The position numbers and the translations under genes are program-made. Below are positions 1 to 64,000 of a stretch of DNA of 64,000 nucleotides, piece by piece; positions within the stretch are counted from its first letter, which is position 1, and each line of letters begins with the position of its first letter. Below the pieces are notes generated by a model. That model saw nothing but the letters and a program-made list of their open reading frames with translations, was not told the DNA's origin and did not search any database. The DNA lies in the NCBI RefSeq assembly GCF_003003795.1, contig NZ_PVWK01000081.1, positions 1 through 64,000 on the forward strand, given 5' to 3'. Source of the stretch: Stenomitos frigidus ULC18. GTDB lineage: Bacteria; Cyanobacteriota; Cyanobacteriia; Leptolyngbyales; Leptolyngbyaceae.

Positions 1-340
1 AACGATTTCGGTTTCCCTCGAAATTGGCTCATTCATGAACCGTTACATACCTGAGCTTTGTAACCCTCAGCTACTTAACCTCATCTAAACGACGCTGAGC
101 TGACTGTAAGGATGCATGTCCTTCAGGTTGATCAGAAGGGCGCGATCGACCAAAACACAACTGCTGAGCCTAGAAAGTCTCTATGTTTCGACTGGGCTCC
201 GACTGGCCAATCGCCGCCAACCCCCAGTTGGTGTTGCATCTAAGGATGATGTTCGTTGCCTGCCCTCGATCGCGAACGTTCGCCAATGCGTGCGCTACAA
301 CGTAAGAGATTAAGACTGACTACCTACACGTCTTTTCATC
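1..340. other. Gene-free left edge
   Basis: No convincing gene is visible. The short open frames here lack family resemblance and a ribosome binding site. The stretch presumably carries the promoter of the channel gene that follows, but no clear -35/-10 pair stands out. Confidence 0.5.
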
Positions 341-1264
341 ATGAAACGTCGAGCCAAGAAACTGCAAACAAAGAGACGCGAACATTACATTCCACACGTT
401 CATATCAAAGTCAAAGATGGTCAGCTTCAAGTGGATGGTGCAGGTGCCTGGTATTCCTATTGGCGTGACCCTTATCACCTTCTCTTAACGCTGCCCTGGA
501 GTGGTTTTCTTGCGTTCATCGTCCTTTCGTATGTTGCAATTAATTCTCTCTTTGCGCTGCTGTATCTGGCCGGTGGGGAATGCATTGCCAACGCTCGTCC
601 TGGATCGTTTCTGGATGCTTTTTTCTTCAGCGTGGAAACGATCGCCTCCATTGGCTATGGTGCGATGTATCCCAAAACCGACTATGCCAACACGATCGTC
701 ACCATTGAGGCAATGGTCAGCCTGGTTGGCATTGCGGTACTTACTGGACTGGCGTTTGCTCGTTTCTCTCGACCAACGGCTCGCGTTATGTTCAGTCACG
801 TTGCAGTGATTGTGCCCCACGAAGGAACACCCGCACTCATCTTCCGCGCCGCTAATCAGCGTCGCAATCAAATCCTGGAAGCACAACTCCGAGTGTATTT
901 TGTCCGCGACGAAACTCGGGCTGATGGACAGTTTATGCGTCGCATCTATGACATTCGGCTGCTGCGAGATCAGTCACCAAGCTTTATGTTGAGTTGGTTG
1001 GCTGTTCATCCAATCGACGAATCCAGCCCCCTTTATGGCATTACAGCAGAGTCACTCATCCAAACCAATGCAACGATCGTGATTTCACTTAGTGGCATTG
1101 ACGAAACCGTGGCACAAGTTGTTCATGCACGTCATACGTATACAGCCAGCGAAATTGTGTGGAACAGCCAGTTTGTTGACATCATTCGTCACACTGCTGA
1201 TGGACATCGCTACATCGACTACAACTACTTTCATGACGTTCTACCATTAGAACTGACTGAGTAA
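341..1264 (+). CDS. Inward-rectifier-type potassium channel (KirBac-like)
   Basis: This 307-residue protein has the layout of a bacterial Kir channel. It starts with an amphipathic slide helix (WRDPYHLLL, about 41-49), followed by a first membrane helix (about 53-76), a pore helix with selectivity filter SVETIASIGYG (about 97-107), a second membrane helix (about 120-141) and a cytoplasmic beta-rich Kir domain to the end. The family conducts K+ across the plasma membrane as a tetramer. The residue after GYG is Ala108; relatives usually have Asp (GYGDM). No Shine-Dalgarno sequence precedes the ATG, so the start is chosen from the family N-terminus. It stands alone upstream of a YbjQ-type gene. 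Confidence 0.88.
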   Translation: MKRRAKKLQTKRREHYIPHVHIKVKDGQLQVDGAGAWYSYWRDPYHLLLTLPWSGFLAFIVLSYVAINSLFALLYLAGGECIANARPGSFLDAFFFSVETIASIGYGAMYPKTDYANTIVTIEAMVSLVGIAVLTGLAFARFSRPTARVMFSHVAVIVPHEGTPALIFRAANQRRNQILEAQLRVYFVRDETRADGQFMRRIYDIRLLRDQSPSFMLSWLAVHPIDESSPLYGITAESLIQTNATIVISLSGIDETVAQVVHARHTYTASEIVWNSQFVDIIRHTADGHRYIDYNYFHDVLPLELTE

Positions 1265-1269
1265 TGCAG

Positions 1270-1485
1270 TTACGATGCAGGCTCCGTATCCACTAATGGT
1301 TGAGTCGGTTGAACCGACATCAGTTTAACAACGACCTGTCCGTTTTCGACCACTGTACAATAGCGCGACAAAGTCGTACATGGAGCAATCGCCGCCTGAT
1401 CGCACTGTTCGTGGTGATGCTGGATGGCTTGCTCCCGTCGTTGATTGAGAATAACCGTACAAGGAGAAGCAGCAGGGGCAGACAT
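1270..1485 (-). CDS. Small cysteine-containing hypothetical protein
   Basis: A 71-residue frame convergent with the channel gene, separated by 5 bases from its stop. The start ATG is preceded by AGAGG at suitable spacing, which is the main support for a real gene. It has four Cys (9, 28, 36, 43) and a His-rich stretch (QHHHEQC). No signal peptide or membrane segment is seen. I do not recognise the family. It could be a small cyanobacterial conserved protein, possibly metal binding, but that is only suggested by the Cys/His content. Confidence 0.45.
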   Translation of the reverse strand: MSAPAASPCTVILNQRREQAIQHHHEQCDQAAIAPCTTLSRYCTVVENGQVVVKLMSVQPTQPLVDTEPAS

Positions 1486-1634
1486 AAAAACCTCTTTTGC
1501 CTTATAACTCCATTATTCCGTAATTCTAAGCTTTCTCCATCCTCCTGCTTGGGGATACAACTGAGAAGATGCTACAGCCTGCGTCAGCGAGAACGCGCTC
1601 AATGGCTCGCCCCCACGTTTTGAGGACACAGCGT

Positions 1635-2858
1635 ATGACAGTGATTACCGGTTTATCGGGAAATGAAATCTTTTGTCTCCGGCGTCAGGGGTTAACACCT
1701 GGCGATCTTGTCATCGGCAATAGTGTGATTTCGCTAGGGCTGATTGGCAGCATCAGTTCGGGACTCAAAACGCTCTTTGGCGGCGAAGTACACCAGGTGA
1801 CGCGCATTATTCATGAAGGGCGGCAACGAGCCTATGCGCGGATGGTTGCAGAAGCAAAGCGACACGGTGGCGTTGGCATTACTGGAGTCTCGAATGAGTT
1901 AGTCCTGCACGGTACGAATGTCGAATTCTTGGCGATCGGCTCCTGCATCCACCGTGCCGAAGCCAAAGCCCAACAGCTTGAGTTTTCGACGTCTGCTGAT
2001 GGGCAGGCACTCTATTGCCAATTGGATGCAGGTTTTGAGCCAAAGCGGTTTGTGTTTGGGAACGTTGCTTACTCGATCGGCTTAGGTGGCGGCTTGATCG
2101 GCATCTTGAAAAGCCTACAGCGCGGCGAGATTAAGGAGTTTTCTTAGATTTTCAACGAAACGCGACATCTCGCGCTGAAACGCATCAAAGCAGAGGCGCG
2201 AGAAGCGGGTGCAAATGCGGTTGTGGGCATCCAAACATCGATTTTGCCCTTTGCAGGCATGCAAGAAATGGTGATGATCGGCACGGCATCGAAGCATCCA
2301 GGCTTGCCGATCGGCTTTAACCAAAACCCCATTACGAGCGATTTGACCAATGATGAAATGTGGGGACTGATCAATCAAGGCTATATGCCAGTGCAACTCG
2401 TTCTCGGCGTCTCAGTCTATTCCCTCGGTCTAGTCGGCGGCATCACGTCCTTCTTCAAGTCCTTTGTGCGTGGTGAGATTCACGAGTTAACTACACTAAT
2501 CTATGAAGCGCGTGAAGAAGCGCTCGCCCACATTGCCGAAGAAGCCCGTCGCTACAGTGCTGATCAGGTTGTCGGTATTAAGACCTATGTTTACAACCTG
2601 GGCGGTGGGATTATTGAATTTATGGCGATCGGTACAGCCGTGAAAAAAATGCCAGACATCAACACACAGTCCGAATCCTTGCCACCACAAGCCATCATTC
2701 GCGATCAAGATACCTTCATCAACACTGCCGAAACCACAAATGTTTCGTCGCTCAATCAACCGACCAATGCGAAGAACGCGGTGACTGGGCTTGTCGGGTT
2801 TGGTGTGTTCGCCCTCTGGCTTGTGTTTATCTTTCTTCGCGTGCTCCTGCATCGTTAG
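1635..2858 (+). pseudogene. Triple YbjQ-type (DUF74) domain protein with in-frame amber codon
   Basis: A single reading frame from ATG 1635 to 2858 encodes three consecutive heavy-metal-binding (YbjQ/DUF74-like) domains and a C-terminal membrane helix. Domain 1 is about 1635-1955, domain 2 about 1985-2300 and domain 3 about 2305-2655. The frame is interrupted only by TAG at 2145-2147 inside domain 2, where EIKEFS is followed directly by IFNET. The equivalent position in domains 1 and 3 is Arg or Thr (EVHQVTRII, EIHELTTLI), so exactly one codon was converted. Both halves keep good coding character, so the lesion is recent, a sequencing error, or tolerated. A GTG at 2223 could reinitiate the second half (211 residues). 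Function of the family is not established; a membrane-anchored small-molecule or metal-binding role is possible. Confidence 0.7.
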
Positions 2859-3033
2859 TAGCTGGGAGGCAGTGATCGAGATGGCATTGAGTCTAACCGG
2901 TCGCCATCGTGGTTGAGGCATCAGTCAGTTCCAGGGCAGACCATCCAAACTCCCATCATCTTTTTGTGCTATCGGATGTGTACTATTGTTAAAAGGCGAT
3001 CGCCAGACTCTTCGTTGCAGTAGGTATCTCAGC

Positions 3034-5250
3034 ATGACGGCAGTTACTCCCAATCCCCAATCCGTGAGCGTTCCAGCGTTTTGTGACGGCATCCAATATT
3101 TCAGTGATTCAGTCCCAGGATTTGACGCCTACGGTAAAACTCCGGTGATTGGAGAAGGAAAAACCGCGATCGCTGATCTCGCTGATCCTGCCGCGGCGTA
3201 CCAAACGCTGTTGTATGCCGATGCACTGCGCTATCTGATTTTGCAGGTGACGGCGAGTAAGGCCTCCGGGCATCCGGGCGGTTTTGCCAGTCAGGCAGAG
3301 GCTTACGCTGCTTTGGTGATGCTGGGCTACAAAAATATCATTACCGAAGTCGGGCATCATGCGCCTGGTTTCTACAGCGCCATGTTTCTGGATCGATCGC
3401 TGGAAGATATGGGCATTACCACGGTGCAGCAGTTGCGCGATCGCTTCCGAGAACAGCACGGTTTACTCGGTCATCTTTCGGGCTTCATCCCAGGCATTCT
3501 TGCACCTGCTGGCCCCTTGGGACAGGGGCAGCACTTCGCCATGTCAGCCGCACTCCTCCACCGTGACAAACTTTTTCCGTTCACTGTCGGCGATGGTGGT
3601 TTGGGTGAGCCCTATATTGTGAGCGCGATCGCCCACTTCCACACGGCCTATCCTCATGCAACCAACTTCCTGCCCGTCCTGGTATGGAATGGCTATTCCC
3701 AAGAACACCACAGCATGGTGTCGCTCAAGACAAATGAGGAAATGGAGGCATACTGGCGCGGTAACGGGTTTGAGCATGTAGTGTTGATTGACGCCAAGGA
3801 CTTTGATGATCAGAATCAACCTGGAGCTTACGTAGACAATACTGCCTTCTCGTTGGAGCACCGGCTTGCTTTTGGTCAAGCGGTGCTGGCAAAAACCGAC
3901 GAAGCGTCTCGGTCTGCGTTGGGTGGCAAACTCACCGTACTCATCATCAAGCAGCTCAAGGGGGCTGGCGTTCATGCTCGCGGGTCAAAATCCCATAACC
4001 TCTACCCTCAGCACACGTTAGACAACCCCGACATCATTGCGGCGCTTCATACACGTGCGTTGACCATCCCAGCCTGGGAGCTAGTGCGCATTAACTGTGA
4101 ACGTGCCGGTGGTGGCCCTGCCAGCAAAACAGCTGTCACCGAATCAGTCTTACCCCTGCCTGATTTAGGTCAACTGCCGCTAGAGGAATTTACGGTTGGT
4201 GGCGCTCCGAAAGTGTCTACGACTGCGATGGGCAAACTTGTTGCTGCTGTGGGTCAAGCGGATTCTGGCTTTGTGGTCACCAATGCGGATGGTAATGAAG
4301 CGTCTGGCATCGCCAACATCAACCAGGCACTTAAGATCATTCACCCAACCGAAGATCCGCTTTACTACCAAAAGCCCATCGGTCAGGTTTATGAGCCACT
4401 CAGCGAAGATGCTTGCGCAGGCTTAGCCGCTGGATTAGCGCTTATGGGGGCGCGATCGCTCTGGTGCTCCTATGAGTCATTCGCAATCAACGGCTTACCC
4501 ATCTGGCAAACGGTGACGCAAGCAATGGCAGAACTCCGTCGCCCCACACCCGCGACCGTCACGCTCTTTACCGCTGGTGCACTGGAGCAGGGACGTAACG
4601 GCTGGACACATCAACGTCCAGAGATTGAGGCATACTTCGCTGCTATGATGCGGAACGGCAATGTCTTTCCGCTCTTTCCACCCGATGCCAATAGCATTCA
4701 GGTTTGTTACGAGTGGGCGCTGACTCAAAAAAATAAAGGCGTTGTCATTACAGCCAGCAAATCACCCTTACCGATCCGGACAACCTTTGCGCAAACGCGT
4801 CAGGCGATCGACAAGGGCGCAATCACCCTATACGAAACGAGCGGCGACAAAACCGTTGTCTTTGCAGTCATCGGCGACATGCCCCTGATACCCGTTTTTG
4901 AAGCAGCCACACGCTTGACGGCAGAAGGGTTAGGCGTTCGTATTGTTTCAGTGATTAACCCTCGTCGCCTTTACCGTTCGTCTGATGTCTCCTGGGATCT
5001 TTGCTCTGAACCCGACAGTGCCTTCCTGAGTGACACCGAGTTTGAACAGCTCTTTAGTGGTGAGGCGCTGATTGGTGTGACAGGTGGTGCCAGCGGCATG
5101 TTAGAACCAGTTTTGCTGAGGAGTACAGCAAAACGAGATACCTTCGCCTGGAAGCGTGGCGAGACGACTGCTAGCCCCAGCGAACTGATGGCAGTCAACG
5201 GGATCACCGCTACAACATTGGCTGCACGCGCTAGCGCGTTGATTCATTAA
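3034..5250 (+). CDS. Divergent phosphoketolase/transketolase-like TPP enzyme
   Basis: This protein of 738 residues from ATG 3034 belongs to the thiamine-diphosphate phosphoketolase/transketolase superfamily. It has SGHPGGF near residue 77, GHHAPGFYS, the diphosphate-binding-like DGGLGEPY and a late segment (GWTHQRPEIE, PPDANSIQV, ASKSPLP) that matches the phosphoketolase order NGFSHQ / LPPDAN / GKQPLP. Phosphoketolases split xylulose-5-P or fructose-6-P into acetyl-P. The sequence departs from the canonical XfpK enzymes, so the substrate is uncertain. It resembles the second phosphoketolase-like paralogue of cyanobacteria, such as the sll0529 type (from memory, not searched). An upstream TTG at 2986 is less likely as the start. 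It is monocistronic. Confidence 0.65.
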   Translation: MTAVTPNPQSVSVPAFCDGIQYFSDSVPGFDAYGKTPVIGEGKTAIADLADPAAAYQTLLYADALRYLILQVTASKASGHPGGFASQAEAYAALVMLGYKNIITEVGHHAPGFYSAMFLDRSLEDMGITTVQQLRDRFREQHGLLGHLSGFIPGILAPAGPLGQGQHFAMSAALLHRDKLFPFTVGDGGLGEPYIVSAIAHFHTAYPHATNFLPVLVWNGYSQEHHSMVSLKTNEEMEAYWRGNGFEHVVLIDAKDFDDQNQPGAYVDNTAFSLEHRLAFGQAVLAKTDEASRSALGGKLTVLIIKQLKGAGVHARGSKSHNLYPQHTLDNPDIIAALHTRALTIPAWELVRINCERAGGGPASKTAVTESVLPLPDLGQLPLEEFTVGGAPKVSTTAMGKLVAAVGQADSGFVVTNADGNEASGIANINQALKIIHPTEDPLYYQKPIGQVYEPLSEDACAGLAAGLALMGARSLWCSYESFAINGLPIWQTVTQAMAELRRPTPATVTLFTAGALEQGRNGWTHQRPEIEAYFAAMMRNGNVFPLFPPDANSIQVCYEWALTQKNKGVVITASKSPLPIRTTFAQTRQAIDKGAITLYETSGDKTVVFAVIGDMPLIPVFEAATRLTAEGLGVRIVSVINPRRLYRSSDVSWDLCSEPDSAFLSDTEFEQLFSGEALIGVTGGASGMLEPVLLRSTAKRDTFAWKRGETTASPSELMAVNGITATTLAARASALIH

Positions 5251-5506
5251 GTCAGGCAAGCAAACCTGTCACTGAACGTATCGCCTTTCACAAGGTTCGC
5301 TTGCGTAGCATTATGGTGCCTGAAGCCCTTAAGCTATGTTAATGTGCATAGCGTTCGTCTGGCACATGAACGATCGCTCAGGATTTATCCCCTTTGAGGT
5401 ATAAACACTAGCTAGTCTGTAGTTGTATAAATTACAGGGACATCAACCTTCGTCCGATCGCTCAGAAAAAATCAATCATCACACAATCATTGAGGAGAAT
5501 TCCCCT

Positions 5507-5905
5507 ATGTTGAAACAGTTTGCTGCTGCTGCCGTTATTACACTCTCGATGGGCCATGCTCTTGTAGCATCGGCAGCACCCTTGGCAGTGACTACTGCCC
5601 CAGACAAAGAAACCATTGTCGGCGGTCGATCGGTCGATCTACCCACTCCACCGATCACACCCATCTACTTCACCCTGCCAATCGAGTTGGCGATTGTGAA
5701 AGATCCAGCAGTGACTACAAATACACCTATTACTGACAGCCTCAAGAGCGACTATGCAGCCTGGGGTGCGAAGATTAAAGAATGTTCACTGCAAAAGCCA
5801 ATCTTCGTCAGAAAAGTTGGCGATGAGCAAGTGCCTTTTGTCGTTGGCGGCTCAGAAGGTACGATCAAGCTCAACGCAAACGACAAGCCTGTTTGCAGTC
5901 TCTAG
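5507..5905 (+). CDS. Small exported hypothetical protein
   Basis: A 132-residue protein whose ATG at 5507 is preceded by TGAGGAGAA at good spacing. The N-terminus is a signal peptide (MLKQFAAAAVITLSMG, cleavage likely after ASA/AAP near residue 24-26). The mature part is rich in Pro and Thr, has two Cys (in KECSL and KPVCSL) that could form a disulphide, and shows no membrane segment. A TATAAAT box at about 5426 may be the -10 element. I do not recognise the family. It is most likely periplasmic or extracellular. Confidence 0.65.
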   Translation: MLKQFAAAAVITLSMGHALVASAAPLAVTTAPDKETIVGGRSVDLPTPPITPIYFTLPIELAIVKDPAVTTNTPITDSLKSDYAAWGAKIKECSLQKPIFVRKVGDEQVPFVVGGSEGTIKLNANDKPVCSL

Positions 5906-6229
5906 GTTTACAGGCTCCGATTCTGCCAGAGCAAGCGTAGTAAAGTAAGCACTAACCAATATCGCTTGATTCAACTCGCTTTGCTACGCTTCTGCCTTGG
6001 CCTTTTCAACATGTCTGGTAGTGGTCAAGTAACCGCTTTAAAGGTTAGGACTATGTATCCAAGCAGTATCTTAGAAAGCCAGACTTACTGACATGATCAC
6101 AGCGCTTTGCGGATTCATTGTGCCTCTCCCTCATGCAGCTGGTATGGTCTGGAATCGATCAAGTCAAGTAGATACTGCGTTCTAAGCAGGTACTGAATAT
6201 CCAAGTCACTACGTACTGTGTGAAAAAGA

Positions 6230-6256
6230 TGCTGACACCCCATTCAGGTGTCAGCA
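6230..6256. repeat. Perfect 10-bp hairpin
   Basis: TGCTGACACC (6230-6239) pairs with GGTGTCAGCA (6247-6256) across a 7-base loop. No T-tract follows on either strand, so it is not a standard terminator. Confidence 0.8.
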
Positions 6257-6611
6257 CTTACACAGATCGAAGAGAATCTCAAAGAAACTGAGCCTCTCAA
6301 CAAGACTGCATCAAGGGGTAGACGACAGGCATTCTGGTAAGCAACTCGGTTTTAGTAAGGATTTAAACTGTCAAGAGTTGACGAAATTCTTAGCTAACCC
6401 TTCACAACCATCTTGAATACACACAGTCGTGTTGAATCGCTTCATGGCGTTCGGTGTGGTACGGCAAATCAAGGAAATCAAGCACCAGAACTGAACGGGT
6501 TGGACTTGCCTACGCAGGTTTATGAGCCTTGTAATGTTCATTGATTATCGCTACACATCATGGCAATACGGTTACTGATGTTGCGCCGCGTAGCATAGAT
6601 CATTTGTCGCT

Positions 6612-6639
6612 GTGATCTTCATTTTTCAATGAAGATCAC
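6612..6639. repeat. Perfect 12-bp hairpin
   Basis: GTGATCTTCATT (6612-6623) pairs with AATGAAGATCAC (6628-6639) across the loop TTTC. It lies 140 bases before rfbC. It could be a binding site, an RNA hairpin in a leader, or the core of a small dispersed repeat. Confidence 0.8.
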
Positions 6640-6778
6640 CTCAATCAGTTGAGCCTTGATTGGTCAGCAGGCTATAACGCTTAGAGTAGTGAACAAATTT
6701 TGGTAGACGTATAGTGTAAAGTTCTCATAAAACGCTCTAAGCACTTAGTTTAAGAAGTCGTGTTGTGAGGAAATTGTG

Positions 6779-7324
6779 ATGAATGTTTTGCCTACCGAAA
6801 TTCCAGATGTATTAGTTTTCGAGCCTCGCGTCTTTGAGGACGATCGTGGATTCTTTTTTGAAAGTTTTAACGAACGTGTTTTTACTGATAAAACCGGGAT
6901 TAACGTCCAATTTGTTCAAGACAACCACTCGCGTTCCTGTCAGAACGTTTTGCGGGGACTACATTACCAGGTTCAGCAACCCCAAGGGAAGCTGGTGCGG
7001 GCAATTGTGGGCACTATATTGGATGTAGCCGTTGATATTCGTCGGCACTCACCCACCTTTGGTCAATGGATCAGTTGTCGTCTTAGCGCCGAAAATAAGC
7101 GCGTTCTTTGGGTTCCGCCTGGGTTTGCCCACGGCTTTGTGGTCATCTCAGAAGTCGCCGAAGTGCTATATAAGGCAACAGACTACTATGCCCCGCAACA
7201 CGAACGCTGCCTTCTTTGGAACGATCCTGATTTAGCAATTGATTGGTCCCTCACAGAAGAGCCCATACTGTCAACTAAAGATCAAGCAGGGAAGACTCTT
7301 AAATTAGCTGAAGTCTACCCGTGA
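6779..7324 (+). CDS. rfbC: dTDP-4-dehydrorhamnose 3,5-epimerase
   Basis: A 181-residue RmlC-type cupin that epimerises dTDP-4-dehydro-6-deoxyglucose at C3 and C5 in dTDP-L-rhamnose synthesis. Visible motifs are FEDDRGFFFESF near the N-terminus, QDNHSRS, LRGLHYQ (active-site His), the VDIRRHSPTFGQW segment and VPPGFAHGF. The length is typical. GAGGAAA lies 6 bases before the start; a GTG three bases earlier (6776) is an alternative. It begins a sugar-nucleotide cluster with rfbA 30 bases downstream, so the two are probably co-transcribed. Confidence 0.95.
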   Translation: MNVLPTEIPDVLVFEPRVFEDDRGFFFESFNERVFTDKTGINVQFVQDNHSRSCQNVLRGLHYQVQQPQGKLVRAIVGTILDVAVDIRRHSPTFGQWISCRLSAENKRVLWVPPGFAHGFVVISEVAEVLYKATDYYAPQHERCLLWNDPDLAIDWSLTEEPILSTKDQAGKTLKLAEVYP

Positions 7325-7354
7325 CACACAACCCTCTTCCCAGAGATTCGTCTT

Positions 7355-8428
7355 ATGAAAGCAATCATTCTCAGCGGCGGTAAAGGTACACGACTACGAC
7401 CCCTGACGTACACTGGCGCAAAGCAACTGGTGCCAGTTGCTAACAAACCCATTCTTTGGTACGGCATTGAAGCCATTGTGGCAACGGGCATTACAGACAT
7501 TGGTATTATCATTAGCCCTGAAACAGGCGAAGAAGTCAAAGCCAAAACTGGCGATGGCGAGCGTTTTGGTGCCAGAATTACCTATATTTTACAGGAGCAG
7601 CCAGCGGGTCTGGCGCATGCCGTCAAGATTGCTCGCCCCTTTCTAGGGGATGCCCCCTTTGTAATGTATCTGGGCGATAACCTGATTCAAAACGAACTCG
7701 GCGAGTTTCTGACTCACTTCAAGGAACAGCAAATGGATTCCCTCATTTTGCTGCGTCCGGTCGCCAACCCATCTGCCTTTGGGGTTGCCGAGGTCGATGA
7801 GCAGGGGCGAGTGGTGCACTTAGTCGAAAAGCCCAAAGTGCCACCATCGAATCTAGCGCTGGTCGGCATCTACTTTTTTGCCAATACCATTCATGCGGCG
7901 ATCGATCGCATTCAGCCCTCTGCTAGAGGTGAGCTTGAAATTACCGATGCCATCCAAGATCTAATCGACCAGAAAATGCATGTTGAAGCACGCCAGATCG
8001 AAGGCTGGTGGCTCGATACGGGCAAAAAAGATGATCTGCTGGAAGCCAATCAGATTATTTTAGACACCTGCCTTAAATCCGACCTGTGTGGCGAACTGGA
8101 TGAGCAAAGTCAAGTGTTTGGGCGTGTCCAGATTGGCACCGGTTCAAAACTCATTAACTGTACCGTTCGTGGGCCTGTGACAATTGGCAAAGATTGCCAC
8201 CTGGAAAACTGTTTTATTGGTCCTTACAGTAGCATTGCTGATCAAGTCACGCTCATTGACGTTGATTTAGAACACAGTGTGATTCTTCGCGGTGCAAAGA
8301 TTGTAGGCATCCATCAGCGTATCGTTGACAGCGTCATTGGACAACGCGCTCACCTTAAAACGGCACCGCAGCGTCCAAAAGCGCTGCGATTCATGATCGG
8401 TGATGACTGTCAGATCGAGCTAGCGTAA
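7355..8428 (+). CDS. rfbA: Glucose-1-phosphate thymidylyltransferase, long form
   Basis: A 357-residue nucleotidyltransferase making dTDP-glucose from glucose-1-P and dTTP. The signature GGKGTRLRPLT is at residues 8-18, followed by the catalytic core to about residue 240 (GDNL, VEKPK, GWWLDTGKKDDLLEAN). The C-terminal third shows hexapeptide-like repeats (LINCTVRGPVTIG, IGPYSSI) of a left-handed beta-helix. This is the long RmlA-like type rather than the 290-residue form, and close relatives in some pathways serve antibiotic or cell-envelope deoxysugars. It follows rfbC at short spacing. Confidence 0.93.
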   Translation: MKAIILSGGKGTRLRPLTYTGAKQLVPVANKPILWYGIEAIVATGITDIGIIISPETGEEVKAKTGDGERFGARITYILQEQPAGLAHAVKIARPFLGDAPFVMYLGDNLIQNELGEFLTHFKEQQMDSLILLRPVANPSAFGVAEVDEQGRVVHLVEKPKVPPSNLALVGIYFFANTIHAAIDRIQPSARGELEITDAIQDLIDQKMHVEARQIEGWWLDTGKKDDLLEANQIILDTCLKSDLCGELDEQSQVFGRVQIGTGSKLINCTVRGPVTIGKDCHLENCFIGPYSSIADQVTLIDVDLEHSVILRGAKIVGIHQRIVDSVIGQRAHLKTAPQRPKALRFMIGDDCQIELA

Positions 8429-8601
8429 CTGAAGTTAGCATGACAGCCATAGCATTTGCAGCATAATCATCACCCCACTGTTTCCTGTTTTTCTTAAAGG
8501 AGCCCACTCAGATACCAACGAAGAGAGAGTTCTAGAGCAAGCGCCGTGTTGTAGATTCTGCTTAAGTCAATGGGTGTGTTACCACCTTTGAAGAGTTTGA
8601 T

Positions 8602-9999
8602 ATGACTAGCGATAAACCCCGTGTACTGATTGTGGCAGAACATGCTTCGGCTAAGTTTGGTGGTGAGGCAGCTTTGCCGCTCCATTATTTTAGAGTGCTC
8701 CGGAAGCGCCAAATTGAAGCCTGGCTAGTTGTACATGAGCGCACTCGTGATGAACTGCAACTGTATTTTGGAGACGACTTTGATCGCATCTTTTTTGTCC
8801 CTGACACGATTATGCATCGCTTGCTATGGAGAATTGGGCAATTTTTACCACAGCGCCTGGCTTACTTCACCATTTGGTTTCCTTTGCGCTTATTGACGCA
8901 GTTTGTTCAACGCCGACTTGTAAAACAGATTGTGCAAAGCCATCAGATTACGGTTGTGCACCAGCCAATCCCCGTTTCGCCCAAAGAGCCGTCATTAATT
9001 TTTGATGTGGGAGCACCTGTGATCATCGGCCCGATGAATGGTGACATGAATTACCCACCAGACTTTCAGTGGATGCAAAGCCGTCTTGTCTACCTGACGC
9101 TTAATGCGGGTCGCTTCCTTTCCAACTGGCTCAATTGGCTCATACCAGGCAAACGTCGGGCGGCTATCTTATTAGTTGCCAACACACGTACACGCGCTGC
9201 TCTACCAAACGGTACCTGTAGCGATGTTGTTAAGCTCCATGAGAATGGTGTTGACCTATCGGTGTGGCAGCCCAAGCCTGAGAAACCCACTCAAGCAACG
9301 AGGCGTCCGCCTAACGAGCCATCCAGCCAAAGCACTAAATTTATTTTTGTGGGTCGGTTAGTCCATTGGAAGGCAGTTAACCTGTTGCTGACTGCGTTTG
9401 CGCAGGTAGCTCAGCACTGGCCCGTAGAGCTGGAAATCATTGGCGATGGTCCTGAAAGTATCAGCCTGCAACAGCAAGCAAAAGCTCTGGGATTACTGTC
9501 ATTGCATAAATCCCAAAGCGGCGACCAGACCAAAAGTGACCCGGTTGAACCGTATAGTTCAGTCCGTTTTCTGGGTTGGCTGTCTCAAGCTGACTGCGCC
9601 CAACGGCTGCAACAGTCAGATGTCATGGTACTGCCAAGTATGCTGGAGTGCGGTGGTGCTGTGATCTTAGAATCAATGGCGATGGGCGTCCCAGTAATTG
9701 CTACAAATTGGGGAGGACCGTCAGACTATTTGAATGAATCGTGTGGCATTTTAATTGAGCCACGATCGCAACAGTCGTTTGTGAATGATCTTGCTGCCGC
9801 CATGATCCAGATGGCGGCATCACCTGCTTTGCGCCGATCAATGGGACAAATGGCTCGTCATCGGGTGATGAGTCATTTCGACTGGGATGTCAAAGTCGAT
9901 GCCATTCTAGACATTTATCGGGATGTCTTGAAGGCAACCTTGCCCACTCGACCATTGATCAGCCCAGAGAACACAGGGAGCGCTATTAGCAGGGTGTGA
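8602..9999 (+). CDS. Glycosyltransferase family 4
   Basis: A 465-residue GT-B fold glycosyltransferase. The N-terminal Rossmann half begins VLIVAEHASAKFGGEAAL. The C-terminal GT4 half has FIFVGRLVHWKAV and the E-x7-E motif ECGGAVILE followed by MGVPVIATNWGGP. It probably transfers a sugar to a lipid-linked or polysaccharide acceptor at the cytoplasmic face of the membrane. Its position between rfbA and rfbB suggests a deoxysugar (rhamnose) donor, which is an inference. A hydrophilic insert in the C-terminal half (SQSGDQTKSDPVEP) is unusual. Confidence 0.88.
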   Translation: MTSDKPRVLIVAEHASAKFGGEAALPLHYFRVLRKRQIEAWLVVHERTRDELQLYFGDDFDRIFFVPDTIMHRLLWRIGQFLPQRLAYFTIWFPLRLLTQFVQRRLVKQIVQSHQITVVHQPIPVSPKEPSLIFDVGAPVIIGPMNGDMNYPPDFQWMQSRLVYLTLNAGRFLSNWLNWLIPGKRRAAILLVANTRTRAALPNGTCSDVVKLHENGVDLSVWQPKPEKPTQATRRPPNEPSSQSTKFIFVGRLVHWKAVNLLLTAFAQVAQHWPVELEIIGDGPESISLQQQAKALGLLSLHKSQSGDQTKSDPVEPYSSVRFLGWLSQADCAQRLQQSDVMVLPSMLECGGAVILESMAMGVPVIATNWGGPSDYLNESCGILIEPRSQQSFVNDLAAAMIQMAASPALRRSMGQMARHRVMSHFDWDVKVDAILDIYRDVLKATLPTRPLISPENTGSAISRV

Positions 10000-10095
10000 A
10001 TTTTGACCAGCGGCAAGAAGATTGCATATTCCCCGTGAAGCCCAACGGTTGCAGTCTTCTCAGGCCAGCTTAAACTAATGTGAGTACTTAAACTT

Positions 10096-11199
10096 ATGAC
10101 ACTTGTAGAACACGAACAAGCTTTATCGAGAAAGCCCCGCACTATTTTAATTACTGGTGGAGCAGGCTTCATCGGTGCTAATTTTGTTCATCATTGGTGC
10201 CAGCACTATCCCGGCGATCGCGTAGTGGTGCTCGATGCCCTCACGTACGCTGGCAATCGTAAAACTCTCGCTGAGCAAGAAGCACAGGCGAATTTACGCT
10301 TTGTTCACGGTGATATTTGCGATCGTGCGCTGGTAGATGCCTTGCTGCAAGAGGAAGCGATTGATACAGTCGCTCACTTTGCTGCTGAGTCACACGTCGA
10401 TCGTTCAATTCTCGGCCCCGATGCCTTTGTACGGACAAATATTAACGGCACATTCACCCTGGTTGAAGCGTTCCGGCAACACTGGAAGGCTCACAATCAG
10501 CCCGCTCATTTTCGCTTCCATCACGTCTCAACGGATGAAGTTTACGGTAGCCTGGGACCGAACGATCCGGCTTTTACGGAGACGACGCCCTATGCACCCA
10601 ATAGCCCTTACTCAGCGTCCAAAGCCGGGAGTGATCACTTAGTGCGTGCTTACTACCATACCTATGGTCTGCCAACGCTGATCACGAACTGCTCTAACAA
10701 TTACGGTCCTTATCACTTTCCCGAAAAGCTTGTCCCGCTGATGTGTATCAACATCTTGATGGGCAAGCCGCTACCTGTGTATGGCGATGGGCAGAACGTT
10801 CGCGACTGGCTCTATGTGGGCGATCACTGTAGCGCGTTAGATGTCGTCATTAATCGGGGTACCCCAGGCGAAACCTACAACATTGGTGGCAACAATGAGG
10901 TCAAGAACATCGATCTCGTGCATATGCTATGCCAGTTGCTGGACGAACTCGCGCCTGAATTACCCGTACGGCCGTCTAGCAAGCTCATCACGTTTGTGAC
11001 CGATCGCGCGGGACACGATCGACGCTATGCGATCGACGCTACCAAGCTCAAGACTGAGCTGGGATGGGCTCCTGCTCAAACCGTTGAAACGGGTCTGCGT
11101 CAGACTGTCGAGTGGTACCTGGCAAATCGCGACTGGTGGCAACCACTCCTTTCAGCCGAGTATCAGGCTTACTATGAGCAGGTTTATACCAGCGTATAA
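10096..11199 (+). CDS. rfbB: dTDP-glucose 4,6-dehydratase
   Basis: A 367-residue extended short-chain dehydrogenase with NAD-binding [11 protein letters not shown] near residue 20, [19 protein letters not shown] and the catalytic [10 protein letters not shown] (Tyr-x3-Lys). [15 protein letters not shown] is the RmlB-specific segment. It converts dTDP-glucose to dTDP-4-dehydro-6-deoxyglucose, the substrate of RfbC. The N-terminus is about 14 residues longer than usual. With rfbC and rfbA it gives three of the four dTDP-L-rhamnose enzymes; rfbD is not in the window. Confidence 0.95.
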
Positions 11200-11332
11200 G
11201 CGACGATCGCGTTAAATCGCTAACGTCTTTTGAATGAGGGGATAGGGGTGCAGGGGAGGCAAGGGGCGAGTTTGGAAAGACTTTACCCTCCTGCCCTCTG
11301 CCTCCTTTCCCCCATCTGACTCTGCCCTGTGC

Positions 11333-12193
11333 CTATTGCAACGCCTTAGCACGACTGACAATGCGCAGTCGCTGGGTAATCATTGTCATGCCGTCATGCC
11401 GTACTAGCACCGCCGAAATCCAGCGATTATCAGCCGTGAGTGGAGCACGACCGACTTTAAAGAGGCCACCAGCGGGCAAAAGTTCTAAATCAACCGTTGT
11501 GGGGCTGACGAAACCATCGGCTTTAACGGGTTCTTCAAGGGCTTTTCCCAGCAAAAGGTCATTTCCTAAGGGCTCTTGCACAATCGCGTCGAAGCTAAAT
11601 TCCTGTCCAGCATTGATCTGCTCTGGTAACGTTAGCTTCACTTTTGGAGGATTGGTGCCAGAGGTAATTTGACTGTGTTCGGCGAGAATCTCTTGTCGCA
11701 CAATTTTTTGGTTTTCAAACTGTTGTTGTGCCTCCAAGGTGGACTCGATCGTAAGTTCGCGATCGCCGACTTTTTGAGCACCCGTCACGTGAGTAACCGT
11801 TTCTGCCATCAGGCCACTGCCTTGAGTTTTCCAGGCTTTCAGCTCAGTACGATACGTCAAATTTGGGTAGCGTTTCCAGAGCTGGGTCAAGGCCTGCTCC
11901 AGAGTTTGACGAGTTAAGCCATCTGAGTGCGTAAAATTAGGACTGTAGAATGCCAGCACTGCCTGAACATTGTGGCTACTGGCCGCTTTATCGATCGCAG
12001 CCAGAGTTTCCTTCAGCGGAGCGGGAGCTGTTTCTGGCGGCTCTGCACTAGCGCGATTAGCCTGAAAGGCTCCGCCAAAGACCATCACTAAGCCTAATGC
12101 AACGAGAACAGACTGCCAACGTCCCCGTGTTGTCTGGGTTTGACGTAAGGTTGACTGAGGTACAGTAGGCAGAGAGTGCGAAGACTTAGGCAT
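11333..12193 (-). CDS. Exported or membrane-anchored NTF2/SnoaL-like protein
   Basis: A 286-residue protein starting at MPKSSHS (an upstream ATG at 12253 would add 20 residues). A hydrophobic segment WQSVLVALGLVMVFGGAF followed by ASAEPPETA indicates a signal peptide or anchor. The next about 120 residues (LAAIDKAASSHNVQAVLAFYSPNFTHSDGL onwards, seen in parts) resemble the NTF2/SnoaL cone fold. The C-terminal half is a beta-rich region (KVKLTLPEQI, GFVSPTTVDLELL). The start lies close to and divergent from murG. Function is unknown. Confidence 0.6.
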   Translation of the reverse strand: MPKSSHSLPTVPQSTLRQTQTTRGRWQSVLVALGLVMVFGGAFQANRASAEPPETAPAPLKETLAAIDKAASSHNVQAVLAFYSPNFTHSDGLTRQTLEQALTQLWKRYPNLTYRTELKAWKTQGSGLMAETVTHVTGAQKVGDRELTIESTLEAQQQFENQKIVRQEILAEHSQITSGTNPPKVKLTLPEQINAGQEFSFDAIVQEPLGNDLLLGKALEEPVKADGFVSPTTVDLELLPAGGLFKVGRAPLTADNRWISAVLVRHDGMTMITQRLRIVSRAKALQ

Positions 12194-12331
12194 AAATGTG
12201 GCAATTGGGTGAGTGGCTGACAAAGATTTGGAGTACAATCTGCAACTTAGCATCTTAAGGTGGTAGGTGCTTTAATCGCAGCAAGATTGCTCGATCGGTT
12301 TCCCTGCTTAGACATTAGTCACGAATGCAGC

Positions 12332-13501
12332 ATGCTTGAGACAACTGTAAACGATCCCCCTGATTCTACTCTGCCAGCTAAGGCTAGCGCTGTAGCAGCC
12401 GGAACTTCTCTAACACGACTGCTCATTGCTGCCAGCGGTACGGGTGGACATGTCTTTCCAGCGATCGCCGTGGCAGAGCGGCTGACAGATTGTCAGGTTG
12501 AGTGGTTGGGAGTGTCTAACCGCTTGGAAACCCAGCTTGTACCAGAGCGCTATCCCTTACATACCGTTGCTGCAGAAGGCTTTCAGAAGCGTGGCTTGGA
12601 TAGTTTGCGTGTCGCCCTCAAGCTGATTGGGTCGATCTGGCAAGTGCGCCAGTTACTCCACAAAGGTCGGTTTCAAGGCGTGTTTACAACGGGAGGCTAT
12701 ATCGCTGCACCCGCTGTGCTAGCGGCTCGTTCTCTGGGCTTGCCCGTCATTTTGCATGAATCGAATGCGCTACCGGGTAAAGTCACCCGTTTTTTAGGGC
12801 CCTGGTGCAGCACAGTCGCGATCGGCTTTGCTGCCGCTGCAGCCTACCTTCCCCGCGCCAAAACAGTCTGTACTGGAACGCCCGTGCGATCGCAGTTTCA
12901 AACACAAAAGGACTCAGCGTTGCCCATCGCGCTACCTGAAACGGCACCACTGCTAGTTGTCGTCGGTGGTAGTCAAGGAGCGGTTGGCGTGAATCGGCTA
13001 GTGCGACAGTGTGCGCCTGCTTGGTTTGAGGCCGATATTTGGATAGTGCATCTGACGGGCGAGAATGATCCGGATTCGAAAAGCCTACAGCACCCTCAGT
13101 ACGAGGTGCTACCGTTCTACGATGACATGGCAGGGTTGCTGCGCCGTGCGGATCTGGTGATCAGCCGATCGGGCGCTGGTACGCTGACAGAATTGGCAAT
13201 GACCCACAAGCCTTCCATCCTGATTCCCTATCCCTTTGCTGCTGAAGATCACCAGACCTACAATGCCACAGTTTTCAGCTCGGTCGGTGCAGCCAAACTC
13301 TTTCAACAAGCAGACCTCACACCAGAGCGTCTCACAGCCGAAGTGATGAGCCTGCTTGGTGGTGACTCGACGCACATGCACCCATCAAAGGGACTCAAAC
13401 AAATGGCTGAACAAGCTGGAAAGCTAGCAGTGACAGATAGCGCTGAACAACTAGCTCAGGTCATTCGTCAAGCCCTAAAAGTCAGGGCTGAGCGCAAATA
13501 A
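12332..13501 (+). CDS. murG: UDP-GlcNAc:lipid I N-acetylglucosaminyltransferase MurG
   Basis: MurG transfers GlcNAc from UDP-GlcNAc to undecaprenyl-PP-MurNAc-pentapeptide (lipid I) at the inner face of the membrane, making lipid II. The 389-residue product has the glycine-rich loop ASGTGGHVFPA, HESNALPGK, VVVGGSQGA and the C-terminal donor-binding SRSGAGTLTELAM and PYPFAAEDHQTYNA. ATG 12332 is preferred to upstream non-ATG starts, although it still adds about 33 residues before the glycine-rich loop. It is divergent from the NTF2-like gene. Confidence 0.95.
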   Translation: MLETTVNDPPDSTLPAKASAVAAGTSLTRLLIAASGTGGHVFPAIAVAERLTDCQVEWLGVSNRLETQLVPERYPLHTVAAEGFQKRGLDSLRVALKLIGSIWQVRQLLHKGRFQGVFTTGGYIAAPAVLAARSLGLPVILHESNALPGKVTRFLGPWCSTVAIGFAAAAAYLPRAKTVCTGTPVRSQFQTQKDSALPIALPETAPLLVVVGGSQGAVGVNRLVRQCAPAWFEADIWIVHLTGENDPDSKSLQHPQYEVLPFYDDMAGLLRRADLVISRSGAGTLTELAMTHKPSILIPYPFAAEDHQTYNATVFSSVGAAKLFQQADLTPERLTAEVMSLLGGDSTHMHPSKGLKQMAEQAGKLAVTDSAEQLAQVIRQALKVRAERK

Positions 13502-13591
13502 GCGACCAACGCCACCAGCCGCCAAAGCACTCATCAATCTGAAGGTAGGAGATGATTAGTAATATGAAGCGACAGGCGCAGCAATGAAGTA

Positions 13592-13695
13592 TCAGGAATG
13601 CGGACTTAATAAGATGCAATTCTTTCTGTAGGGACGTTCCATGGAACCTCCTACAGAAGGGAGATGATTCGGGTTAATTAATCCACGATCCTCAG
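13592..13695. repeat. MITE-like element, copy A
   Basis: A roughly 104-bp element shared with 20854-20949. The common parts include GCGGA-TTAAT, GTGCAATTCTTT or its variant ATGCAATTCTTT, CTACAGAAGGGA and TTAATTAATCCACGAT. Its centre is a nested palindrome GTTCCATGGAAC flanked by GTAGG and CCTAC. The ends are imperfect inverted repeats. It has no coding capacity and lies between murG and the thioredoxin gene. Confidence 0.7.
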
Positions 13696-13766
13696 TCAAC
13701 CACGAATGCTGTTACGGGCACAGCATTACCATGTCCGTATGCTGGGATACCTTTGTTTGCAAGACC

Positions 13767-14369
13767 CTAATTCACCACCTGGCTACCGTGGCTACGAGGA
13801 TCGCTACCGCTGACTGGAGCAGCTTTTACCGAAGCAGAGAACGCAGAGGTTTGCCCACTTGCCTGAGCATAGGGAAGTGAATCGCCAGAGGCAAGCGCCA
13901 CGAGATTTGCCTCCATGACAGAACGTGGTTGTTCACCGATCGACTGAGCGATCGCGCTACCATCCTGCCCTAAAAAGACAAAGTGGGGAATTCCATCCAC
14001 ACGGTAAGACAGCACTTCTGGCAGCCATTTGCTATTGTCTACATTCAGCATGACAAAATTGACGCGATCGCCGTATTGCTCCTTCAACTCTGCGACATCC
14101 GGTGCCATCGTCTGGCAACTCGTGCACCAGTTTGCGTAGAACTCTACAAGTGTAGGCTTGTCATTGCCGAGCGCAACCTCCAGCGGCACTGCTTCTTCCG
14201 CCATTGTCGACAAAAGCCCTGATCCGGTTTCCGTCTTCAGCCCTAGGAAAACCGATACAGTCAGGACGATCGCCACCAGAACGATCAGGAAGTTTCGCAC
14301 TCGTGTCCCCGTCGTAGCTTGCGTGACTACTGGCGATGTCTGTGTCGGCTCTGGCAAATTTGCAGTCAT
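13767..14369 (-). CDS. txlA: Membrane-anchored thioredoxin-like protein (TxlA/HCF164 type)
   Basis: A 200-residue protein with one membrane helix (FLIVLVAIVLTVSVFLGL, about 27-44) and a thioredoxin domain with active site WCTSC (Cys82, Cys85) and the cis-Pro loop GIPHFVFL. This arrangement is that of cyanobacterial TxlA and plant HCF164, which pass reducing power across the thylakoid membrane to cytochrome b6f and c6 assembly. The C-terminal 40 residues (ASGDSLPYAQ onward) are low-complexity Ser/Ala-rich. It stands alone; an inverted-repeat pair lies just upstream. Confidence 0.85.
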   Translation of the reverse strand: MTANLPEPTQTSPVVTQATTGTRVRNFLIVLVAIVLTVSVFLGLKTETGSGLLSTMAEEAVPLEVALGNDKPTLVEFYANWCTSCQTMAPDVAELKEQYGDRVNFVMLNVDNSKWLPEVLSYRVDGIPHFVFLGQDGSAIAQSIGEQPRSVMEANLVALASGDSLPYAQASGQTSAFSASVKAAPVSGSDPRSHGSQVVN

Positions 14370-14442
14370 AGGAGAGGCTAGTGCAGTGAAGGGTTCTTCA
14401 ATTGTAGCGATCGCTGTCGAGACTTACAGCGATTTGCAGTAG

Positions 14443-14502
14443 GTGGGCAGTGCCCACAATTTTTCAAAAAGCCTCGCTGCAAGGTCTGTGGGCACTGCCC
14501 AC
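14443..14502. repeat. Perfect 15-bp inverted-repeat pair
   Basis: GTGGGCAGTGCCCAC (14443-14457) and its exact reverse complement GTGGGCACTGCCCAC (14488-14502) enclose 30 bases beginning AATTTTTCAAAAA. Each arm is itself nearly palindromic. AGTAG precedes the left arm and CTAC follows the right one, so the symmetry extends further. It looks like a small MITE-type element upstream of txlA. Confidence 0.8.
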
Positions 14503-14596
14503 GCTACTAAGGAAGATCCATCAGTGATCAGCTAGGCAAAAGTCAGGAGTCAGGACGAAAAAGCCTACACGTAAAGCTCCTAGCCTTAGATTGTAC

Positions 14597-15895
14597 TAGT
14601 AGAGTAGGGCATGAGTCTAGCTACCTGTTGTCATTGCTTTAATGCTTTACCCTCATAAGTCCATCTGAAGGGTTTAGCCATCGTGCGATTGAAGTAAGCG
14701 ACGAACTCAAGGATACGGGTTTTGAGCTGTGCTTGACTCACAAAGTTGCCTCGTCTGAGTAACTTACGAACCAAGATACCGAACCAAAGCTCAATCTGAT
14801 TCAACCAGGAACAATGCTTGGGCGTGAAGTGGAACACAATTTTGTGGCTCGGGTCACGCAAAAAATCTGACCGAGTTTGCTGCGATTGGAGAATGCCAGA
14901 TTGCCCTTTGAGGCCCAGATCGACATCAAGCCCTTCCGTTTGGGCCACCAATCGCACCAAGGATGCGGATTGATGAGTGTTCAAGCAATCCATCACCAGA
15001 TGCCACTTAATCGCTTTCGGGTCGGTGGCAAGCAGTTGTTGCACATGATTAAGGTAATCCACCTCTGTGCGTCTAGCCCCTACGGTCGCTTCCACCACCC
15101 GGCCTTGGGCCACATCAAAACTCGCAATTAACGTTTGCGTTCCATGGCGAATGTACTCAAATTCTCGTCGTTCTCGTTTGCCAGGACGCATGGGTTTGTC
15201 AGGGGCTTGCCGCTCCAGAGCTTGAATGCCCGTCATCTCATCCAGCGAAACCGTTCGTTCTCCCGCTTTTGCACGCTCTATCGTCTTCAGATAGACCGCA
15301 CAGATGTCTTTGACCGTTGCGTCGAACTGAGGGTCGGGGGGGGATTCAACCAGTACTGCGACTGGTGCGGCTTTAAGTCTGCTTCGTTCATTAAGCGTCC
15401 GACATGACGGGGGGAGATACTCTCAACAATGCCTTGTTTCATCACCTCATCAGCCAGTTCTCTTGCAGTCCATTGACTGATGGGGCGGTCATAGGTTTCA
15501 GGCTTCTCACAGGCAAGCGCAAACAGTCGTAGAATTTGTTCCAAACTGAAGCTGGACGGTCCACCACAGCGAGGTGCATCGACTAAGCGCGCCACCACTG
15601 GAATGTCCTTCTGGCTCAATTCCAGCCATCGGTTCCGCCACAGCCTTGCCATGTCTCGACTGATGTTCACTTTCCGTGCAACGTCTCGATGATTGAGTCC
15701 TTCGTCTGCCAACAGAATGATGTTCGCTCTCAGGGCAATCTGCTGGGGAGTACTATGGCGATTAACAACCTGTTGCAGTTGCGAGCGCTCGGTCTCGCCT
15801 AGTTGCAAGGGTGTTGGAGCTAGTCTAGGCATGGTTTTACCCTCCTTTGGTCAACCCTACCTAAATGGTAGCTCTACTCCAGCCCAGGTCTACTA
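14597..15895 (-). mobile_element. IS630-family insertion sequence
   Basis: The element is about 1.3 kb. Imperfect terminal inverted repeats begin GTAGAG-TAGGGC on the left and (reverse complement of the right end) GTAGACCTGGGC; both continue to GAGT and AGCTACC, with about 20 of 28 positions matching. TA dinucleotides at 14597-14598 and 15894-15895 form the target duplication, and the flanks restore CTAG, the usual target of several IS630 elements. It carries one transposase in two overlapping frames. It sits between txlA and argB. Confidence 0.88.
14631..15832 (-). CDS. IS630 transposase, two frames joined at a run of eight C
   Basis: The N-terminal part (15832 to about 15340) is a helix-turn-helix region (NHRDVARKVNISRD) and linker ending HQSQYWLNPPP. 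The C-terminal part (from about 15340 to 14631) reads in the -1 frame DPQFDATVKDIC, then SLDEMTG (first catalytic Asp), VMDCLNTH (second) and NQIELWFGILVRK (Glu). The switch is at a run of eight C on the coding strand (G run at 15336-15343). A -1 slip on this run rejoins the frames exactly, so the gene may use programmed frameshifting, or it may simply have lost one base. Confidence 0.8.
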
Positions 15896-16009
15896 GCTGC
15901 TGACCGCTGACCGCTGATCACTGTTTGATTCTTGAGATTGTTGCAATTGACATAGCCGAAAGCGGTAAGCTCCTCTACACTGCAGATGATTTGTATCGAT
16001 CCTGCTGCC

Positions 16010-16903
16010 ATGTCTAACGAGAGTGAGTATATCCGCAAAGCGGAAGCGACCAGAGTTCGCTTTCTAAGTGAAGCCTTGCCCTATATTCAGCAGTTTGCTG
16101 GTAGGACAGTGGTGGTTAAGTACGGTGGTGCTGCGATGAAAGACAGCAACCTGAAAGACAAAGTAATTCGAGATGTCGTCTTCATGGCCTGTGTGGGGCT
16201 TCGTCCAATCGTCGTTCACGGTGGTGGACCAGAGATCAACACATGGCTCGCTAAATTGGGCATTGAACCACAGTTCAAAAATGGTCTGCGGGTAACAGAT
16301 GCCGCCACGATGGAGGTCGTGGAAATGGTGCTGGTGGGTCGAGTGAACAAAGAACTGGTGGCGCTGATCAATCAAGCAGGTGGCTCGGCTGTTGGACTTT
16401 GCGGCATGGATGCCAACTTAATTAAAGCTCGTCCTGTGGATGCTGTTGACGTGGGCTTTGTGGGCGAAGTCACCAGTGTAGATATTCGCATTCTGGAGTC
16501 ATTGGTGAAGGCGGGGCATATTCCCGTTGTTTCTAGCGTGGCAGCCGATGAGACGGGTCAGACTTATAACATCAACGCTGATACGGTGGCAGGCGAAATT
16601 GCCGCTGCGTTGGGTGCCGAAAAAATGATCCTACTCACCGATACAGCAGGCATTTTGCGTGACTACAAAGACATGGCAACCCTGATTCCCAAAATAGACA
16701 TTCAGGAAGCACGGAAGCTGATTGAAGATGGCACCGTTTCGGGTGGCATGATTCCCAAAGTCAATTGCTGTGTGCGATCGCTCGCGCAAGGAGTACGTGC
16801 TGCTCATATTATCGACGGACGCATTCCCCATGCCTTGCTCCTAGAAATCTTTACCGACGCGGGGATTGGCTCCATGATCGTCGCATCGGAGTTTATGGGA
16901 TGA
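16010..16903 (+). CDS. argB: Acetylglutamate kinase
   Basis: ArgB phosphorylates N-acetylglutamate in arginine synthesis and in cyanobacteria is the target of the PII protein. The 297-residue product has [10 protein letters not shown] near residue 38, [30 protein letters not shown] and the ATP-site segment [12 protein letters not shown] 16010 is preferred to one 24 bases upstream. The N-terminal helix ([15 protein letters not shown]) that characterises arginine-inhibited, PII-binding enzymes is present. It is monocistronic and follows the IS630 element. Confidence 0.95.
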
Positions 16904-16912
16904 GGGGGGAAA

Positions 16913-16989
16913 GGGGAAAGGCTAAAGGATGAAGGATGAGGGGGAAAGGCTAAAGGATGAAGGGTGACGGCTGACGGCTGACGGCTAAA
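16913..16989. repeat. Tandem repeat block downstream of argB
   Basis: A 28-bp unit starting GGGGAAAGGCTAAAGGATGA occurs twice in tandem (16913-16940 and 16941-16968, last bases varied), followed by three heptamers GGCTGAC (with the last degraded). It is one of many heptamer-based arrays in the spacers of this window. Confidence 0.8.
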
Positions 16990-17101
16990 AAAGATAACGA
17001 CAGTACCGCTTCGTGTGAACTCAAGCCTTCCTGACATGAATTAAGATCAGCAACAGTTTCTCTGACCCGAATTTATCTTTTATCCTTTAGCCTTTCCCCC
17101 T

Positions 17102-18127
17102 ATGTCTACTTATTCTGACCTGACAACTGCGATCGTGGCTAAAGCAAAAGTCAACGAAGACGCGCTGCCGCTCCGTAACGAGTCTTGCCGCTCCAAGTTT
17201 CTCTTTCACAACGCTCCAACGCAAAAAGTTTGCCTGTTTTTTCACGGGTTTACGGCCTACCCAGATCAGTTTTTACCGCTGGGTAAGGCACTGTTTCAGC
17301 GGGGATACAATGTGCTGATTCCGCTGCTGCCAGGGCATGGAAAAGCAGGCAAATGGACTCGCGATAACCCTACGCCGCTGCCAACCGATCCGAAAGTGTA
17401 TCAAGACTTTGCACTTCAGTGGATTCAGCAAGCACAGGTGTTGGGGCAAGAGGTGGTCATTGGTGGGCTGTCGGGCGGTGGCACCTTAGCGGCATGGGTG
17501 GCGCTGAACCATCGTGAATTAATCGATCGCGCCCTGCTTTTTGCTCCCTACCTCAGCGGCGACACCATCATCGATAAGCTATTTATCAAGTTATCGAGTT
17601 CTTATTATTCCTGGGGTGGCGATGCCGATCGGGCGATCGGCTATACGAGCTTTCAGGTGCCAGCACTGCGATTGTTTTTAGATATGGGTGCGCAACTAAT
17701 GAAGCAAGCCCGGACAACACCTGCGGCACCCATGTTTACGTTCTCGACTGAAATTGATGATTCAGTCGATACCAACGACCACAAAGCGTTCTTTGCAGAC
17801 GCACTCCGATTGCAGCCCAAGTGCTGGTATCACTGCTTCGATCGCTCGTACAAAGTGCCTCATACGATGATGACAGTCGCCGAAGGCAACCAATCGGCAG
17901 ACCTCCTCTACTTGATGGCTAAAGCCTACGTTGAGAGTGACCTCACATGGGCAGAGGTTGAGGAAATTGGGTTTCGTATGACTCAGGGCAAAACGTTCCC
18001 AGCCATTGTGTCGGAGTTGGGCATTAGCGATCGCGCTGGCCCCGATATGCCTGCGATGATGACGATGATAGATAAGGCAGCGATCGTTCAAGCCCGCAAT
18101 CCTTCTGCAGTCGATGACAATGATTAA
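17102..18127 (+). CDS. Alpha/beta hydrolase
   Basis: A 341-residue hydrolase of the carboxylesterase type. It shows VCLFFHGFTAYPDQ (oxyanion region), the nucleophile elbow GGLSGGGTL and a late VPHTMM that may hold the catalytic His. The C-terminal 60 residues after it (VEEIGFRMTQGKTFPAIV) are an extension. No signal peptide is seen, so it is probably cytoplasmic. Substrate is unknown. It is a distant paralogue of the hydrolase at 52628-53797. Confidence 0.75.
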   Translation: MSTYSDLTTAIVAKAKVNEDALPLRNESCRSKFLFHNAPTQKVCLFFHGFTAYPDQFLPLGKALFQRGYNVLIPLLPGHGKAGKWTRDNPTPLPTDPKVYQDFALQWIQQAQVLGQEVVIGGLSGGGTLAAWVALNHRELIDRALLFAPYLSGDTIIDKLFIKLSSSYYSWGGDADRAIGYTSFQVPALRLFLDMGAQLMKQARTTPAAPMFTFSTEIDDSVDTNDHKAFFADALRLQPKCWYHCFDRSYKVPHTMMTVAEGNQSADLLYLMAKAYVESDLTWAEVEEIGFRMTQGKTFPAIVSELGISDRAGPDMPAMMTMIDKAAIVQARNPSAVDDND

Positions 18128-18129
18128 GA

Positions 18130-18170
18130 GCGGTCAGCGGTCAGCGGTTAGCAGTCAGCAGTCAGAAGCT
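18130..18170. repeat. Heptamer array (GGTCAGC type)
   Basis: About five degenerate units of GGTCAGC/AGTCAGC follow the hydrolase stop codon. The same heptamer family recurs at 24258-24298, 24376-24417 and inside the cobB frame. Confidence 0.8.
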
Positions 18171-18284
18171 AGTACACATCTAAGATTTCGAGCCCTATGT
18201 GTAGGCTTTTTCGCTCCTGAATTTTGAATTCTGACTTCTAACTTAGCTGACCGCTGGTAGCTCATGACTGACCGCTACTGTCAG

Positions 18285-18689
18285 CTAAAAATTCGTCGAA
18301 ATCGCCTGCACGGGACAGGTCGGAATGCACTGCTCACAAACAATGCAGCGCGATCGCGTGAAGGTCAGTTTAAATGACTCTGGGTCAAGCCTCAGAGCTT
18401 CGGTGGGACAAACGCCGGTACACAAGCCACAGTGCACGCAACTGTCTTCGTCGATCAGGATTTCGCGGTTAGAGAACGACACGCCAATGTCTTGCGATCG
18501 CATCCAGTCGATCGCGGCATCCAGTTGGTCAATGTCGCCGGACAACTCGACTACCAGCTTGCCAATTTGATTGGGGGCAACCTGGGCACGAATAATATTT
18601 GCCGCCACATTGAAATCTTTTGCCAGTCGATAGGTGACTGGCATCTGCACAGAGCGCTTGGGAAACGTGAGCGTGACCCGTTTTTTCAC
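18285..18689 (-). CDS. NIL domain and 2[4Fe-4S] ferredoxin protein
   Basis: A 134-residue protein. Residues 1-75 form a NIL domain (VTLTFPKRSVQMPVTYRLA), otherwise found at the C-terminus of methionine ABC transporter ATPases. Residues 78-134 form a bacterial-type ferredoxin with two cluster motifs, CVHCGLCTGVCP and CIVCEQCIPTCP. The fusion is typical of cyanobacteria and is suspected to work in sulphur amino acid metabolism. It has no operon partner here; an IS110 remnant lies upstream. Confidence 0.9.
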   Translation of the reverse strand: MKKRVTLTFPKRSVQMPVTYRLAKDFNVAANIIRAQVAPNQIGKLVVELSGDIDQLDAAIDWMRSQDIGVSFSNREILIDEDSCVHCGLCTGVCPTEALRLDPESFKLTFTRSRCIVCEQCIPTCPVQAISTNF

Positions 18690-18752
18690 TGGTAATCCTA
18701 TTTGCCGTTGGAAGTCATTTCCTTCTGTAGATACTGTGGATAGTGAAGCCTG

Positions 18753-19151
18753 TCAAGCGAGAGGCGGCGGGAAGCAGAGCGTTGGGTCAAAGGGTTTACC
18801 GGAGTGCAGCACCCCAAACACCCAGCGCATCAGCTTATGCATCACGGCTCCGAGGACTTGACGTTTGGTTTTCTGGCGTGCGAGGCGTTGGTCGCGCCAG
18901 GTGCGCATGGCTTGATTCCAGCGCCACCAGGAGAGGGCAGGAAAAAACAACACTGTTCGCCATCGTGCCTTGCCGAGTTTGGAGCGGAGAGGTTTGCTAT
19001 GAATCGAGGTACCTGACGACTTTTCTTGGGGAGTCAACCCCGCAGCAGCGGCCAGTTGACGGGCTGAGACAAAGGCGCGCCAAGCCCCACTTTCAGCCAG
19101 CATCCCAGCGGCCGTCAGCGAACCAATGCCGGGAATTGAGTTGAGTTCACT
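18753..19151 (-). pseudogene. IS110-family transposase, C-terminal remnant
   Basis: The frame encodes the IS110/IS116/IS902 C-terminal domain (SIPGIGSLTAAGMLAESGAW, SARQLAAAAGLTPQ, KSSGTS, HKLMRWVFGVLHSGKPFDP). The N-terminal DEDD catalytic domain is missing, and the residues before SIPGIG do not belong to the family. The breakpoint is near 19150. It is an immobile fragment. Confidence 0.82.
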
Positions 19152-19202
19152 CAATCTGACGGTTCTTGCATCATTTTTGCTGAAAGCTGCGCTTACACAC
19201 AA

Positions 19203-19224
19203 GGGACGTGACATGTCACGTCCC
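19203..19224. repeat. 22-bp perfect palindrome
   Basis: GGGACGTGACA followed directly by its complement TGTCACGTCCC. It lies between the IS110 remnant and the amylase gene, with flanks AAG and TAC. It could mark the right boundary of the insertion or be part of a small dispersed palindrome family (compare GTAGGGA cores of the MITE-like copies). Confidence 0.8.
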
Positions 19225-19240
19225 TACAGATTGAACCCAA

Positions 19241-20722
19241 CTACTTTGTCTGAGGCACCCACACAGAAACAGAGCCACCATTGCAGCGGAATTCACCCCA
19301 ACCATCATCACCAGTAGTCACCGCTCCATCCACATGTCCAGTGATATCCACATAGGTCGCATTTGGTTGCTTCACTTCCATCCGCTTGGTGCCCTCACTC
19401 CCATTACTGAGCACCACTGCCAGTCCGCCGGGATGTTCCTCATCGCCTAAACGCGTCCAGCCGATCGTGTTGGCATGATCAAAGTAATCATATTGCTCAC
19501 CATAGGCATAGGTTTGACGTGCTTCAAGCATGGCATCCAGCACCGCTCGATGGCTGTCTAACCACACTTCATGGTCTTCACCGTCCTTTCCTTTGTCTGT
19601 ATAGTGCGCACCGTAGTAATCGGCATAGAAGATGCAGGGATAGCCTTCACTACGGAGCAAGATCAACGCGTAGGCAAGCGGCTTAAACCAGGCTTCAACC
19701 ACTGATTCCAGCGACTGCAAGGGTTGAGAATCGTGGTTTTCGACCAGCGTTACCGCAAGCGTTGGTTGCTGTTGCACCAGGGTATTGTCAAAAATTTGCC
19801 GCATGTCATAGCTGTTGCCTGCTTTACTGGCGACATGGAAGTTGTAATGCAGCGGTGCATCAAACAGTGTGACGCGACCGTTGGTGGTTTCCACAAAGCT
19901 GTGCAATGCTTCCACATCGTACGACCAGTATTCACCTACAGCGAACAGGTCACGCTGAGCGTAGTGGCTCACATGGTCTAACCATTCGCGGAAGAAGTCG
20001 GCTGAAACGTGCTTAACGGCATCAAACCGAAACCCATCAACCCCTGTGGTATCGACATACCATTCACCCCAGTACTTTAACTCGCCCTGCACTTCGGGGT
20101 GCGCCATATCCAGGTCACAACCCATGAGGTAGTCAAAATTGCCATTCTCTAAATCGACATTGCGATCGAACTCTTTGCCTTTCAGTAAGTAAATCGCCCT
20201 TTCAGACTCGTTGTAGGCGTTGTAATCGATCGCGTCAAAGTGCCACCAATGCCATTCCATTTTGGAATATTTGCCTTTACGACCGGGAAACTTAAAATGC
20301 GTCCAGGCTTTGATGGTTTGATACTCACCGATCGGCTGATTACGGTTTTCCATACTAAAGGGAGTCGCTTGCGCTTCTTCCTCCTCATCGGCTCCTAATT
20401 TGTGGTTAAAAACCGCATCGGCATAAATCCGAATGCCTGCTTTTTGTGCCACTTTAATGGCCTGCAGATACTCTTCTTTAGTGCCGTACTTCGTGCGCAC
20501 CGAGCCTTTCTGATCAAACTCGCCTAAGTCAAATAAATCATAAACGCCATAGCCAACGTCATAACCACCCCCGGTTCCCTTGTAGGCTGGGGGTAACCAA
20601 ACGGAAGTGACTCCAACTTTTGCTAATTCATCGGCAGATTCAGCGAGTTGCTTCCAGAGCTTTCCATCGGGTTCGATATACCAATGGAAGTACTGCATCA
20701 TTACGCCATTTAGTTCAGACAT
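19241..20722 (-). CDS. Cytoplasmic alpha-amylase (GH13)
   Basis: A 493-residue GH13 enzyme, subfamily 5-like, that hydrolyses internal alpha-1,4 bonds of glycogen or maltodextrins. Conserved regions are DAVFNH (102-107), GFRFDAVKH (nucleophile Asp234), VGEYW (acid Glu264) and VENHDSQ (Asp331). It begins NGVMMQYFHWY, as in liquefying cytoplasmic amylases, and lacks a signal peptide. It is monocistronic. A MITE-like element lies between it and the divergent adenosine deaminase gene. Confidence 0.93.
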   Translation of the reverse strand: MSELNGVMMQYFHWYIEPDGKLWKQLAESADELAKVGVTSVWLPPAYKGTGGGYDVGYGVYDLFDLGEFDQKGSVRTKYGTKEEYLQAIKVAQKAGIRIYADAVFNHKLGADEEEEAQATPFSMENRNQPIGEYQTIKAWTHFKFPGRKGKYSKMEWHWWHFDAIDYNAYNESERAIYLLKGKEFDRNVDLENGNFDYLMGCDLDMAHPEVQGELKYWGEWYVDTTGVDGFRFDAVKHVSADFFREWLDHVSHYAQRDLFAVGEYWSYDVEALHSFVETTNGRVTLFDAPLHYNFHVASKAGNSYDMRQIFDNTLVQQQPTLAVTLVENHDSQPLQSLESVVEAWFKPLAYALILLRSEGYPCIFYADYYGAHYTDKGKDGEDHEVWLDSHRAVLDAMLEARQTYAYGEQYDYFDHANTIGWTRLGDEEHPGGLAVVLSNGSEGTKRMEVKQPNATYVDITGHVDGAVTTGDDGWGEFRCNGGSVSVWVPQTK

Positions 20723-20853
20723 TGCTGTGACCCCATAAAGTTACGTTTATTTATGTTCCTACAGTAAATTAGTCGGAAATTAATTGTCGGACAATCTGCC
20801 GATCGACGTATCTAGCCTTGCTCCCAAGGCTGACGAGATATCCAAGTCTTCTT

Positions 20854-20949
20854 TAGGAACGCGGATTTAATCAGGTGCAATTCTTTTTGTAGGGATGTCG
20901 TCCCTACAGAAGGGAAATGGTTCAGATTAATTAATCCACGATACTTAGT
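20854..20949. repeat. MITE-like element, copy B
   Basis: A roughly 96-bp relative of the element at 13592-13695. Its centre is GTAGGGA-TGTCG-TCCCTAC rather than GTTCCATGGAAC; the outer parts match closely (GTGCAATTCTTT, CTACAGAAGGGA, TTAATTAATCCACGAT). It occupies a good part of the 358-bp spacer between the amylase and the adenosine deaminase gene. Confidence 0.7.
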
Positions 20950-21080
20950 GTTCTTATAGAGCGACCAAAACGCTGGGTTCTTCTCGCGTAAACATTAATT
21001 GCAGTGAAAATTTAATTTCTTGGCAAGCGAACGGCAATATGGTTTGATGCAACTGGTCTCTTTGCAAAGGTTGTCGCTCA

Positions 21081-22646
21081 ATGTCCAAAGCCGCTCACAT
21101 ACCGTTGTTTCTTGGCTTGTTGGTCGGCTCTGGTTTAGCAATATCGGGCGTGGCAGCGCAAGATGCCAATCCGCCTACGCTGCGTCGTTCTGAAGCCCAA
21201 GCCGCCAGTTGGTTAGAGCAACATCGCGATAGCCCACCCGCCATCCGTGCCTTTGTACAGCGGATGCCCAAAGGCGGTGATATTCACACCCATTTGAGCG
21301 GTGCAGTGTATGCCGAGCATTACCTGGAATGGGCGATCGCCGATGGCTATTGTGTCGATCCAGTCGCCATTAAATTGGTGACACCAACGGATTGTGGTAA
21401 GGCTCCCAACTATTTCCCAGCGTCGGAGTTGTTTAAGCGATCGAGTGTTTACGATGCTCTGGTCAATCGCTGGTCTACACGCAGTCTGGCGTTTGCTGGA
21501 AAGTCGGGACATGACCAATTTTTTCAAGCGTTTGAAGGGTTTGATCTCATCTCATCTTCACCTTCACGTCGGGGTGATATGGTCGCTGAAGTGGCCAATC
21601 GAGCCGCCTCTCAGCATGTCTCGTATTTAGAGTTGCTGTTAACGACTCAGGGTAGCGCGACGACACAATTGGCGCGATCGGTGGGCTGGCAGACAACCCT
21701 CGCCGAAACCCGTCGCCAACTCCTGGCAAAAGGATTGCTCAAGCTAGTGAACGATGGCAAGCAAGAACTCGACCAGCTAGAGGGACGCACAGCGAAAGCG
21801 CTGGGATGCGGCTCTGCTAAAGCGCAACCCGGTTGTCAGGTGACCGTGCGGTTTTTGCAGCAGACCAATCGCTTCAAAGCACCGCTCGAAGTCTTTGCTC
21901 AGTTTGTGTACGCGTTTGAGTTGGCGAAGACTGATTCACGCGTGGTCGGAATTAATTTAGTGGCACCCGAAGATCACCCGATCGCCCTCCGAGACTACAC
22001 ACGACAGATGGAAATGCTGCAATTCCTCCATCAGCAGTCGCCATCGGTGAAAGTCTCGCTCCATGCGGGTGAATTAACGCTGGGACTGGTACCCCCCGAG
22101 CAACTGCGCTTTCACATTCGGCAGGCAGTGGAAATGGCGCAAGCCGATCGCATTGGACATGGCGTCGATCTGCTTTATGAAGACAACCCGTTTGGTTTGC
22201 TGGAGTTGATGCGAAAACGGGGCGTCTTGGTCGAAATCTGCCTCACCAGCAATGAGGCGATTTTGAATGTGAAGGGTAAGGATCACCCCTTTCCGCTTTA
22301 TTGGGCGGCTGGTGTACCCGTGACCTTAGCCTCCGATGATGAAGGCATTTCCCGCGTTGACCTCAGCAACGAATACCAGTTAGCCGTGCAACGGTATGCG
22401 TTGAAATATGAGGATCTCAAGCGCTTAGCCCGCAACAGCCTGGAATATAGCTTTCTGAAAGGGCAGAGCCTCTGGCAATCGCCTCGCTATACCGCCGTTG
22501 CATCGGCTTGTACAACGGATAACCCTGGCTCAACCGCCCTTTCTAAACCCTGTACAGCCTTGCTCAAAGAGAGCGATCGCGCCCGCGCCCAGTGGCAGCT
22601 AGAAGCTGATTTTACTGCTTTTGAAGCGCTGTCGTGGTTGAAGTAG
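21081..22646 (+). CDS. Exported adenosine deaminase-family protein
   Basis: A 521-residue metallohydrolase of the adenosine/AMP deaminase superfamily, of the ADGF-like long type. It has a signal peptide (LFLGLLVGSGLAISGVAAQ) and zinc ligands in DIHTHLSGA (His69, His71), SLHAGEL, DRIGHGVDL and LASDDEGI. It should deaminate adenosine or a related purine outside the cytoplasm, possibly for nucleoside salvage. Exported adenosine deaminases are less common than cytoplasmic ones. It stands alone. Confidence 0.87.
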   Translation: MSKAAHIPLFLGLLVGSGLAISGVAAQDANPPTLRRSEAQAASWLEQHRDSPPAIRAFVQRMPKGGDIHTHLSGAVYAEHYLEWAIADGYCVDPVAIKLVTPTDCGKAPNYFPASELFKRSSVYDALVNRWSTRSLAFAGKSGHDQFFQAFEGFDLISSSPSRRGDMVAEVANRAASQHVSYLELLLTTQGSATTQLARSVGWQTTLAETRRQLLAKGLLKLVNDGKQELDQLEGRTAKALGCGSAKAQPGCQVTVRFLQQTNRFKAPLEVFAQFVYAFELAKTDSRVVGINLVAPEDHPIALRDYTRQMEMLQFLHQQSPSVKVSLHAGELTLGLVPPEQLRFHIRQAVEMAQADRIGHGVDLLYEDNPFGLLELMRKRGVLVEICLTSNEAILNVKGKDHPFPLYWAAGVPVTLASDDEGISRVDLSNEYQLAVQRYALKYEDLKRLARNSLEYSFLKGQSLWQSPRYTAVASACTTDNPGSTALSKPCTALLKESDRARAQWQLEADFTAFEALSWLK

Positions 22647-22889
22647 GGAGCGGTCAGCGGTCAGTGATGAAGGTGCTGCTGAATATAAATTTTGAATTTT
22701 GAGTTTTGAGTAGCGCTTCAAGCCGACAAGCTAGAGAGTGTTGAGTTGAGTGCTCCCTCTGCTCCCCCTGACCCTCTGCTCCCTCTGCTCCCTCTGCCTT
22801 CTAATTGCTGACCGCTGACCGCTGATAGCTAATCCTCCGCTATCTTCCCTGAACCCCTTATCCTAATAATAGAGACCCCACGTTTCGAG
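22647..22889. repeat. Spacer filled with short tandem repeats
   Basis: Several repeat types are present. There are GGTCAGC units at both ends and TTTTGAG units near 22690-22710, running into a partial copy of the AGCGTAGCGG palindrome. A C-rich array of CTCCCTCTG/CTCCCCCTG units lies at about 22750-22800. No gene is visible. Confidence 0.7.
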
Positions 22890-24254
22890 ATGGCAATGGC
22901 AGACATTAAACCCATTCATGTGATTGGCGGTGGTTTGGCAGGGACTGAGGCTGCGTGGCAGATTGCCCAGGCAGGCATCCCGGTCATTCTCTACGAAATG
23001 CGACCGCAGCGATCGAGTCCGGCGCATCATTCTGAGCATTTGGCAGAACTGGTGTGTAGTAACTCCTTTGGGGCACAGTCGAGCGATCGCGCCTCTGGTT
23101 TGCTTCACGAAGAATTGCGGCGGTTGGGGTCGATCGTGATTGGGAAAGCAGATGAACACTCAGTGCCTGCGGGTGGAGCCCTGGCGGTCGATCGTGCCAT
23201 TTTTAGCCGCAATCTAACGGAAACGTTGGATCAGCATCCGTTGATTGACTTGCGACGTGAGGAAGTTCCCGCAATTCCGACGGAAGGGATTAGCGTGTTA
23301 ACGACGGGCCCCTTAACCAGTCCGGCTCTGGCAGAGGATCTGCATCGCTTTACAGGCATGGAGTACATGAGCTTTTTCGATGCTGCTAGCCCGATCGTCG
23401 TGGGCGAATCCATTGACTTTGATGTGGCGTTTCTGGCGTCTCGGTACGATCGGGGTGAAGCTGCCTATCTCAACTGCCCCATAAACCGGGAACAGTATCT
23501 TCACTTTCGGCAAGAGTTGTGTCAGGCAGAGCAGGCAGAACTGAAGGATTTTGAGCAAGAAACGGCGAAGTTCTTTGAAGGGTGTTTGCCGATCGAAGAA
23601 ATGGCGCGACGGGGCGAAGACACCATGCGCTACGGCCCCCTCAAACCTGTGGGCTTGTTCGATGCTCGTCAAGGCGACTTTCGTGATCCCGAAAACAAAG
23701 CCAAACGTCCCTATGCCGTTGTGCAACTGCGGCAAGAAGATCGGGCAGGACAACTGTGGAATATGGTGGGCTTTCAGACGAATCTGCGTTGGGGCGAGCA
23801 AAAGCGCGTCTTTCAACTGATTCCTGGCCTGGAAAACGCCGAGTTTGTGCGGATGGGCGTGATGCATCGCAATACGTTTGTTAACGCACCCGAATTGCTG
23901 CACGCAACTTTGCAATTCAAGCAGCGCGAAACGCTCTTTGCCGCCGGACAACTGGTCGGCACCGAAGGCTACACAGCCGCAGCAGCAGGTGGCTGGTTGG
24001 CTGGCACCAATGCTGCACGGGTAGCATTAGGACAGGCTCCGATCGCCCTGCCTGCAACCACCATGATGGGTGCCCTCTTCGAGTTCATCAGCTCTGCCTC
24101 GCCGAAGCACTTCCAGCCCATGCCACCAAATTTTGGGATCTTGCCCGAATTACCCAAGCGTATTCGCAACAAGCAAGAGCGCTATGGTCTGTACCGCGAT
24201 CGTGCCCTTGATGATCTGTTTGCATGGATGCATCAACTTCGGGTGGCAGCTTAG
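22890..24254 (+). CDS. trmFO: FADH2/methylene-THF-dependent tRNA (uracil-54-C5)-methyltransferase
   Basis: TrmFO (formerly Gid) makes ribothymidine at position 54 of the tRNA T-loop using methylene-tetrahydrofolate and FAD. The 454-residue protein has the FAD-binding [30 protein letters not shown] and the C-terminal [20 protein letters not shown]. There are two possible start Met codons at 22890 and 22896. Length matches the family. Confidence 0.96.
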
Positions 24255-24257
24255 GAG

Positions 24258-24417
24258 TGGCTGTCAGCAGTCAGCAGTCAGCGGTCAGCACTAAAACTGG
24301 ATGGCTGTCGTGGAATATGATGGAAACAAACAGTATTGGTTTTTGTCTGCTACTGGATAGTGATCAGCGGACAGCACTCAAGCTGATAGCTGACCGCTGA
24401 TAGCTGACCGCTCATCT
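24258..24417. repeat. Heptamer arrays between trmFO and ilvH
   Basis: Two arrays of CAGCAGT/GGTCAGC units lie at 24258-24298 and 24376-24417 (TGATAGCTGACCGC repeated). They separate the convergent trmFO and ilvH ends. No terminator with a T-tract is evident. Confidence 0.75.
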
Positions 24418-24421
24418 CCCC

Positions 24422-24940
24422 TCAGACTTTCGCTTCCAACGACTTCAGGTACTCTGTATTCACGCCAGATTCGCGCGGGAGGGCGATTTTGCCAGTGCGA
24501 GCAATTTCACGAAGGCCAAATTTGTTAAGCACCTGGACGATCGCCACCATCTTGCCTGGATCACCGACGACTTCCAGCGTGACAGAATCTTCGGCTACGT
24601 CCACTACGCGAGCCCGAAAAATCTGTGCCAGTTCCACAATTTCGGAACGAGTGGTGCTGGTTGCATTGACTTTCATCAACATCAGTTCCCGCTCAACGCA
24701 GGGCACTTCGGTAATATCCTGCACTTTGAGGACGTTGATCAGCTTATAGAGCTGCTTGGTCAACTGCTCAATGCTGTCATTGTCACCAGGGACGACCATC
24801 GTAATGCGCGAAACACCCATTTGTTCCGCCGGACCAACCGCCAGACTTTCGATGTTGAACCCGCGACGGGCAAACAAACCAGCAATGCGGGTGAGAACCC
24901 CCGCTTCGTCTTCAACTAAAACAGAGAGGGTGTGCTTCAT
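24422..24940 (-). CDS. ilvH: Acetolactate synthase small (regulatory) subunit
   Basis: A 172-residue ACT-domain protein that activates acetohydroxyacid synthase and gives it valine feedback control in branched-chain amino acid synthesis. The N-terminus [20 protein letters not shown], the segment [13 protein letters not shown] and the second domain starting [11 protein letters not shown] are diagnostic. The catalytic subunit is not adjacent, as is usual in cyanobacteria. Confidence 0.95.
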
Positions 24941-25111
24941 GGACTTGGAGATTAGCTTAAAAACGGCGAGTGTAGTAAAAAGCTGACAGCGCGGCAGGAG
25001 GCGATCGTGCCTGAGTTTCTCATTTTATCGTGAGAGCTTGCATTCCTCATAGCAACCTCTCGATTGAAACAGCCTCTTCTTTTATGAAGCCTTTGGTCTA
25101 ATGCCCGCTTG

Positions 25112-26110
25112 TTAAAGCTTCACGGTCTGTCCTGATTCTGCCGATCGCCGTGCTGCGTCTGCCACTTTTAGCGTATACAAACTCGTTTCGGGTGTGACAT
25201 AGAGCGGCTTTCCGTAGATTAAGTAATCCAAAACCATTGCCGTATCTTTGGTAAACAAGCCACGCCGACTTCCAAGCGCGATCGGTTCGCTGCCGTCTGC
25301 CTGCACCAGCGTGCCCTGATCCCCATCAAAAATGAGTGCTCCTTTGTCGCCATGCACTGCCATCTTTCGCTCTGACTGCCAAATCGCTTCACCCTTGGCG
25401 TACACCACTTCTGCCAGTAGACCCGACTGAAAGCGTAGTTGAGCAGTGCAGTAACAGGTTGCGTAGTAGGGTGCGGCTTCGGCGCGATCGCCAAACTGCG
25501 ACTGACAGCTTACCGTTACCACTGTGCCAAACAGATCAATGAGGCGATGCAGCCGTGAGAGGGCACCGACTAACGGGAAGCCAAACAGTTCAGGATGATA
25601 CGTCCAGCGCTGGGGGGCGGGGTTTTCGGGTTTGATGGTGGCGTAACGGGCAAAAAAAGGCTTGCCGATCGCAGGTAAAGACGTTTTCAACGCTTGATGC
25701 ATGTTGCCCAACAGCTCGATATGTTCAACATGCAACAGTTTGTCTTGAGCTTTTGCCAGCGCGATTAAAGCGGTTGCTTCGGTAACATCTAACGCTAAGG
25801 GATATTCAACGATGACGTGTTTCCCTGCTTCTAGTGCTGCACGGACGATCGCCCCATGATCCCGATTCACTGTAGCGATGATGATTACATCCAAAGCTGA
25901 TCGCTGCACCAATTCTGTCCAGGAGGCGATCGGCTCTGCACCATAGGTTTGGCTGAATGCTTCAGTGCTTTCGAAGGTGTGTCCAGCGACGGCAGTCAAG
26001 GTGGCTCGTGGTTCTACCTGTAGGGCTTGCGATCGTAGCTTTGCCGCATAACCCGTGCCGACTAAACCGACCTGGAGAGGAAGCGAGAAAGACAACGGGG
26101 TTTTGGTCAT
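25112..26110 (-). CDS. bvdR: Biliverdin reductase (Gfo/Idh/MocA family)
   Basis: A 332-residue NAD(P)-dependent oxidoreductase with Rossmann motif VGLVGTGYAAK, then EYPLAL, LLHVEHIELLG, PAPQRWTYH, FGFPLVGALSR and GSRRGLF. This order matches what I recall of cyanobacterial BvdR (Synechocystis slr1784 type), which reduces biliverdin to bilirubin and is linked to phycobilisome function. ATG 26110 is preferred over TTG 26125. A general Gfo/Idh sugar dehydrogenase is the alternative. The CHRD gene upstream is separated from it by a strong terminator. Confidence 0.83.
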   Translation of the reverse strand: MTKTPLSFSLPLQVGLVGTGYAAKLRSQALQVEPRATLTAVAGHTFESTEAFSQTYGAEPIASWTELVQRSALDVIIIATVNRDHGAIVRAALEAGKHVIVEYPLALDVTEATALIALAKAQDKLLHVEHIELLGNMHQALKTSLPAIGKPFFARYATIKPENPAPQRWTYHPELFGFPLVGALSRLHRLIDLFGTVVTVSCQSQFGDRAEAAPYYATCYCTAQLRFQSGLLAEVVYAKGEAIWQSERKMAVHGDKGALIFDGDQGTLVQADGSEPIALGSRRGLFTKDTAMVLDYLIYGKPLYVTPETSLYTLKVADAARRSAESGQTVKL

Positions 26111-26156
26111 GGGCTGTACTTTCAATGTTCCTTGTCATCACAAACCCTATCATCAC

Positions 26157-26197
26157 AAAAAACGGTAGAGGACAGATATATCCGTCGTCTACCGTTT
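26157..26197 (-). terminator. Intrinsic terminator of the CHRD gene
   Basis: On the minus strand an 18- to 19-bp stem (AAACGGTAGA on the outside, ATAT at the tip, two mismatches) is followed by TTTTTT. It lies 78 bases after the CHRD stop codon and 47 bases before the bvdR ATG. Confidence 0.88.
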
Positions 26198-26274
26198 GAT
26201 TGTCTTCTAGATCGATCGGTTGTCCTTAGAAGCGTTACAGGCAACGCCTCTACTCTGTGGCGTGAGACGGTTGG

Positions 26275-26973
26275 CTAGTAAGCTTTGAAAATCCCGCGCA
26301 GTTCACCAGCACGGTTTTGTTTGGTGTGCAAATCCATGTACAGCGTACCGTTGGACAGCGCTTGCAGTTGATCCTCTGTCAGCGTATACTCGCCCTTAAA
26401 TCTGCCGCTGAGTTGGTCGGCTCCTGGCTGCACCTCTAAAGCATATTGGAAGGGCCCGTTCTTCGAGGGGTCGCCTTTGTGAACGTGGATGCCCGAATTA
26501 ACATTGGGATTTGGTGGATTAACGGGATCGGTTGCAAAGTCACGTAGTGGGCTATTCAAACCACTGAAATCGCCGCGAACGACAAAGCGATTGCCAACCA
26601 AGACAGCGCCTGCGGAGCCAAACGCAAAGGTTGATGCAGAGGGCACGGTCGCCTTGCCTGTCATCACAGCGACATAACTGACCATCGGGGCACTTCGCAT
26701 CGGCACCACCTCTGTAGGCACCGGAGCCATGTCTGTAGGCGTCGGTGCTGGTGCTGCTGGCTCCGCTTGTGCCAACAACGCCGTTTCCGCTGCTTGCAGG
26801 TGCGTTGCCAATTGGGGGGCAGCATCTCTTATGAGACGGCTCTCGGCGTCGATCGGTGCGATCGCAAGACTGTCAAAACTCTTGCTCATGGAAGGTGTTG
26901 AGACGCCCACAATCATCAGACAAGTCATTAGCCCAAGCACCAGGCCAACCAAAGTTTTTCTGCTTCTACTCAT
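26275..26973 (-). CDS. Exported CHRD-domain protein
   Basis: A 232-residue protein with a signal peptide (LVGLVLGLMTCLMIVGVSTPSMS, seen as residues about 8-30), a Pro/Ala-rich linker (PAAPAPTPTDMAPVPTEV) and a CHRD domain of about 120 residues (SGIHVHKGDPSKNGPFQY, YMDLHTKQNRAGELRGIF). The CHRD fold is found in chordin and in many secreted bacterial proteins of unknown role. It is followed by its own terminator. Confidence 0.87.
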   Translation of the reverse strand: MSRSRKTLVGLVLGLMTCLMIVGVSTPSMSKSFDSLAIAPIDAESRLIRDAAPQLATHLQAAETALLAQAEPAAPAPTPTDMAPVPTEVVPMRSAPMVSYVAVMTGKATVPSASTFAFGSAGAVLVGNRFVVRGDFSGLNSPLRDFATDPVNPPNPNVNSGIHVHKGDPSKNGPFQYALEVQPGADQLSGRFKGEYTLTEDQLQALSNGTLYMDLHTKQNRAGELRGIFKAY

Positions 26974-27013
26974 GATATTCCTTGTAAGCTCAATAATGGT
27001 CTTTGTTTCCTAA

Positions 27014-27888
<875 letters not shown>

Positions 27889-27924
27889 CTGATTGTTTCA
27901 GCCATAGTACCTATCTGTAGAAGG

Positions 27925-27959
27925 GGCAAGGAGACTTAACCATCTCTTTGCCTCTTTTT
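27925..27959 (+). terminator. Intrinsic terminator of petF
   Basis: GGCAAGGAGA pairs with TCTCTTTGCC (one G-U pair) across an 8-base loop, followed by TCTTTTT. Confidence 0.88.
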
Positions 27960-28011
27960 GCTTGGTGCGTCTGCAGGCGCTACGGGGCTACTGGAGGGGT
28001 GTTAGCGTGTT

Positions 28012-29685
28012 TTATCCGCCACTGGCTTTGCCTCGATCGTCCCGCCAAAAGGTAATGGTGTTGTTGATTGGCTGTAATTGCGTACCAGGGAAGTAGAAAC
28101 TGAGGATACGATCGCTCGACCAGCCGAGCTTGCCTAAATGATAGGTGCCTGTCTGGCTCAGCCCAACGCCATGCCCAAACCCACCGCCAATGAAGGTATA
28201 CCCCTTCAACACTCGGTTCATGCCATAAAGCGGTTCTAGATAGAAGAGGGTGCTATTGGGGGCATAGAGCGCCACTAAAATATTGTCCTTTGCCAGCTCG
28301 ACTTTGCCAGCATCAGTTGTGACGGTTAGCTTAAGCACTCGTCCAGCGGGCGATCGTTGCGCTACATCCAGGCGTTGAATGGTTTTGAAGGTTGCCAACG
28401 GGCTTTTAATCGTTGTTAAATAGCGCCGCAAGTCCCGGTTCAACGTCTCCTTTGGGCTCTCGATGCGCCAACGGAACAGCTCACCACCCGCTTCGTTGAA
28501 GCCTTTGGTTTGGCTGATAAAGCGGCGGAAGTTTTTCTCATCGGCTAAGCTCTGGCGCGACAGATCCCAGGGGGTACCGACCGAATCGATGACTGCCTTC
28601 AAGTAAGGCCGTTCGGCACCGGACCACACATCATTAAAGGGAGCTGTAATCCCGCCTGTAGAAGAAGAATAGACGGCATCAACCAGTTCGTTGTTGTAGG
28701 TCAGCACCTTGCCACGAGTCGCCGCGATCGCCCGATCGGTGGCTGGATGCGCACCCGTAATGCCGTTATAGACCTGACATTGGGTATCGGCACAAAGCTG
28801 ATAGCCGTCGATCGCAAAGCGTCGCAGGTTCCGAAGGGCATACGTCCGCGCCAGAATTGCTTGTACCTCCAGCACTGGTTGGACGGCCCACGTGCCAATT
28901 TCGTAAGGTACGACACCGCGAAGGTAGGCTTCGAGCGGCACCTGATTGACTAATGTATACGTGCCGTAAGTGTTGGGCTGTAACCGCAAACTGCCTGTGT
29001 AGAGGTGTCGATTCTTGTCACCGCTTTTCTGGGTCACTTGAATAACGCCCTGCCCCGACGCGATTTCGATGCGATCGCGTGTATAGCGGTAACCATTCAC
29101 CACCAGCGATGCACGCGGTTGCTTGGGCAAAACCTGTGTGTCAATATAAGCCGTTTGAATGCCGCGTTCCTGCAAGCTTTGCAGCAGCAAGCGGCGCAAC
29201 AGCGGTGTGGAGTAGGTTTCTCGCTTTGCCCACACTTGCCAGCGCTCAGGTTGGGCCACTTCTACCGGAATGCCTTGAGCCTGCCAACGACTGGCGCTAT
29301 CTTCAGCGCTTTCAAAGCTGCGGTGGGTGGTGAGTACGACCCGTTCTTGCAGTGCTGGTTCTGGCAATGGTTGCTGTACAACATCCAGTGTGGCGCTGGT
29401 GCCAGTGACGGTTTGCGGCTTACCCTCTGTTTCAAAGAGGAAGGTGAGGCGATCGCCTGACTGTGCCTGCAACGCGAGTGCGTCGGTTGGTTTGCTGCCG
29501 AAACGCTGCTCCACTCCTACCTGTAAAGTAATATCTTTACGGTCGGCCGCAACACTTGATCCAGCCGATAGACCCAACAGGAAAATTGCTGACAATGTAG
29601 CCCAGCATCCTTTTTGGGATCGCAAGGATTGGATAAAGGGCACTAACAGCCGTGAAGAAACCCGATCGCAGTAATCTCGTTGCAT
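28012..29685 (-). CDS. SpoIID/LytB domain protein
   Basis: A 557-residue exported protein. A signal peptide is near residues 25-47 (WATLSAIFLLGLSAGSSVAA). Residues about 110-200 may be a SPOR-like region (HRSFESAEDSASRWQAQGI). The SpoIID domain follows with YLRGVVPYEIGTWAVQP, EVQAILARTYAL and the terminal GFGHGVGLSQTGTYHLGKLG, SFYFPGTQL. SpoIID proteins are lytic transglycosylases acting on denuded glycan in spore formers; the cyanobacterial relatives probably remodel peptidoglycan. The start region is uncertain by about 20 residues. Confidence 0.88.
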   Translation of the reverse strand: MQRDYCDRVSSRLLVPFIQSLRSQKGCWATLSAIFLLGLSAGSSVAADRKDITLQVGVEQRFGSKPTDALALQAQSGDRLTFLFETEGKPQTVTGTSATLDVVQQPLPEPALQERVVLTTHRSFESAEDSASRWQAQGIPVEVAQPERWQVWAKRETYSTPLLRRLLLQSLQERGIQTAYIDTQVLPKQPRASLVVNGYRYTRDRIEIASGQGVIQVTQKSGDKNRHLYTGSLRLQPNTYGTYTLVNQVPLEAYLRGVVPYEIGTWAVQPVLEVQAILARTYALRNLRRFAIDGYQLCADTQCQVYNGITGAHPATDRAIAATRGKVLTYNNELVDAVYSSSTGGITAPFNDVWSGAERPYLKAVIDSVGTPWDLSRQSLADEKNFRRFISQTKGFNEAGGELFRWRIESPKETLNRDLRRYLTTIKSPLATFKTIQRLDVAQRSPAGRVLKLTVTTDAGKVELAKDNILVALYAPNSTLFYLEPLYGMNRVLKGYTFIGGGFGHGVGLSQTGTYHLGKLGWSSDRILSFYFPGTQLQPINNTITFWRDDRGKASGG

Positions 29686-29772
29686 TCAGCAGGAAGGGTC
29701 TGAAAGATGACTCCATCCTACGATAATGCGCTCTCACTCAAACGGCACGATTCTTCATCAAACGCCCTTGTA

Positions 29773-30498
29773 TCAGGCGATCGGGCTCACTTTCGCCCGG
29801 TAAAGCAAGCGATCACCTTGCCGATACCCTGTATAGCGCACTTTGACCGGCTCCCCAATCTGAGCAGTACCCGTCATCAACTGGTGGTACTGGAGATCGT
29901 AGGGAATTTCAGCCCCAACCGGGGCGATCGCCTCAATGCCCCAGTCTTCCAGCAGTCGATCGAGCGGACGCAATAACGGGAGCAGCTTGACCGCAGGAGC
30001 CTGGGGATTTTGCTGCGCTGCATACGCCGCTGTCGGCAGTTGTAGCAGCAGAGATTCCAACGTTTGTATGCTTGCCTGCTGAAACTCCTGCCAAAGCGTC
30101 TGGCGCTGTTGTACGAGCTGTTGCTGGAGGCGATCGTACTCCTGCCTCAAATCTGATAGCTCTTGCAGCGTGGCAGAGTTTTGAGTTTTGAGTTCTAAAT
30201 TTTGAGTTTTGAGTTTTGAGTTTTGAGTTTTGAGTTCCGAGCTTTTAGGCTCACCTCCCGACTCCTGAGCGCTGAGCGCTGACTCCTGAGCGCTCAGCGC
30301 TAACAGTTCCATCACCGACACTTGCAACGTTTGGCTTAGTCGCAACAGAGTATCAACCCGCAAATTAGCCGTTTCCCCTCGCCGCAGATGCCTAATTTGC
30401 TGTTCTGATATGCCCGTTGCCCGGCTGAGTGCCCTAAAACTTAAAAAACCCACCGCCTGCATCAACTCGCGCAAACGGTGGGTGAAATCTTGAGACAT
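29773..30498 (-). CDS. HTH (Xre-like) and GrpE-like fusion protein with repeat-derived linker
   Basis: A 241-residue protein. Residues 5-68 form an Xre-type helix-turn-helix (FRALSRATGISEQQIRHLRR). Residues 69-109 are a linker made of translated heptamer repeats (SAQESALSAQESG, then ELKTQNSKLKTQN). Residues 110-145 are a coiled coil. Residues 170-241 resemble the GrpE C-terminal domain (LLPLLRPLDRLLEDWGIE, RYTGYRQGDRLLYRAKV). GrpE is the nucleotide exchange factor of DnaK. A DNA-binding, GrpE-like protein may link chaperone state to transcription, but this is an inference. It stands alone. Confidence 0.72.
   Translation of the reverse strand: MSQDFTHRLRELMQAVGFLSFRALSRATGISEQQIRHLRRGETANLRVDTLLRLSQTLQVSVMELLALSAQESALSAQESGGEPKSSELKTQNSKLKTQNLELKTQNSATLQELSDLRQEYDRLQQQLVQQRQTLWQEFQQASIQTLESLLLQLPTAAYAAQQNPQAPAVKLLPLLRPLDRLLEDWGIEAIAPVGAEIPYDLQYHQLMTGTAQIGEPVKVRYTGYRQGDRLLYRAKVSPIA
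30172..30294. repeat. Heptamer repeats inside the HTH-GrpE frame
   Basis: Units of TTTTGAG and GAGTTCT (30178-30240) and CTGAGCGCTGA-type units (30265-30300) run through the coding region without breaking it. The encoded peptides have seven-residue periodicity (three 7-base units equal seven codons). Confidence 0.85.
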
Positions 30499-30590
30499 AG
30501 GGAAAGACGTTTTGAGTAAGAAGCTTTGAATTTTAAGTGGTTACCCCTCACTCAAAACTCAAAACTCAAAACTCTTAACTTTCTGCACTC

Positions 30591-31082
30591 TTAACCTTCC
30601 AGCAGGCTTCTCAGCATCCAAGCTGTCTTCTCGTGCACCTGCATCCGTTGGGTTAACAGGTCAGCGGTTGGCTCATCATGCACTTGTTCAAGAGTCGGAA
30701 AGATCGATCGTGCGGTTCGCACAACGGCTTCTTGCCCTTCGACTAACTCACGAATCATATCTTCAGCCTTAGGCACACCCGTTGGTTCAGGAATAGAGCT
30801 CAGACGGCCAAACTCTGAATAGGTGCCAGGTGCTGGGAAACCCAGTGCCCGAATGCGTTCAGCAATCAGGTCTACTGCAAGTGCCAATTCGGTGTACTGC
30901 CCTTCAAACATCAGGTGAAGCGTTTGAAACATTGGCCCCGTGACGTTCCAGTGAAAGTTGTGGGTCTTGAGATAAAGAGAATAGGTGTCTGCCAAGAGAT
31001 GGGATAACCCCTCCGCGATCGCACCCCTCGATTTCTCGTCAATACCAGTGTTGATTGGAATCGTTGCAATTGGAACTGACAT
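30591..31082 (-). CDS. dps: Dps-family ferritin-like protein
   Basis: A 163-residue DNA-binding protein from starved cells, a 12-mer that oxidises ferrous iron with peroxide and protects DNA. The ferroxidase motif [20 protein letters not shown] and [13 protein letters not shown] are visible. The length is typical. It lies upstream of the HTH-GrpE gene (same strand, 92 bases) and downstream of a sulfiredoxin gene, a small oxidative-stress group. Confidence 0.94.
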
Positions 31083-31255
31083 ACTGTTCTCCGATTAAAT
31101 GAAAATTCTCTGAAATGAGCTGATGAACATTGTAGAAAGGCGCTGTATGCGGCAACGAACGCCGATTGAGTCTCTCAAGGGATTCTAGAACCTTCTAACG
31201 CTTTCTAGCAAAGACCTTGACGCCACCATTGACGCATCTTGCGGTTAAGTTCAGC

Positions 31256-31519
31256 CTAAGCCAGGTGTCGTTGTAAAACCGAACGTGGGGCGCGGCGCAC
31301 CCGGCAAAGAATCGTCTCTTGCCCTAAACGACTACAGGCTTCGTAGCGGTGACAGCCTGAAAAACCGTAATACTCTCCGTCAACTTCAAGCACATCGATC
31401 GGCTCTTGCAGCCCAATGTCTTGAATCGACTCCATCAAGGCCGCAACCTTTGCCTGATCGTTTTGCCGAAACAACGGGCGACGAATCTTGCTAATGGGGA
31501 CTTCCTGTAGCTTGACCAT
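31256..31519 (-). CDS. srx: Sulfiredoxin
   Basis: An 87-residue ATP-dependent reductase that repairs hyperoxidised 2-Cys peroxiredoxin. The family signature GCHRYEA is present with catalytic Cys56, preceded by IRRPLFRQND and GLQEPIDVLEV. Cyanobacteria are among the few bacteria with this enzyme. It lies between ruvA and dps on the same strand. Confidence 0.93.
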   Translation of the reverse strand: MVKLQEVPISKIRRPLFRQNDQAKVAALMESIQDIGLQEPIDVLEVDGEYYGFSGCHRYEACSRLGQETILCRVRRAPRSVLQRHLA

Positions 31520-31577
31520 ATCATCTCTCTTGATCTCACCCTTAAATCATACTCGTTATGACTACGGATTGCAAGTT

Positions 31578-31624
31578 AGCTGTAGTCAACTGTCAGGTAG
31601 CACTCCTGGCAGTTGACTATAGCT
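31578..31624. repeat. 20-bp near-perfect hairpin between ruvA and srx
   Basis: AGCTGTAGTCAACTGTCAGG pairs with the segment at 31605-31624 at 18 of 20 positions (both exceptions allow G-U) across a 7-base loop. It starts 8 bases after the ruvA stop. No T-tract follows on the minus strand, so it may be an mRNA-stabilising or processing hairpin rather than a terminator. Confidence 0.8.
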
Positions 31625-31631
31625 AAACTTC

Positions 31632-32252
31632 TTACCGACTCAACCACGCGATCGCGCTGCGAATCCACTCTTCAGCATCGGCAGTTTTTGAGAGGGTGCT
31701 GCTTTGCCCAACCGTTTGCAATGCCTGGGTGATTTCGCTGTTGGTATACCCCAAGGCCAGCAACGTCATCTCGACATCTTCTTGGATGGAGAGTGTTGGT
31801 CCCGCAGATGGTGCGGTAATCATGCCCGCTTGCTGTCGCCATTCTGCTAGCTTGGTTTTTAGCTCTAAGGCGATGCGTTCGGCGGTTTTGGTGCCGACGC
31901 CTGGAGTGCGAGAGAGGGCACGAGTATTGCCAACGACGATCGCCTGTACCAAATCTTGCAGCCCCATTGTGTCGAGCAATGCCAGTGCCAGTTGGGGACC
32001 AATGCCACTGACGCTGACCAGTTGCCGAAACAGATCGCGCTCGGCAGCAGAGTCAAAGCCAAACAGCACGATCTGATCTTCGCGTACATGCAGGTGGGTA
32101 AAAATCTGCACCGTCTCTCCGCCAGACACCTGCTGCAACAGTCGCGGCACAATTTGGATGTCATAGCCGATTTGCCCAACCTCCAACGTCAACGTGACGC
32201 GGTTATTGGCTTTTTGAATGTACGCAACAGTGCCCTTGAGGTAACCGATCAT
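31632..32252 (-). CDS. ruvA: Holliday junction helicase subunit RuvA
   Basis: A 206-residue protein that binds four-way junctions and loads RuvB. Domain I (MIGYLKGTVAYI, LFGFDSAAERDLFRQL), the helix-hairpin-helix domain II (VSGIGPQLALALL, TPGVGTKTAERIALEL) and the C-terminal domain III (ALGYTNSEITQAL) are all present. RuvB is not adjacent, which is common in cyanobacteria. Confidence 0.96.
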   Translation of the reverse strand: MIGYLKGTVAYIQKANNRVTLTLEVGQIGYDIQIVPRLLQQVSGGETVQIFTHLHVREDQIVLFGFDSAAERDLFRQLVSVSGIGPQLALALLDTMGLQDLVQAIVVGNTRALSRTPGVGTKTAERIALELKTKLAEWRQQAGMITAPSAGPTLSIQEDVEMTLLALGYTNSEITQALQTVGQSSTLSKTADAEEWIRSAIAWLSR

Positions 32253-32387
32253 GCAAGTTGTGAGTCCGCTGAGATATCTGTGAGACTGCGATCGTAAGGG
32301 TTTGCAGGTAGCCCTCTGAGGCTCTTTGCGTTCTTGTGCGGTGTGTTAGAGCGTTTTCAACAGAGGAGCATCTGACCAAACTAAAGT

Positions 32388-32801
32388 TTAAGCTGGTGGG
32401 TGGCGATCGAAAAATGCTTCTTCTGCTCGAATTGCCAAGATGATTGTGCGCTTCAGTCTGAGTGCATCAACGGTTGCTCGTCCTACGGCAGTTAACCCAA
32501 TTACACGAACACCTTCCCAGCGAAAATGTTCTCGCCAAACTTGTTTTCGAGGGTTAAAAATAGGGACGCTTTCCCCTGTCTCTGAATCTTCAAGCGTCTG
32601 TCGAGCACCTTTGTAAAGGGAACACGAGACACAAGCGAGTGCAAGGTTTTCGGCAATTGTCTCGCCTCCTGCCATCACTGGAATCACATGATCAATGTGA
32701 AAGGTCGCAGCCTGACCGGCTTGAGACAGCCCGCAATACTCGCACCGATCGCCCGCTTTTTGAATGACTAAACGCCTTAGAGACGCTGGAATCGAGGTCA
32801 T
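32388..32801 (-). CDS. HNH endonuclease
   Basis: A 137-residue HNH nuclease. It has zinc knuckles CEYC (Cys20, Cys23) and CVSC (Cys57, Cys60) and the core HIDHVIPVMAGGETIAENLA with His35, Asp37, His38 and Asn52. The C-terminal part (PIFNPRKQVWREHFRW) is the usual extension of this McrA-like group in cyanobacteria. Its ATG begins immediately after the stop codon of the 69-residue upstream gene, so the two are translated together. Biological role is unknown. Confidence 0.88.
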   Translation of the reverse strand: MTSIPASLRRLVIQKAGDRCEYCGLSQAGQAATFHIDHVIPVMAGGETIAENLALACVSCSLYKGARQTLEDSETGESVPIFNPRKQVWREHFRWEGVRVIGLTAVGRATVDALRLKRTIILAIRAEEAFFDRHPPA

Positions 32802-33011
32802 TTACCCCTGCTGCATGACTCGCTGTGATTGCAGCCGCAGCAAAGAGAGGAATTCTGCTAGCTCAACCAACCCCTCTGCTTCCTGTCGCTCTGGCTGAGT
32901 CAACGCTTCACCAGAGTCCTGACGATTGAGCAAAAATTGCAGGCGCTCTTGCACACCTTCAGGTAATTCAAAATGCGCCAACTCAATGGGTATCTCGATC
33001 GTTTCGGGCAT
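32802..33011 (-). CDS. Small partner of the HNH gene, hypothetical
   Basis: A 69-residue, mostly helical, acidic protein (MPETIEIPIELAHFELPEGV at the N-terminus, later LTQPERQEAEGLVELAEFLS). It is encoded with zero spacing before the HNH gene. I recall similar small proteins upstream of HNH genes in cyanobacteria, but no function. The arrangement would fit an antitoxin or specificity partner; that is a guess from context. Confidence 0.7.
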   Translation of the reverse strand: MPETIEIPIELAHFELPEGVQERLQFLLNRQDSGEALTQPERQEAEGLVELAEFLSLLRLQSQRVMQQG

Positions 33012-33113
33012 AGCGGAGCAACAAGGGCAATTACAAGTTCATATCATCAGTGTAGTTGAAAGCCCAACCTCGATCGCCGAACAGCAAGCTTCAGTGCTTT
33101 TAATCACAAACAA

Positions 33114-33869
33114 TCAACAACCTACAATAAACCCAAAATGTTGTAATCCTTCCAAAATGCCTCCGGCACATTCGGCGAGTGCCAGATAGCGGTTGGGATT
33201 GGGATTCGTACGGTGCCAGTGGAGCAGTTCGGGACGGGCATTACCGACGATGATGCCGCGTTCGGAGCGATCGCGAAACAACGCCACATCATTCCCCGAA
33301 TCACCACAGGCAATGGTATGCATCGGCTCAAACTCCAGGAATTGGCGCACAAAGGTCATTGCCATCCCTTTATCTGCCTGACGTGGCAGAATATCCAGAT
33401 CCTTCCCGCCGCTGAAAATGACTTGCGTATCTAACCCTTGTTCTTCCAGAAGGGCTTCCAAGTCAGGGATAACTTCTACAGCAGCCTGTTCGCTCAAAAA
33501 GTAGCTGACTTTAAAGGGTCGCTGCTCCGAATCGGGTTGTGGTACGAGGTCAACAAAGCGGGCAGCACTGGCAGCGACCAAGTCTCGTTGCCACCCAACG
33601 GCTAGCTTTTGTACCCAGATGGAGTCAGGTTTGTCGCTGCCTTGATGGTAAATTTCGGTGCCGACTGCGCAGATGAGGATATCGGGCGTCAGGAGCGGTT
33701 TTTCGCTAATCAGTTGGCGATAGCTAGTGGGCGATCGCCCCGTGGAGTACACAATTTGGGTGCCATACTGCTGGCGATGCTGCTCTAAGTGCTGGTTGAG
33801 ATCGTGCATGGCGCGATCGTCGCCCACCAGCGTATGATCCAGGTCGGTCACAAAAAGAAAGGGCTTCAC
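33114..33869 (-). CDS. Sucrose-phosphate phosphatase-like HAD hydrolase
   Basis: A 251-residue HAD phosphatase of the S6PP/Cof type. Motif I is DLDHTLVGDD (Asp9, Asp11), motif II STGRS, motif III includes the Lys in QADKGMAM and motif IV is CGDSGNDVALF. These match sucrose-6-phosphate phosphatase, the last step of sucrose synthesis (compatible solute). A mannosyl-phosphoglycerate or other sugar phosphatase is possible. No sucrose-phosphate synthase is adjacent. Confidence 0.82.
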   Translation of the reverse strand: MKPFLFVTDLDHTLVGDDRAMHDLNQHLEQHRQQYGTQIVYSTGRSPTSYRQLISEKPLLTPDILICAVGTEIYHQGSDKPDSIWVQKLAVGWQRDLVAASAARFVDLVPQPDSEQRPFKVSYFLSEQAAVEVIPDLEALLEEQGLDTQVIFSGGKDLDILPRQADKGMAMTFVRQFLEFEPMHTIACGDSGNDVALFRDRSERGIIVGNARPELLHWHRTNPNPNRYLALAECAGGILEGLQHFGFIVGC

Positions 33870-33974
33870 GGGTTACAGCGTCAGTGTGAGGAGGTTTGCA
33901 AGTCATCCAACTTCCTCAGAGTGTATCGCTCAGTGTGACGTGTTGTAAGTAGTAGGGGAAAAAGCAGTCAGCGG

Positions 33975-36659
33975 TCAGCGGTCAGCTTCTTTGCTGGAAA
34001 TGGTGAGGTGGGTTGTTAGTTCTGCGACCCGTTGCAAATCGGCTTCAGCACCTTCTTGATCGCCTAGCGTTGCTCGTAGTTTGCTGCGTTTGAAGTAGGC
34101 GGCGGCAAAGTCGGGGTTGGCAGCGATCGCGGCATCAAAATCAGCGATGGCTCCTTTGTTATCTGCCAGCCTTAGCCGCACCATGCCCCTTTGGTAATAG
34201 GCATTGGCAGGCTCAGCACCGTTTTGCAGTGCGTGGTTCAAATCGTCAGCAGCGGTTGGGTTGCCCATGATGCTCTGGACAGCGCTGCGGTACAGATACG
34301 CCGCACAAGCGGTGGGATACAGTTGCAGCACTTCTGTGAAGTCAGCGATCGCGCCTTCTGTATCGGCATTCATCGCTCGTACGATGCCCCGTTGCAGGTA
34401 AACTGTCACCAGTTTGGGGTTCACCTGCGCCACGTAGTCAAAATCAGTCAGTGCGCCGAGCTTATTGCCCAACTGCGCCTGCAAAATACCGCGCTGGAGG
34501 CAGGTTTTGACCGGATAGTGACTGCATTCGACGGCTTGATTGAAATCGTTTTCGGTGGCACGGGTTTCGGCTAATTGGGTATGTGCCAGACCGAGATACA
34601 GATAGTCGTCAGGCGTGCGAGGCTGGAGGCGTAGCGCTTCGCCAAAGTCATCTGTAGCCGCTTTGCGCTTGCCCAACTCCACAGACGCCAGACCGCGCTG
34701 GACGTAAGCGGGGATTGAAGACGCCTTGCTGGTGAGGATTTGGCTAAGATCTGCGATCGCGGCTTGAGGCGTGCCGAACTCGGTCAGCAGTTTACCGCGT
34801 TGGAAGCGTGCGGCCTGGACACGGGGATTGAGCCGTAACGCCTGGTCAAAGTCTTGCAAGGCGATCGCCGATTCGCCCAATGCTGCCAGTAAGACACCCC
34901 GCTGGAGATACGCGTCAGCAGACGATGGATTGATTTTGAGTTCTTGATTGAAATCTGCCAAAGCGTTTTGCTGATCGCCCAGATCTGCCAGCAGGATGCC
35001 TCGATTGAGGTGTGCGCCGATCGTCGCTGGGTTTGTCTGCAGTGCTTGATTGAAGTCTGCGATCGCGCCCTGCTTATCGCCTAGTTTGGCAAGAACTAAG
35101 CCACGATTCAACGCAGCTGTTGCCGGATTGGGGCTTAGTTTGAGCACCGCCTGCAAAGCGATCGCCGCCGCATCTGGATTGCCCAGTTTCAGATGGATGG
35201 CACTGCGGTTGAGGTATGCATTCACCAAATTTGGGTCGCCTTGAAGGGCGTGGTCTAGATCGACCAACGCATTCTCGTAATCCTCCAGCTGAGCTTTCGC
35301 GATGCCACGTTGGAGATACGCCTGATCGAACTGCGTGTTCAGCGTGATGGCCTGATCAAAGTCAGCGATCGCGCCCTCCACTTCTCCTAGCGCTGTTCGC
35401 AAAATGCCTCGTTGCAGGTAACCAGCCGCAGAATCAGCGTGCATTCGCAGGCAGCGGTTGAAATCTTCCAGAGCTTCTCGCTGCGCGCCCATTTCGGCGC
35501 GGAACAAACCCCGTTCAATGTACGCATCTGCCGCATTGGGTAGTAACTGTACTGCCAGGTTGAAATCTTCGGAGGCTTTCTGGCGATCATCCAGTTCAAG
35601 CTGCATCACGCTGCGGTAGAGATGAGCACTGGCAGTCGTGGGATCAAGCTCAAGCGTCTGGGTGAAGTCGGCAACGGCGGCCTCGCGATCGCCCAACGCA
35701 GCGTGCATTTTGCCCCGGTTCAAAAGTGCCTCTACTGAACCCGGATCTAACATCAACGCCTGATTAAAGTCTTCTAGCGCTTTGGGTGTGTTGCCCAGTG
35801 CCGCACACACAATCCCCCGTTGAATGTAGGCCACCACCGCATGCGGATTCCGTTGCAGCCCTCGATTCAAGTCTTCCAACGCACCTTGTGCATCGCCCAG
35901 CGTGGCTCGAATCAGCCCACGCTGGATGTAAGCCGTCACCAGATTGGGATTGAGCGTGAGCGCGTGGTTAAAGTCGGCGATCGCGCCCAGTTGATCCTTT
36001 TGCTTCGCCAGCACTATGCCCCGTTGCACATACACGCTGGCTGCTTTGGGACTAATCTGTAGCGCTTGATCAAAGTCAGCGATCGCCCGTGCCGTCTCGC
36101 CCATTTCTCCGTAAACGATGCCGCGCTGAACATAGGCCGCGATCGCGTTAGGTGCAATCTGTAACGCCTGATTCAAGTCTTGCAGGGCGTCTAAAAAGTG
36201 CTTCATCCCTGCCTGCACTGTGCCGCGCTGAATGTAGGCAGAAACGGCGTTGGGTGCAATCTGCAGTGCCTGATTGAAATCCTCCAGTGCGCCTGCGGGA
36301 TCTTTCAGATCAGCCCGGACCATCCCACGCTGCACGTAAACAGCCGCAGACTTGGGCTTAAGCTGCAACGCCTGATTAAAATCTGCCACAGCACCCTGCT
36401 TGTCACCGGCATGAGCCAAGGCGGTGCCGCGTCCCATAAACGCTTCGGCAATTTTGGGATTGATTTGCAAAACTTCATTAAAGTCAGTGATTGCGCCGTT
36501 GTGATCATGTAGCGCTGTCCGCGAGTTGCCTCGATGCAACAGTGCCCCGGCATACTTGGGATACAGTGCGATCGCCTCGGTCAAGTCAGCAATGGCTCCT
36601 TTGTGATCACCTTTCTGAGCCTTGGCTAACCCCTGATTGAAGAAAGCTTCTGCGTTCAT
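33975..36659 (-). CDS. Tetratricopeptide repeat protein (about 26 TPRs)
   Basis: An 894-residue protein made almost entirely of 34-residue TPR units from residue 2 to the end, each carrying variants of AYLQRGIVRA-LGD-GAIADFNQAL. There is no signal peptide, membrane segment or extra domain, so it should form one long superhelix acting as a protein-binding scaffold in the cytoplasm. The repeats are well preserved over the whole length, and no frame break is present despite the repetitive DNA. Partner unknown. Confidence 0.9.
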   Translation of the reverse strand: MNAEAFFNQGLAKAQKGDHKGAIADLTEAIALYPKYAGALLHRGNSRTALHDHNGAITDFNEVLQINPKIAEAFMGRGTALAHAGDKQGAVADFNQALQLKPKSAAVYVQRGMVRADLKDPAGALEDFNQALQIAPNAVSAYIQRGTVQAGMKHFLDALQDLNQALQIAPNAIAAYVQRGIVYGEMGETARAIADFDQALQISPKAASVYVQRGIVLAKQKDQLGAIADFNHALTLNPNLVTAYIQRGLIRATLGDAQGALEDLNRGLQRNPHAVVAYIQRGIVCAALGNTPKALEDFNQALMLDPGSVEALLNRGKMHAALGDREAAVADFTQTLELDPTTASAHLYRSVMQLELDDRQKASEDFNLAVQLLPNAADAYIERGLFRAEMGAQREALEDFNRCLRMHADSAAGYLQRGILRTALGEVEGAIADFDQAITLNTQFDQAYLQRGIAKAQLEDYENALVDLDHALQGDPNLVNAYLNRSAIHLKLGNPDAAAIALQAVLKLSPNPATAALNRGLVLAKLGDKQGAIADFNQALQTNPATIGAHLNRGILLADLGDQQNALADFNQELKINPSSADAYLQRGVLLAALGESAIALQDFDQALRLNPRVQAARFQRGKLLTEFGTPQAAIADLSQILTSKASSIPAYVQRGLASVELGKRKAATDDFGEALRLQPRTPDDYLYLGLAHTQLAETRATENDFNQAVECSHYPVKTCLQRGILQAQLGNKLGALTDFDYVAQVNPKLVTVYLQRGIVRAMNADTEGAIADFTEVLQLYPTACAAYLYRSAVQSIMGNPTAADDLNHALQNGAEPANAYYQRGMVRLRLADNKGAIADFDAAIAANPDFAAAYFKRSKLRATLGDQEGAEADLQRVAELTTHLTISSKEADR

Positions 36660-36849
36660 AGTTGGGGATCGGTAGCAATTTACCGCTCAACTATAGCCAC
36701 AGGTGCTCGACTACAACTCCGTTGTTTCCCTGAGAATGAGAGGAGAGGGGAGTACGTAGTTTGTCAGTATGGGGGCAGAAGGCAGAAGAAGAGTTTTGAG
36801 TTTTGAGCTTCAGGAGAGGTGAGAGGTGAGAGGTGTAAGAGTGTAGCCT

Positions 36850-37416
36850 TTAGCCTTCATCCCTCATCTTCGTCCTCAAGGTCTCAATACGCTTGCGGTT
36901 GACGCCGAGGTCAGATTCGCCCAGGCGGGATGCGGAGCGGACTTGAATCAGGTTGGCGGCACGATCGAGGTAGAATTCCACGTCGTCGACAAAGCCCACG
37001 ATCGGGATGGTAAATTCAGTACGGATATAATCGTCTGTCGTCGTCAGAATGTTGACTCTCGGCTGTGCCTCAAGCATTGCTTTGAGCTTACTAAACGCAT
37101 CCTCTGAGGTTGAGGTGTAGCGGAGTGGGTCGATCGCGTGTTCTTTATCCTGGCTCTGGCTACTGACACAATTCGGTGTGGTTGGGCAGGGCGCAAACTT
37201 ACCGTCTACAACGCCCAAGTTTGCGGGACGAGTGCCTGCCAAAGAGAACAAGGCACTAAGCACAGGTGCAGAGGGAAGCGGTAACGCAGAGGCTGAAGCG
37301 ACGGGTGCTAAACAGCCTGTGGCGGTCAAGAGCAGAGACGTAAAAACGACCAAAAGGGTTGGCAGAAACCGTGCTTTCCAGGAGGGCCGGACTTCGTCAC
37401 TAGGATGGGTGAGCAT
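36850..37416 (-). CDS. DUF1499 domain protein, membrane-targeted
   Basis: A 188-residue protein. A hydrophobic N-terminal segment (FLPTLLVVFTSLLLTATGC) could be a signal peptide or weak lipobox. Residues about 70-185 form the DUF1499 domain (CPTTPNCVSSQ, IRTEFTIPIVGFVDDVEFYL, RSASRLGESDLGVNRKRIE). The family is widespread in cyanobacteria and plastids; its function is not known. It is divergent from the GT39 gene. Confidence 0.87.
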   Translation of the reverse strand: MLTHPSDEVRPSWKARFLPTLLVVFTSLLLTATGCLAPVASASALPLPSAPVLSALFSLAGTRPANLGVVDGKFAPCPTTPNCVSSQSQDKEHAIDPLRYTSTSEDAFSKLKAMLEAQPRVNILTTTDDYIRTEFTIPIVGFVDDVEFYLDRAANLIQVRSASRLGESDLGVNRKRIETLRTKMRDEG

Positions 37417-37572
37417 AGCGATAGGGAATTTAGGAGACAGTAAATTGGTTTTTGGCAGCGGTTAAACCGAGTAGTCAAAACAAGCTCTAATGAACACTAT
37501 CTTATTCCTAGCGTGTTCGATCACCCTTGCTCCTCTGTATCTGCCTTTTGCTTTCTCTTTGCATCAATACTC

Positions 37573-39213
<1,641 letters not shown>

Positions 39214-39224
39214 GTAAGTGGCCA

Positions 39225-39279
39225 TAAAAAAGCTCTCAGCGGAGCCCAATCTTTCTCAAGAGGAGCTTCACGCTGAGAG
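39225..39279 (-). terminator. Intrinsic terminator of rplU-rpmA
   Basis: On the minus strand CTCTCAGCG and CGCTGAGAG form a 9-bp stem, with inner pairing of GAAGCTCC, followed by CTTTTTTATGG. It lies between the convergent rpmA and GT39 genes. Confidence 0.88.
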
Positions 39280-39303
39280 ATCCAAAAACAGTTGAGTAGA
39301 CGA

Positions 39304-39597
39304 CTACGCGTTAACGGCTACAGGCTCAGTGGCGACTGTTTCAGCAACAGGATAGACGCTAATTTTCTTTTTGCTTTTGCCATAGCGCTCAAAGGTCACA
39401 ATGCCGTTAATGAGCGCAAACAGTGTGTCATCACTACCACGACCAACGTTGTTGCCAGGATGAACCTTGGTGCCACGCTGGCGGATCAAAATATTGCCTG
39501 CTTTAACGGTCTGCCCACCATAGCGCTTCACACCCAAACGTTGAGCATTAGAGTCACGACCGTTACGTGTACTGCCTGTACCTTTTTTATGAGCCAT
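39304..39597 (-). CDS. rpmA: 50S ribosomal protein L27
   Basis: A 97-residue L27 with the typical N-terminus [20 protein letters not shown] and core [20 protein letters not shown]. The N-terminal tail reaches the peptidyl transferase centre. The C-terminal 15 residues ([14 protein letters not shown]) are a lineage-specific extension. Co-transcribed with rplU upstream (103 bases). Confidence 0.97.
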
Positions 39598-39700
39598 AGT
39601 TCCCTCAGTCTAATCGTTGCTAAAAGAAGTCCAGTGAAAGCTACCCATCGATCGCAGATGCAAGCTATCAAACGTCGCTGCTGCCATCAGATTCTTGTTG

Positions 39701-40102
39701 TTATGCGTCGTCAGTATCCGCAGCGTCGGGCTCAGCACCTTTTGATTTCGATGCACTGCCTTTGCCTGCTGCGATATCAGAGCCGCCAATACTGATTGAG
39801 TTAATCATCAGACGGGTTAACTCTTGACGATGCCCTTGCTTTTTACGGGTTTTCTTTTTGGGGCGCATCTTATAAACGATGATCTTGCGATCGCGCAGAT
39901 GCTGTAACACGGTTGCCTCAACCGTTGCGCCTTCAACTAGAGGTTGCCCAACGCTAATGTTACCGTCATCCTGAACAAACAGCACTTTGTCAATGGTGAT
40001 TTGAGTGTCAGGTTCAGCGGGAAGACGGTTGATGTCATAGAACCGACCGGGCTCAACGCGCAACTGCTTGCCACCCGCTTCAATAATCGCGTAAGAAGTC
40101 AT
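39701..40102 (-). CDS. rplU: 50S ribosomal protein L21
   Basis: A 133-residue L21 beginning [20 protein letters not shown], with [12 protein letters not shown] near the end of the core. A C-terminal acidic extension ([14 protein letters not shown]) is unusual for bacterial L21 but seen in some cyanobacteria. It is first in the rplU-rpmA operon. A good promoter (TTGACA-18-GATACT) lies about 180 bases upstream, giving a long leader. Confidence 0.96.
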
Positions 40103-40279
40103 GAAAGTACCTTAAGAGTCGCCGTACAGGTAGCCTTTAGTAGCTTTGAATTCCGAGTTCTAAGTTTTGAGTTAATACAATGTTCGCTAACTCAACACTT
40201 AATGCTTCTAACTCATAACTACTCTCGGGCTTTTATTATGTCCGACCTGATCCGAGCAGGAATAGACAGTCAGCTTTCC

Positions 40280-40309
40280 AGTATCGCTAGTTCTAAGGGG
40301 AAATGTCAA
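40280..40309 (-). promoter_or_regulatory. Candidate rplU promoter
   Basis: TTGACA (complement of 40304-40309), an 18-base spacer and GATACT (complement of 40280-40285). Transcription would start near 40273 and give a leader of about 170 bases before rplU. The leader contains a GGATCAGGTCGGAC-rich segment that may fold. Confidence 0.62.
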
Positions 40310-40360
40310 GCCTGCACCACGAATCACAGCGCTTGCTTGGTAGCTTTCTAGCAAACAAAA

Positions 40361-40446
40361 GCCCCGTAGGAGCAGGTTTGATCACAAGGTTAACAGCTAG
40401 AGGGGAAGACTCTGGCAAAACCTGCCCGTACCCAACGGCATTTTTT
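40361..40446. other. Structured intergenic element between fthC and rplU
   Basis: GCAGGTTT (40372-40379) pairs with AAACCTGC (40418-40425), with flanking GC-rich arms (GCCCCGTAGGA and CCCGTACCC). On the plus strand a second small hairpin (TGCCCGT with ACGGCA) is followed by TTTTTT at 40441-40446. On the minus strand the large stem is followed by GGGGCTTTTGTTT. It may be the fthC terminator on the minus strand, the end of a small plus-strand RNA, or both. No Rfam family is recognised. Confidence 0.5.
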
Positions 40447-40482
40447 CTTGGAAGTCTCCTTACTGATTGGTCAAACCATACG

Positions 40483-41079
40483 TCATAAACGCTGCTCCGA
40501 AAAAAACAGCCCCTTTTCTGTGCAAACGGCTGTGAGTGGTTGATCCCATGCATCTTCAGGAACTATAGACAGATAGGCGCTATCGAAGACAATGCCGATC
40601 GTTATTTTTTCTGCCCAGACGGGTGAAGCAAGCAAGCGATCGTAGAAGCCGCCGCCGTAGCCTAGACGGTAGCCACCAGTATCACAGGCGATCGCGGGCA
40701 CCAGCATTAAATCCACCTGATCGGGTTCTAGAATAGGCGAATCTGGACACGGTTCTGGGATGCCATACGCTCCGGCTTGTAGTGCCAGTGAACCGTCAGG
40801 TGACCAAACATGCCAGGTTAAGCGCTTACCAACACAACGCGGAAAGCCCCAGGTTTTTGACGCTGGGAACAGCAAACTAAGATCAGGTTCTTGGCGAATA
40901 CTAAAGTAGGCAAGGACGGTTTGAGCCTGCGTGAAAAGAGCAGACGATCGCAGGTGGTCACAAAGCTGGCTACTTTTCGCTTGCCAGATTTCGGGCGCGA
41001 TCGACTGACGAGCCTGTAGCAGCGATTTTCGTAACGCCTTTTTATCCATTACAACATTCTTGTTCATCACAGCAGGCAT
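40483..41079 (-). CDS. fthC: 5-formyltetrahydrofolate cyclo-ligase
   Basis: A 198-residue ATP-dependent enzyme converting 5-formyl-THF to 5,10-methenyl-THF. Visible segments are KKALRKSLLQARQSI near the N-terminus, LMLVPAIACD and GYRLGYGGGFYDRLL, which is diagnostic. Three in-frame ATG codons (41079, 41067, 41049) are possible starts; the last is the best match to the family N-terminus. It is followed by a structured intergenic element. Confidence 0.92.
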   Translation of the reverse strand: MPAVMNKNVVMDKKALRKSLLQARQSIAPEIWQAKSSQLCDHLRSSALFTQAQTVLAYFSIRQEPDLSLLFPASKTWGFPRCVGKRLTWHVWSPDGSLALQAGAYGIPEPCPDSPILEPDQVDLMLVPAIACDTGGYRLGYGGGFYDRLLASPVWAEKITIGIVFDSAYLSIVPEDAWDQPLTAVCTEKGLFFSEQRL

Positions 41080-41096
41080 AAGCTTGACCCAACGGG

Positions 41097-41726
41097 TTAA
41101 GACAACTTCTTCGCTTGAATGACCTGGAGACTGCCGCCTGCGTGGAGCGTTTGCTGGTCAACCTGAAAGCCAACGTTCTCCAATAGTGCGGTCAGGTCAC
41201 TTCTAATCAACGTCCACGCAGTTTGCGTTTCAAACAGCAGCAGAAAGAGCGTCAGACCAGTCACAAAGAGCAGATTGGTCGGTTTGTGAAAATCGACCAA
41301 TGTGAAATAGCCATTGGGTCGAAGAACGCGATGCACTTCCCGAAGAATTTGCTGGAGTTGTTGGGGCTCCATTTCATGCAGCGCCACACTGGTATGCACC
41401 ACATCAAAGTGATTGTCAGAAAACGGCATTGCTTCCGCAAAGGCTTCGACATAGTCTGCTTGGGGTACATTTTTGCGCGCACGCTTAAGCGACAGTGGTG
41501 AAGCATCCAGGCCAGTGACATGGCGCGATCGCTCCACCAAAAATTTCGTTGCCTGCCCACTGCCACAGCACAGATCGAGCATGGTGGTTTCAGGGGCGAT
41601 CGGCAACCCCTCCAGAGCTAATTGCCGAAACCGCCGCTCACCTCCTACACTTAATGCCGCTAAGCGCGAGAAGCCATCGTAGAGCCACTGATATTGGTAA
41701 CTCCAGTCTCTGAGAATCGTTGCCAT
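41097..41726 (-). CDS. Class I SAM-dependent methyltransferase
   Basis: A 209-residue UbiE/COQ5-like methyltransferase. Motif I is LDLCCGSGQATKFL, then GLDASPLSLKRAR, FDVVHTSVALHEM and LREVHRVLRPNGYFTLVDF. A hydrophobic segment LLFVTGLTLFLLLFE near residue 150 could attach it to a membrane. It may methylate a quinone or another hydrophobic substrate. It lies 17 bases upstream of fthC and is likely co-transcribed with it. Confidence 0.85.
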   Translation of the reverse strand: MATILRDWSYQYQWLYDGFSRLAALSVGGERRFRQLALEGLPIAPETTMLDLCCGSGQATKFLVERSRHVTGLDASPLSLKRARKNVPQADYVEAFAEAMPFSDNHFDVVHTSVALHEMEPQQLQQILREVHRVLRPNGYFTLVDFHKPTNLLFVTGLTLFLLLFETQTAWTLIRSDLTALLENVGFQVDQQTLHAGGSLQVIQAKKLS

Positions 41727-41736
41727 AAGAGGGGAT

Positions 41737-41826
41737 GAGAGTTTTGAGTTTTGAGTTGTTGGAGAAGAGTAAGGAGCAAGGAGTTTTGAGTTCTGTCTTT
41801 AGCCTTTAGCCTTTAGCCTTTAGCCT
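41737..41826. repeat. Heptamer arrays between the methyltransferase and integrase
   Basis: TTTTGAG units at about 41738-41790 and four copies of CTTTAGC at about 41799-41826, the last running into the 3' end of the integrase gene, whose final codons (GGGKAEG) are therefore repeat-derived. Confidence 0.8.
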
Positions 41827-43013
41827 TCGGCCTTTCCCCCTCCCGGTGCGACCAACTGATTTCGATTCAATGCCGTTTCTACTGCCTGCTGCTGGTCCCG
41901 ATGAGTCATCCATTGGTGATAGGTGCGATTGTGCACCGCGACGGAGTGCCCCATCATACGAGCAGCGACTGTATCGGCTAAACCAAAGTGAATAGTGCGG
42001 ACTGCCCAGGCATGACGCAGATTGTACGGGGAGAAGGGTAAGTCGTAGCGGCGGAACTGAGAGGTTACACGCTGCCCAATGCGCTGCAGTGTAGTTTGGG
42101 TGAGATCAGTCTGAATCGCTGGTAATTGAATCGATCGCAAATTAAAGTGATCGACCCATTCTGGGTAGAAGGGCCAAACATCATGAGACCCCGTTTTGCT
42201 GGTATTAAGGACGCGAATGGTCGCTTCAGGTTTGCCCTGCAGCAGTGCGGAGTAGTCACAGAAGAACACCTCATGGTTTCTCAAGCCGTAGGTTGCCATG
42301 ACCGCATAGACAAACTGCCAACCCGGATTGGGAATGCTCTCCCAGGTGGACGCAATCAGTGCATCGGAGGGCAGTGTACGGGCTCGCATTTGGCTCAGAC
42401 CATAACTGCCCCAGAGCGATTTCAGGTCGATCGGCAACTCAACGCTGAGAAACTTAGCCAAAGCGCCTAACGCGGTACAACAAACTTGACGACTGCGAGA
42501 ATTGTCTTCTGTGGCACGCACTGTAGCGTAGAGAACTTCGACGAAGCTTAATTGAGGATTCGCCTGCGCGATCGCCTCCAGTTTCCGGAGATACGGAGAG
42601 TAGGCAGTCTCCCAAGTCGTTTTAGCCGAGGCAGGGTGGCTTAGCCGCGATGGTTCAGTGAGGAAGTGATGCTCAAACGCTTGCAATTGTTGTGCTAAAC
42701 CGATCTGGTCTAAGCGTCCCCAGCCAGAACCGCTGTCGTACTGACGCCAGTCAAAGGAATTCTGGATGATCTGTGCCACAATGACTTTCACCGTTTGCTC
42801 TGCTTGCTTCAAACCAGCAGACGTTGCTGGCAGTCCCAGGCTGAGGCGCTGTTGTGACGGCTTGAGCCGTAAGCTGCCAGGACGGGGTGGCAGCATTCCG
42901 CGTAAACCCAGTTTCTGTCCCCGACGCTCAATCTGAAAGCCCATATGTGCTGCTTTTAAGCGCTGATTGGTCTGCAAAATCCGAGCATCGATCGCGGCAT
43001 TCGCATCAGTCAT
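41820..43013 (-). CDS. Stand-alone tyrosine recombinase
   Basis: A 397-residue site-specific recombinase. The C-terminal catalytic half carries Arg245 (TYGLRNHEV), Lys273 (TSKTGSHD), Arg333 (SPYNLRHAWAV, with Tyr330 where His is usual), His356 (MMGHSVAVH) and nucleophile Tyr365 (RTYHQW). The N-terminal half (residues 1-180) is long and unlike phage integrases. There are no phage genes, att repeats or excisionase nearby, so it is probably a resident chromosomal gene, related to the XisA/XisC-like or other cyanobacterial recombinases. Target site unknown. Confidence 0.85.
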   Translation of the reverse strand: MTDANAAIDARILQTNQRLKAAHMGFQIERRGQKLGLRGMLPPRPGSLRLKPSQQRLSLGLPATSAGLKQAEQTVKVIVAQIIQNSFDWRQYDSGSGWGRLDQIGLAQQLQAFEHHFLTEPSRLSHPASAKTTWETAYSPYLRKLEAIAQANPQLSFVEVLYATVRATEDNSRSRQVCCTALGALAKFLSVELPIDLKSLWGSYGLSQMRARTLPSDALIASTWESIPNPGWQFVYAVMATYGLRNHEVFFCDYSALLQGKPEATIRVLNTSKTGSHDVWPFYPEWVDHFNLRSIQLPAIQTDLTQTTLQRIGQRVTSQFRRYDLPFSPYNLRHAWAVRTIHFGLADTVAARMMGHSVAVHNRTYHQWMTHRDQQQAVETALNRNQLVAPGGGKAEG

Positions 43014-43245
43014 AGAAAAGCTAGAGTCGGTTATCGGTCAGCAGCGCTTGAGCCCCTGCGTCCTCATTCTAGAATGGGCGATCGTTGTCTGGGGTAAGTT
43101 TATCGCGTTGATCATCATCAAATTTAACGTTCTGTTACGAACTTTTAGAGAAAATCTGCGATCTGTGGTTCTCTAGCCTACCTTGCTCCATACATAAGGT
43201 TAAAATCAGTTACAAACCTGAGAGCAAGAAAAAGCTGTAGCTGTT

Positions 43246-44409
43246 ATGGGTCGATTTGGGGTATTGCTGCTAAATCTGGGTGGGCCAGACCAATTAGAAG
43301 ACGTTCGTCCGTTCCTGTTCAATCTGTTTTCCGACCCGGAGATTATTCGGCTGCCGTTTCCCTGGCTGCAACGGCCGCTTGCCTGGTTAATCTCAACCAC
43401 ACGAGCCCAAAAGTCTCAGGAAAACTATCGGCAGATTGGCGGTGGTTCGCCCCTGCGACGTATTACTGAAGAACAGGCTCAAGCTCTCCAAGCACAGCTC
43501 CAAAATAAAGGGCACGAGGCTAACGTCTATGTTGGTATGCGTTATTGGCATCCTTATACCGAAGAAGCGATCGCCCGCATCAAGCGCGATCACGTCGAGC
43601 GCCTAGTCATACTGCCGCTTTACCCCCATTTTTCGATCAGTACGAGTGGTTCCAGCTTCCGCCTGCTAGAGCAAATTTGGCACGAAGATCCCAGTCTGGC
43701 TCAAATTGACTACACTGCGATTCCATCCTGGTACGATCGCCCAGGCTATCTACAGGCAATGGCAGACCTGATTGCTACGGAACTCGATCGATTCCCTGAA
43801 CCAGACAAGGTTCACGTTTTCTTCAGCGCTCACGGTGTTCCTGTTAGTTACGTTGAAGAAGCAGGCGATCCCTACCAGCGCGAAATTGAAGGGTGCGTGG
43901 CGCTGATTATGCAGACACTGAACCGACCCAACCCTCACGTACTGGCCTACCAAAGTCGTGTGGGCCCTGTAGAATGGCTCCAGCCTTATACCGACGATGC
44001 GCTGAAGGAACTTGCCGAGCAAGGGGTGAAAGATCTCGCGGTAGTACCCATTAGTTTCGTGTCAGAGCACATTGAAACACTGCAAGAAATTGACATGGAA
44101 TACCGGGAGTTGGCAGAGGAAGCAGGGATTGAAAATTTCCATCGTGTCCCTGCCCTCAATACTCATCCTGGCTTTATTGATGACCTGGCAAATTTGGTGG
44201 TAGAAGCCCTCGATGCACCGCATTTGAAGCTGGCTCAAGTCATGCATCCAGAGAAGCAAGTGAAGATGTATCCACCAGAGCGATGGGAATGGGGCATGAC
44301 GATCTCAGCTGAGGTCTGGAACGGTCGTCTTGCCATGCTGGGCATTCTCGCGGTGCTGCTAGAGCTCTTTATGGGGCGTGGTCCGTTGCATGCGATCGGG
44401 TTGCTGTAA
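43246..44409 (+). CDS. hemH: Ferrochelatase with C-terminal CAB domain
   Basis: A 387-residue enzyme inserting Fe2+ into protoporphyrin IX. The catalytic core ([57 protein letters not shown]) spans residues 1-320. A linker leads to a single membrane helix with the chlorophyll a/b-binding motif [18 protein letters not shown] (about 358-375). This tail is known in cyanobacterial and plastid ferrochelatases, where it ties haem synthesis to chlorophyll supply in the thylakoid. Confidence 0.96.
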
Positions 44410-44509
44410 TTGGCAGCGAGGTTGGGAATGGCGTCTGGTTGGTGGTGTCAGTAGTCTATACTTCGTGAAGCAGTGGAGACGGACTCCTGACGACTGATTC
44501 CAGGCATGC

Positions 44510-44980
44510 TCACGATCGCTTTTCTTCTGCCTCTAAGCCTCTCAAGAGACGTTGATGTGCTGTGTGATACCGCTGCAGCCGCTCGATATCTTTGTTCGTT
44601 AACGCTGTCATACGGGTCAGCGTCATGTTGTCTTCCAGGTCGTAGCGCTTGACTCGCATTGCCAGGGGATTGGTCAGCACGCGATCGATAAACTCGTCGT
44701 AGCTCTCATCAGAACGCCGCGTGAGACAGTCCAAGGCTGCGATCGCCTCTGGGAGAAACCCTTCAGCCGCGAGTCGCTCTAGCGTCCAGTCAGAGTCTTC
44801 CACCACATCGTGAAGCACCGCTACAATCTGCTCTAAAGGTGTTTGCCCCCGTAACATCAGTCGAAGTGGATGCAAAATGTAGGGCGCATTGGCCTTATCT
44901 ACTTGGTTCTGGTGTGCAGTAGCAGCGATCGCGACGGCACGCCCTAGCAGTGGGTTCAACGATGGTGGGCTCATCAGCAT
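44510..44980 (-). CDS. HD-domain phosphohydrolase, RelA/SpoT N-terminal-like
   Basis: A 156-residue single-domain protein. Metal ligands are His23 (ATAHQNQ), His57-Asp58 (AVLHDVVEDSDW) and a later Asp (DESYDEFIDRV). The pattern is that of the SpoT/MESH1-type hydrolase domain without a synthetase domain. It could hydrolyse (p)ppGpp or another nucleotide, but the match is only at motif level. Confidence 0.78.
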   Translation of the reverse strand: MLMSPPSLNPLLGRAVAIAATAHQNQVDKANAPYILHPLRLMLRGQTPLEQIVAVLHDVVEDSDWTLERLAAEGFLPEAIAALDCLTRRSDESYDEFIDRVLTNPLAMRVKRYDLEDNMTLTRMTALTNKDIERLQRYHTAHQRLLRGLEAEEKRS

Positions 44981-45037
44981 TTCTTTCGCAGCGTTATGGT
45001 TCGGAGGCTAGCGCCAAGACTTAGCGTCTGTTACACC

Positions 45038-46093
45038 CTAGCTCGATTCCTGCCCAAAGAAGGATGGACGCTGGAGAACCATACCAATAACCCTAATAAC
45101 TTTGCGACCGATCGCCCGCAGTAGTGGCGGCATCGTTGAGGTATCGCGACCAAGAAAGCGTTTGGCTGGGCTACGCATCATCGGTTGCTGCTGGTGCAAT
45201 TGGCCAATGAGTAGCGGCAGGTCTTGTTGCACTTCCGCCCAATAAAGCTTAGGAAACTGGGTGTAGTCAAAATTGCAATCGCGGAAGATACGCTCAATGC
45301 GGTGATAGCGATGCACTGACCAATCTCGTAGGATCGTCCATGAAGGGTGCAAATTCTCCGCCATGATCAGTGGATAGGCTTTTTGCCGTAACCCGGTGAG
45401 ATAGCTATCGAGCAAAAACTCCATCATTTTTGTGTAGCTTGGGTTCTGCAGGGCAGTCTGCTGAATGATTTCTTCGCGTGTCACACCAAACTGGATGAGC
45501 ACGTCTGCGGGAATGTAGCAAATACCGCGCTGAGCATCTTCTTGAATGTCACGGAGGTTATTAAAAAACTGGTCTAAGGCACCAAAATAGCAGGCAGCTT
45601 GCCAGTAAGGTTGATCTAAGAATGGTAAGACTTGGAAATACGCGCCACCCAAATCTTTCAACATGACTTCATACTGCTCGAGCGTGTCAATGATGAGATC
45701 GTGCTCGTGATACCGTTCGATCGCTTTCAAGTAGCGGTTCCACGACCAAATTGAGAGACGATCGACGGGGCTAGAGAAGGTGCCAAACCATAGGGTGCAA
45801 ATCCGGTTCAGCACCTCTTGATATGCGCATCCCGGCTTGACCCGACCCCAAAGCAAGAGCCACTTCCAACTAGAGTAAAACTTGCGGAACTCAGAGCTGC
45901 TAGAATCAACCAGTTCATTCTCAGCGAGTCGATCAATCAGGCGAATCCAGCCAATGCGCTCAATCCAGGCTTCGCGCACACAAGGCTCTAACTCCATCAC
46001 CCACGCCGCGTTATCTTCGTCTTTAAGCGAATCATCTGCGATCGCATCGTGTTCGGAAGAGCCCACCAATCCTGAAATTGTGCTGCCGTTCAT
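45038..46093 (-). CDS. Divergent squalene/phytoene synthase-family protein
   Basis: A 351-residue all-helical protein. The second prenyl-PP-binding motif is clear (NNLRDIQEDAQRGICYIPAD, about 178-197). The first Asp-rich motif seems replaced by IDRLAENE (Asp54, Glu58). The C-terminal third is basic (SPAKRFLGRD, IGRKVIRVIG). It may condense prenyl diphosphates in a head-to-head manner, or have lost activity. No carotenoid or hopanoid gene is adjacent. The start is uncertain because of the opposite DUF2007-like gene nearby. Confidence 0.65.
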   Translation of the reverse strand: MNGSTISGLVGSSEHDAIADDSLKDEDNAAWVMELEPCVREAWIERIGWIRLIDRLAENELVDSSSSEFRKFYSSWKWLLLWGRVKPGCAYQEVLNRICTLWFGTFSSPVDRLSIWSWNRYLKAIERYHEHDLIIDTLEQYEVMLKDLGGAYFQVLPFLDQPYWQAACYFGALDQFFNNLRDIQEDAQRGICYIPADVLIQFGVTREEIIQQTALQNPSYTKMMEFLLDSYLTGLRQKAYPLIMAENLHPSWTILRDWSVHRYHRIERIFRDCNFDYTQFPKLYWAEVQQDLPLLIGQLHQQQPMMRSPAKRFLGRDTSTMPPLLRAIGRKVIRVIGMVLQRPSFFGQESS

Positions 46094-46290
46094 ATCATTG
46101 TGCTAATCTTGACCTCACTCTAGAATTCCCAGCCGCCGCTAAAATTAACGTCGTGCTATTGAATACATTGATTAAATTCTGTACTGGAGTCGCTAGCGTT
46201 CTGAAGGCAACCGATCCCTTTTCCAGTCGAGTGGCCTTGCAAACCAATAAAAGCTTTAACAGCAGCATCGATCACCTCCGTTGGGCGACT

Positions 46291-46497
46291 GTGAAAACAA
46301 CCAGTCTGCGTTGGGAAGCTGAACTCATGGAGCAGGTATTGGCAGCGCACGAAGTACCAGCCCGCATTATCGATCTGGGTATCGAATCTTACATGGGGCA
46401 AGGCAGCCTGGCAGCGTTACAAGTGCATGCTGAGGATGAGCAATTTGCCATCCAGTTGCTCAGTGTTATCAACGAGGCAACAGAAGCGTCTGAGTAA
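46291..46497 (+). CDS. DUF2007-like small protein
   Basis: About 68 residues from GTG 46291. The sequence TTSLRWEAELMEQVLAAHEV followed by PARIIDLGIESYMGQG and AALQVHAEDEQFAIQLL matches the DUF2007 (putative signal-transducing, GlnB-fold-like) family. The frame is open much further upstream, but those residues do not resemble the family and overlap the promoter of the opposite gene, so a later start is chosen. No good ribosome binding site was found, and the start is weak. Confidence 0.6.
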   Translation: MKTTSLRWEAELMEQVLAAHEVPARIIDLGIESYMGQGSLAALQVHAEDEQFAIQLLSVINEATEASE

Positions 46498-46651
46498 CCT
46501 GCTATGATCAGTCGGAAACTAAATGTTTTTGATTGTTGTCTCAACGTTTAAAGTTTGAAAAATCAGGCTATCTGCTCGGCTTCTGATCGCATGTCTAGAG
46601 TTCTGGCTGAGGTATGGACAGGTAGCGAGTTAGTAAGGAACTACCGCGCTC

Positions 46652-47581
46652 ATGTCGTTATTTGATTGGTTTGCTAATCGGCAAAAAGCTGGTCCCATTA
46701 GCAAAGATCGGCAAGAACGGGAAATCGCAGATGGGCTTTGGGCCAAATGTGAAGCATGCAGCGTGCTCACTTACGCTAAAGATCTCCGAACGAACCAAAT
46801 GGTTTGCTTAGAATGCAACCATCACATTCGGGTTTATAGCGACGAACGGATTCAACAGCTTGTGGATGCTAATACATGGATTGCACTGGATGAAGGGCTC
46901 TCTGCAACTGATCCGCTGAAATTTCGCGATCGCAAACCCTACAGCGATCGTTTGCGCGAAACGCAAGACAAACTCAAGCTTTTGGATGCTGTGCAAACCG
47001 GGATTGGTCAACTAGATGAGTTGCCAGTGGCGCTCGGCGTCATGGATTTCCGGTTTATGGGTGGCAGTATGGGGTCTGTGGTTGGCGAGAAGCTGACCCG
47101 TATGATTGAACGTGCGACTCGTGAGCGTCTGTCAGTCATTATTGTTTGTGCTTCGGGCGGTGCCAGAATGCAGGAAGGCATGCTGAGCCTGATGCAAATG
47201 GCGAAAATTTCCGGCGCTCTGGAACGTCATCGAGAAGCTCGTTTACTTTACATTCCTGTACTCACGCACCCGACGACAGGTGGTGTTACTGCAAGTTTCG
47301 CCATGCTGGGAGATATTATCTTGGCCGAACCCAAAGCAACGATCGGCTTCGCTGGGCGCAGAGTGGTCGAACAAACGCTGCGAGAAAAGCTGCCCGATGA
47401 TTTTCAGACAGCCGAATATTTGCTGGAGCATGGATTCGTTGATGCGATCGTGCCTCGGACTCAGCTCAAGAAAACCCTGGCACAACTCATTCGCTTGCAT
47501 CAACCCTCTGCCCCACTGGCTCACTTGCCCGCTCACCTGTCAGGCGTGCGATCGCTCAGTGTGACTACTCCAGAGGTATGA
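46652..47581 (+). CDS. accD: Acetyl-CoA carboxylase carboxyltransferase subunit beta
   Basis: A 309-residue subunit that with AccA moves CO2 from carboxybiotin to acetyl-CoA, the first step of fatty acid synthesis. A zinc finger is formed by C-x2-C-x15-C-x2-C (CEACSVL to LECN, about residues 33-55). The core contains [31 protein letters not shown] and [16 protein letters not shown]. The length is typical. AAGGA precedes the ATG. Confidence 0.96.
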
Positions 47582-47971
47582 GGGTTTGATTGAGAGCGAG
47601 CGAATGGTGTGAGTCGGTGCTTTTAGGCGCTGTAGACAAGCAGCAACAGCTGTCCACTCAAGCCATACGGTTGGGCGATCGCATGGGTTTGGAGCGATCC
47701 AGCAACAGCAGCACTTGTGAAGAACTTTGACCGTTCTATTGAGGGTACGCTTCGCCTGTACAATCAGAAAGGAATTCATTTTAAACCCCAGACTCGTCTG
47801 GCTTTGGCGGATGTGAAGGTAACGTTCTTCATTCCCTAGTGCTTGTGCTTTTAACACAGCTGGCTATTACCTGGAATACTGCTTTTAAGCAGGCTCTTAG
47901 GCATCCAGGTGGAAGTTGACTGAGTCCGGCGTCTTAATAACCCAAATACCTGAGCCACAGTAAGGAGAACC
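47582..47971. other. 390-bp spacer between accD and psbV
   Basis: No gene is visible. It must contain the psbV promoter; TACAAT at about 47759-47764 is a possible -10 element and TAAGGAGAA at 47961-47969 is the psbV ribosome binding site. No accD terminator with a clear stem and T-tract was found. Confidence 0.5.
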
Positions 47972-48463
47972 ATGCTTAAAAGGTACATTTGGCTTGTTGT
48001 AGCCACTGTATTCTTCGCTTTTCAAATGTTTGTCGGCAGCGTCTCAGCGGCTGAACTGGACCCAGCGACGCGTACGATTGCGCTTGATGATAACGGTGGA
48101 ACCGTTGAGCTAAGCCTCAAACAAGTCAAAGAAGGCAAACGTCTGTTTCAATATGCTTGTGCCCAATGCCATGCCGGTGGTGTCACCAAGACAGACCCAA
48201 ACGTTGGTCTTGACCCAGAATCACTATCGCTGGCAACCCCACCCCGCAATAGTGTCAATGCACTGGTGGATTATATGAAAGACCCCACTACCTACGATGG
48301 GGCCCAGTCCATTGCTGAAGTGCATCCTAGCCTTAAAAGTAAAGACAGTTTCCCCGAAATGCGTAACCTGACAGAAGATGATCTGGTTGCGATCGCGGGT
48401 CACATCTTGCTGCAACCCAAAGTGGTTGGCGATAAGTGGGGCGGCGGTAAGATTTATTATTAA
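47972..48463 (+). CDS. psbV: Photosystem II cytochrome c550
   Basis: A 163-residue precursor of the lumenal extrinsic PSII cytochrome that stabilises the oxygen-evolving cluster. The signal peptide ends at VSAAE (mature N-terminus AELDPATRTI, residue 27). Haem is bound at CAQCH (63-67), and His118 (AEVHPSL; His92 of the mature protein) is the second axial ligand. The C-terminus KWGGGKIYY is characteristic. It heads a run of four lumenal electron-carrier genes. Confidence 0.97.
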   Translation: MLKRYIWLVVATVFFAFQMFVGSVSAAELDPATRTIALDDNGGTVELSLKQVKEGKRLFQYACAQCHAGGVTKTDPNVGLDPESLSLATPPRNSVNALVDYMKDPTTYDGAQSIAEVHPSLKSKDSFPEMRNLTEDDLVAIAGHILLQPKVVGDKWGGGKIYY

Positions 48464-48500
48464 GCACGTATCAAAGATCCACTGATCAATACTTGTGCTG

Positions 48501-48562
48501 AAAGCCTCTCATCGGCAAGCTATAGGCTTATAGAAGTTTACGGTTTGCCGATGGGAGGCTTT
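48501..48562 (+). terminator. 18-bp hairpin between psbV and psbV2
   Basis: AAAGCCTCTCATCGGCAA (48501-48518) pairs with TTGCCGATGGGAGGCTTT (48545-48562) with one G-U pair. A moderately T-rich stretch (AGTTTTGTTTG) follows. It can end psbV transcripts. The right arm contains GGGAGG, the only Shine-Dalgarno-like sequence before psbV2, so folding would hide it. Confidence 0.82.
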
Positions 48563-48588
48563 AGTTTTGTTTGAGTGAGCTTTCAGCC

Positions 48589-49089
48589 ATGCAGCATCGC
48601 CTTTTAGGAATGCATTTGTTTCTACTCGCTCTTTTCGCTTCCTGTTTGCTAGCGATCGCGTCTCCAGCCTATGCAGCAGCGGATGCTTATGTCACTCGCT
48701 ATCTGCATGTCGTTGAACCAGTCCCTCTGGTTTTGGATGAGCAAGGTCACACTCGGCTCTTTGCAGCAGAGGAAATGTCAACTGGCAAACAGTTGTTTGA
48801 ACGTAACTGTCTTAATTGTCACGTCGGCGGGGCGACGCTGCCTGATCCATCTGTGTCGCTTTCGTTGAAGGACTTGCAGAGCGCAACACCACGGCGCGAT
48901 ACCATCAGCAGTCTGGTTGCTTATCTTAGGCAACCCATGACCTATAGCGGTACTGAAGAGACCTTTTGGTGTCGTCAAGTGCCTGAAACCTGGTTGTCTC
49001 AAGCACAGGTTGAAAAGCTTGCTGGCTTTGTGCTGAGGGCGGCTCAAACAGCGCCGGGATGGGGCGGCGCACTGTTTCCAGATAAGTAG
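48589..49089 (+). CDS. psbV2: PsbV2, cytochrome c550-like protein
   Basis: A 166-residue precursor paralogous to PsbV. It has a signal peptide (LFLLALFASCLLAIASPAYA), haem motif CLNCH (Cys74, Cys77, His78) and the shared core LFAAEEMSTGKQLFERN. Where PsbV has the axial His, this protein has Cys128 (ETFWCRQVP), as in Thermosynechococcus PsbV2, whose haem has a His/Cys ligation. PsbV2 can partly replace PsbV but its own role is unclear. TTG 48571 is an alternative start. Confidence 0.92.
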   Translation: MQHRLLGMHLFLLALFASCLLAIASPAYAAADAYVTRYLHVVEPVPLVLDEQGHTRLFAAEEMSTGKQLFERNCLNCHVGGATLPDPSVSLSLKDLQSATPRRDTISSLVAYLRQPMTYSGTEETFWCRQVPETWLSQAQVEKLAGFVLRAAQTAPGWGGALFPDK

Positions 49090-49212
49090 GCGATCGCTAA
49101 TTGTCAAACTCTCGTAGCTTGCGCTGCATAACCGTTTGGATTCTTCGACGCGCTGTCGTAGATTTGGTTTAAGATCTAATTGTGTATATGCGCTTAAATC
49201 CCCAAGAGAGCT

Positions 49213-49632
49213 ATGAAATCAATCAATTCTGTGACGAAAAGCCTTTGCCTCAGCTTAATGGCTGCCTTGCTTGTTATTGGTAGCTTTTTCGTGTCTGTTG
49301 CTCCGGCTGCTGCCGAAACCGTTACTGTCAAAATGGGCGCTGATAATGGGCTGTTGGTGTTTCAGCCTGCTAACGTAACCGTTAAGCCAGGCGATACCGT
49401 GAAGTGGGTTGTCAATAAAGTGCCTCCTCACAACGTGATCTTCGATGACAAGGCGATCCCTGGCAACGATAAAGCGTTGGCTAAATCTCTTTCTCATCCT
49501 CAGCTCGAAATGTCTCCCGGCAAAGGTTACGAGTTGACGATCCCCAAAGATCTTGCACCGGGTGAATACTCTTACTTCTGCGCCCCCCACCGGGGCGCTG
49601 GCATGATTGGTAAGGTGACTGTTGCAGGCTAA
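49213..49632 (+). CDS. petE: Plastocyanin
   Basis: A 139-residue precursor of the copper protein that carries electrons from cytochrome f to photosystem I in the lumen. The signal peptide ends near PAAAE (residue 34-35). Copper ligands are His73 (VPPHNV), Cys123, His126 and Met131 ([11 protein letters not shown]). A strong terminator follows, so it is a separate unit, as expected for a copper-induced gene. It lies next to petJ, the alternative carrier. Confidence 0.97.
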
Positions 49633-49642
49633 TTGACAAAAC

Positions 49643-49683
49643 AAATGGAACTATCTCCCAGGAGTATAGATAGTTCCATTTTT
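49643..49683 (+). terminator. Intrinsic terminator of petE
   Basis: A perfect 14-bp stem AAATGGAACTATCT / AGATAGTTCCATTT with an 11-base loop, ending in TTTTT. Confidence 0.92.
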
Positions 49684-49883
49684 GTCATGTGATCTCTTCG
49701 CCCCGATCGCTGTTACTTTAGCGTTCTGTTCAGGTTTTTTGACGGTGTTTAAACGCTCTCAAAAATCTACTCCCAAAACACTCTTCGTCTATCCATTCAA
49801 AATTGATCGATTACCACGCTGGATCAGCTTCTTGCTGGTAACCTGAAATCTTTACAAAAACATATAGTCATAGGGGAAACCGT

Positions 49884-50216
49884 TTGAAGCGACTGTTGCT
49901 CATAGCCTTGCTAATGATCGGATTGTTTATGGGTCTGGCAGGCTCTCCGGCACAGGCAGGTAATTCTGCGAACGGTGCAAAACTCTTTAACGCCAATTGC
50001 GCCGCCTGCCATATGGGTGGCAACAATGTCATTCTTGCTAAAAAGACGCTTAAGAAAGAAGCGTTGGAGCAATACGGCATGGCTTCGATCGACGCAATTA
50101 AAAATCAGGTAACCAAGGGCAAAAACGCGATGCCTTCCTTTCGGGGACGCTTGAATAGTTTGCAGATTGAAGATGTCGCAACCTATGTTCTGGAACAGTC
50201 TCAAATGGGTTGGTAA
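49884..50216 (+). CDS. petJ: Cytochrome c6
   Basis: A 110-residue precursor of the lumenal cytochrome that replaces plastocyanin when copper is scarce. The signal peptide ends at PAQAG (residue 25-26). Haem is bound at CAACH (39-43) and Met83 (NAMPSF) is the sixth ligand. The start codon is TTG, with AGGGGAAA 4 bases upstream. A perfect terminator follows. Confidence 0.95.
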   Translation: MKRLLLIALLMIGLFMGLAGSPAQAGNSANGAKLFNANCAACHMGGNNVILAKKTLKKEALEQYGMASIDAIKNQVTKGKNAMPSFRGRLNSLQIEDVATYVLEQSQMGW

Positions 50217-50238
50217 GTCATTTAATTATTTCCCTGTA

Positions 50239-50270
50239 AGCCCTCTTTAACGCAGTAGAGGGCTTTTTTT
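50239..50270 (+). terminator. Intrinsic terminator of petJ
   Basis: AGCCCTCT pairs with AGAGGGCT across a 10-base loop, followed by seven T. Confidence 0.94.
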
Positions 50271-50353
50271 AGCAATCTATCTCTGGATCAACGTCTATTT
50301 GAAACGAAGTGTAGTATTCTCGCTTCTAGCTAGCTACAGAGAAGGAAAAATTA

Positions 50354-51067
50354 GTGGTTCCTCTGCGTGACAATAATCCAACGACTATTACTCCAGTCGT
50401 AACCTATGCGTTAATCGCTGCGAATGTTCTGGTCTTTCTCTACGAATTGACGTTATCACCACCCCAGCTTGAGCAGTTCTTTCGGGTTTGGGCCGTCGTT
50501 CCTAGAGAGTTGACTGCTAGTTTCTCCGGTCAACTATCAGCTCAGCCACTACCAGAGTGGATTACCCTCTTTACGTCTCAATTTTTACACGGCGGTTTTT
50601 TACATGTCGCTGGTAATATGTTGTTTCTCTGGATCTTTGGCAACAATGTTGAAGACCGTTTGGGACATGTTAAGTATTTAATCTTTTACCTCGCCTGTGG
50701 CGCATTAGCAGCGCTAACACAATGGTTTTTCTCCTCCGGGTCAGCGATCCCATCGTTAGGTGCAAGTGGCGCGATCGCTGGCGTGATGGGGGCCTACATC
50801 TTGCGTTTCCCCAAAGCAGAAGTGCTAACCCTGATTCCTCTCGGCTTCTTCTTCTGGACGTTTCGAGTACCCGCTTTCGCTTTTTTGGGTTTTTGGTTTT
50901 TGCAGCAAGCACTTTATGGCTTAGCTAGCCTGGAAGCACCCATGAACATTGGCATGGAAAGCGGTGGTGTCGCCTATTGGGCACACGCAGGCGGTTTTGT
51001 TTTTGGTGCGGTGTTGGGTCCACTGCTGGGTCTCTTTTCAGATGATTCAAACACGCAGACGTTTTAG
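50354..51067 (+). CDS. Rhomboid-family intramembrane serine protease
   Basis: A 237-residue protein with six to seven membrane helices, starting at GTG after AGAAGGAAAAA. The catalytic Ser138 is in LGASGAIAGVMG and the catalytic His211 in YWAHAGGFVFG. The HGGFLHVAGNMLFL segment matches the conserved HxxxN of helix 2. It would cleave membrane protein substrates; none can be named here. Confidence 0.92.
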   Translation: MVPLRDNNPTTITPVVTYALIAANVLVFLYELTLSPPQLEQFFRVWAVVPRELTASFSGQLSAQPLPEWITLFTSQFLHGGFLHVAGNMLFLWIFGNNVEDRLGHVKYLIFYLACGALAALTQWFFSSGSAIPSLGASGAIAGVMGAYILRFPKAEVLTLIPLGFFFWTFRVPAFAFLGFWFLQQALYGLASLEAPMNIGMESGGVAYWAHAGGFVFGAVLGPLLGLFSDDSNTQTF

Positions 51068-51121
51068 AAGCGCGGTTAATCCGTAGGCTAAAATAAGCAC
51101 GGTACTTGATGAGTCGCGACA

Positions 51122-51382
51122 ATGCCCCGGTTGAACCCTTTCACTCTCCAGATGGAAATCACCCGCATGTTTGAGCAGGGGCAGTCGTTTTTTGCCTCGC
51201 TAAAGGTGCAGGATTGGTTGAGGGAACGCAACGAAGAGCCCGACGCTTATGACATCTTGTTTCATCAAAAGCCTGCACCTCCTGGCTCTGGACAGGTCAT
51301 GACGGTTGAGATCGAGCTGCGTCGCAAAGATGGTCAGCCTGCTGATGCCTGGCTGCAAGAAGAAGCGAATCGCCACGCTTGA
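51122..51382 (+). CDS. Small conserved hypothetical protein
   Basis: An 86-residue soluble protein (MPRLNPFTLQMEITRMFEQG at the N-terminus, TVEIELRRKDGQPADAWLQE near the C-terminus). No motif for a known family is evident. It follows the rhomboid gene by 54 bases in the same direction and may be co-transcribed. The next gene is apcD after a 406-bp spacer. Confidence 0.65.
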   Translation: MPRLNPFTLQMEITRMFEQGQSFFASLKVQDWLRERNEEPDAYDILFHQKPAPPGSGQVMTVEIELRRKDGQPADAWLQEEANRHA

Positions 51383-51788
51383 GGGACAGGCGTGGAAATA
51401 ACGAACAGTCAATCACAAATTCTGGTCGGGGTATTGCATTGCACTGCCCCGACGCTCAAATCTATCTGTCCGGAAGTCCCTACACTTGAGTTGGTGTACT
51501 TGATTGCCGCAAAGTAAGCAATCTTAAGCCAGGGGTTGGAGCTCTTTTCCTTAGGATCGTTACATATAACGGGTTGGCTTTAGAGGGTAAAGCTTGCAAA
51601 AGCAGATGCTTATAATGCCCGCCAAACATAGTGCTGAGCAGTCAAGAGGCCAGTGGAACTGAGCGATCGAAATATCCCTAAAAGTAAACTTTTGTAAAGC
51701 CTCACTCAGCGATTTTTTCTTTACTCTTTCGCTCTGTCCCCCTGAGTCAGTAAACTACAGAGAGATATCTGCAGAGACAGCCATAATT
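51383..51788. other. 406-bp spacer upstream of apcD
   Basis: No gene is visible. GTCGGGG (51425-51431) and CCCCGAC (51447-51453) form a hairpin that may end the upstream transcript, though no T-tract follows. The 3' part must contain the apcD promoter; no clean consensus was identified. Confidence 0.5.
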
Positions 51789-52274
51789 ATGAGTGTAGTT
51801 AGCCAAGTCATCCTGCAAGCCGACGATGAACTGCGTTATCCCACCTTGGGCGAACTCCAGGGCTTGCAAGGCTTTTTTAAAACTGGCGAGCAGCGTACCC
51901 GTATCGCTGCCACGCTATCGGAAAATGAGAAAAAAATTGTTCAAGAAGCGAGTAAGCAGCTTTGGAAAAAACGCCCAGACTTTATCGCCCCGGGTGGCAA
52001 TGCTTATGGCGATAAGCAGCGTGCCCTCTGTCTGCGTGACTACGGTTGGTACCTGCGTCTGGTAACGTATGGCATTTTGGCTGGCGATAAGGATCCGATC
52101 GAAAAAATCGGTTTAATTGGTGCGCGCGAAATGTACAACGCTCTAGGCGTACCGGTTCCTGGTATGGCAGAAGCCATTCGTTGCCTGAAAGTAGCCTCTC
52201 TAGGGTTGCTTTCGGCTGATGATGCGGCAGAAGCGTTGCCCTATTTTGACTACATCATTCAAGCGATGTCTTGA
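51789..52274 (+). CDS. apcD: Allophycocyanin alpha-B subunit (terminal emitter)
   Basis: A 161-residue phycobiliprotein of the phycobilisome core that passes excitation to photosystem I or II. The N-terminus [19 protein letters not shown] is diagnostic for ApcD rather than ApcA or ApcF. The chromophore Cys81 lies in [18 protein letters not shown]. As in other cyanobacteria it is apart from the apcABC operon. A hairpin follows the gene. Confidence 0.96.
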
Positions 52275-52627
52275 GTCAAGAGTAAGGATAGGTCATCCTA
52301 AATTGATTTCCCCGTTGTTGGTGGAGGTGTCTGGCGATCGAACGTCGGGGCTATCATCAAAAACGGGGAATTTTAGTGCGTTGGTTTCTTTACATGCCGT
52401 TGAAACGCAGTGAACATTTAGAATGAAGCCGTTGAGTTATTTCACCCTCTGCGGAATAATTCGGTTGCGACGGGTATTGATTACCAGGTTGTAAAATACT
52501 GGGCGGTCATTGAGTCGTTGGGTCGTTTCCTCACTGCAGCCCCATACCTGGTCGTGAGTCTATGCCAGCAGAGATAACGTTCTTGAAACAACCCGGTTCA
52601 TCCTTCTAGTCCTCAGGAGAATTGCGC
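52275..52627. other. 353-bp spacer between apcD and the hydrolase gene
   Basis: Apart from the hairpin at 52308-52374 nothing is recognised. AGGAGAA at 52615-52621 is the ribosome binding site of the hydrolase gene. Confidence 0.5.
52308..52374 (+). terminator. Terminator-like hairpin after apcD
   Basis: TTCCCCGTT (52308-52316) and AACGGGGAA (52362-52370) form a 9-bp stem with a large loop, followed by TTTTAG. The loop is long for an intrinsic terminator. Confidence 0.6.
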
Positions 52628-53797
52628 ATGAGTCCGAAATCTGTTACGCCGACTGCTACACAACTCGATCAGGCAAAGCGGGCGATTGCTGCCTATATCC
52701 ACAGCATTGACAGCAACCCCGATCGTCGTGAGGGCGCGTATCCCTACTACCTGTTTCACGAACCAGGACGGCCAATTCTCGGCACTGTGCTGCTGTTTCA
52801 CGGTTTTAGCGCTAAACCACATCAAATGTGGCGCTTAGCAGACTACCTGTTTCGCAACGGATTCAATGTTTATCAGCCGTCGATCGCCGGACATCCATTC
52901 ATCCATCCTGCCAGGAACTGGCCGCAGATTGACCTCCTGCCTGCGATCGCGGGTCCGCTGAAGGAAAAAGCCTCGCAAGATCCAGTGCTCCAAGCTTTTA
53001 TTGCCAACCTTGCCAACAATCCCGAAGGTGCCCAACTCAATCCGGTGCAGCAGGCAGCGCTCGTGTCGCGTTTGGTTAAGATTGAGCCGCGAATGCTGGA
53101 TATTATGAAGTCGATTGAGACCGACGATGATCCTGACTTCGATGAATACTATATCTCCTCTCATCTGGACTATCTGAACCACGCAAAAGCGCGATTGGCA
53201 GAAGTGTCGTCTATTCCTGGTGCTGTTTACACAGTGGGCTTATCGGTCGGTGGAGCCGTGGCACTGGCATTGGCGGCAGCCGATCCCGATCGTGTGCAGA
53301 AAGCAGTTGTTTTTGCACCGCTGTTGCAGGTCTATGGGGAACAGCGGCGACAATACGTCAACCTCACTGGCCCACTCGACATCAAAGAAATGGGATGGGA
53401 CCCGAACCTTCTCTTTCCAGTGGGATGTTTTACAGCCGCCGATCGCTTTGGCAGTGGTGTCGTGATGAGTCCTGCGTCGCTTGACTCGCTCAAAAAAGTG
53501 CCCATTTTCATGGTCCTGACTGAAAACGAAGACGCGGCTGATATCAAGACAAACCAGGCATTTTACGAAGAAACGGGCGCAGAGCAGGACGGCAATCGTT
53601 ACTATCTCTACCGCGCTATGGATCTGGTGCCGCACCCAATGGTTGACCCCACAGAAGTCAGTCAGAGTATGAGTAACCGCTTCTGGCAAAGCCTCTATCA
53701 GGAGACATTCCGCTTCCTGACGACTGGCGATGTTGATGTTCCTAATATGGGCAATTTGGAGCAAGATCCGAAGTTGCCGCAGGTGCCTCCGGTTTAG
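52628..53797 (+). CDS. Alpha/beta hydrolase
   Basis: A 389-residue hydrolase with TVLLFHGFSAKPHQMW (oxyanion region), nucleophile elbow VGLSVGGAVAL and a possible catalytic His in LVPHPMVDP. Between them a helical lid region (about 105-185) is larger than in the paralogue at 17102. ATG 52628 follows AGGAGAATTGCGC. No signal peptide is seen. Substrate unknown; an esterase or lipase activity is likely. Confidence 0.77.
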   Translation: MSPKSVTPTATQLDQAKRAIAAYIHSIDSNPDRREGAYPYYLFHEPGRPILGTVLLFHGFSAKPHQMWRLADYLFRNGFNVYQPSIAGHPFIHPARNWPQIDLLPAIAGPLKEKASQDPVLQAFIANLANNPEGAQLNPVQQAALVSRLVKIEPRMLDIMKSIETDDDPDFDEYYISSHLDYLNHAKARLAEVSSIPGAVYTVGLSVGGAVALALAAADPDRVQKAVVFAPLLQVYGEQRRQYVNLTGPLDIKEMGWDPNLLFPVGCFTAADRFGSGVVMSPASLDSLKKVPIFMVLTENEDAADIKTNQAFYEETGAEQDGNRYYLYRAMDLVPHPMVDPTEVSQSMSNRFWQSLYQETFRFLTTGDVDVPNMGNLEQDPKLPQVPPV

Positions 53798-53830
53798 ATT
53801 GATTAGCGGTCAGTAGTCAGCAATCAGCGA

Positions 53831-54583
53831 TCAGCATACTACTGAAGCTCCTCTTGAGAGTGTTGGAACGATAATGTAGCCTTCGGTGAGGTTCCCGAGG
53901 GCTAGATTGCGTTCCAGTCCCCAGTACCACCAGTGCGCGGCGACGTAGGCACACATCAGGCTATCCAATTGATCTTCTACTGCTTTGAGAGCCGTTCCTT
54001 TGAGTGGGATTTCTGGCGGGAAGAGTTTGCTTTGGGTGACATCAAGGGCGGGTTCCAGGGTGGGGAGCCGATCGCAAATATACTCCTGCAATCGAGCAAG
54101 TTCCAACCGTCGGTCTGCCAACTTGCCCTTTTTGTATTTCAAGATTTTCTCTAGCCCAAAAAGATGCACGATCGCGGGATGGGGAAAGACTTCAATTTGA
54201 TGTCGTCCCGATTGTTGCGGTGCGATCGTAGGCGCATGGTGAAAGCCTTTTGCTTCTAGGCTGAGGCCAAAGGCAACGGTGCGTGCGGCAAACGGTAAAC
54301 CCAAATTGGCAGGATAGGAACCCGCATGGTAGCGTCCAAAGTGTTTGTGGGTGAGGCGATCGCACAGCCGCATTCCAGTCGCATTGGGAATCAGCGTGGG
54401 CGCATCGACGGCAATCAGGCCGGACTCATCGGGTGCTATGCAGGCATCAACCCAGGCAAGAATGTCCTCAGTTGCGTCCTCCCGTCGCAAATCGACCAGT
54501 TCTAGCCTGCCATTCTGCCAATCGAGGCAGCACAGCCCGCTTGCCCCCGAACTCCAGCCCAAATCGATACCCAAAAATTTCAT
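53831..54583 (-). CDS. DUF429 (predicted RNase H-like nuclease) protein
   Basis: A 250-residue protein with the RNase H-like beginning MKFLGIDLGWSSGASGLCCL, then AVDAPTLIP, TGMRLCDRLTHKHFGRYHAG, VEVFPHP-type IEVFPHPAIV and EDQLDSLMCAYVA, which are the conserved acidic and basic segments of DUF429. Nuclease activity is predicted from the fold only. It stands between the hydrolase and a dehydratase gene on the opposite strand. Confidence 0.87.
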   Translation of the reverse strand: MKFLGIDLGWSSGASGLCCLDWQNGRLELVDLRREDATEDILAWVDACIAPDESGLIAVDAPTLIPNATGMRLCDRLTHKHFGRYHAGSYPANLGLPFAARTVAFGLSLEAKGFHHAPTIAPQQSGRHQIEVFPHPAIVHLFGLEKILKYKKGKLADRRLELARLQEYICDRLPTLEPALDVTQSKLFPPEIPLKGTALKAVEDQLDSLMCAYVAAHWWYWGLERNLALGNLTEGYIIVPTLSRGASVVC

Positions 54584-54617
54584 TTAGAGATCTGTAAGAA
54601 AATAAACCGAACCTCTT

Positions 54618-55679
54618 CTAGCTCAGTTCTGCTGCCCATGGAGCGTGTGGTTGGGGTCTCGGCGTTTTGGTGACTTTGGCAAACAGTTTGCCTGCTTGCT
54701 TCAGGTCAACATTGCCACCGCTGATAATGACCCCAACACGGGCACCAGGCTCGTTGACAATGCCTTCTAGCAACGCCGCAGTCGCTAAGGCTCCAGTCGG
54801 TTCAACCACGATCTTGAGACGTTCCCACAGGAAGAACATGGCGCGGAGGATGGCAGCTTCTGAAACCGTCACCATGTCGTGGACGTAGTGCAGGATCAGT
54901 GGAAAGGTAAGTGTGCCAAGAGACGACGTACGGGCACCATCAGCGATCGTATCCGGGTTCTCGACCGTTTGCAGCGTTTTGGCATAGAACGATCGCGTGG
55001 CATCATCGGCACGTTTGGGTTCTACCCCAATGACTCGACACGAGGGCGAAAGGGCATGAGCGGCGATCGCGCAACCGGACAGCAACCCACCACCCCCACA
55101 GCAGACCAGCAGCAAATCCAGTGCGCCCACTTCTTCGATCAGTTCCTTCGCCGCGGTGCCCTGCCCTGCAATGACATGAGGATGGTCGAACGGTGGAATG
55201 AGCGTCAAGCCGCGATCGTCTGCCAACTGCTGCGCCAACGCTTCGCGCGAGTCAGTGAGGCGATTGTAAGTCACGACTTCAGCACCGTAGCCGCGCGTGG
55301 CTATCAGCTTAACGGTTGGTGCATCCTCTGGCATGACAATGGTAGTTGGGATATTGAGCAACTGACCTGAAAGGGCGATCGCCTGAGCATGATTCCCCGA
55401 CGAAAACGCCAGCACACCACGCCGACGCTGTGCTTCTGGTAGCTGCACCATTGCGTTGTAGGCGCCGCGAAACTTGAAGGCTCCAATGCGCTGAAAATTC
55501 TCGCATTTGAAGAAAACCCGGCTCCCTGTTTGGCGATCGATCGTCGTCGAAGTCATCACAGGCGTAGGATGTGCCTGCCCTTTGAGACGAGCCGCTGCTG
55601 CTTCAAGATCAGCAAAGGTCACTGACAAAAGCGAATCAGTTGCCGTATTGGCATGATCTGATCGAGACGCATCCACCAT
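54618..55679 (-). CDS. Threonine/serine dehydratase-like PLP enzyme
   Basis: A 353-residue fold-type II PLP enzyme. The Schiff-base Lys is in RIGAFKFRGAYNAM, phosphate is bound by CGGGGLLSG and the Asn loop is SSGNHAQA. There is no C-terminal ACT regulatory domain, so it is of the catabolic threonine dehydratase / serine racemase / threo-hydroxyaspartate lyase type, not biosynthetic IlvA. Exact substrate cannot be told from motifs. Confidence 0.87.
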   Translation of the reverse strand: MVDASRSDHANTATDSLLSVTFADLEAAAARLKGQAHPTPVMTSTTIDRQTGSRVFFKCENFQRIGAFKFRGAYNAMVQLPEAQRRRGVLAFSSGNHAQAIALSGQLLNIPTTIVMPEDAPTVKLIATRGYGAEVVTYNRLTDSREALAQQLADDRGLTLIPPFDHPHVIAGQGTAAKELIEEVGALDLLLVCCGGGGLLSGCAIAAHALSPSCRVIGVEPKRADDATRSFYAKTLQTVENPDTIADGARTSSLGTLTFPLILHYVHDMVTVSEAAILRAMFFLWERLKIVVEPTGALATAALLEGIVNEPGARVGVIISGGNVDLKQAGKLFAKVTKTPRPQPHAPWAAELS

Positions 55680-55810
55680 AAACAGTTAATTGAGTCACGC
55701 ACCTCTAATAAACTAACGTTTTTGGCTGCATCGGCACGGACTATCTGAATACTGTGCTATCACGTTGCTAAGAGCATGAAGCATAGCGTTGCCATTGATG
55801 GATGTAAGCA

Positions 55811-57811
55811 ATGGGAGAGAGTAATAAGGGTCGGAAAGATTCCTTTCTAGTCTGTGGGCTAGGCAGTCTGGGGCAGTACTGCGTCTCAGTATTGAAAGAA
55901 TTTGAAGTGACGGTTAATGCGATCGAAGCCTCCCAAGCGCCCATCTGGGAAATCCCAGATCTGAATGATTTGATGGATTGTCTGCTGATTGGAGACTGTC
56001 GGCAGCCAAAGCTGCTTGAACAGGCAGGCATTCGCGACTGTCGGGCGATTTTACTCGTCACCAGCGATGAGCGTGTCAACATTGCAGCGGCCTTTGCGGC
56101 GCGATCGCTGAATCCCAATATTCGCCTGGTGGTGCGCTCAGCACAGGAGAATCTCAACGAGTTGCTAGGTCAGCAATTGGGGAATTTTATCGCCTTTGAA
56201 GCGACCCAACTTCCCGCCCCTAGTTTTGCACTGGCAGCCCTGGATAGTGAAACGCAAGGCTTGTTTACGCTAGAAAAGCAGCGGCTGCGAATCTCGACTA
56301 CACACATTCAACCAGACCATCGCTGGTGCGATCGTCGCCTGCTGTATGAACTGAATACACCCAATCGACGGGTGCTGAGGCATTTTAGGGCGACTGTAAT
56401 GCCGCCTGCAAATTCCTTCTATCAGTGGGATCCGGATACCCGCGTGCAGGCTGGGGACACCATCACTTACATTGAGGCAACGGAAGCGATCTCGCCTCCT
56501 CACTTGCAGACTAATAACCGCCGTCGTGTGTTCTGGCAGGAATTGGCTCTCGCTTTAGAGTGGCAAAACGTACGACGAACGCTACAGCAGTTCTGGCGTG
56601 AGAGTACACAAACACAACGCGTTGCGCTGCTCTCTAGCGTCGTGATGCTTAGCCTCTTTATCAGTGGAGCCTTACTCTACAAGCTGCAATATCCGGATAT
56701 CTCCCTGCAAGATGCGCTCAATGTCTCGTTGGTGCTGGCGATCGGCGGCTTCGACAACCTCTTTGGGCAGTTGAAAGTGCCCTTTGCGATTCCCTGGTGG
56801 CTGCATCTGTTTAGTGTCGGGATGACCGTTGCTGGCACTATTTTTATCGGTATTCTCTATGCAACGTTGACTGAGCGAGTCCTTGCGTCTCGCTTCCAGT
56901 TTTTGAAGCGTCGTCCACCTGTCCCAAAAGCTGAACACGTAGTGTTGGTTGGTTTGGGACGACTGGGACAGCGTATTGCAACTCTTTTGCAAGAGCTGAA
57001 GCAGCCGTTAGTGGGCGTGCATGCGATCGCCATCGATCCCGGTGTGCTGCCACAGATGGCGATCGTCACAGGTAATCTTCACGACACCCTGGCACGAGTC
57101 AATCTAGCGACAGCCAAAAGCATGATCATTGTCACGGATGATGAAGTCGCTAACCTGGAAATTGCGCTCATGGCGCAGGCAGCCAATCCCAACTGCAATC
57201 TGGTTGTGCGCGTTTTTGACCCTGCGTTTACTCAGCATGTGGCACAACTTCTGCCCGCTGCCAGAGTGATGGGAGCCTATGCTCTCGCCGCCGCCGCGTT
57301 TGCTGGTGCCGCGTTTGGTGAAAACATTCTCAACCTGTTTCGCCTCAACGATCGCACAACGCTCGTGACGGAGTATCAGATCGAACCCACCGATACCCTT
57401 AACGGTCGTCTACTAGCTGACATTGCTTATGGCTACGGTGTTGTGCCCATTCTGCACCAAAAAGGGGCTCATGAACCCGCTCGACTCATGCCATCCGATG
57501 ACATTCGGCTACAGGTGGGCGATCGACTGGTGGTGCTGGCAACGCTTTCGGGTCTGCAACGCGTCGAGCGAGGCATTAGCAAAGCCCCACGCTGGCAGGT
57601 ACAGGTCGAAAGAGCGATCTCTGAAGAAGCTATTTTTGAAGGTGCTGGCGCGATCGCGCGTCTTTCTGGATGTAGTATCGGCACTGCTAGAGAGGTAATG
57701 AGCCACTTGCCAGACACCGTGCCTACGTTGCTTCATAAGCATCAAGCTCAACGCCTCGTCCGCGAATTGAATAAGCTACAAGTGCTGGCTAGCCTGGTAC
57801 GTGCCTCCTAA
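55811..57811 (+). CDS. RCK-pore-RCK ion channel-like protein
   Basis: A 666-residue protein. Residues 11-130 form a TrkA-N/RCK nucleotide-binding domain (LVCGLGSLGQ), residues about 150-225 an RCK-C-like domain, residues 270-290 a first membrane helix, 300-318 a pore-loop-like segment (DALNVSLVLAIGGFDNLFG), 330-355 a second membrane helix, and 376-500 a second RCK-N domain (VVLVGLGRLGQRIATLL) with another RCK-C after it. The filter position reads AIGGFDN, not TVGYG, so K+ selectivity is doubtful. It may be a different-ion channel or a sensor. Confidence 0.78.
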   Translation: MGESNKGRKDSFLVCGLGSLGQYCVSVLKEFEVTVNAIEASQAPIWEIPDLNDLMDCLLIGDCRQPKLLEQAGIRDCRAILLVTSDERVNIAAAFAARSLNPNIRLVVRSAQENLNELLGQQLGNFIAFEATQLPAPSFALAALDSETQGLFTLEKQRLRISTTHIQPDHRWCDRRLLYELNTPNRRVLRHFRATVMPPANSFYQWDPDTRVQAGDTITYIEATEAISPPHLQTNNRRRVFWQELALALEWQNVRRTLQQFWRESTQTQRVALLSSVVMLSLFISGALLYKLQYPDISLQDALNVSLVLAIGGFDNLFGQLKVPFAIPWWLHLFSVGMTVAGTIFIGILYATLTERVLASRFQFLKRRPPVPKAEHVVLVGLGRLGQRIATLLQELKQPLVGVHAIAIDPGVLPQMAIVTGNLHDTLARVNLATAKSMIIVTDDEVANLEIALMAQAANPNCNLVVRVFDPAFTQHVAQLLPAARVMGAYALAAAAFAGAAFGENILNLFRLNDRTTLVTEYQIEPTDTLNGRLLADIAYGYGVVPILHQKGAHEPARLMPSDDIRLQVGDRLVVLATLSGLQRVERGISKAPRWQVQVERAISEEAIFEGAGAIARLSGCSIGTAREVMSHLPDTVPTLLHKHQAQRLVRELNKLQVLASLVRAS

Positions 57812-57821
57812 CGTTGCGACC

Positions 57822-59432
57822 TCACGTTCGAGTCAGAGCGTACGCATGGGCGACACACTGCTTCAAGAAGCGATCGGGAATGTCGGGTTGTGTGCCCCAA
57901 TGAAGGTGGACGTAAGACGCGTGGAGGTTGGGGAGATGCCAGCCTTCGGGAGTGGGGAGTGAGGAGTGAGGAGTGGGGTGTGGGGTATGGGGTGTGGGGT
58001 GTAGGGAAAAGAGGGGAAAGGGCGATTCTTGGGTGAGATGAGAGCGGTGGAATTCGTGACCGTAGATTTCGGCTCCTTTTTGTAGGATGGGGCTGTCTTG
58101 AAGGGCGATCGCGCGTCGATAGCCCAGCATCAGTCCCTTGCCCATGATTGCCGTTGTCGGCAACACACCGACCATTGGAAAAGACTGCCCCTCAAAATTG
58201 GTGATTTGCTCGCACAAATACATCAGCCCACCACACTCGGCATAGGTTGGTATACCTGAGCAAATGGCCGATCGCACAGCCATTCGTGCAGAGTCGTTTG
58301 CTGCCAGTTGCTCTGCAAACACTTCCGGAAAACCGCCGCCGAAGTAAAGTCCTTGAATACCGTCTGGTAGAGCCCGATCGCTCATCGGACTCCAGACAAC
58401 AAGTTCGGCTCCCAACGCTTCAAGCAAATCCAGGTTGTCGGCGTAGTAGAAGCTGAAGGCAGAATCCTGGGCGATCGCGATGCGGGGGGCGGGGGTAGAG
58501 AGAGTTTTGTATAGCCTTCGGCATTCAAGAAACGCGTAGCGACTCCGTAGCTTTGGCTTCCCGAAGGGTAGGAATAACTTTGAGTTTTGAGTAGCGCTTT
58601 GCGCCGCTACGCTAGTGAGTTTTGAATTTTGATCGTTGATTGCTGACTGCTGTAGCTTGCTTCCGCTTTGCACTACGCTGACCGCTGACTGCTGACCGCT
58701 AACCGCTGACCGCTGACCGCTGACCGCTGACTGCTCACCACTGACCGCTGATCGCTGACTCTCCAACAACGGCATCAACTGCGCCCAATCAAAGCACGTC
58801 TCTCCCAGGTGAGCCAGTTGATCAACGACAGCGTTCAGGTTTGCGAGTTCGGCAGTTGGTACTAAGCCAAGGTGCCGATCGGGGATGGTAATTGCATCCT
58901 GACGACGGAGCACACCCAGAATAGGGATGTTGAGCGGTTCTATAGCCGACTTGAGGAGTGACAGATGGCGATCGCTGCTGACGCGATTAAGCACTACGCC
59001 AGCGACTTTGAGACGTGGATCGAACGATCGGTAGCCATGCACTAAGGCTGCGATCGAGTCCGACATGCCGCTGCAATTCAGCACCAATAGGATAGGCAGA
59101 TCCAGCAGTCGAGCAATGTGGGCTGTGCTAGCAAACCCTGCCTGCCCTGAGGCACCGTCAAACAAACCCATTACCCCTTCAACAAGGGCATGGGTGGCAG
59201 TTTGAGCATGGCGATCGAAGCATTGCTGCACGTATGCTTCTGAGGTCAGCATGGGGTCGAGGTTGCGGCAAACTCGCCCAGTTACATACCGATGAAACAT
59301 CGGATCGATATAATCAGGCCCAACCTTGAACGATTGCACCTGTCGATCCTGTCGCTTTAAATAAGCTAGCAACGCCAGCGTGACAGTTGTCTTGCCGACT
59401 CCACTCCGTTCGCCTGCAACGATTAGCCCCAT
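57822..59432 (-). CDS. cobB: Cobyrinic acid a,c-diamide synthase with repeat-derived inserts
   Basis: A 536-residue glutamine-dependent amidase (CobB/CbiA) of cobalamin synthesis. The N-terminal ATPase domain (GERSGVGKTTVTLALLAYL, EGVMGLFDG, VAGVVLNRV) covers residues 1-223. The C-terminal glutaminase domain (YFGGGFPEVFAEQLA, nucleophile Cys in YAECGGLMYL) covers residues about 315-480. Between them about 88 residues (225-312) are translated heptamer and palindrome repeats (QRSAVSGQQSAVS, SVAAQSATQNSK). A second low-complexity insert (LHPTPHTPHPTPHSSLPT) lies near the C-terminus. Both domains seem intact and in frame. Confidence 0.9.
   Translation of the reverse strand: MGLIVAGERSGVGKTTVTLALLAYLKRQDRQVQSFKVGPDYIDPMFHRYVTGRVCRNLDPMLTSEAYVQQCFDRHAQTATHALVEGVMGLFDGASGQAGFASTAHIARLLDLPILLVLNCSGMSDSIAALVHGYRSFDPRLKVAGVVLNRVSSDRHLSLLKSAIEPLNIPILGVLRRQDAITIPDRHLGLVPTAELANLNAVVDQLAHLGETCFDWAQLMPLLESQRSAVSGEQSAVSGQRSAVSGQQSAVSVVQSGSKLQQSAINDQNSKLTSVAAQSATQNSKLFLPFGKPKLRSRYAFLECRRLYKTLSTPAPRIAIAQDSAFSFYYADNLDLLEALGAELVVWSPMSDRALPDGIQGLYFGGGFPEVFAEQLAANDSARMAVRSAICSGIPTYAECGGLMYLCEQITNFEGQSFPMVGVLPTTAIMGKGLMLGYRRAIALQDSPILQKGAEIYGHEFHRSHLTQESPFPLFSLHPTPHTPHPTPHSSLPTPEGWHLPNLHASYVHLHWGTQPDIPDRFLKQCVAHAYALTRT
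57945..58012. repeat. G-rich low-complexity repeat near the cobB 3' end
   Basis: Units of GGAGTGA and GGGGTGT (plus strand) repeat several times and encode the His/Pro/Thr-rich insert on the minus strand. Confidence 0.8.
58497..58760. repeat. 264-bp repeat insertion inside cobB
   Basis: From right to left: about ten GCTGACC/GCTGACT heptamers (58670-58760), TTTTGAG-type units, the palindrome AGCGTAGCGGCGCAAAGCGC on the minus strand (about 58594-58613), and a GCGTAGCGACTCCGTAGC-type dispersed repeat (58535-58552). The length is a multiple of three, and the frame stays open. Confidence 0.88.
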
Positions 59433-59439
59433 CTGAGTA

Positions 59440-59505
59440 ATGATTAGTGGTTAGTTGTTAGAGTCTAAAGCTAACAACCAACCACTAACAACTAACCACT
59501 AACCA
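59440..59505. repeat. TTAGTGGTTAGTTGTTAG-type repeats between opcA and cobB
   Basis: Degenerate units of GGTTAGT/ACTAACA in both orientations form an imperfect inverted repeat just upstream of cobB, reaching the end of opcA. Confidence 0.75.
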
Positions 59506-60830
59506 TGTAGCTGCAAGATTTTAGCGACCACTGCCAGACTTTCTTCGTACAGCACATCATGTCCCCAGCGTTGCAACTGCTGGCTCAACAGAAACTCAGC
59601 CTTCTGGTCAGACAGCGACGAAACGACTTCCGTCTGACACGCTTGAGCGCTACCGCCCGCTTCCATCCGCATACAGCCCGTTGTTTCGGAGCAGAGGATG
59701 GTGCAGCAGTTTGCCTGCAAATTGGTCGATGTGATGCGAATACCCACTAAATCGCCCAGGATTTCGCCCCAATCTGCCGTTGGAATGGCGGCTAACTCGG
59801 CAGTGATTTCGCGTTGATTAGCGCCCTTAAAGGTGATGTATTTGAGGTCATAGTCGCCACCGGTTTCTTTGAGGGCGATCGGCTGCCAATCGAGCCGACT
59901 GGCGATCCAGCCTAAGTACAAAAATGCCTGCGCGGTATTGCCTTTTTCGTAGTCGATCGAAAGCTGATCAGCTTCAATCAGGGAAGCGCGGCGCTCAGGC
60001 GGGTCAAACGCGGCTGCCATTAGCTCCTGCCAGGGTTGCAGGCGATGCCAATTGAGGTCAGCGATGTAGGTATCTTCACCGATTAGTTCCTGAATCTTGA
60101 GAAACTCAGATTCTGGATCGCTAAAGTAGCAAGAATCCAAAATCAAGCAGTTACACGACTCAGCCAAGACTTTGAAGAGCGCCTGATCGGGGTTAGGGGT
60201 TGCTTTCCACCAGACAAACTTTGGTAGATCGTGAATCATCAGCGAGGCAACCAGGTCACCGACCCGCTCTAAGGCTGCTTTTGTGCCCCTCAAGGTAATG
60301 TACTCACAGCAAATGAGAGAACCGCCGCTGCCTTGCTGCACAGGACAATAGGCGGAAACCTGAGCCGTTACGCCCTGATCGGCACCCAGCATGGGACAAA
60401 GAGTGATGATGCGACCAGGATTTTGCACCGCAATCGCGTCACTGATGCTAAAACCCCGCACATTTGGATTGGAGAACTTAATGCGATCGCTCGGCTTTTT
60501 AGCAAACTCCTCGCGCAGTTTTGCCAGCGTGAGCGGATCAACACGACCTGTAATGGACAATCCATAAGACTTTTGCGCATCCTGCACAGCCGCTTTCGTC
60601 ATTGGTCCGTGAATGCCATCGATCGGACCTTCGTAAAACCCCAGTGCTGCCAGCAATTGCTGAAACTCTTCTGGTTCATAGACCACCATACTAAACGTCG
60701 AGGCTCTGGTGGCACCTTGATGCGGAGCATCAGCACTCTGACTATGCCAGATGGCACTCAGTTCCGCCTCAATTTCATCGAGAGAAATATCTTTGGGGCG
60801 TTGAAGGGCAACAAGTGGAGTGGTCGTCAT
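59499..60830 (-). CDS. opcA: Glucose-6-phosphate dehydrogenase assembly/activator protein OpcA
   Basis: A 443-residue cyanobacterial OpcA, needed for assembly and redox activation of G6PDH. The N-terminal region (about 45-110) looks like a peptidoglycan-binding-type helical domain (LLAALGFYEGPIDGIHGPMT). The OpcA domain follows (YCPVQQGSGGSLICCEYITL, LPKFVWWKATPNPDQALF, LNWHRLQPWQELMAAAFDPP). Cys residues (SCNCLILDSC, ANCCTILC) may be redox sensors. It is the last gene of the fbp-tal-zwf-opcA cluster. Confidence 0.95.
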   Translation of the reverse strand: MTTTPLVALQRPKDISLDEIEAELSAIWHSQSADAPHQGATRASTFSMVVYEPEEFQQLLAALGFYEGPIDGIHGPMTKAAVQDAQKSYGLSITGRVDPLTLAKLREEFAKKPSDRIKFSNPNVRGFSISDAIAVQNPGRIITLCPMLGADQGVTAQVSAYCPVQQGSGGSLICCEYITLRGTKAALERVGDLVASLMIHDLPKFVWWKATPNPDQALFKVLAESCNCLILDSCYFSDPESEFLKIQELIGEDTYIADLNWHRLQPWQELMAAAFDPPERRASLIEADQLSIDYEKGNTAQAFLYLGWIASRLDWQPIALKETGGDYDLKYITFKGANQREITAELAAIPTADWGEILGDLVGIRITSTNLQANCCTILCSETTGCMRMEAGGSAQACQTEVVSSLSDQKAEFLLSQQLQRWGHDVLYEESLAVVAKILQLHG

Positions 60831-60894
60831 AATCAGTGGTTGGTGATTAGTGTGTTAGTGATTAGTGGTTAGAAAAAGGCAGAGGAGATAAGGG

Positions 60895-61012
60895 AGGCGG
60901 AAGCTTGCTCTAAACTCAAAACTCAAAACCCTTCTCACTCCTCTCTTCCAACTCAAAACTCTCTAGCGTAGCGGCGCAAAGCGCTACTCAAAACTCAAAA
61001 CTTCTTAGCCTT
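60895..61012. repeat. CTCAAAA heptamers and palindrome between opcA and zwf
   Basis: CTCAAAA units (60914-60930, 60951-60960 and 60988-61000) surround the palindrome AGCGTAGCGGCGCAAAGCGC (60965-60984), followed by CCTTTAGCCTTCATCC units. This is the spacer copy of the palindrome found inside GT39 and cobB. Confidence 0.85.
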
Positions 61013-61037
61013 TAGCCTTCATCCTTGCATCCTTTCC

Positions 61038-62567
61038 CTACAGCCTTCTCCAGTTCCGCGCATCCCGGTTGAGCAATAGTTCCGACTCTACAGGTCCCCA
61101 TGTTCCGGCTTCATACAGTGGAATCGTTTCAGGAGGCGCGGGTGCATCCCACACATTGAGGAGGGGCGTCAAAATCCGCCAGGAGGCCTCAACTTCATCG
61201 CCGCGTGTAAACAGGGTCTGGTCGCCTAACATGCAGTCTACTAGCAGTCGGCTGTACGCATCGGTGTTTGCCTGCCCAAAGGCAGTGTCGTAGCGGAAAT
61301 CCATATCGACCGATCGCGTTCTCAACGATGTCCCAGGCGTTTTGACCTCAAAGCGCAGGGCAATGCCTTCATTCGGCTGAATTCGCATTGTCAGGATGTT
61401 TGGGTTTGCTTGCTTGGCTGCCGACTGGAACATCAAAAACGGCACTTCTTTGAACTGAATCGCGATCTCAGAGATCTTTTTGGGCATCCGCTTGCCTGTT
61501 CGCAGGTAGAAGGGTACGCCTTTCCAGCGCCAGTTGTCGATCGTCAGCTTCAAAGCCGCGTAGGTAGGAGTCGTCGATTCGGGTGCGGCACCTTCCTCCT
61601 GGCGATACGCTGGCACGGCTTTGCCTTTCATCCAGCCTTCAATGTACTGACCGCGAACGGCAGAATTGCCCAGCATTTCCAAATCAGCCAGGTGAGTCGC
61701 TTGCAGCACTTTCGTTTTTTCGTTGCGAATGCTGTTTGCTTCTAGAGAGTTTGGCGCTTCCATTGCGGTTAAGCAAAACAACTGCATCAGGTGGTTTTGC
61801 ACCATGTCGCGCAGTGCGCCAGCCGTTTCGTAGTAGCCTGCACGACCTTCCAAGCCAACGGTTTCCGCCACCGTGATTTGAACGTGATCGACAAATTGCC
61901 GGTTCCATAGGGGTTCAAAAATAGCGTTCGCAAAGCGGAACACCATCAGGTTTTGTACCGTCTCTTTGCCCAGGTAGTGGTCAATCCGGTAGACTTGCTG
62001 CTCATCGCACACCTTCTGGACGACCCGGTTGAGCGTCTGAGCCGAAGCCAAATCGCGACCGAACGGCTTTTCGATGACGAGTCGCTGTTTCTTGGGGTCT
62101 TCAATCATCCCAGCCGCGCCTAGCTGCTGAATGGCTTCTGCAAAGAATTTGGGTGCTACCGATAAGTAAAAGACACGATTGCCACGGGTGCCGCGCTGTT
62201 GATCCAGTTCTGCCAGAAACGCTTTCAGTTTTTGGTAATCATCCTGATTGTCCAAATCACCAGGATGATAAAACAGCCCTTTAGCAAAATCGTCCCAAAT
62301 TGCCTGAGCACCTAAACCACCACCAAATTCCTCGACGCCTTCGCGCATGTGTTCGCGGAAATAGTCATGACTCCAATCACGACGAGCCACGCCGACAATT
62401 GTTAACTCAGGCGGTAACCGACGCTCTCGCTTCATCTGGTAGATGGCGGGGACGAGCTTGCGCTGGGTCAAATCACCAGACGCACCAAAGATAATGAGAA
62501 TCTGCGGTTCGGGAATGCGATCCTGTTGTAGACCAACGCGAAGGGGGTTTTCGAGCAGAGTAACCAT
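61038..62567 (-). CDS. zwf: Glucose-6-phosphate dehydrogenase
   Basis: A 509-residue enzyme that makes 6-phosphogluconolactone and NADPH in the oxidative pentose phosphate pathway, the main night-time route of glycogen use. NADP binding is by [18 protein letters not shown]. The active-site segment is [14 protein letters not shown], and [12 protein letters not shown] and [12 protein letters not shown] are conserved. The length is typical. It lies between tal and opcA. Confidence 0.97.
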
Positions 62568-62606
62568 AAGCAGGGGCAGTTAGGTTGTGTAGGAGTTGAG
62601 AAGCTG

Positions 62607-62682
62607 ACTGGAAAAGTTGTTAGTTGTTAGTTGTTGGATGGAAACCCTAACAACTAACAACCAAAAACCAACAACTAAACAG
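62607..62682. repeat. TTAGTTG/CAACTAA inverted repeats between zwf and tal
   Basis: GTTAGTTGTTAGTTGTTGG (62618-62636) faces AACAACTAACAACCAAAAAC (62649-62668), so the array can fold into a long imperfect hairpin at the end of tal. Confidence 0.78.
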
Positions 62683-63823
62683 CAGCAAGGCGGTTTACTT
62701 TGTCTTCGAGGGATTGCATCAACGACTGGTAGGGCTTGATGAATTTGTCGATGCCGTCAACGAGGAGTTCGTCCATCACGGTATCCAGGTTGATGTTGAT
62801 GTCGGGGTCTTTGAGGGTTTCGATCAGGTTGTAAGACTCCTCAACGCCTGTTTCGATGCGGTCAGCCACATTGCAGTGGTCAGCACAAGCCTCGATCGTG
62901 GCCGGTGGCAATGTGTTTACCGTATCAGAACCAATCAGTTCATCGACATACATCACATCACTGTAATCGGGGTTTTTGGTGCCCGTACTTGCCCAGAGCA
63001 GGCGTTGCACGTTTGCACCTTTGGCACTCAGGGCTTTCCAGCGATCGCTCTGAATGATCTTCTTATACTCCTGGTAGGCAATCTTTGCGTTAGCGATCGC
63101 TACTTTTCCTTTGATTGCGACCATGCGATCGCGAATGTTCTGGTCGGGTACACCTGCTTTGATCTTCTCGTCGATTTTGCCGTCGATATTGGAATCAATG
63201 CGGCTGAGGAAAAAGCTGGCAACCGAGGCGATTTTGCTGATGTCTTTGCCTTCGGCCACGCGCTTCTCTAAGCCTCGAATGTAGGCCCAGAAGGTCTCGA
63301 CATAGCTAGTTACTGAGAACAGCAGCGTCACGTTAACGTTTATCCCTTCGCTGATCACCTGCTCAACGGCAGGAATGCCTTTCGAGGTGCCAGGAATTTT
63401 GATCATCACGTTTTCTTTGCCGATCGCGTTGTAGTAGCGACGGGCTTCCGAAATCGTTTTTTCGGTGTCATCAGCGATGTCAGGCGGCACTTCAATGCTG
63501 ATGTAGCCGTCTAAACCGCCAGACTCGTCATAGATCGGCTTGAAAATGTCGCAGGCATCGCGAATGTCGTCAAACACGAGCGATTCGTAAATCTCTAGTG
63601 TGGACTTTTTGGCTTTGATCCCCGCTTCAATGTCGGCATCGTACATCACATTACCCGCGATCGCCTTCTCAAAAATCGCCGGATTGGACGTGATCCCACG
63701 CAGTCCACGCGTCTCAATGAATTTTTCCAGGTCGCCAGATTTAATCAAATCCCGCGCCAGATTGTCCATCCAAATGCTCTGACCAAACTCTTTAATCTCA
63801 AACAGATGATTGGTTGCAGTCAT
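62675..63823 (-). CDS. tal: Transaldolase
   Basis: About 382 residues from ATG 63823, preceded by TTAGGAGAAAG. It transfers dihydroxyacetone between sedoheptulose-7-P and erythrose-4-P partners in the pentose phosphate pathway. Conserved parts are GLRGITSNPAIFEKAI, ARRYYNAIGKENVMIKIPGT (Schiff-base Lys), FFLSRIDSNID and WASTGTKNPDYSDV. The size and the last two motifs indicate the long, zwf-linked transaldolase type. Confidence 0.96.
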   Translation of the reverse strand: MTATNHLFEIKEFGQSIWMDNLARDLIKSGDLEKFIETRGLRGITSNPAIFEKAIAGNVMYDADIEAGIKAKKSTLEIYESLVFDDIRDACDIFKPIYDESGGLDGYISIEVPPDIADDTEKTISEARRYYNAIGKENVMIKIPGTSKGIPAVEQVISEGINVNVTLLFSVTSYVETFWAYIRGLEKRVAEGKDISKIASVASFFLSRIDSNIDGKIDEKIKAGVPDQNIRDRMVAIKGKVAIANAKIAYQEYKKIIQSDRWKALSAKGANVQRLLWASTGTKNPDYSDVMYVDELIGSDTVNTLPPATIEACADHCNVADRIETGVEESYNLIETLKDPDININLDTVMDELLVDGIDKFIKPYQSLMQSLEDKVNRLAAV

Positions 63824-63908
63824 CGTACTTTCTCCTAAAACTAAGTTTCTAGCCATCAGCGCCAACGTCTTGTCTAACAACTAACAACTAAAAACCAAAA
63901 ACTACTTG

Positions 63909-64000
63909 TCAATGGGCGGCGATCGCCTGTCGCGATCGCTCTTTGATAAACGACTCCACCAACGCCACATCTTCTTTACTGCCGATGATGAGGGGCGTTC
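63909..64000 (-). CDS. fbp: Fructose-1,6-bisphosphatase, C-terminal end (partial)
   Basis: The last about 29 codons of a gene cut by the window edge read TPLIIGSKEDVALVESFIKE and end in AIAAH before TGA. This matches the C-terminus of class I FBPase. The gene order fbp-tal-zwf-opcA is conserved in many filamentous cyanobacteria, which supports the call. Confidence 0.75.
   Translation of the reverse strand, partial: TPLIIGSKEDVALVESFIKERSRQAIAAH

Follow-up and report, generated by a model that had tools for sequence, protein, structure and literature searches.

The linker between the DNA-binding and GrpE-like halves of an HTH-GrpE protein of Stenomitos frigidus ULC18 carries in-frame tandem heptanucleotide arrays, and we consider it likely, at a probability of about 0.8, that they belong to a self-expanding heptanucleotide STRR family spread through the genome, of which they are one coding case, and that they serve mainly as a tolerated spacer of variable length. 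We favour tolerance since sister species hold different repeats at the same place and since there are many such insertions, including some in DNA-repair enzymes. The gene lies in a window of 64,000 nucleotides (contig NZ_PVWK01000081.1, positions 1 to 64,000, forward strand). Features are collected in Table 1; our own handles for genomes, contigs and loci are used where these must be told apart, G000 being the genome of this strain.

An HTH-GrpE fusion

The product has an N-terminal XRE/Cro-type HTH domain, a variable linker and a GrpE-like part in which a long helix is followed by a beta domain. The initial annotation had read the gene as a fusion of these two halves, which is borne out by Pfam, where both domains exceed their cut-offs (HTH_26, 8.8e-11 and 42.3 bits against 22; GrpE, PF01025, at residues 82-238, 8.4e-8 and 32.5 bits against 25.8), and by Foldseek, in which the best PDB matches of the AlphaFold model are GrpE structures and XRE HTH domains. 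The top GrpE matches, 3a6m and 1dkg, gave TM-scores of at most 0.44 with a low-confidence model as the query. Because the AlphaFold input alignment had 4 rows the models are of modest quality, with a pLDDT of about 64-84 in the HTH_26 region. When a 4-row profile was searched against PDB sequences, the only matches were weak ones, to designed repeats and to a coiled coil, and GrpE was not among them.

Matches to the family occur in 123 of 144 relatives, some of them paralogs or partial, and judged by these matches HTH-GrpE is a widespread and conserved cyanobacterial family. A separate GrpE is encoded in the same genome (G000:C89:56229-56681) and scores 149 bits against 33 for HTH-GrpE; the two are 24% identical in a poor pairwise alignment. 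Since this higher-scoring GrpE exists, HTH-GrpE need not be a DnaK exchange factor, and it is probably not the housekeeping one.

Heptamer arrays in the linker

Two arrays lie in frame within the linker and encode the peptides ALSAQESALSAQES and LKTQNSKLKTQNLELKTQNS. The one nearer the GrpE-like half was described by TRF as GAGTTTT x8.7, that is (TTTTGAG)8.7, with 88% matches and a score of 101; TRF and translation together confirm the earlier claim that TTTTGAG-type units encode LKTQNSK repeats between the two halves of the protein. The array nearer the HTH domain also overlaps the span given by the initial annotation (30172-30294). The period-7 signal of the linker exceeds that of all codon shuffles (1000/1000, p<0.001). 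When the linker was scored at periods 4 to 12 none was comparable to 7, and the rest of the gene contains no other period-7 run of the size of the linker arrays. The TTTTGAG unit is open on one strand only, the opposite strand containing TGA, and hth-grpE reads the open strand, with CTCAAAA as the sense unit.

As seven is not divisible by three, one seven-residue heptad requires three DNA units (21 nt). The proposed correspondence between a seven-base unit and a seven-residue heptad thus holds as arithmetic, but it is not specific, given that any heptamer, if it can be read through, yields a period of seven residues.

Table 1. Features of the hth-grpE locus and of two further array-bearing genes; positions refer to the window unless a contig is named.
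Feature	Position	Strand	Basis
hth-grpE gene, 241 aa	29773..30498	(-)	ORF, Pfam, Foldseek
HTH_26 domain, residues 8-69	30292..30477	(-)	Pfam
Variable linker, residues 67-113, 47 aa	30160..30300	(-)	Ortholog alignment, anchor distances
Heptamer array nearer HTH, CTGAGCG (GCGCTCA/GGAGTCA type), encodes ALSAQES ALSAQES	30260..30301	(-)	TRF, translation
Heptamer array nearer GrpE, sense unit CTCAAAA x8.7, encodes LKTQNSK LKTQNLE LKTQNS	30176..30236	(-)	TRF, codon shuffle
GrpE-like region proper, residues 114-238, long helix then beta domain	29785..30159	(-)	Pfam, AlphaFold, Foldseek
Intergenic heptamer array, GAGTTTT in gene sense, inverse of the coding array	30550..30574	(-)	TRF, upstream sequences
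Dps-like ferritin gene directly upstream of hth-grpE	30591..31082	(-)	ORF; Dps named by sequence resemblance
mutS, with a 75-bp GAGTTTT array and an 82-bp GCTGACG array directly ahead of ATPase domain V	G000:C92:49602-52604 (L087:9602-12604, L139)		
Fpg/MutM, two heptamer-coded inserts in the N-terminal domain	G000:C92:89333-90313 (L089, L155)		

The linker in relatives

In anchored ortholog alignments the HTH and GrpE halves are conserved and the linker is free. Period-7 arrays occupy it in six of the seven genus members, with units that differ between species: CTCAAAA and GTCAGGA in G004, CAGCGGT in G001, GGAGCCA in G006, AGGAGGC in G005 and a mixture in G002. The peptides found there in other sister species are QRSAVSG, GARSQEA or proline-rich. 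The linker does vary in length among relatives, as the initial annotation had supposed; it spans 23-47 aa within the genus, about 5-7 aa in several relatives of another genus of the same family, and 12-61 aa across 80 orthologs. Since the linker is so variable, it is unlikely that the protein depends on a strict geometry of its DNA-binding and GrpE-like halves.

Outside the genus, period-7 signals were found in the linkers of G010, G023, G014, G122 and G140, the last of which encodes the proline-rich PIPNPHY. A further 31 loci scored for period 7 contained no array, and some of their linkers look repetitive at other periods. The linkers of the relatives at L174, L190 and L013 look repetitive with a five-residue LQNTT repeat, a four-residue SQPE repeat and a 10-nt period, which suggests from sequence that the HTH-GrpE linker tolerates microsatellites generally.

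Three types of unit were counted across genomes. GTCAGCG gave 346 21-mer matches in G001, 72 in G000 and 0 in G004, and AAAACTC gave 6, 123 and 190 in the same order. The linker unit broadly follows the common genomic unit of its species (GTCAGCG in G001, CTCAAAA in G004 and G000); the count for GTCAGGA leaves the GTCAGGA block of the G004 linker unexplained. That unit counts differ sharply between sister genomes, and that the linker broadly follows them, points to genome-wide turnover of units by slippage or recombination, and length would presumably also continue to change within a single species.

Arrays of AAAACTC also occur in Bacteroidota, Acidobacteriota, Armatimonadota and others. Many matches to LKTQNSK in unrelated phyla were rejected as homologs; most of them are ORFs, short or spurious, that cover AAAACTC arrays between genes. 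In the loci L041-L064, heptamer arrays of the AACTCAAAACTC type are seen in Bacteroidota, Acidobacteriota, Armatimonadota, Desulfobulbus, Loktanella and others; such arrays also lie inside a CobN-like ORF of 1455 aa in Kastovskya and a leucyl-tRNA-synthetase-like ORF in Stenomitos rutilans, both named by sequence resemblance.

Heptamer arrays across the genome and their host genes

A survey of 464 kb of G000 found 122 period-7 arrays, whereas the other periods tested gave 0-8, with the exception of 14, a multiple of 7. With genes predicted by a simple codon-usage script, so that counts within CDS are approximate, 60 arrays were intergenic, 50 (41%) lay in predicted CDS and 12 at gene edges, in DNA that is 82% coding; arrays are enriched between genes, yet they are common inside them. 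There are about 40 normalised units, of which AAAACTC, the unit of the hth-grpE linker, and ACCGCTG are the commonest. The genome thus holds heptanucleotide tandem units at many loci and several distinct families of unit in place of one mobile sequence, both of which are features of cyanobacterial heptanucleotide STRRs. The finding was repeated in G001 and G010. In G011, a member of the family, 400 kb contained 4 arrays, none wholly within a gene.

By Pfam, the hosts of these arrays include MutS, Fpg/MutM, AnmK, a CobB/CbiA-type enzyme, an SNF2 helicase and a TPR protein. The inserts in MutS and MutM resemble the HTH-GrpE linker in that they lie at fixed sites and vary in sequence and length across the genus members found. 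In MutS the site before domain V, after the core, differs between genus members in both the sequence and the length of the insert, and a third heptamer array follows domain II. In Fpg/MutM the sites are shared by six genus members and the peptides are different. Within the window, the gene for the CobB/CbiA-type amidotransferase (57822-59432) has in-frame arrays at 58676-58758 (SAVSGQR type) and 57948-58006 (TPHTPHP type), and a PMT_2-family gene (37513-39213) has an in-frame GGAGTCA array at 38570-38605 that encodes GSQESGVRSQESE.

A slip of one unit in mutS should cost the protein its ATPase domain, making a mutability switch possible. Extending this, STRRs in these cyanobacteria could be a spreading coding element with which each species rewrites the peptides at fixed, tolerant sites of conserved proteins, among them the mismatch-repair protein MutS and the glycosylase Fpg/MutM, using its own prevailing unit, while slippage in mutS could toggle mutability and so feed back on the arrays. 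We regard this extended reading as doubtful; were it true, the rules of frame would make each surviving whole-unit change a step of seven residues.

Orientation of arrays within genes

The peptides of the two strands were compared for arrays in predicted genes of G000, G001 and G010 whose units are open on both strands (n=54). In 50/54 the peptide actually encoded is more hydrophilic than that of the opposite strand (binomial p=4e-11, a value to be read in the light of partial dependence between adjacent arrays in one gene and between copies in related genomes). For example, TPHTPHP is encoded and not GVWGVGC, and RGERREE and not LLSPLSS. As purine-rich and C-rich sense strands both occur, avoidance of G-rich mRNA alone is insufficient to account for the bias. 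In the same genomes, units closed on both strands make up 28/176 intergenic arrays and 1/112 of those in CDS.

Based on these observations, we propose the following course of events. The heptanucleotide STRR family would have colonised the flexible inter-domain linker of HTH-GrpE, where arrays would grow, shrink and swap units through slippage or recombination. Survival would then be filtered at the level of the protein, which admits stop-free orientations and net changes that keep the frame (three whole units being 21 nt, or 7 aa), and inside genes the orientation encoding a hydrophilic peptide would be preferred. The heptad peptide may, incidentally, prolong the GrpE helix by a few turns in this species. 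The arrays, their frame, their differing sequences at fixed sites in three proteins, the orientation bias and the absence of length quantisation are observed; the motor, slippage or recombination, and the neutrality of the spacer are what we infer.

Does the repeat build a coiled coil or a switch?

The initial annotation went further and proposed that the DNA repeat could directly extend a coiled coil; array length would then set the spacing in heptads and tune DNA binding or the interaction with DnaK. In the hth-grpE product of the window the repeat leucine takes the d phase and the asparagine the a phase relative to the GrpE helix that comes after them, continuous with L114, L117, Y121 and L124. 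AlphaFold draws a single helix over 96-163, and whole-unit changes that keep the frame always gain or lose whole heptads. To this extent the proposal is supported. LKTQNSK is also in phase in G002, but in G004, which shares the CTCAAAA unit, it is 2 residues out. A continuous heptad pattern of hydrophobic residues in the linker is thus not conserved in relatives: it keeps register in G000 and G002, loses it in G004 and is missing from other species, some of which have linker peptides that lack heptad hydrophobics or are rich in proline or glycine.

Nor do the lengths favour it. The seven linkers of the genus measure 47, 30, 35, 43, 44, 27 and 23 aa, which are 5, 2, 0, 1, 2, 6 and 2 modulo 7, and the distance between HTH and GrpE anchors in 80 orthologs falls into the seven classes as 16/9/16/13/6/12/8, with no clear quantisation by 7. 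An apparent excess among 26 longer linkers, 10/26 of which fell in one class, was lost with the 80 orthologs. The structure model does not support it either: a low-confidence helix is drawn from residue 96, but residues 72-108, and the ALSAQES block, are of low confidence (pLDDT below 50 for 72-108), and the linker of a sister protein with GARSQEA repeats (L037) was modelled as coil. The occurrence of such arrays in unrelated genes throughout the genome likewise speaks against a device for lengthening one coiled coil. Because of the register, the modulo-7 distances and the AlphaFold models of this protein and L037, we do not take the helix to be the conserved property; it may be real in this species and yet not be what the linker site conserves. 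We therefore consider direct extension of the coiled coil unlikely. Against the tolerated spacer, however, it must be said that LKTQNSK is in phase in two of the three species with this repeat, where a helical function could have been selected.

A second possibility is a phase-variation switch, in which a change of one or two units gives an HTH-only protein and reversibly uncouples the DNA-binding half from the GrpE half. In silico, changes of -1, -2, +1 or +2 units truncate the product at 98-190 aa with loss of GrpE, whereas changes of +/-3 units retain the GrpE half. In the ortholog of G013 (L065, G013:C40) a degenerate, C/T-rich, heptamer-like tract separates HTH and GrpE halves that do not share a reading frame; this could be a natural frame shift or a draft error, as this draft is fragmented and an assembly or sequencing error is possible. 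However, every other ortholog with a complete locus is in frame, and the imperfection of the array in the window should slow slippage. We think it very unlikely that the linker works as such a switch.

Relation to known repeat systems

Palindromic elements of Rickettsia, of about 100-150 bp, insert in frame into unrelated proteins and encode tolerated peptides. The arrays described here are likewise an in-frame family with probably tolerated peptides, but they are microsatellites.

The nearest relatives are the heptanucleotide STRRs, or heptameric SSRs, of Calothrix and Nostoc, which form genome-wide period-7 arrays of variable copy number; several heptanucleotides have been reported for Calothrix, and heptameric repeats are abundant in Nostoc and other bacteria (PMC4692102). 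The work on G-rich heptamers stressed their intergenic location and under-representation in coding regions (PMC4692102). The arrays of S. frigidus share the genome-wide period of 7, but 41% lie in frame within predicted genes, where the encoded peptide biases their orientation. TAACTGA heptamers of Beggiatoaceae, Cyanobacteria and Bacteroidetes contain stops in one orientation, while copies in ORFs in the reverse orientation encode LSVISYQ and were located for the most part within short hypothetical proteins or at the termini of proteins (PMC4679880). These too are scattered across distant phyla, with stops in one orientation and a seven-residue repeat; in contrast, the arrays described here lie inside conserved enzymes and an inter-domain linker, at persistent sites with turnover of units between species.

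Short intragenic repeats in mutL and mutS of other species have been proposed as mutability switches (PMC2955026). They resemble ours as in-frame tandem repeats in which loss of a unit would break the protein; here the heptamers of mutS, about 75 and 82 bp, directly precede domain V. In E. coli tolA an intragenic repeat of variable length differs in copy number between strains, and synthetic in-frame variants were tested (PMC3477136). Both are in-frame repeats in a protein, but with a 7-nt unit only three-unit steps keep the frame. In the open literature, with few subscription papers covered, we did not find a description of in-frame colonisation of conserved proteins at fixed sites with species-specific units and a peptide-set orientation bias. 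Cyanobacterial heptamers, which have been described mainly as intergenic, would on our reading steadily supply core proteins with in-frame spacer peptides that differ from species to species. How bacteria cope with a load of microsatellites in their essential genes, and whether this load shapes repair genes such as mutS, thereby become testable questions.

The upstream region

The order and strand of dps and hth-grpE are the same in 26/51 loci examined, many of which have short flanks, and from gene order the two form a conserved pair. The intergenic GAGTTTT array between them is kept at its position in six of the seven genus members, with shortening in one, and persists in G001 and G002 despite the rarity of its unit in the rest of those genomes. 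It is predicted to form a hairpin with the downstream ACTCAAAAC, and is possibly a terminator or operator.

In this species the intergenic and coding arrays are also predicted to form an RNA duplex of about 25 bp (MFE -164 against -122 +/- 6.5 kcal/mol for shuffles, z -6.5). A leader-coding duplex in the mRNA, very strong here, was rejected as it is not conserved in the genus; it shrinks or disappears in other members because the coding array changes its unit. That the arrays act as nucleic acid, the intergenic GAGTTTT and coding CTCAAAA pairing in mRNA or recombining as inverted repeats so as to control the gene, would accord with the duplex and with the persistence of the intergenic array, but is extremely improbable. 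Exact complementarity in other genus members is at most 12 nt or absent, and what is conserved lies between the genes, where it also folds into a local hairpin and could act alone. By eye, the dps–hth-grpE spacers of other genera look hairpin-forming as well.
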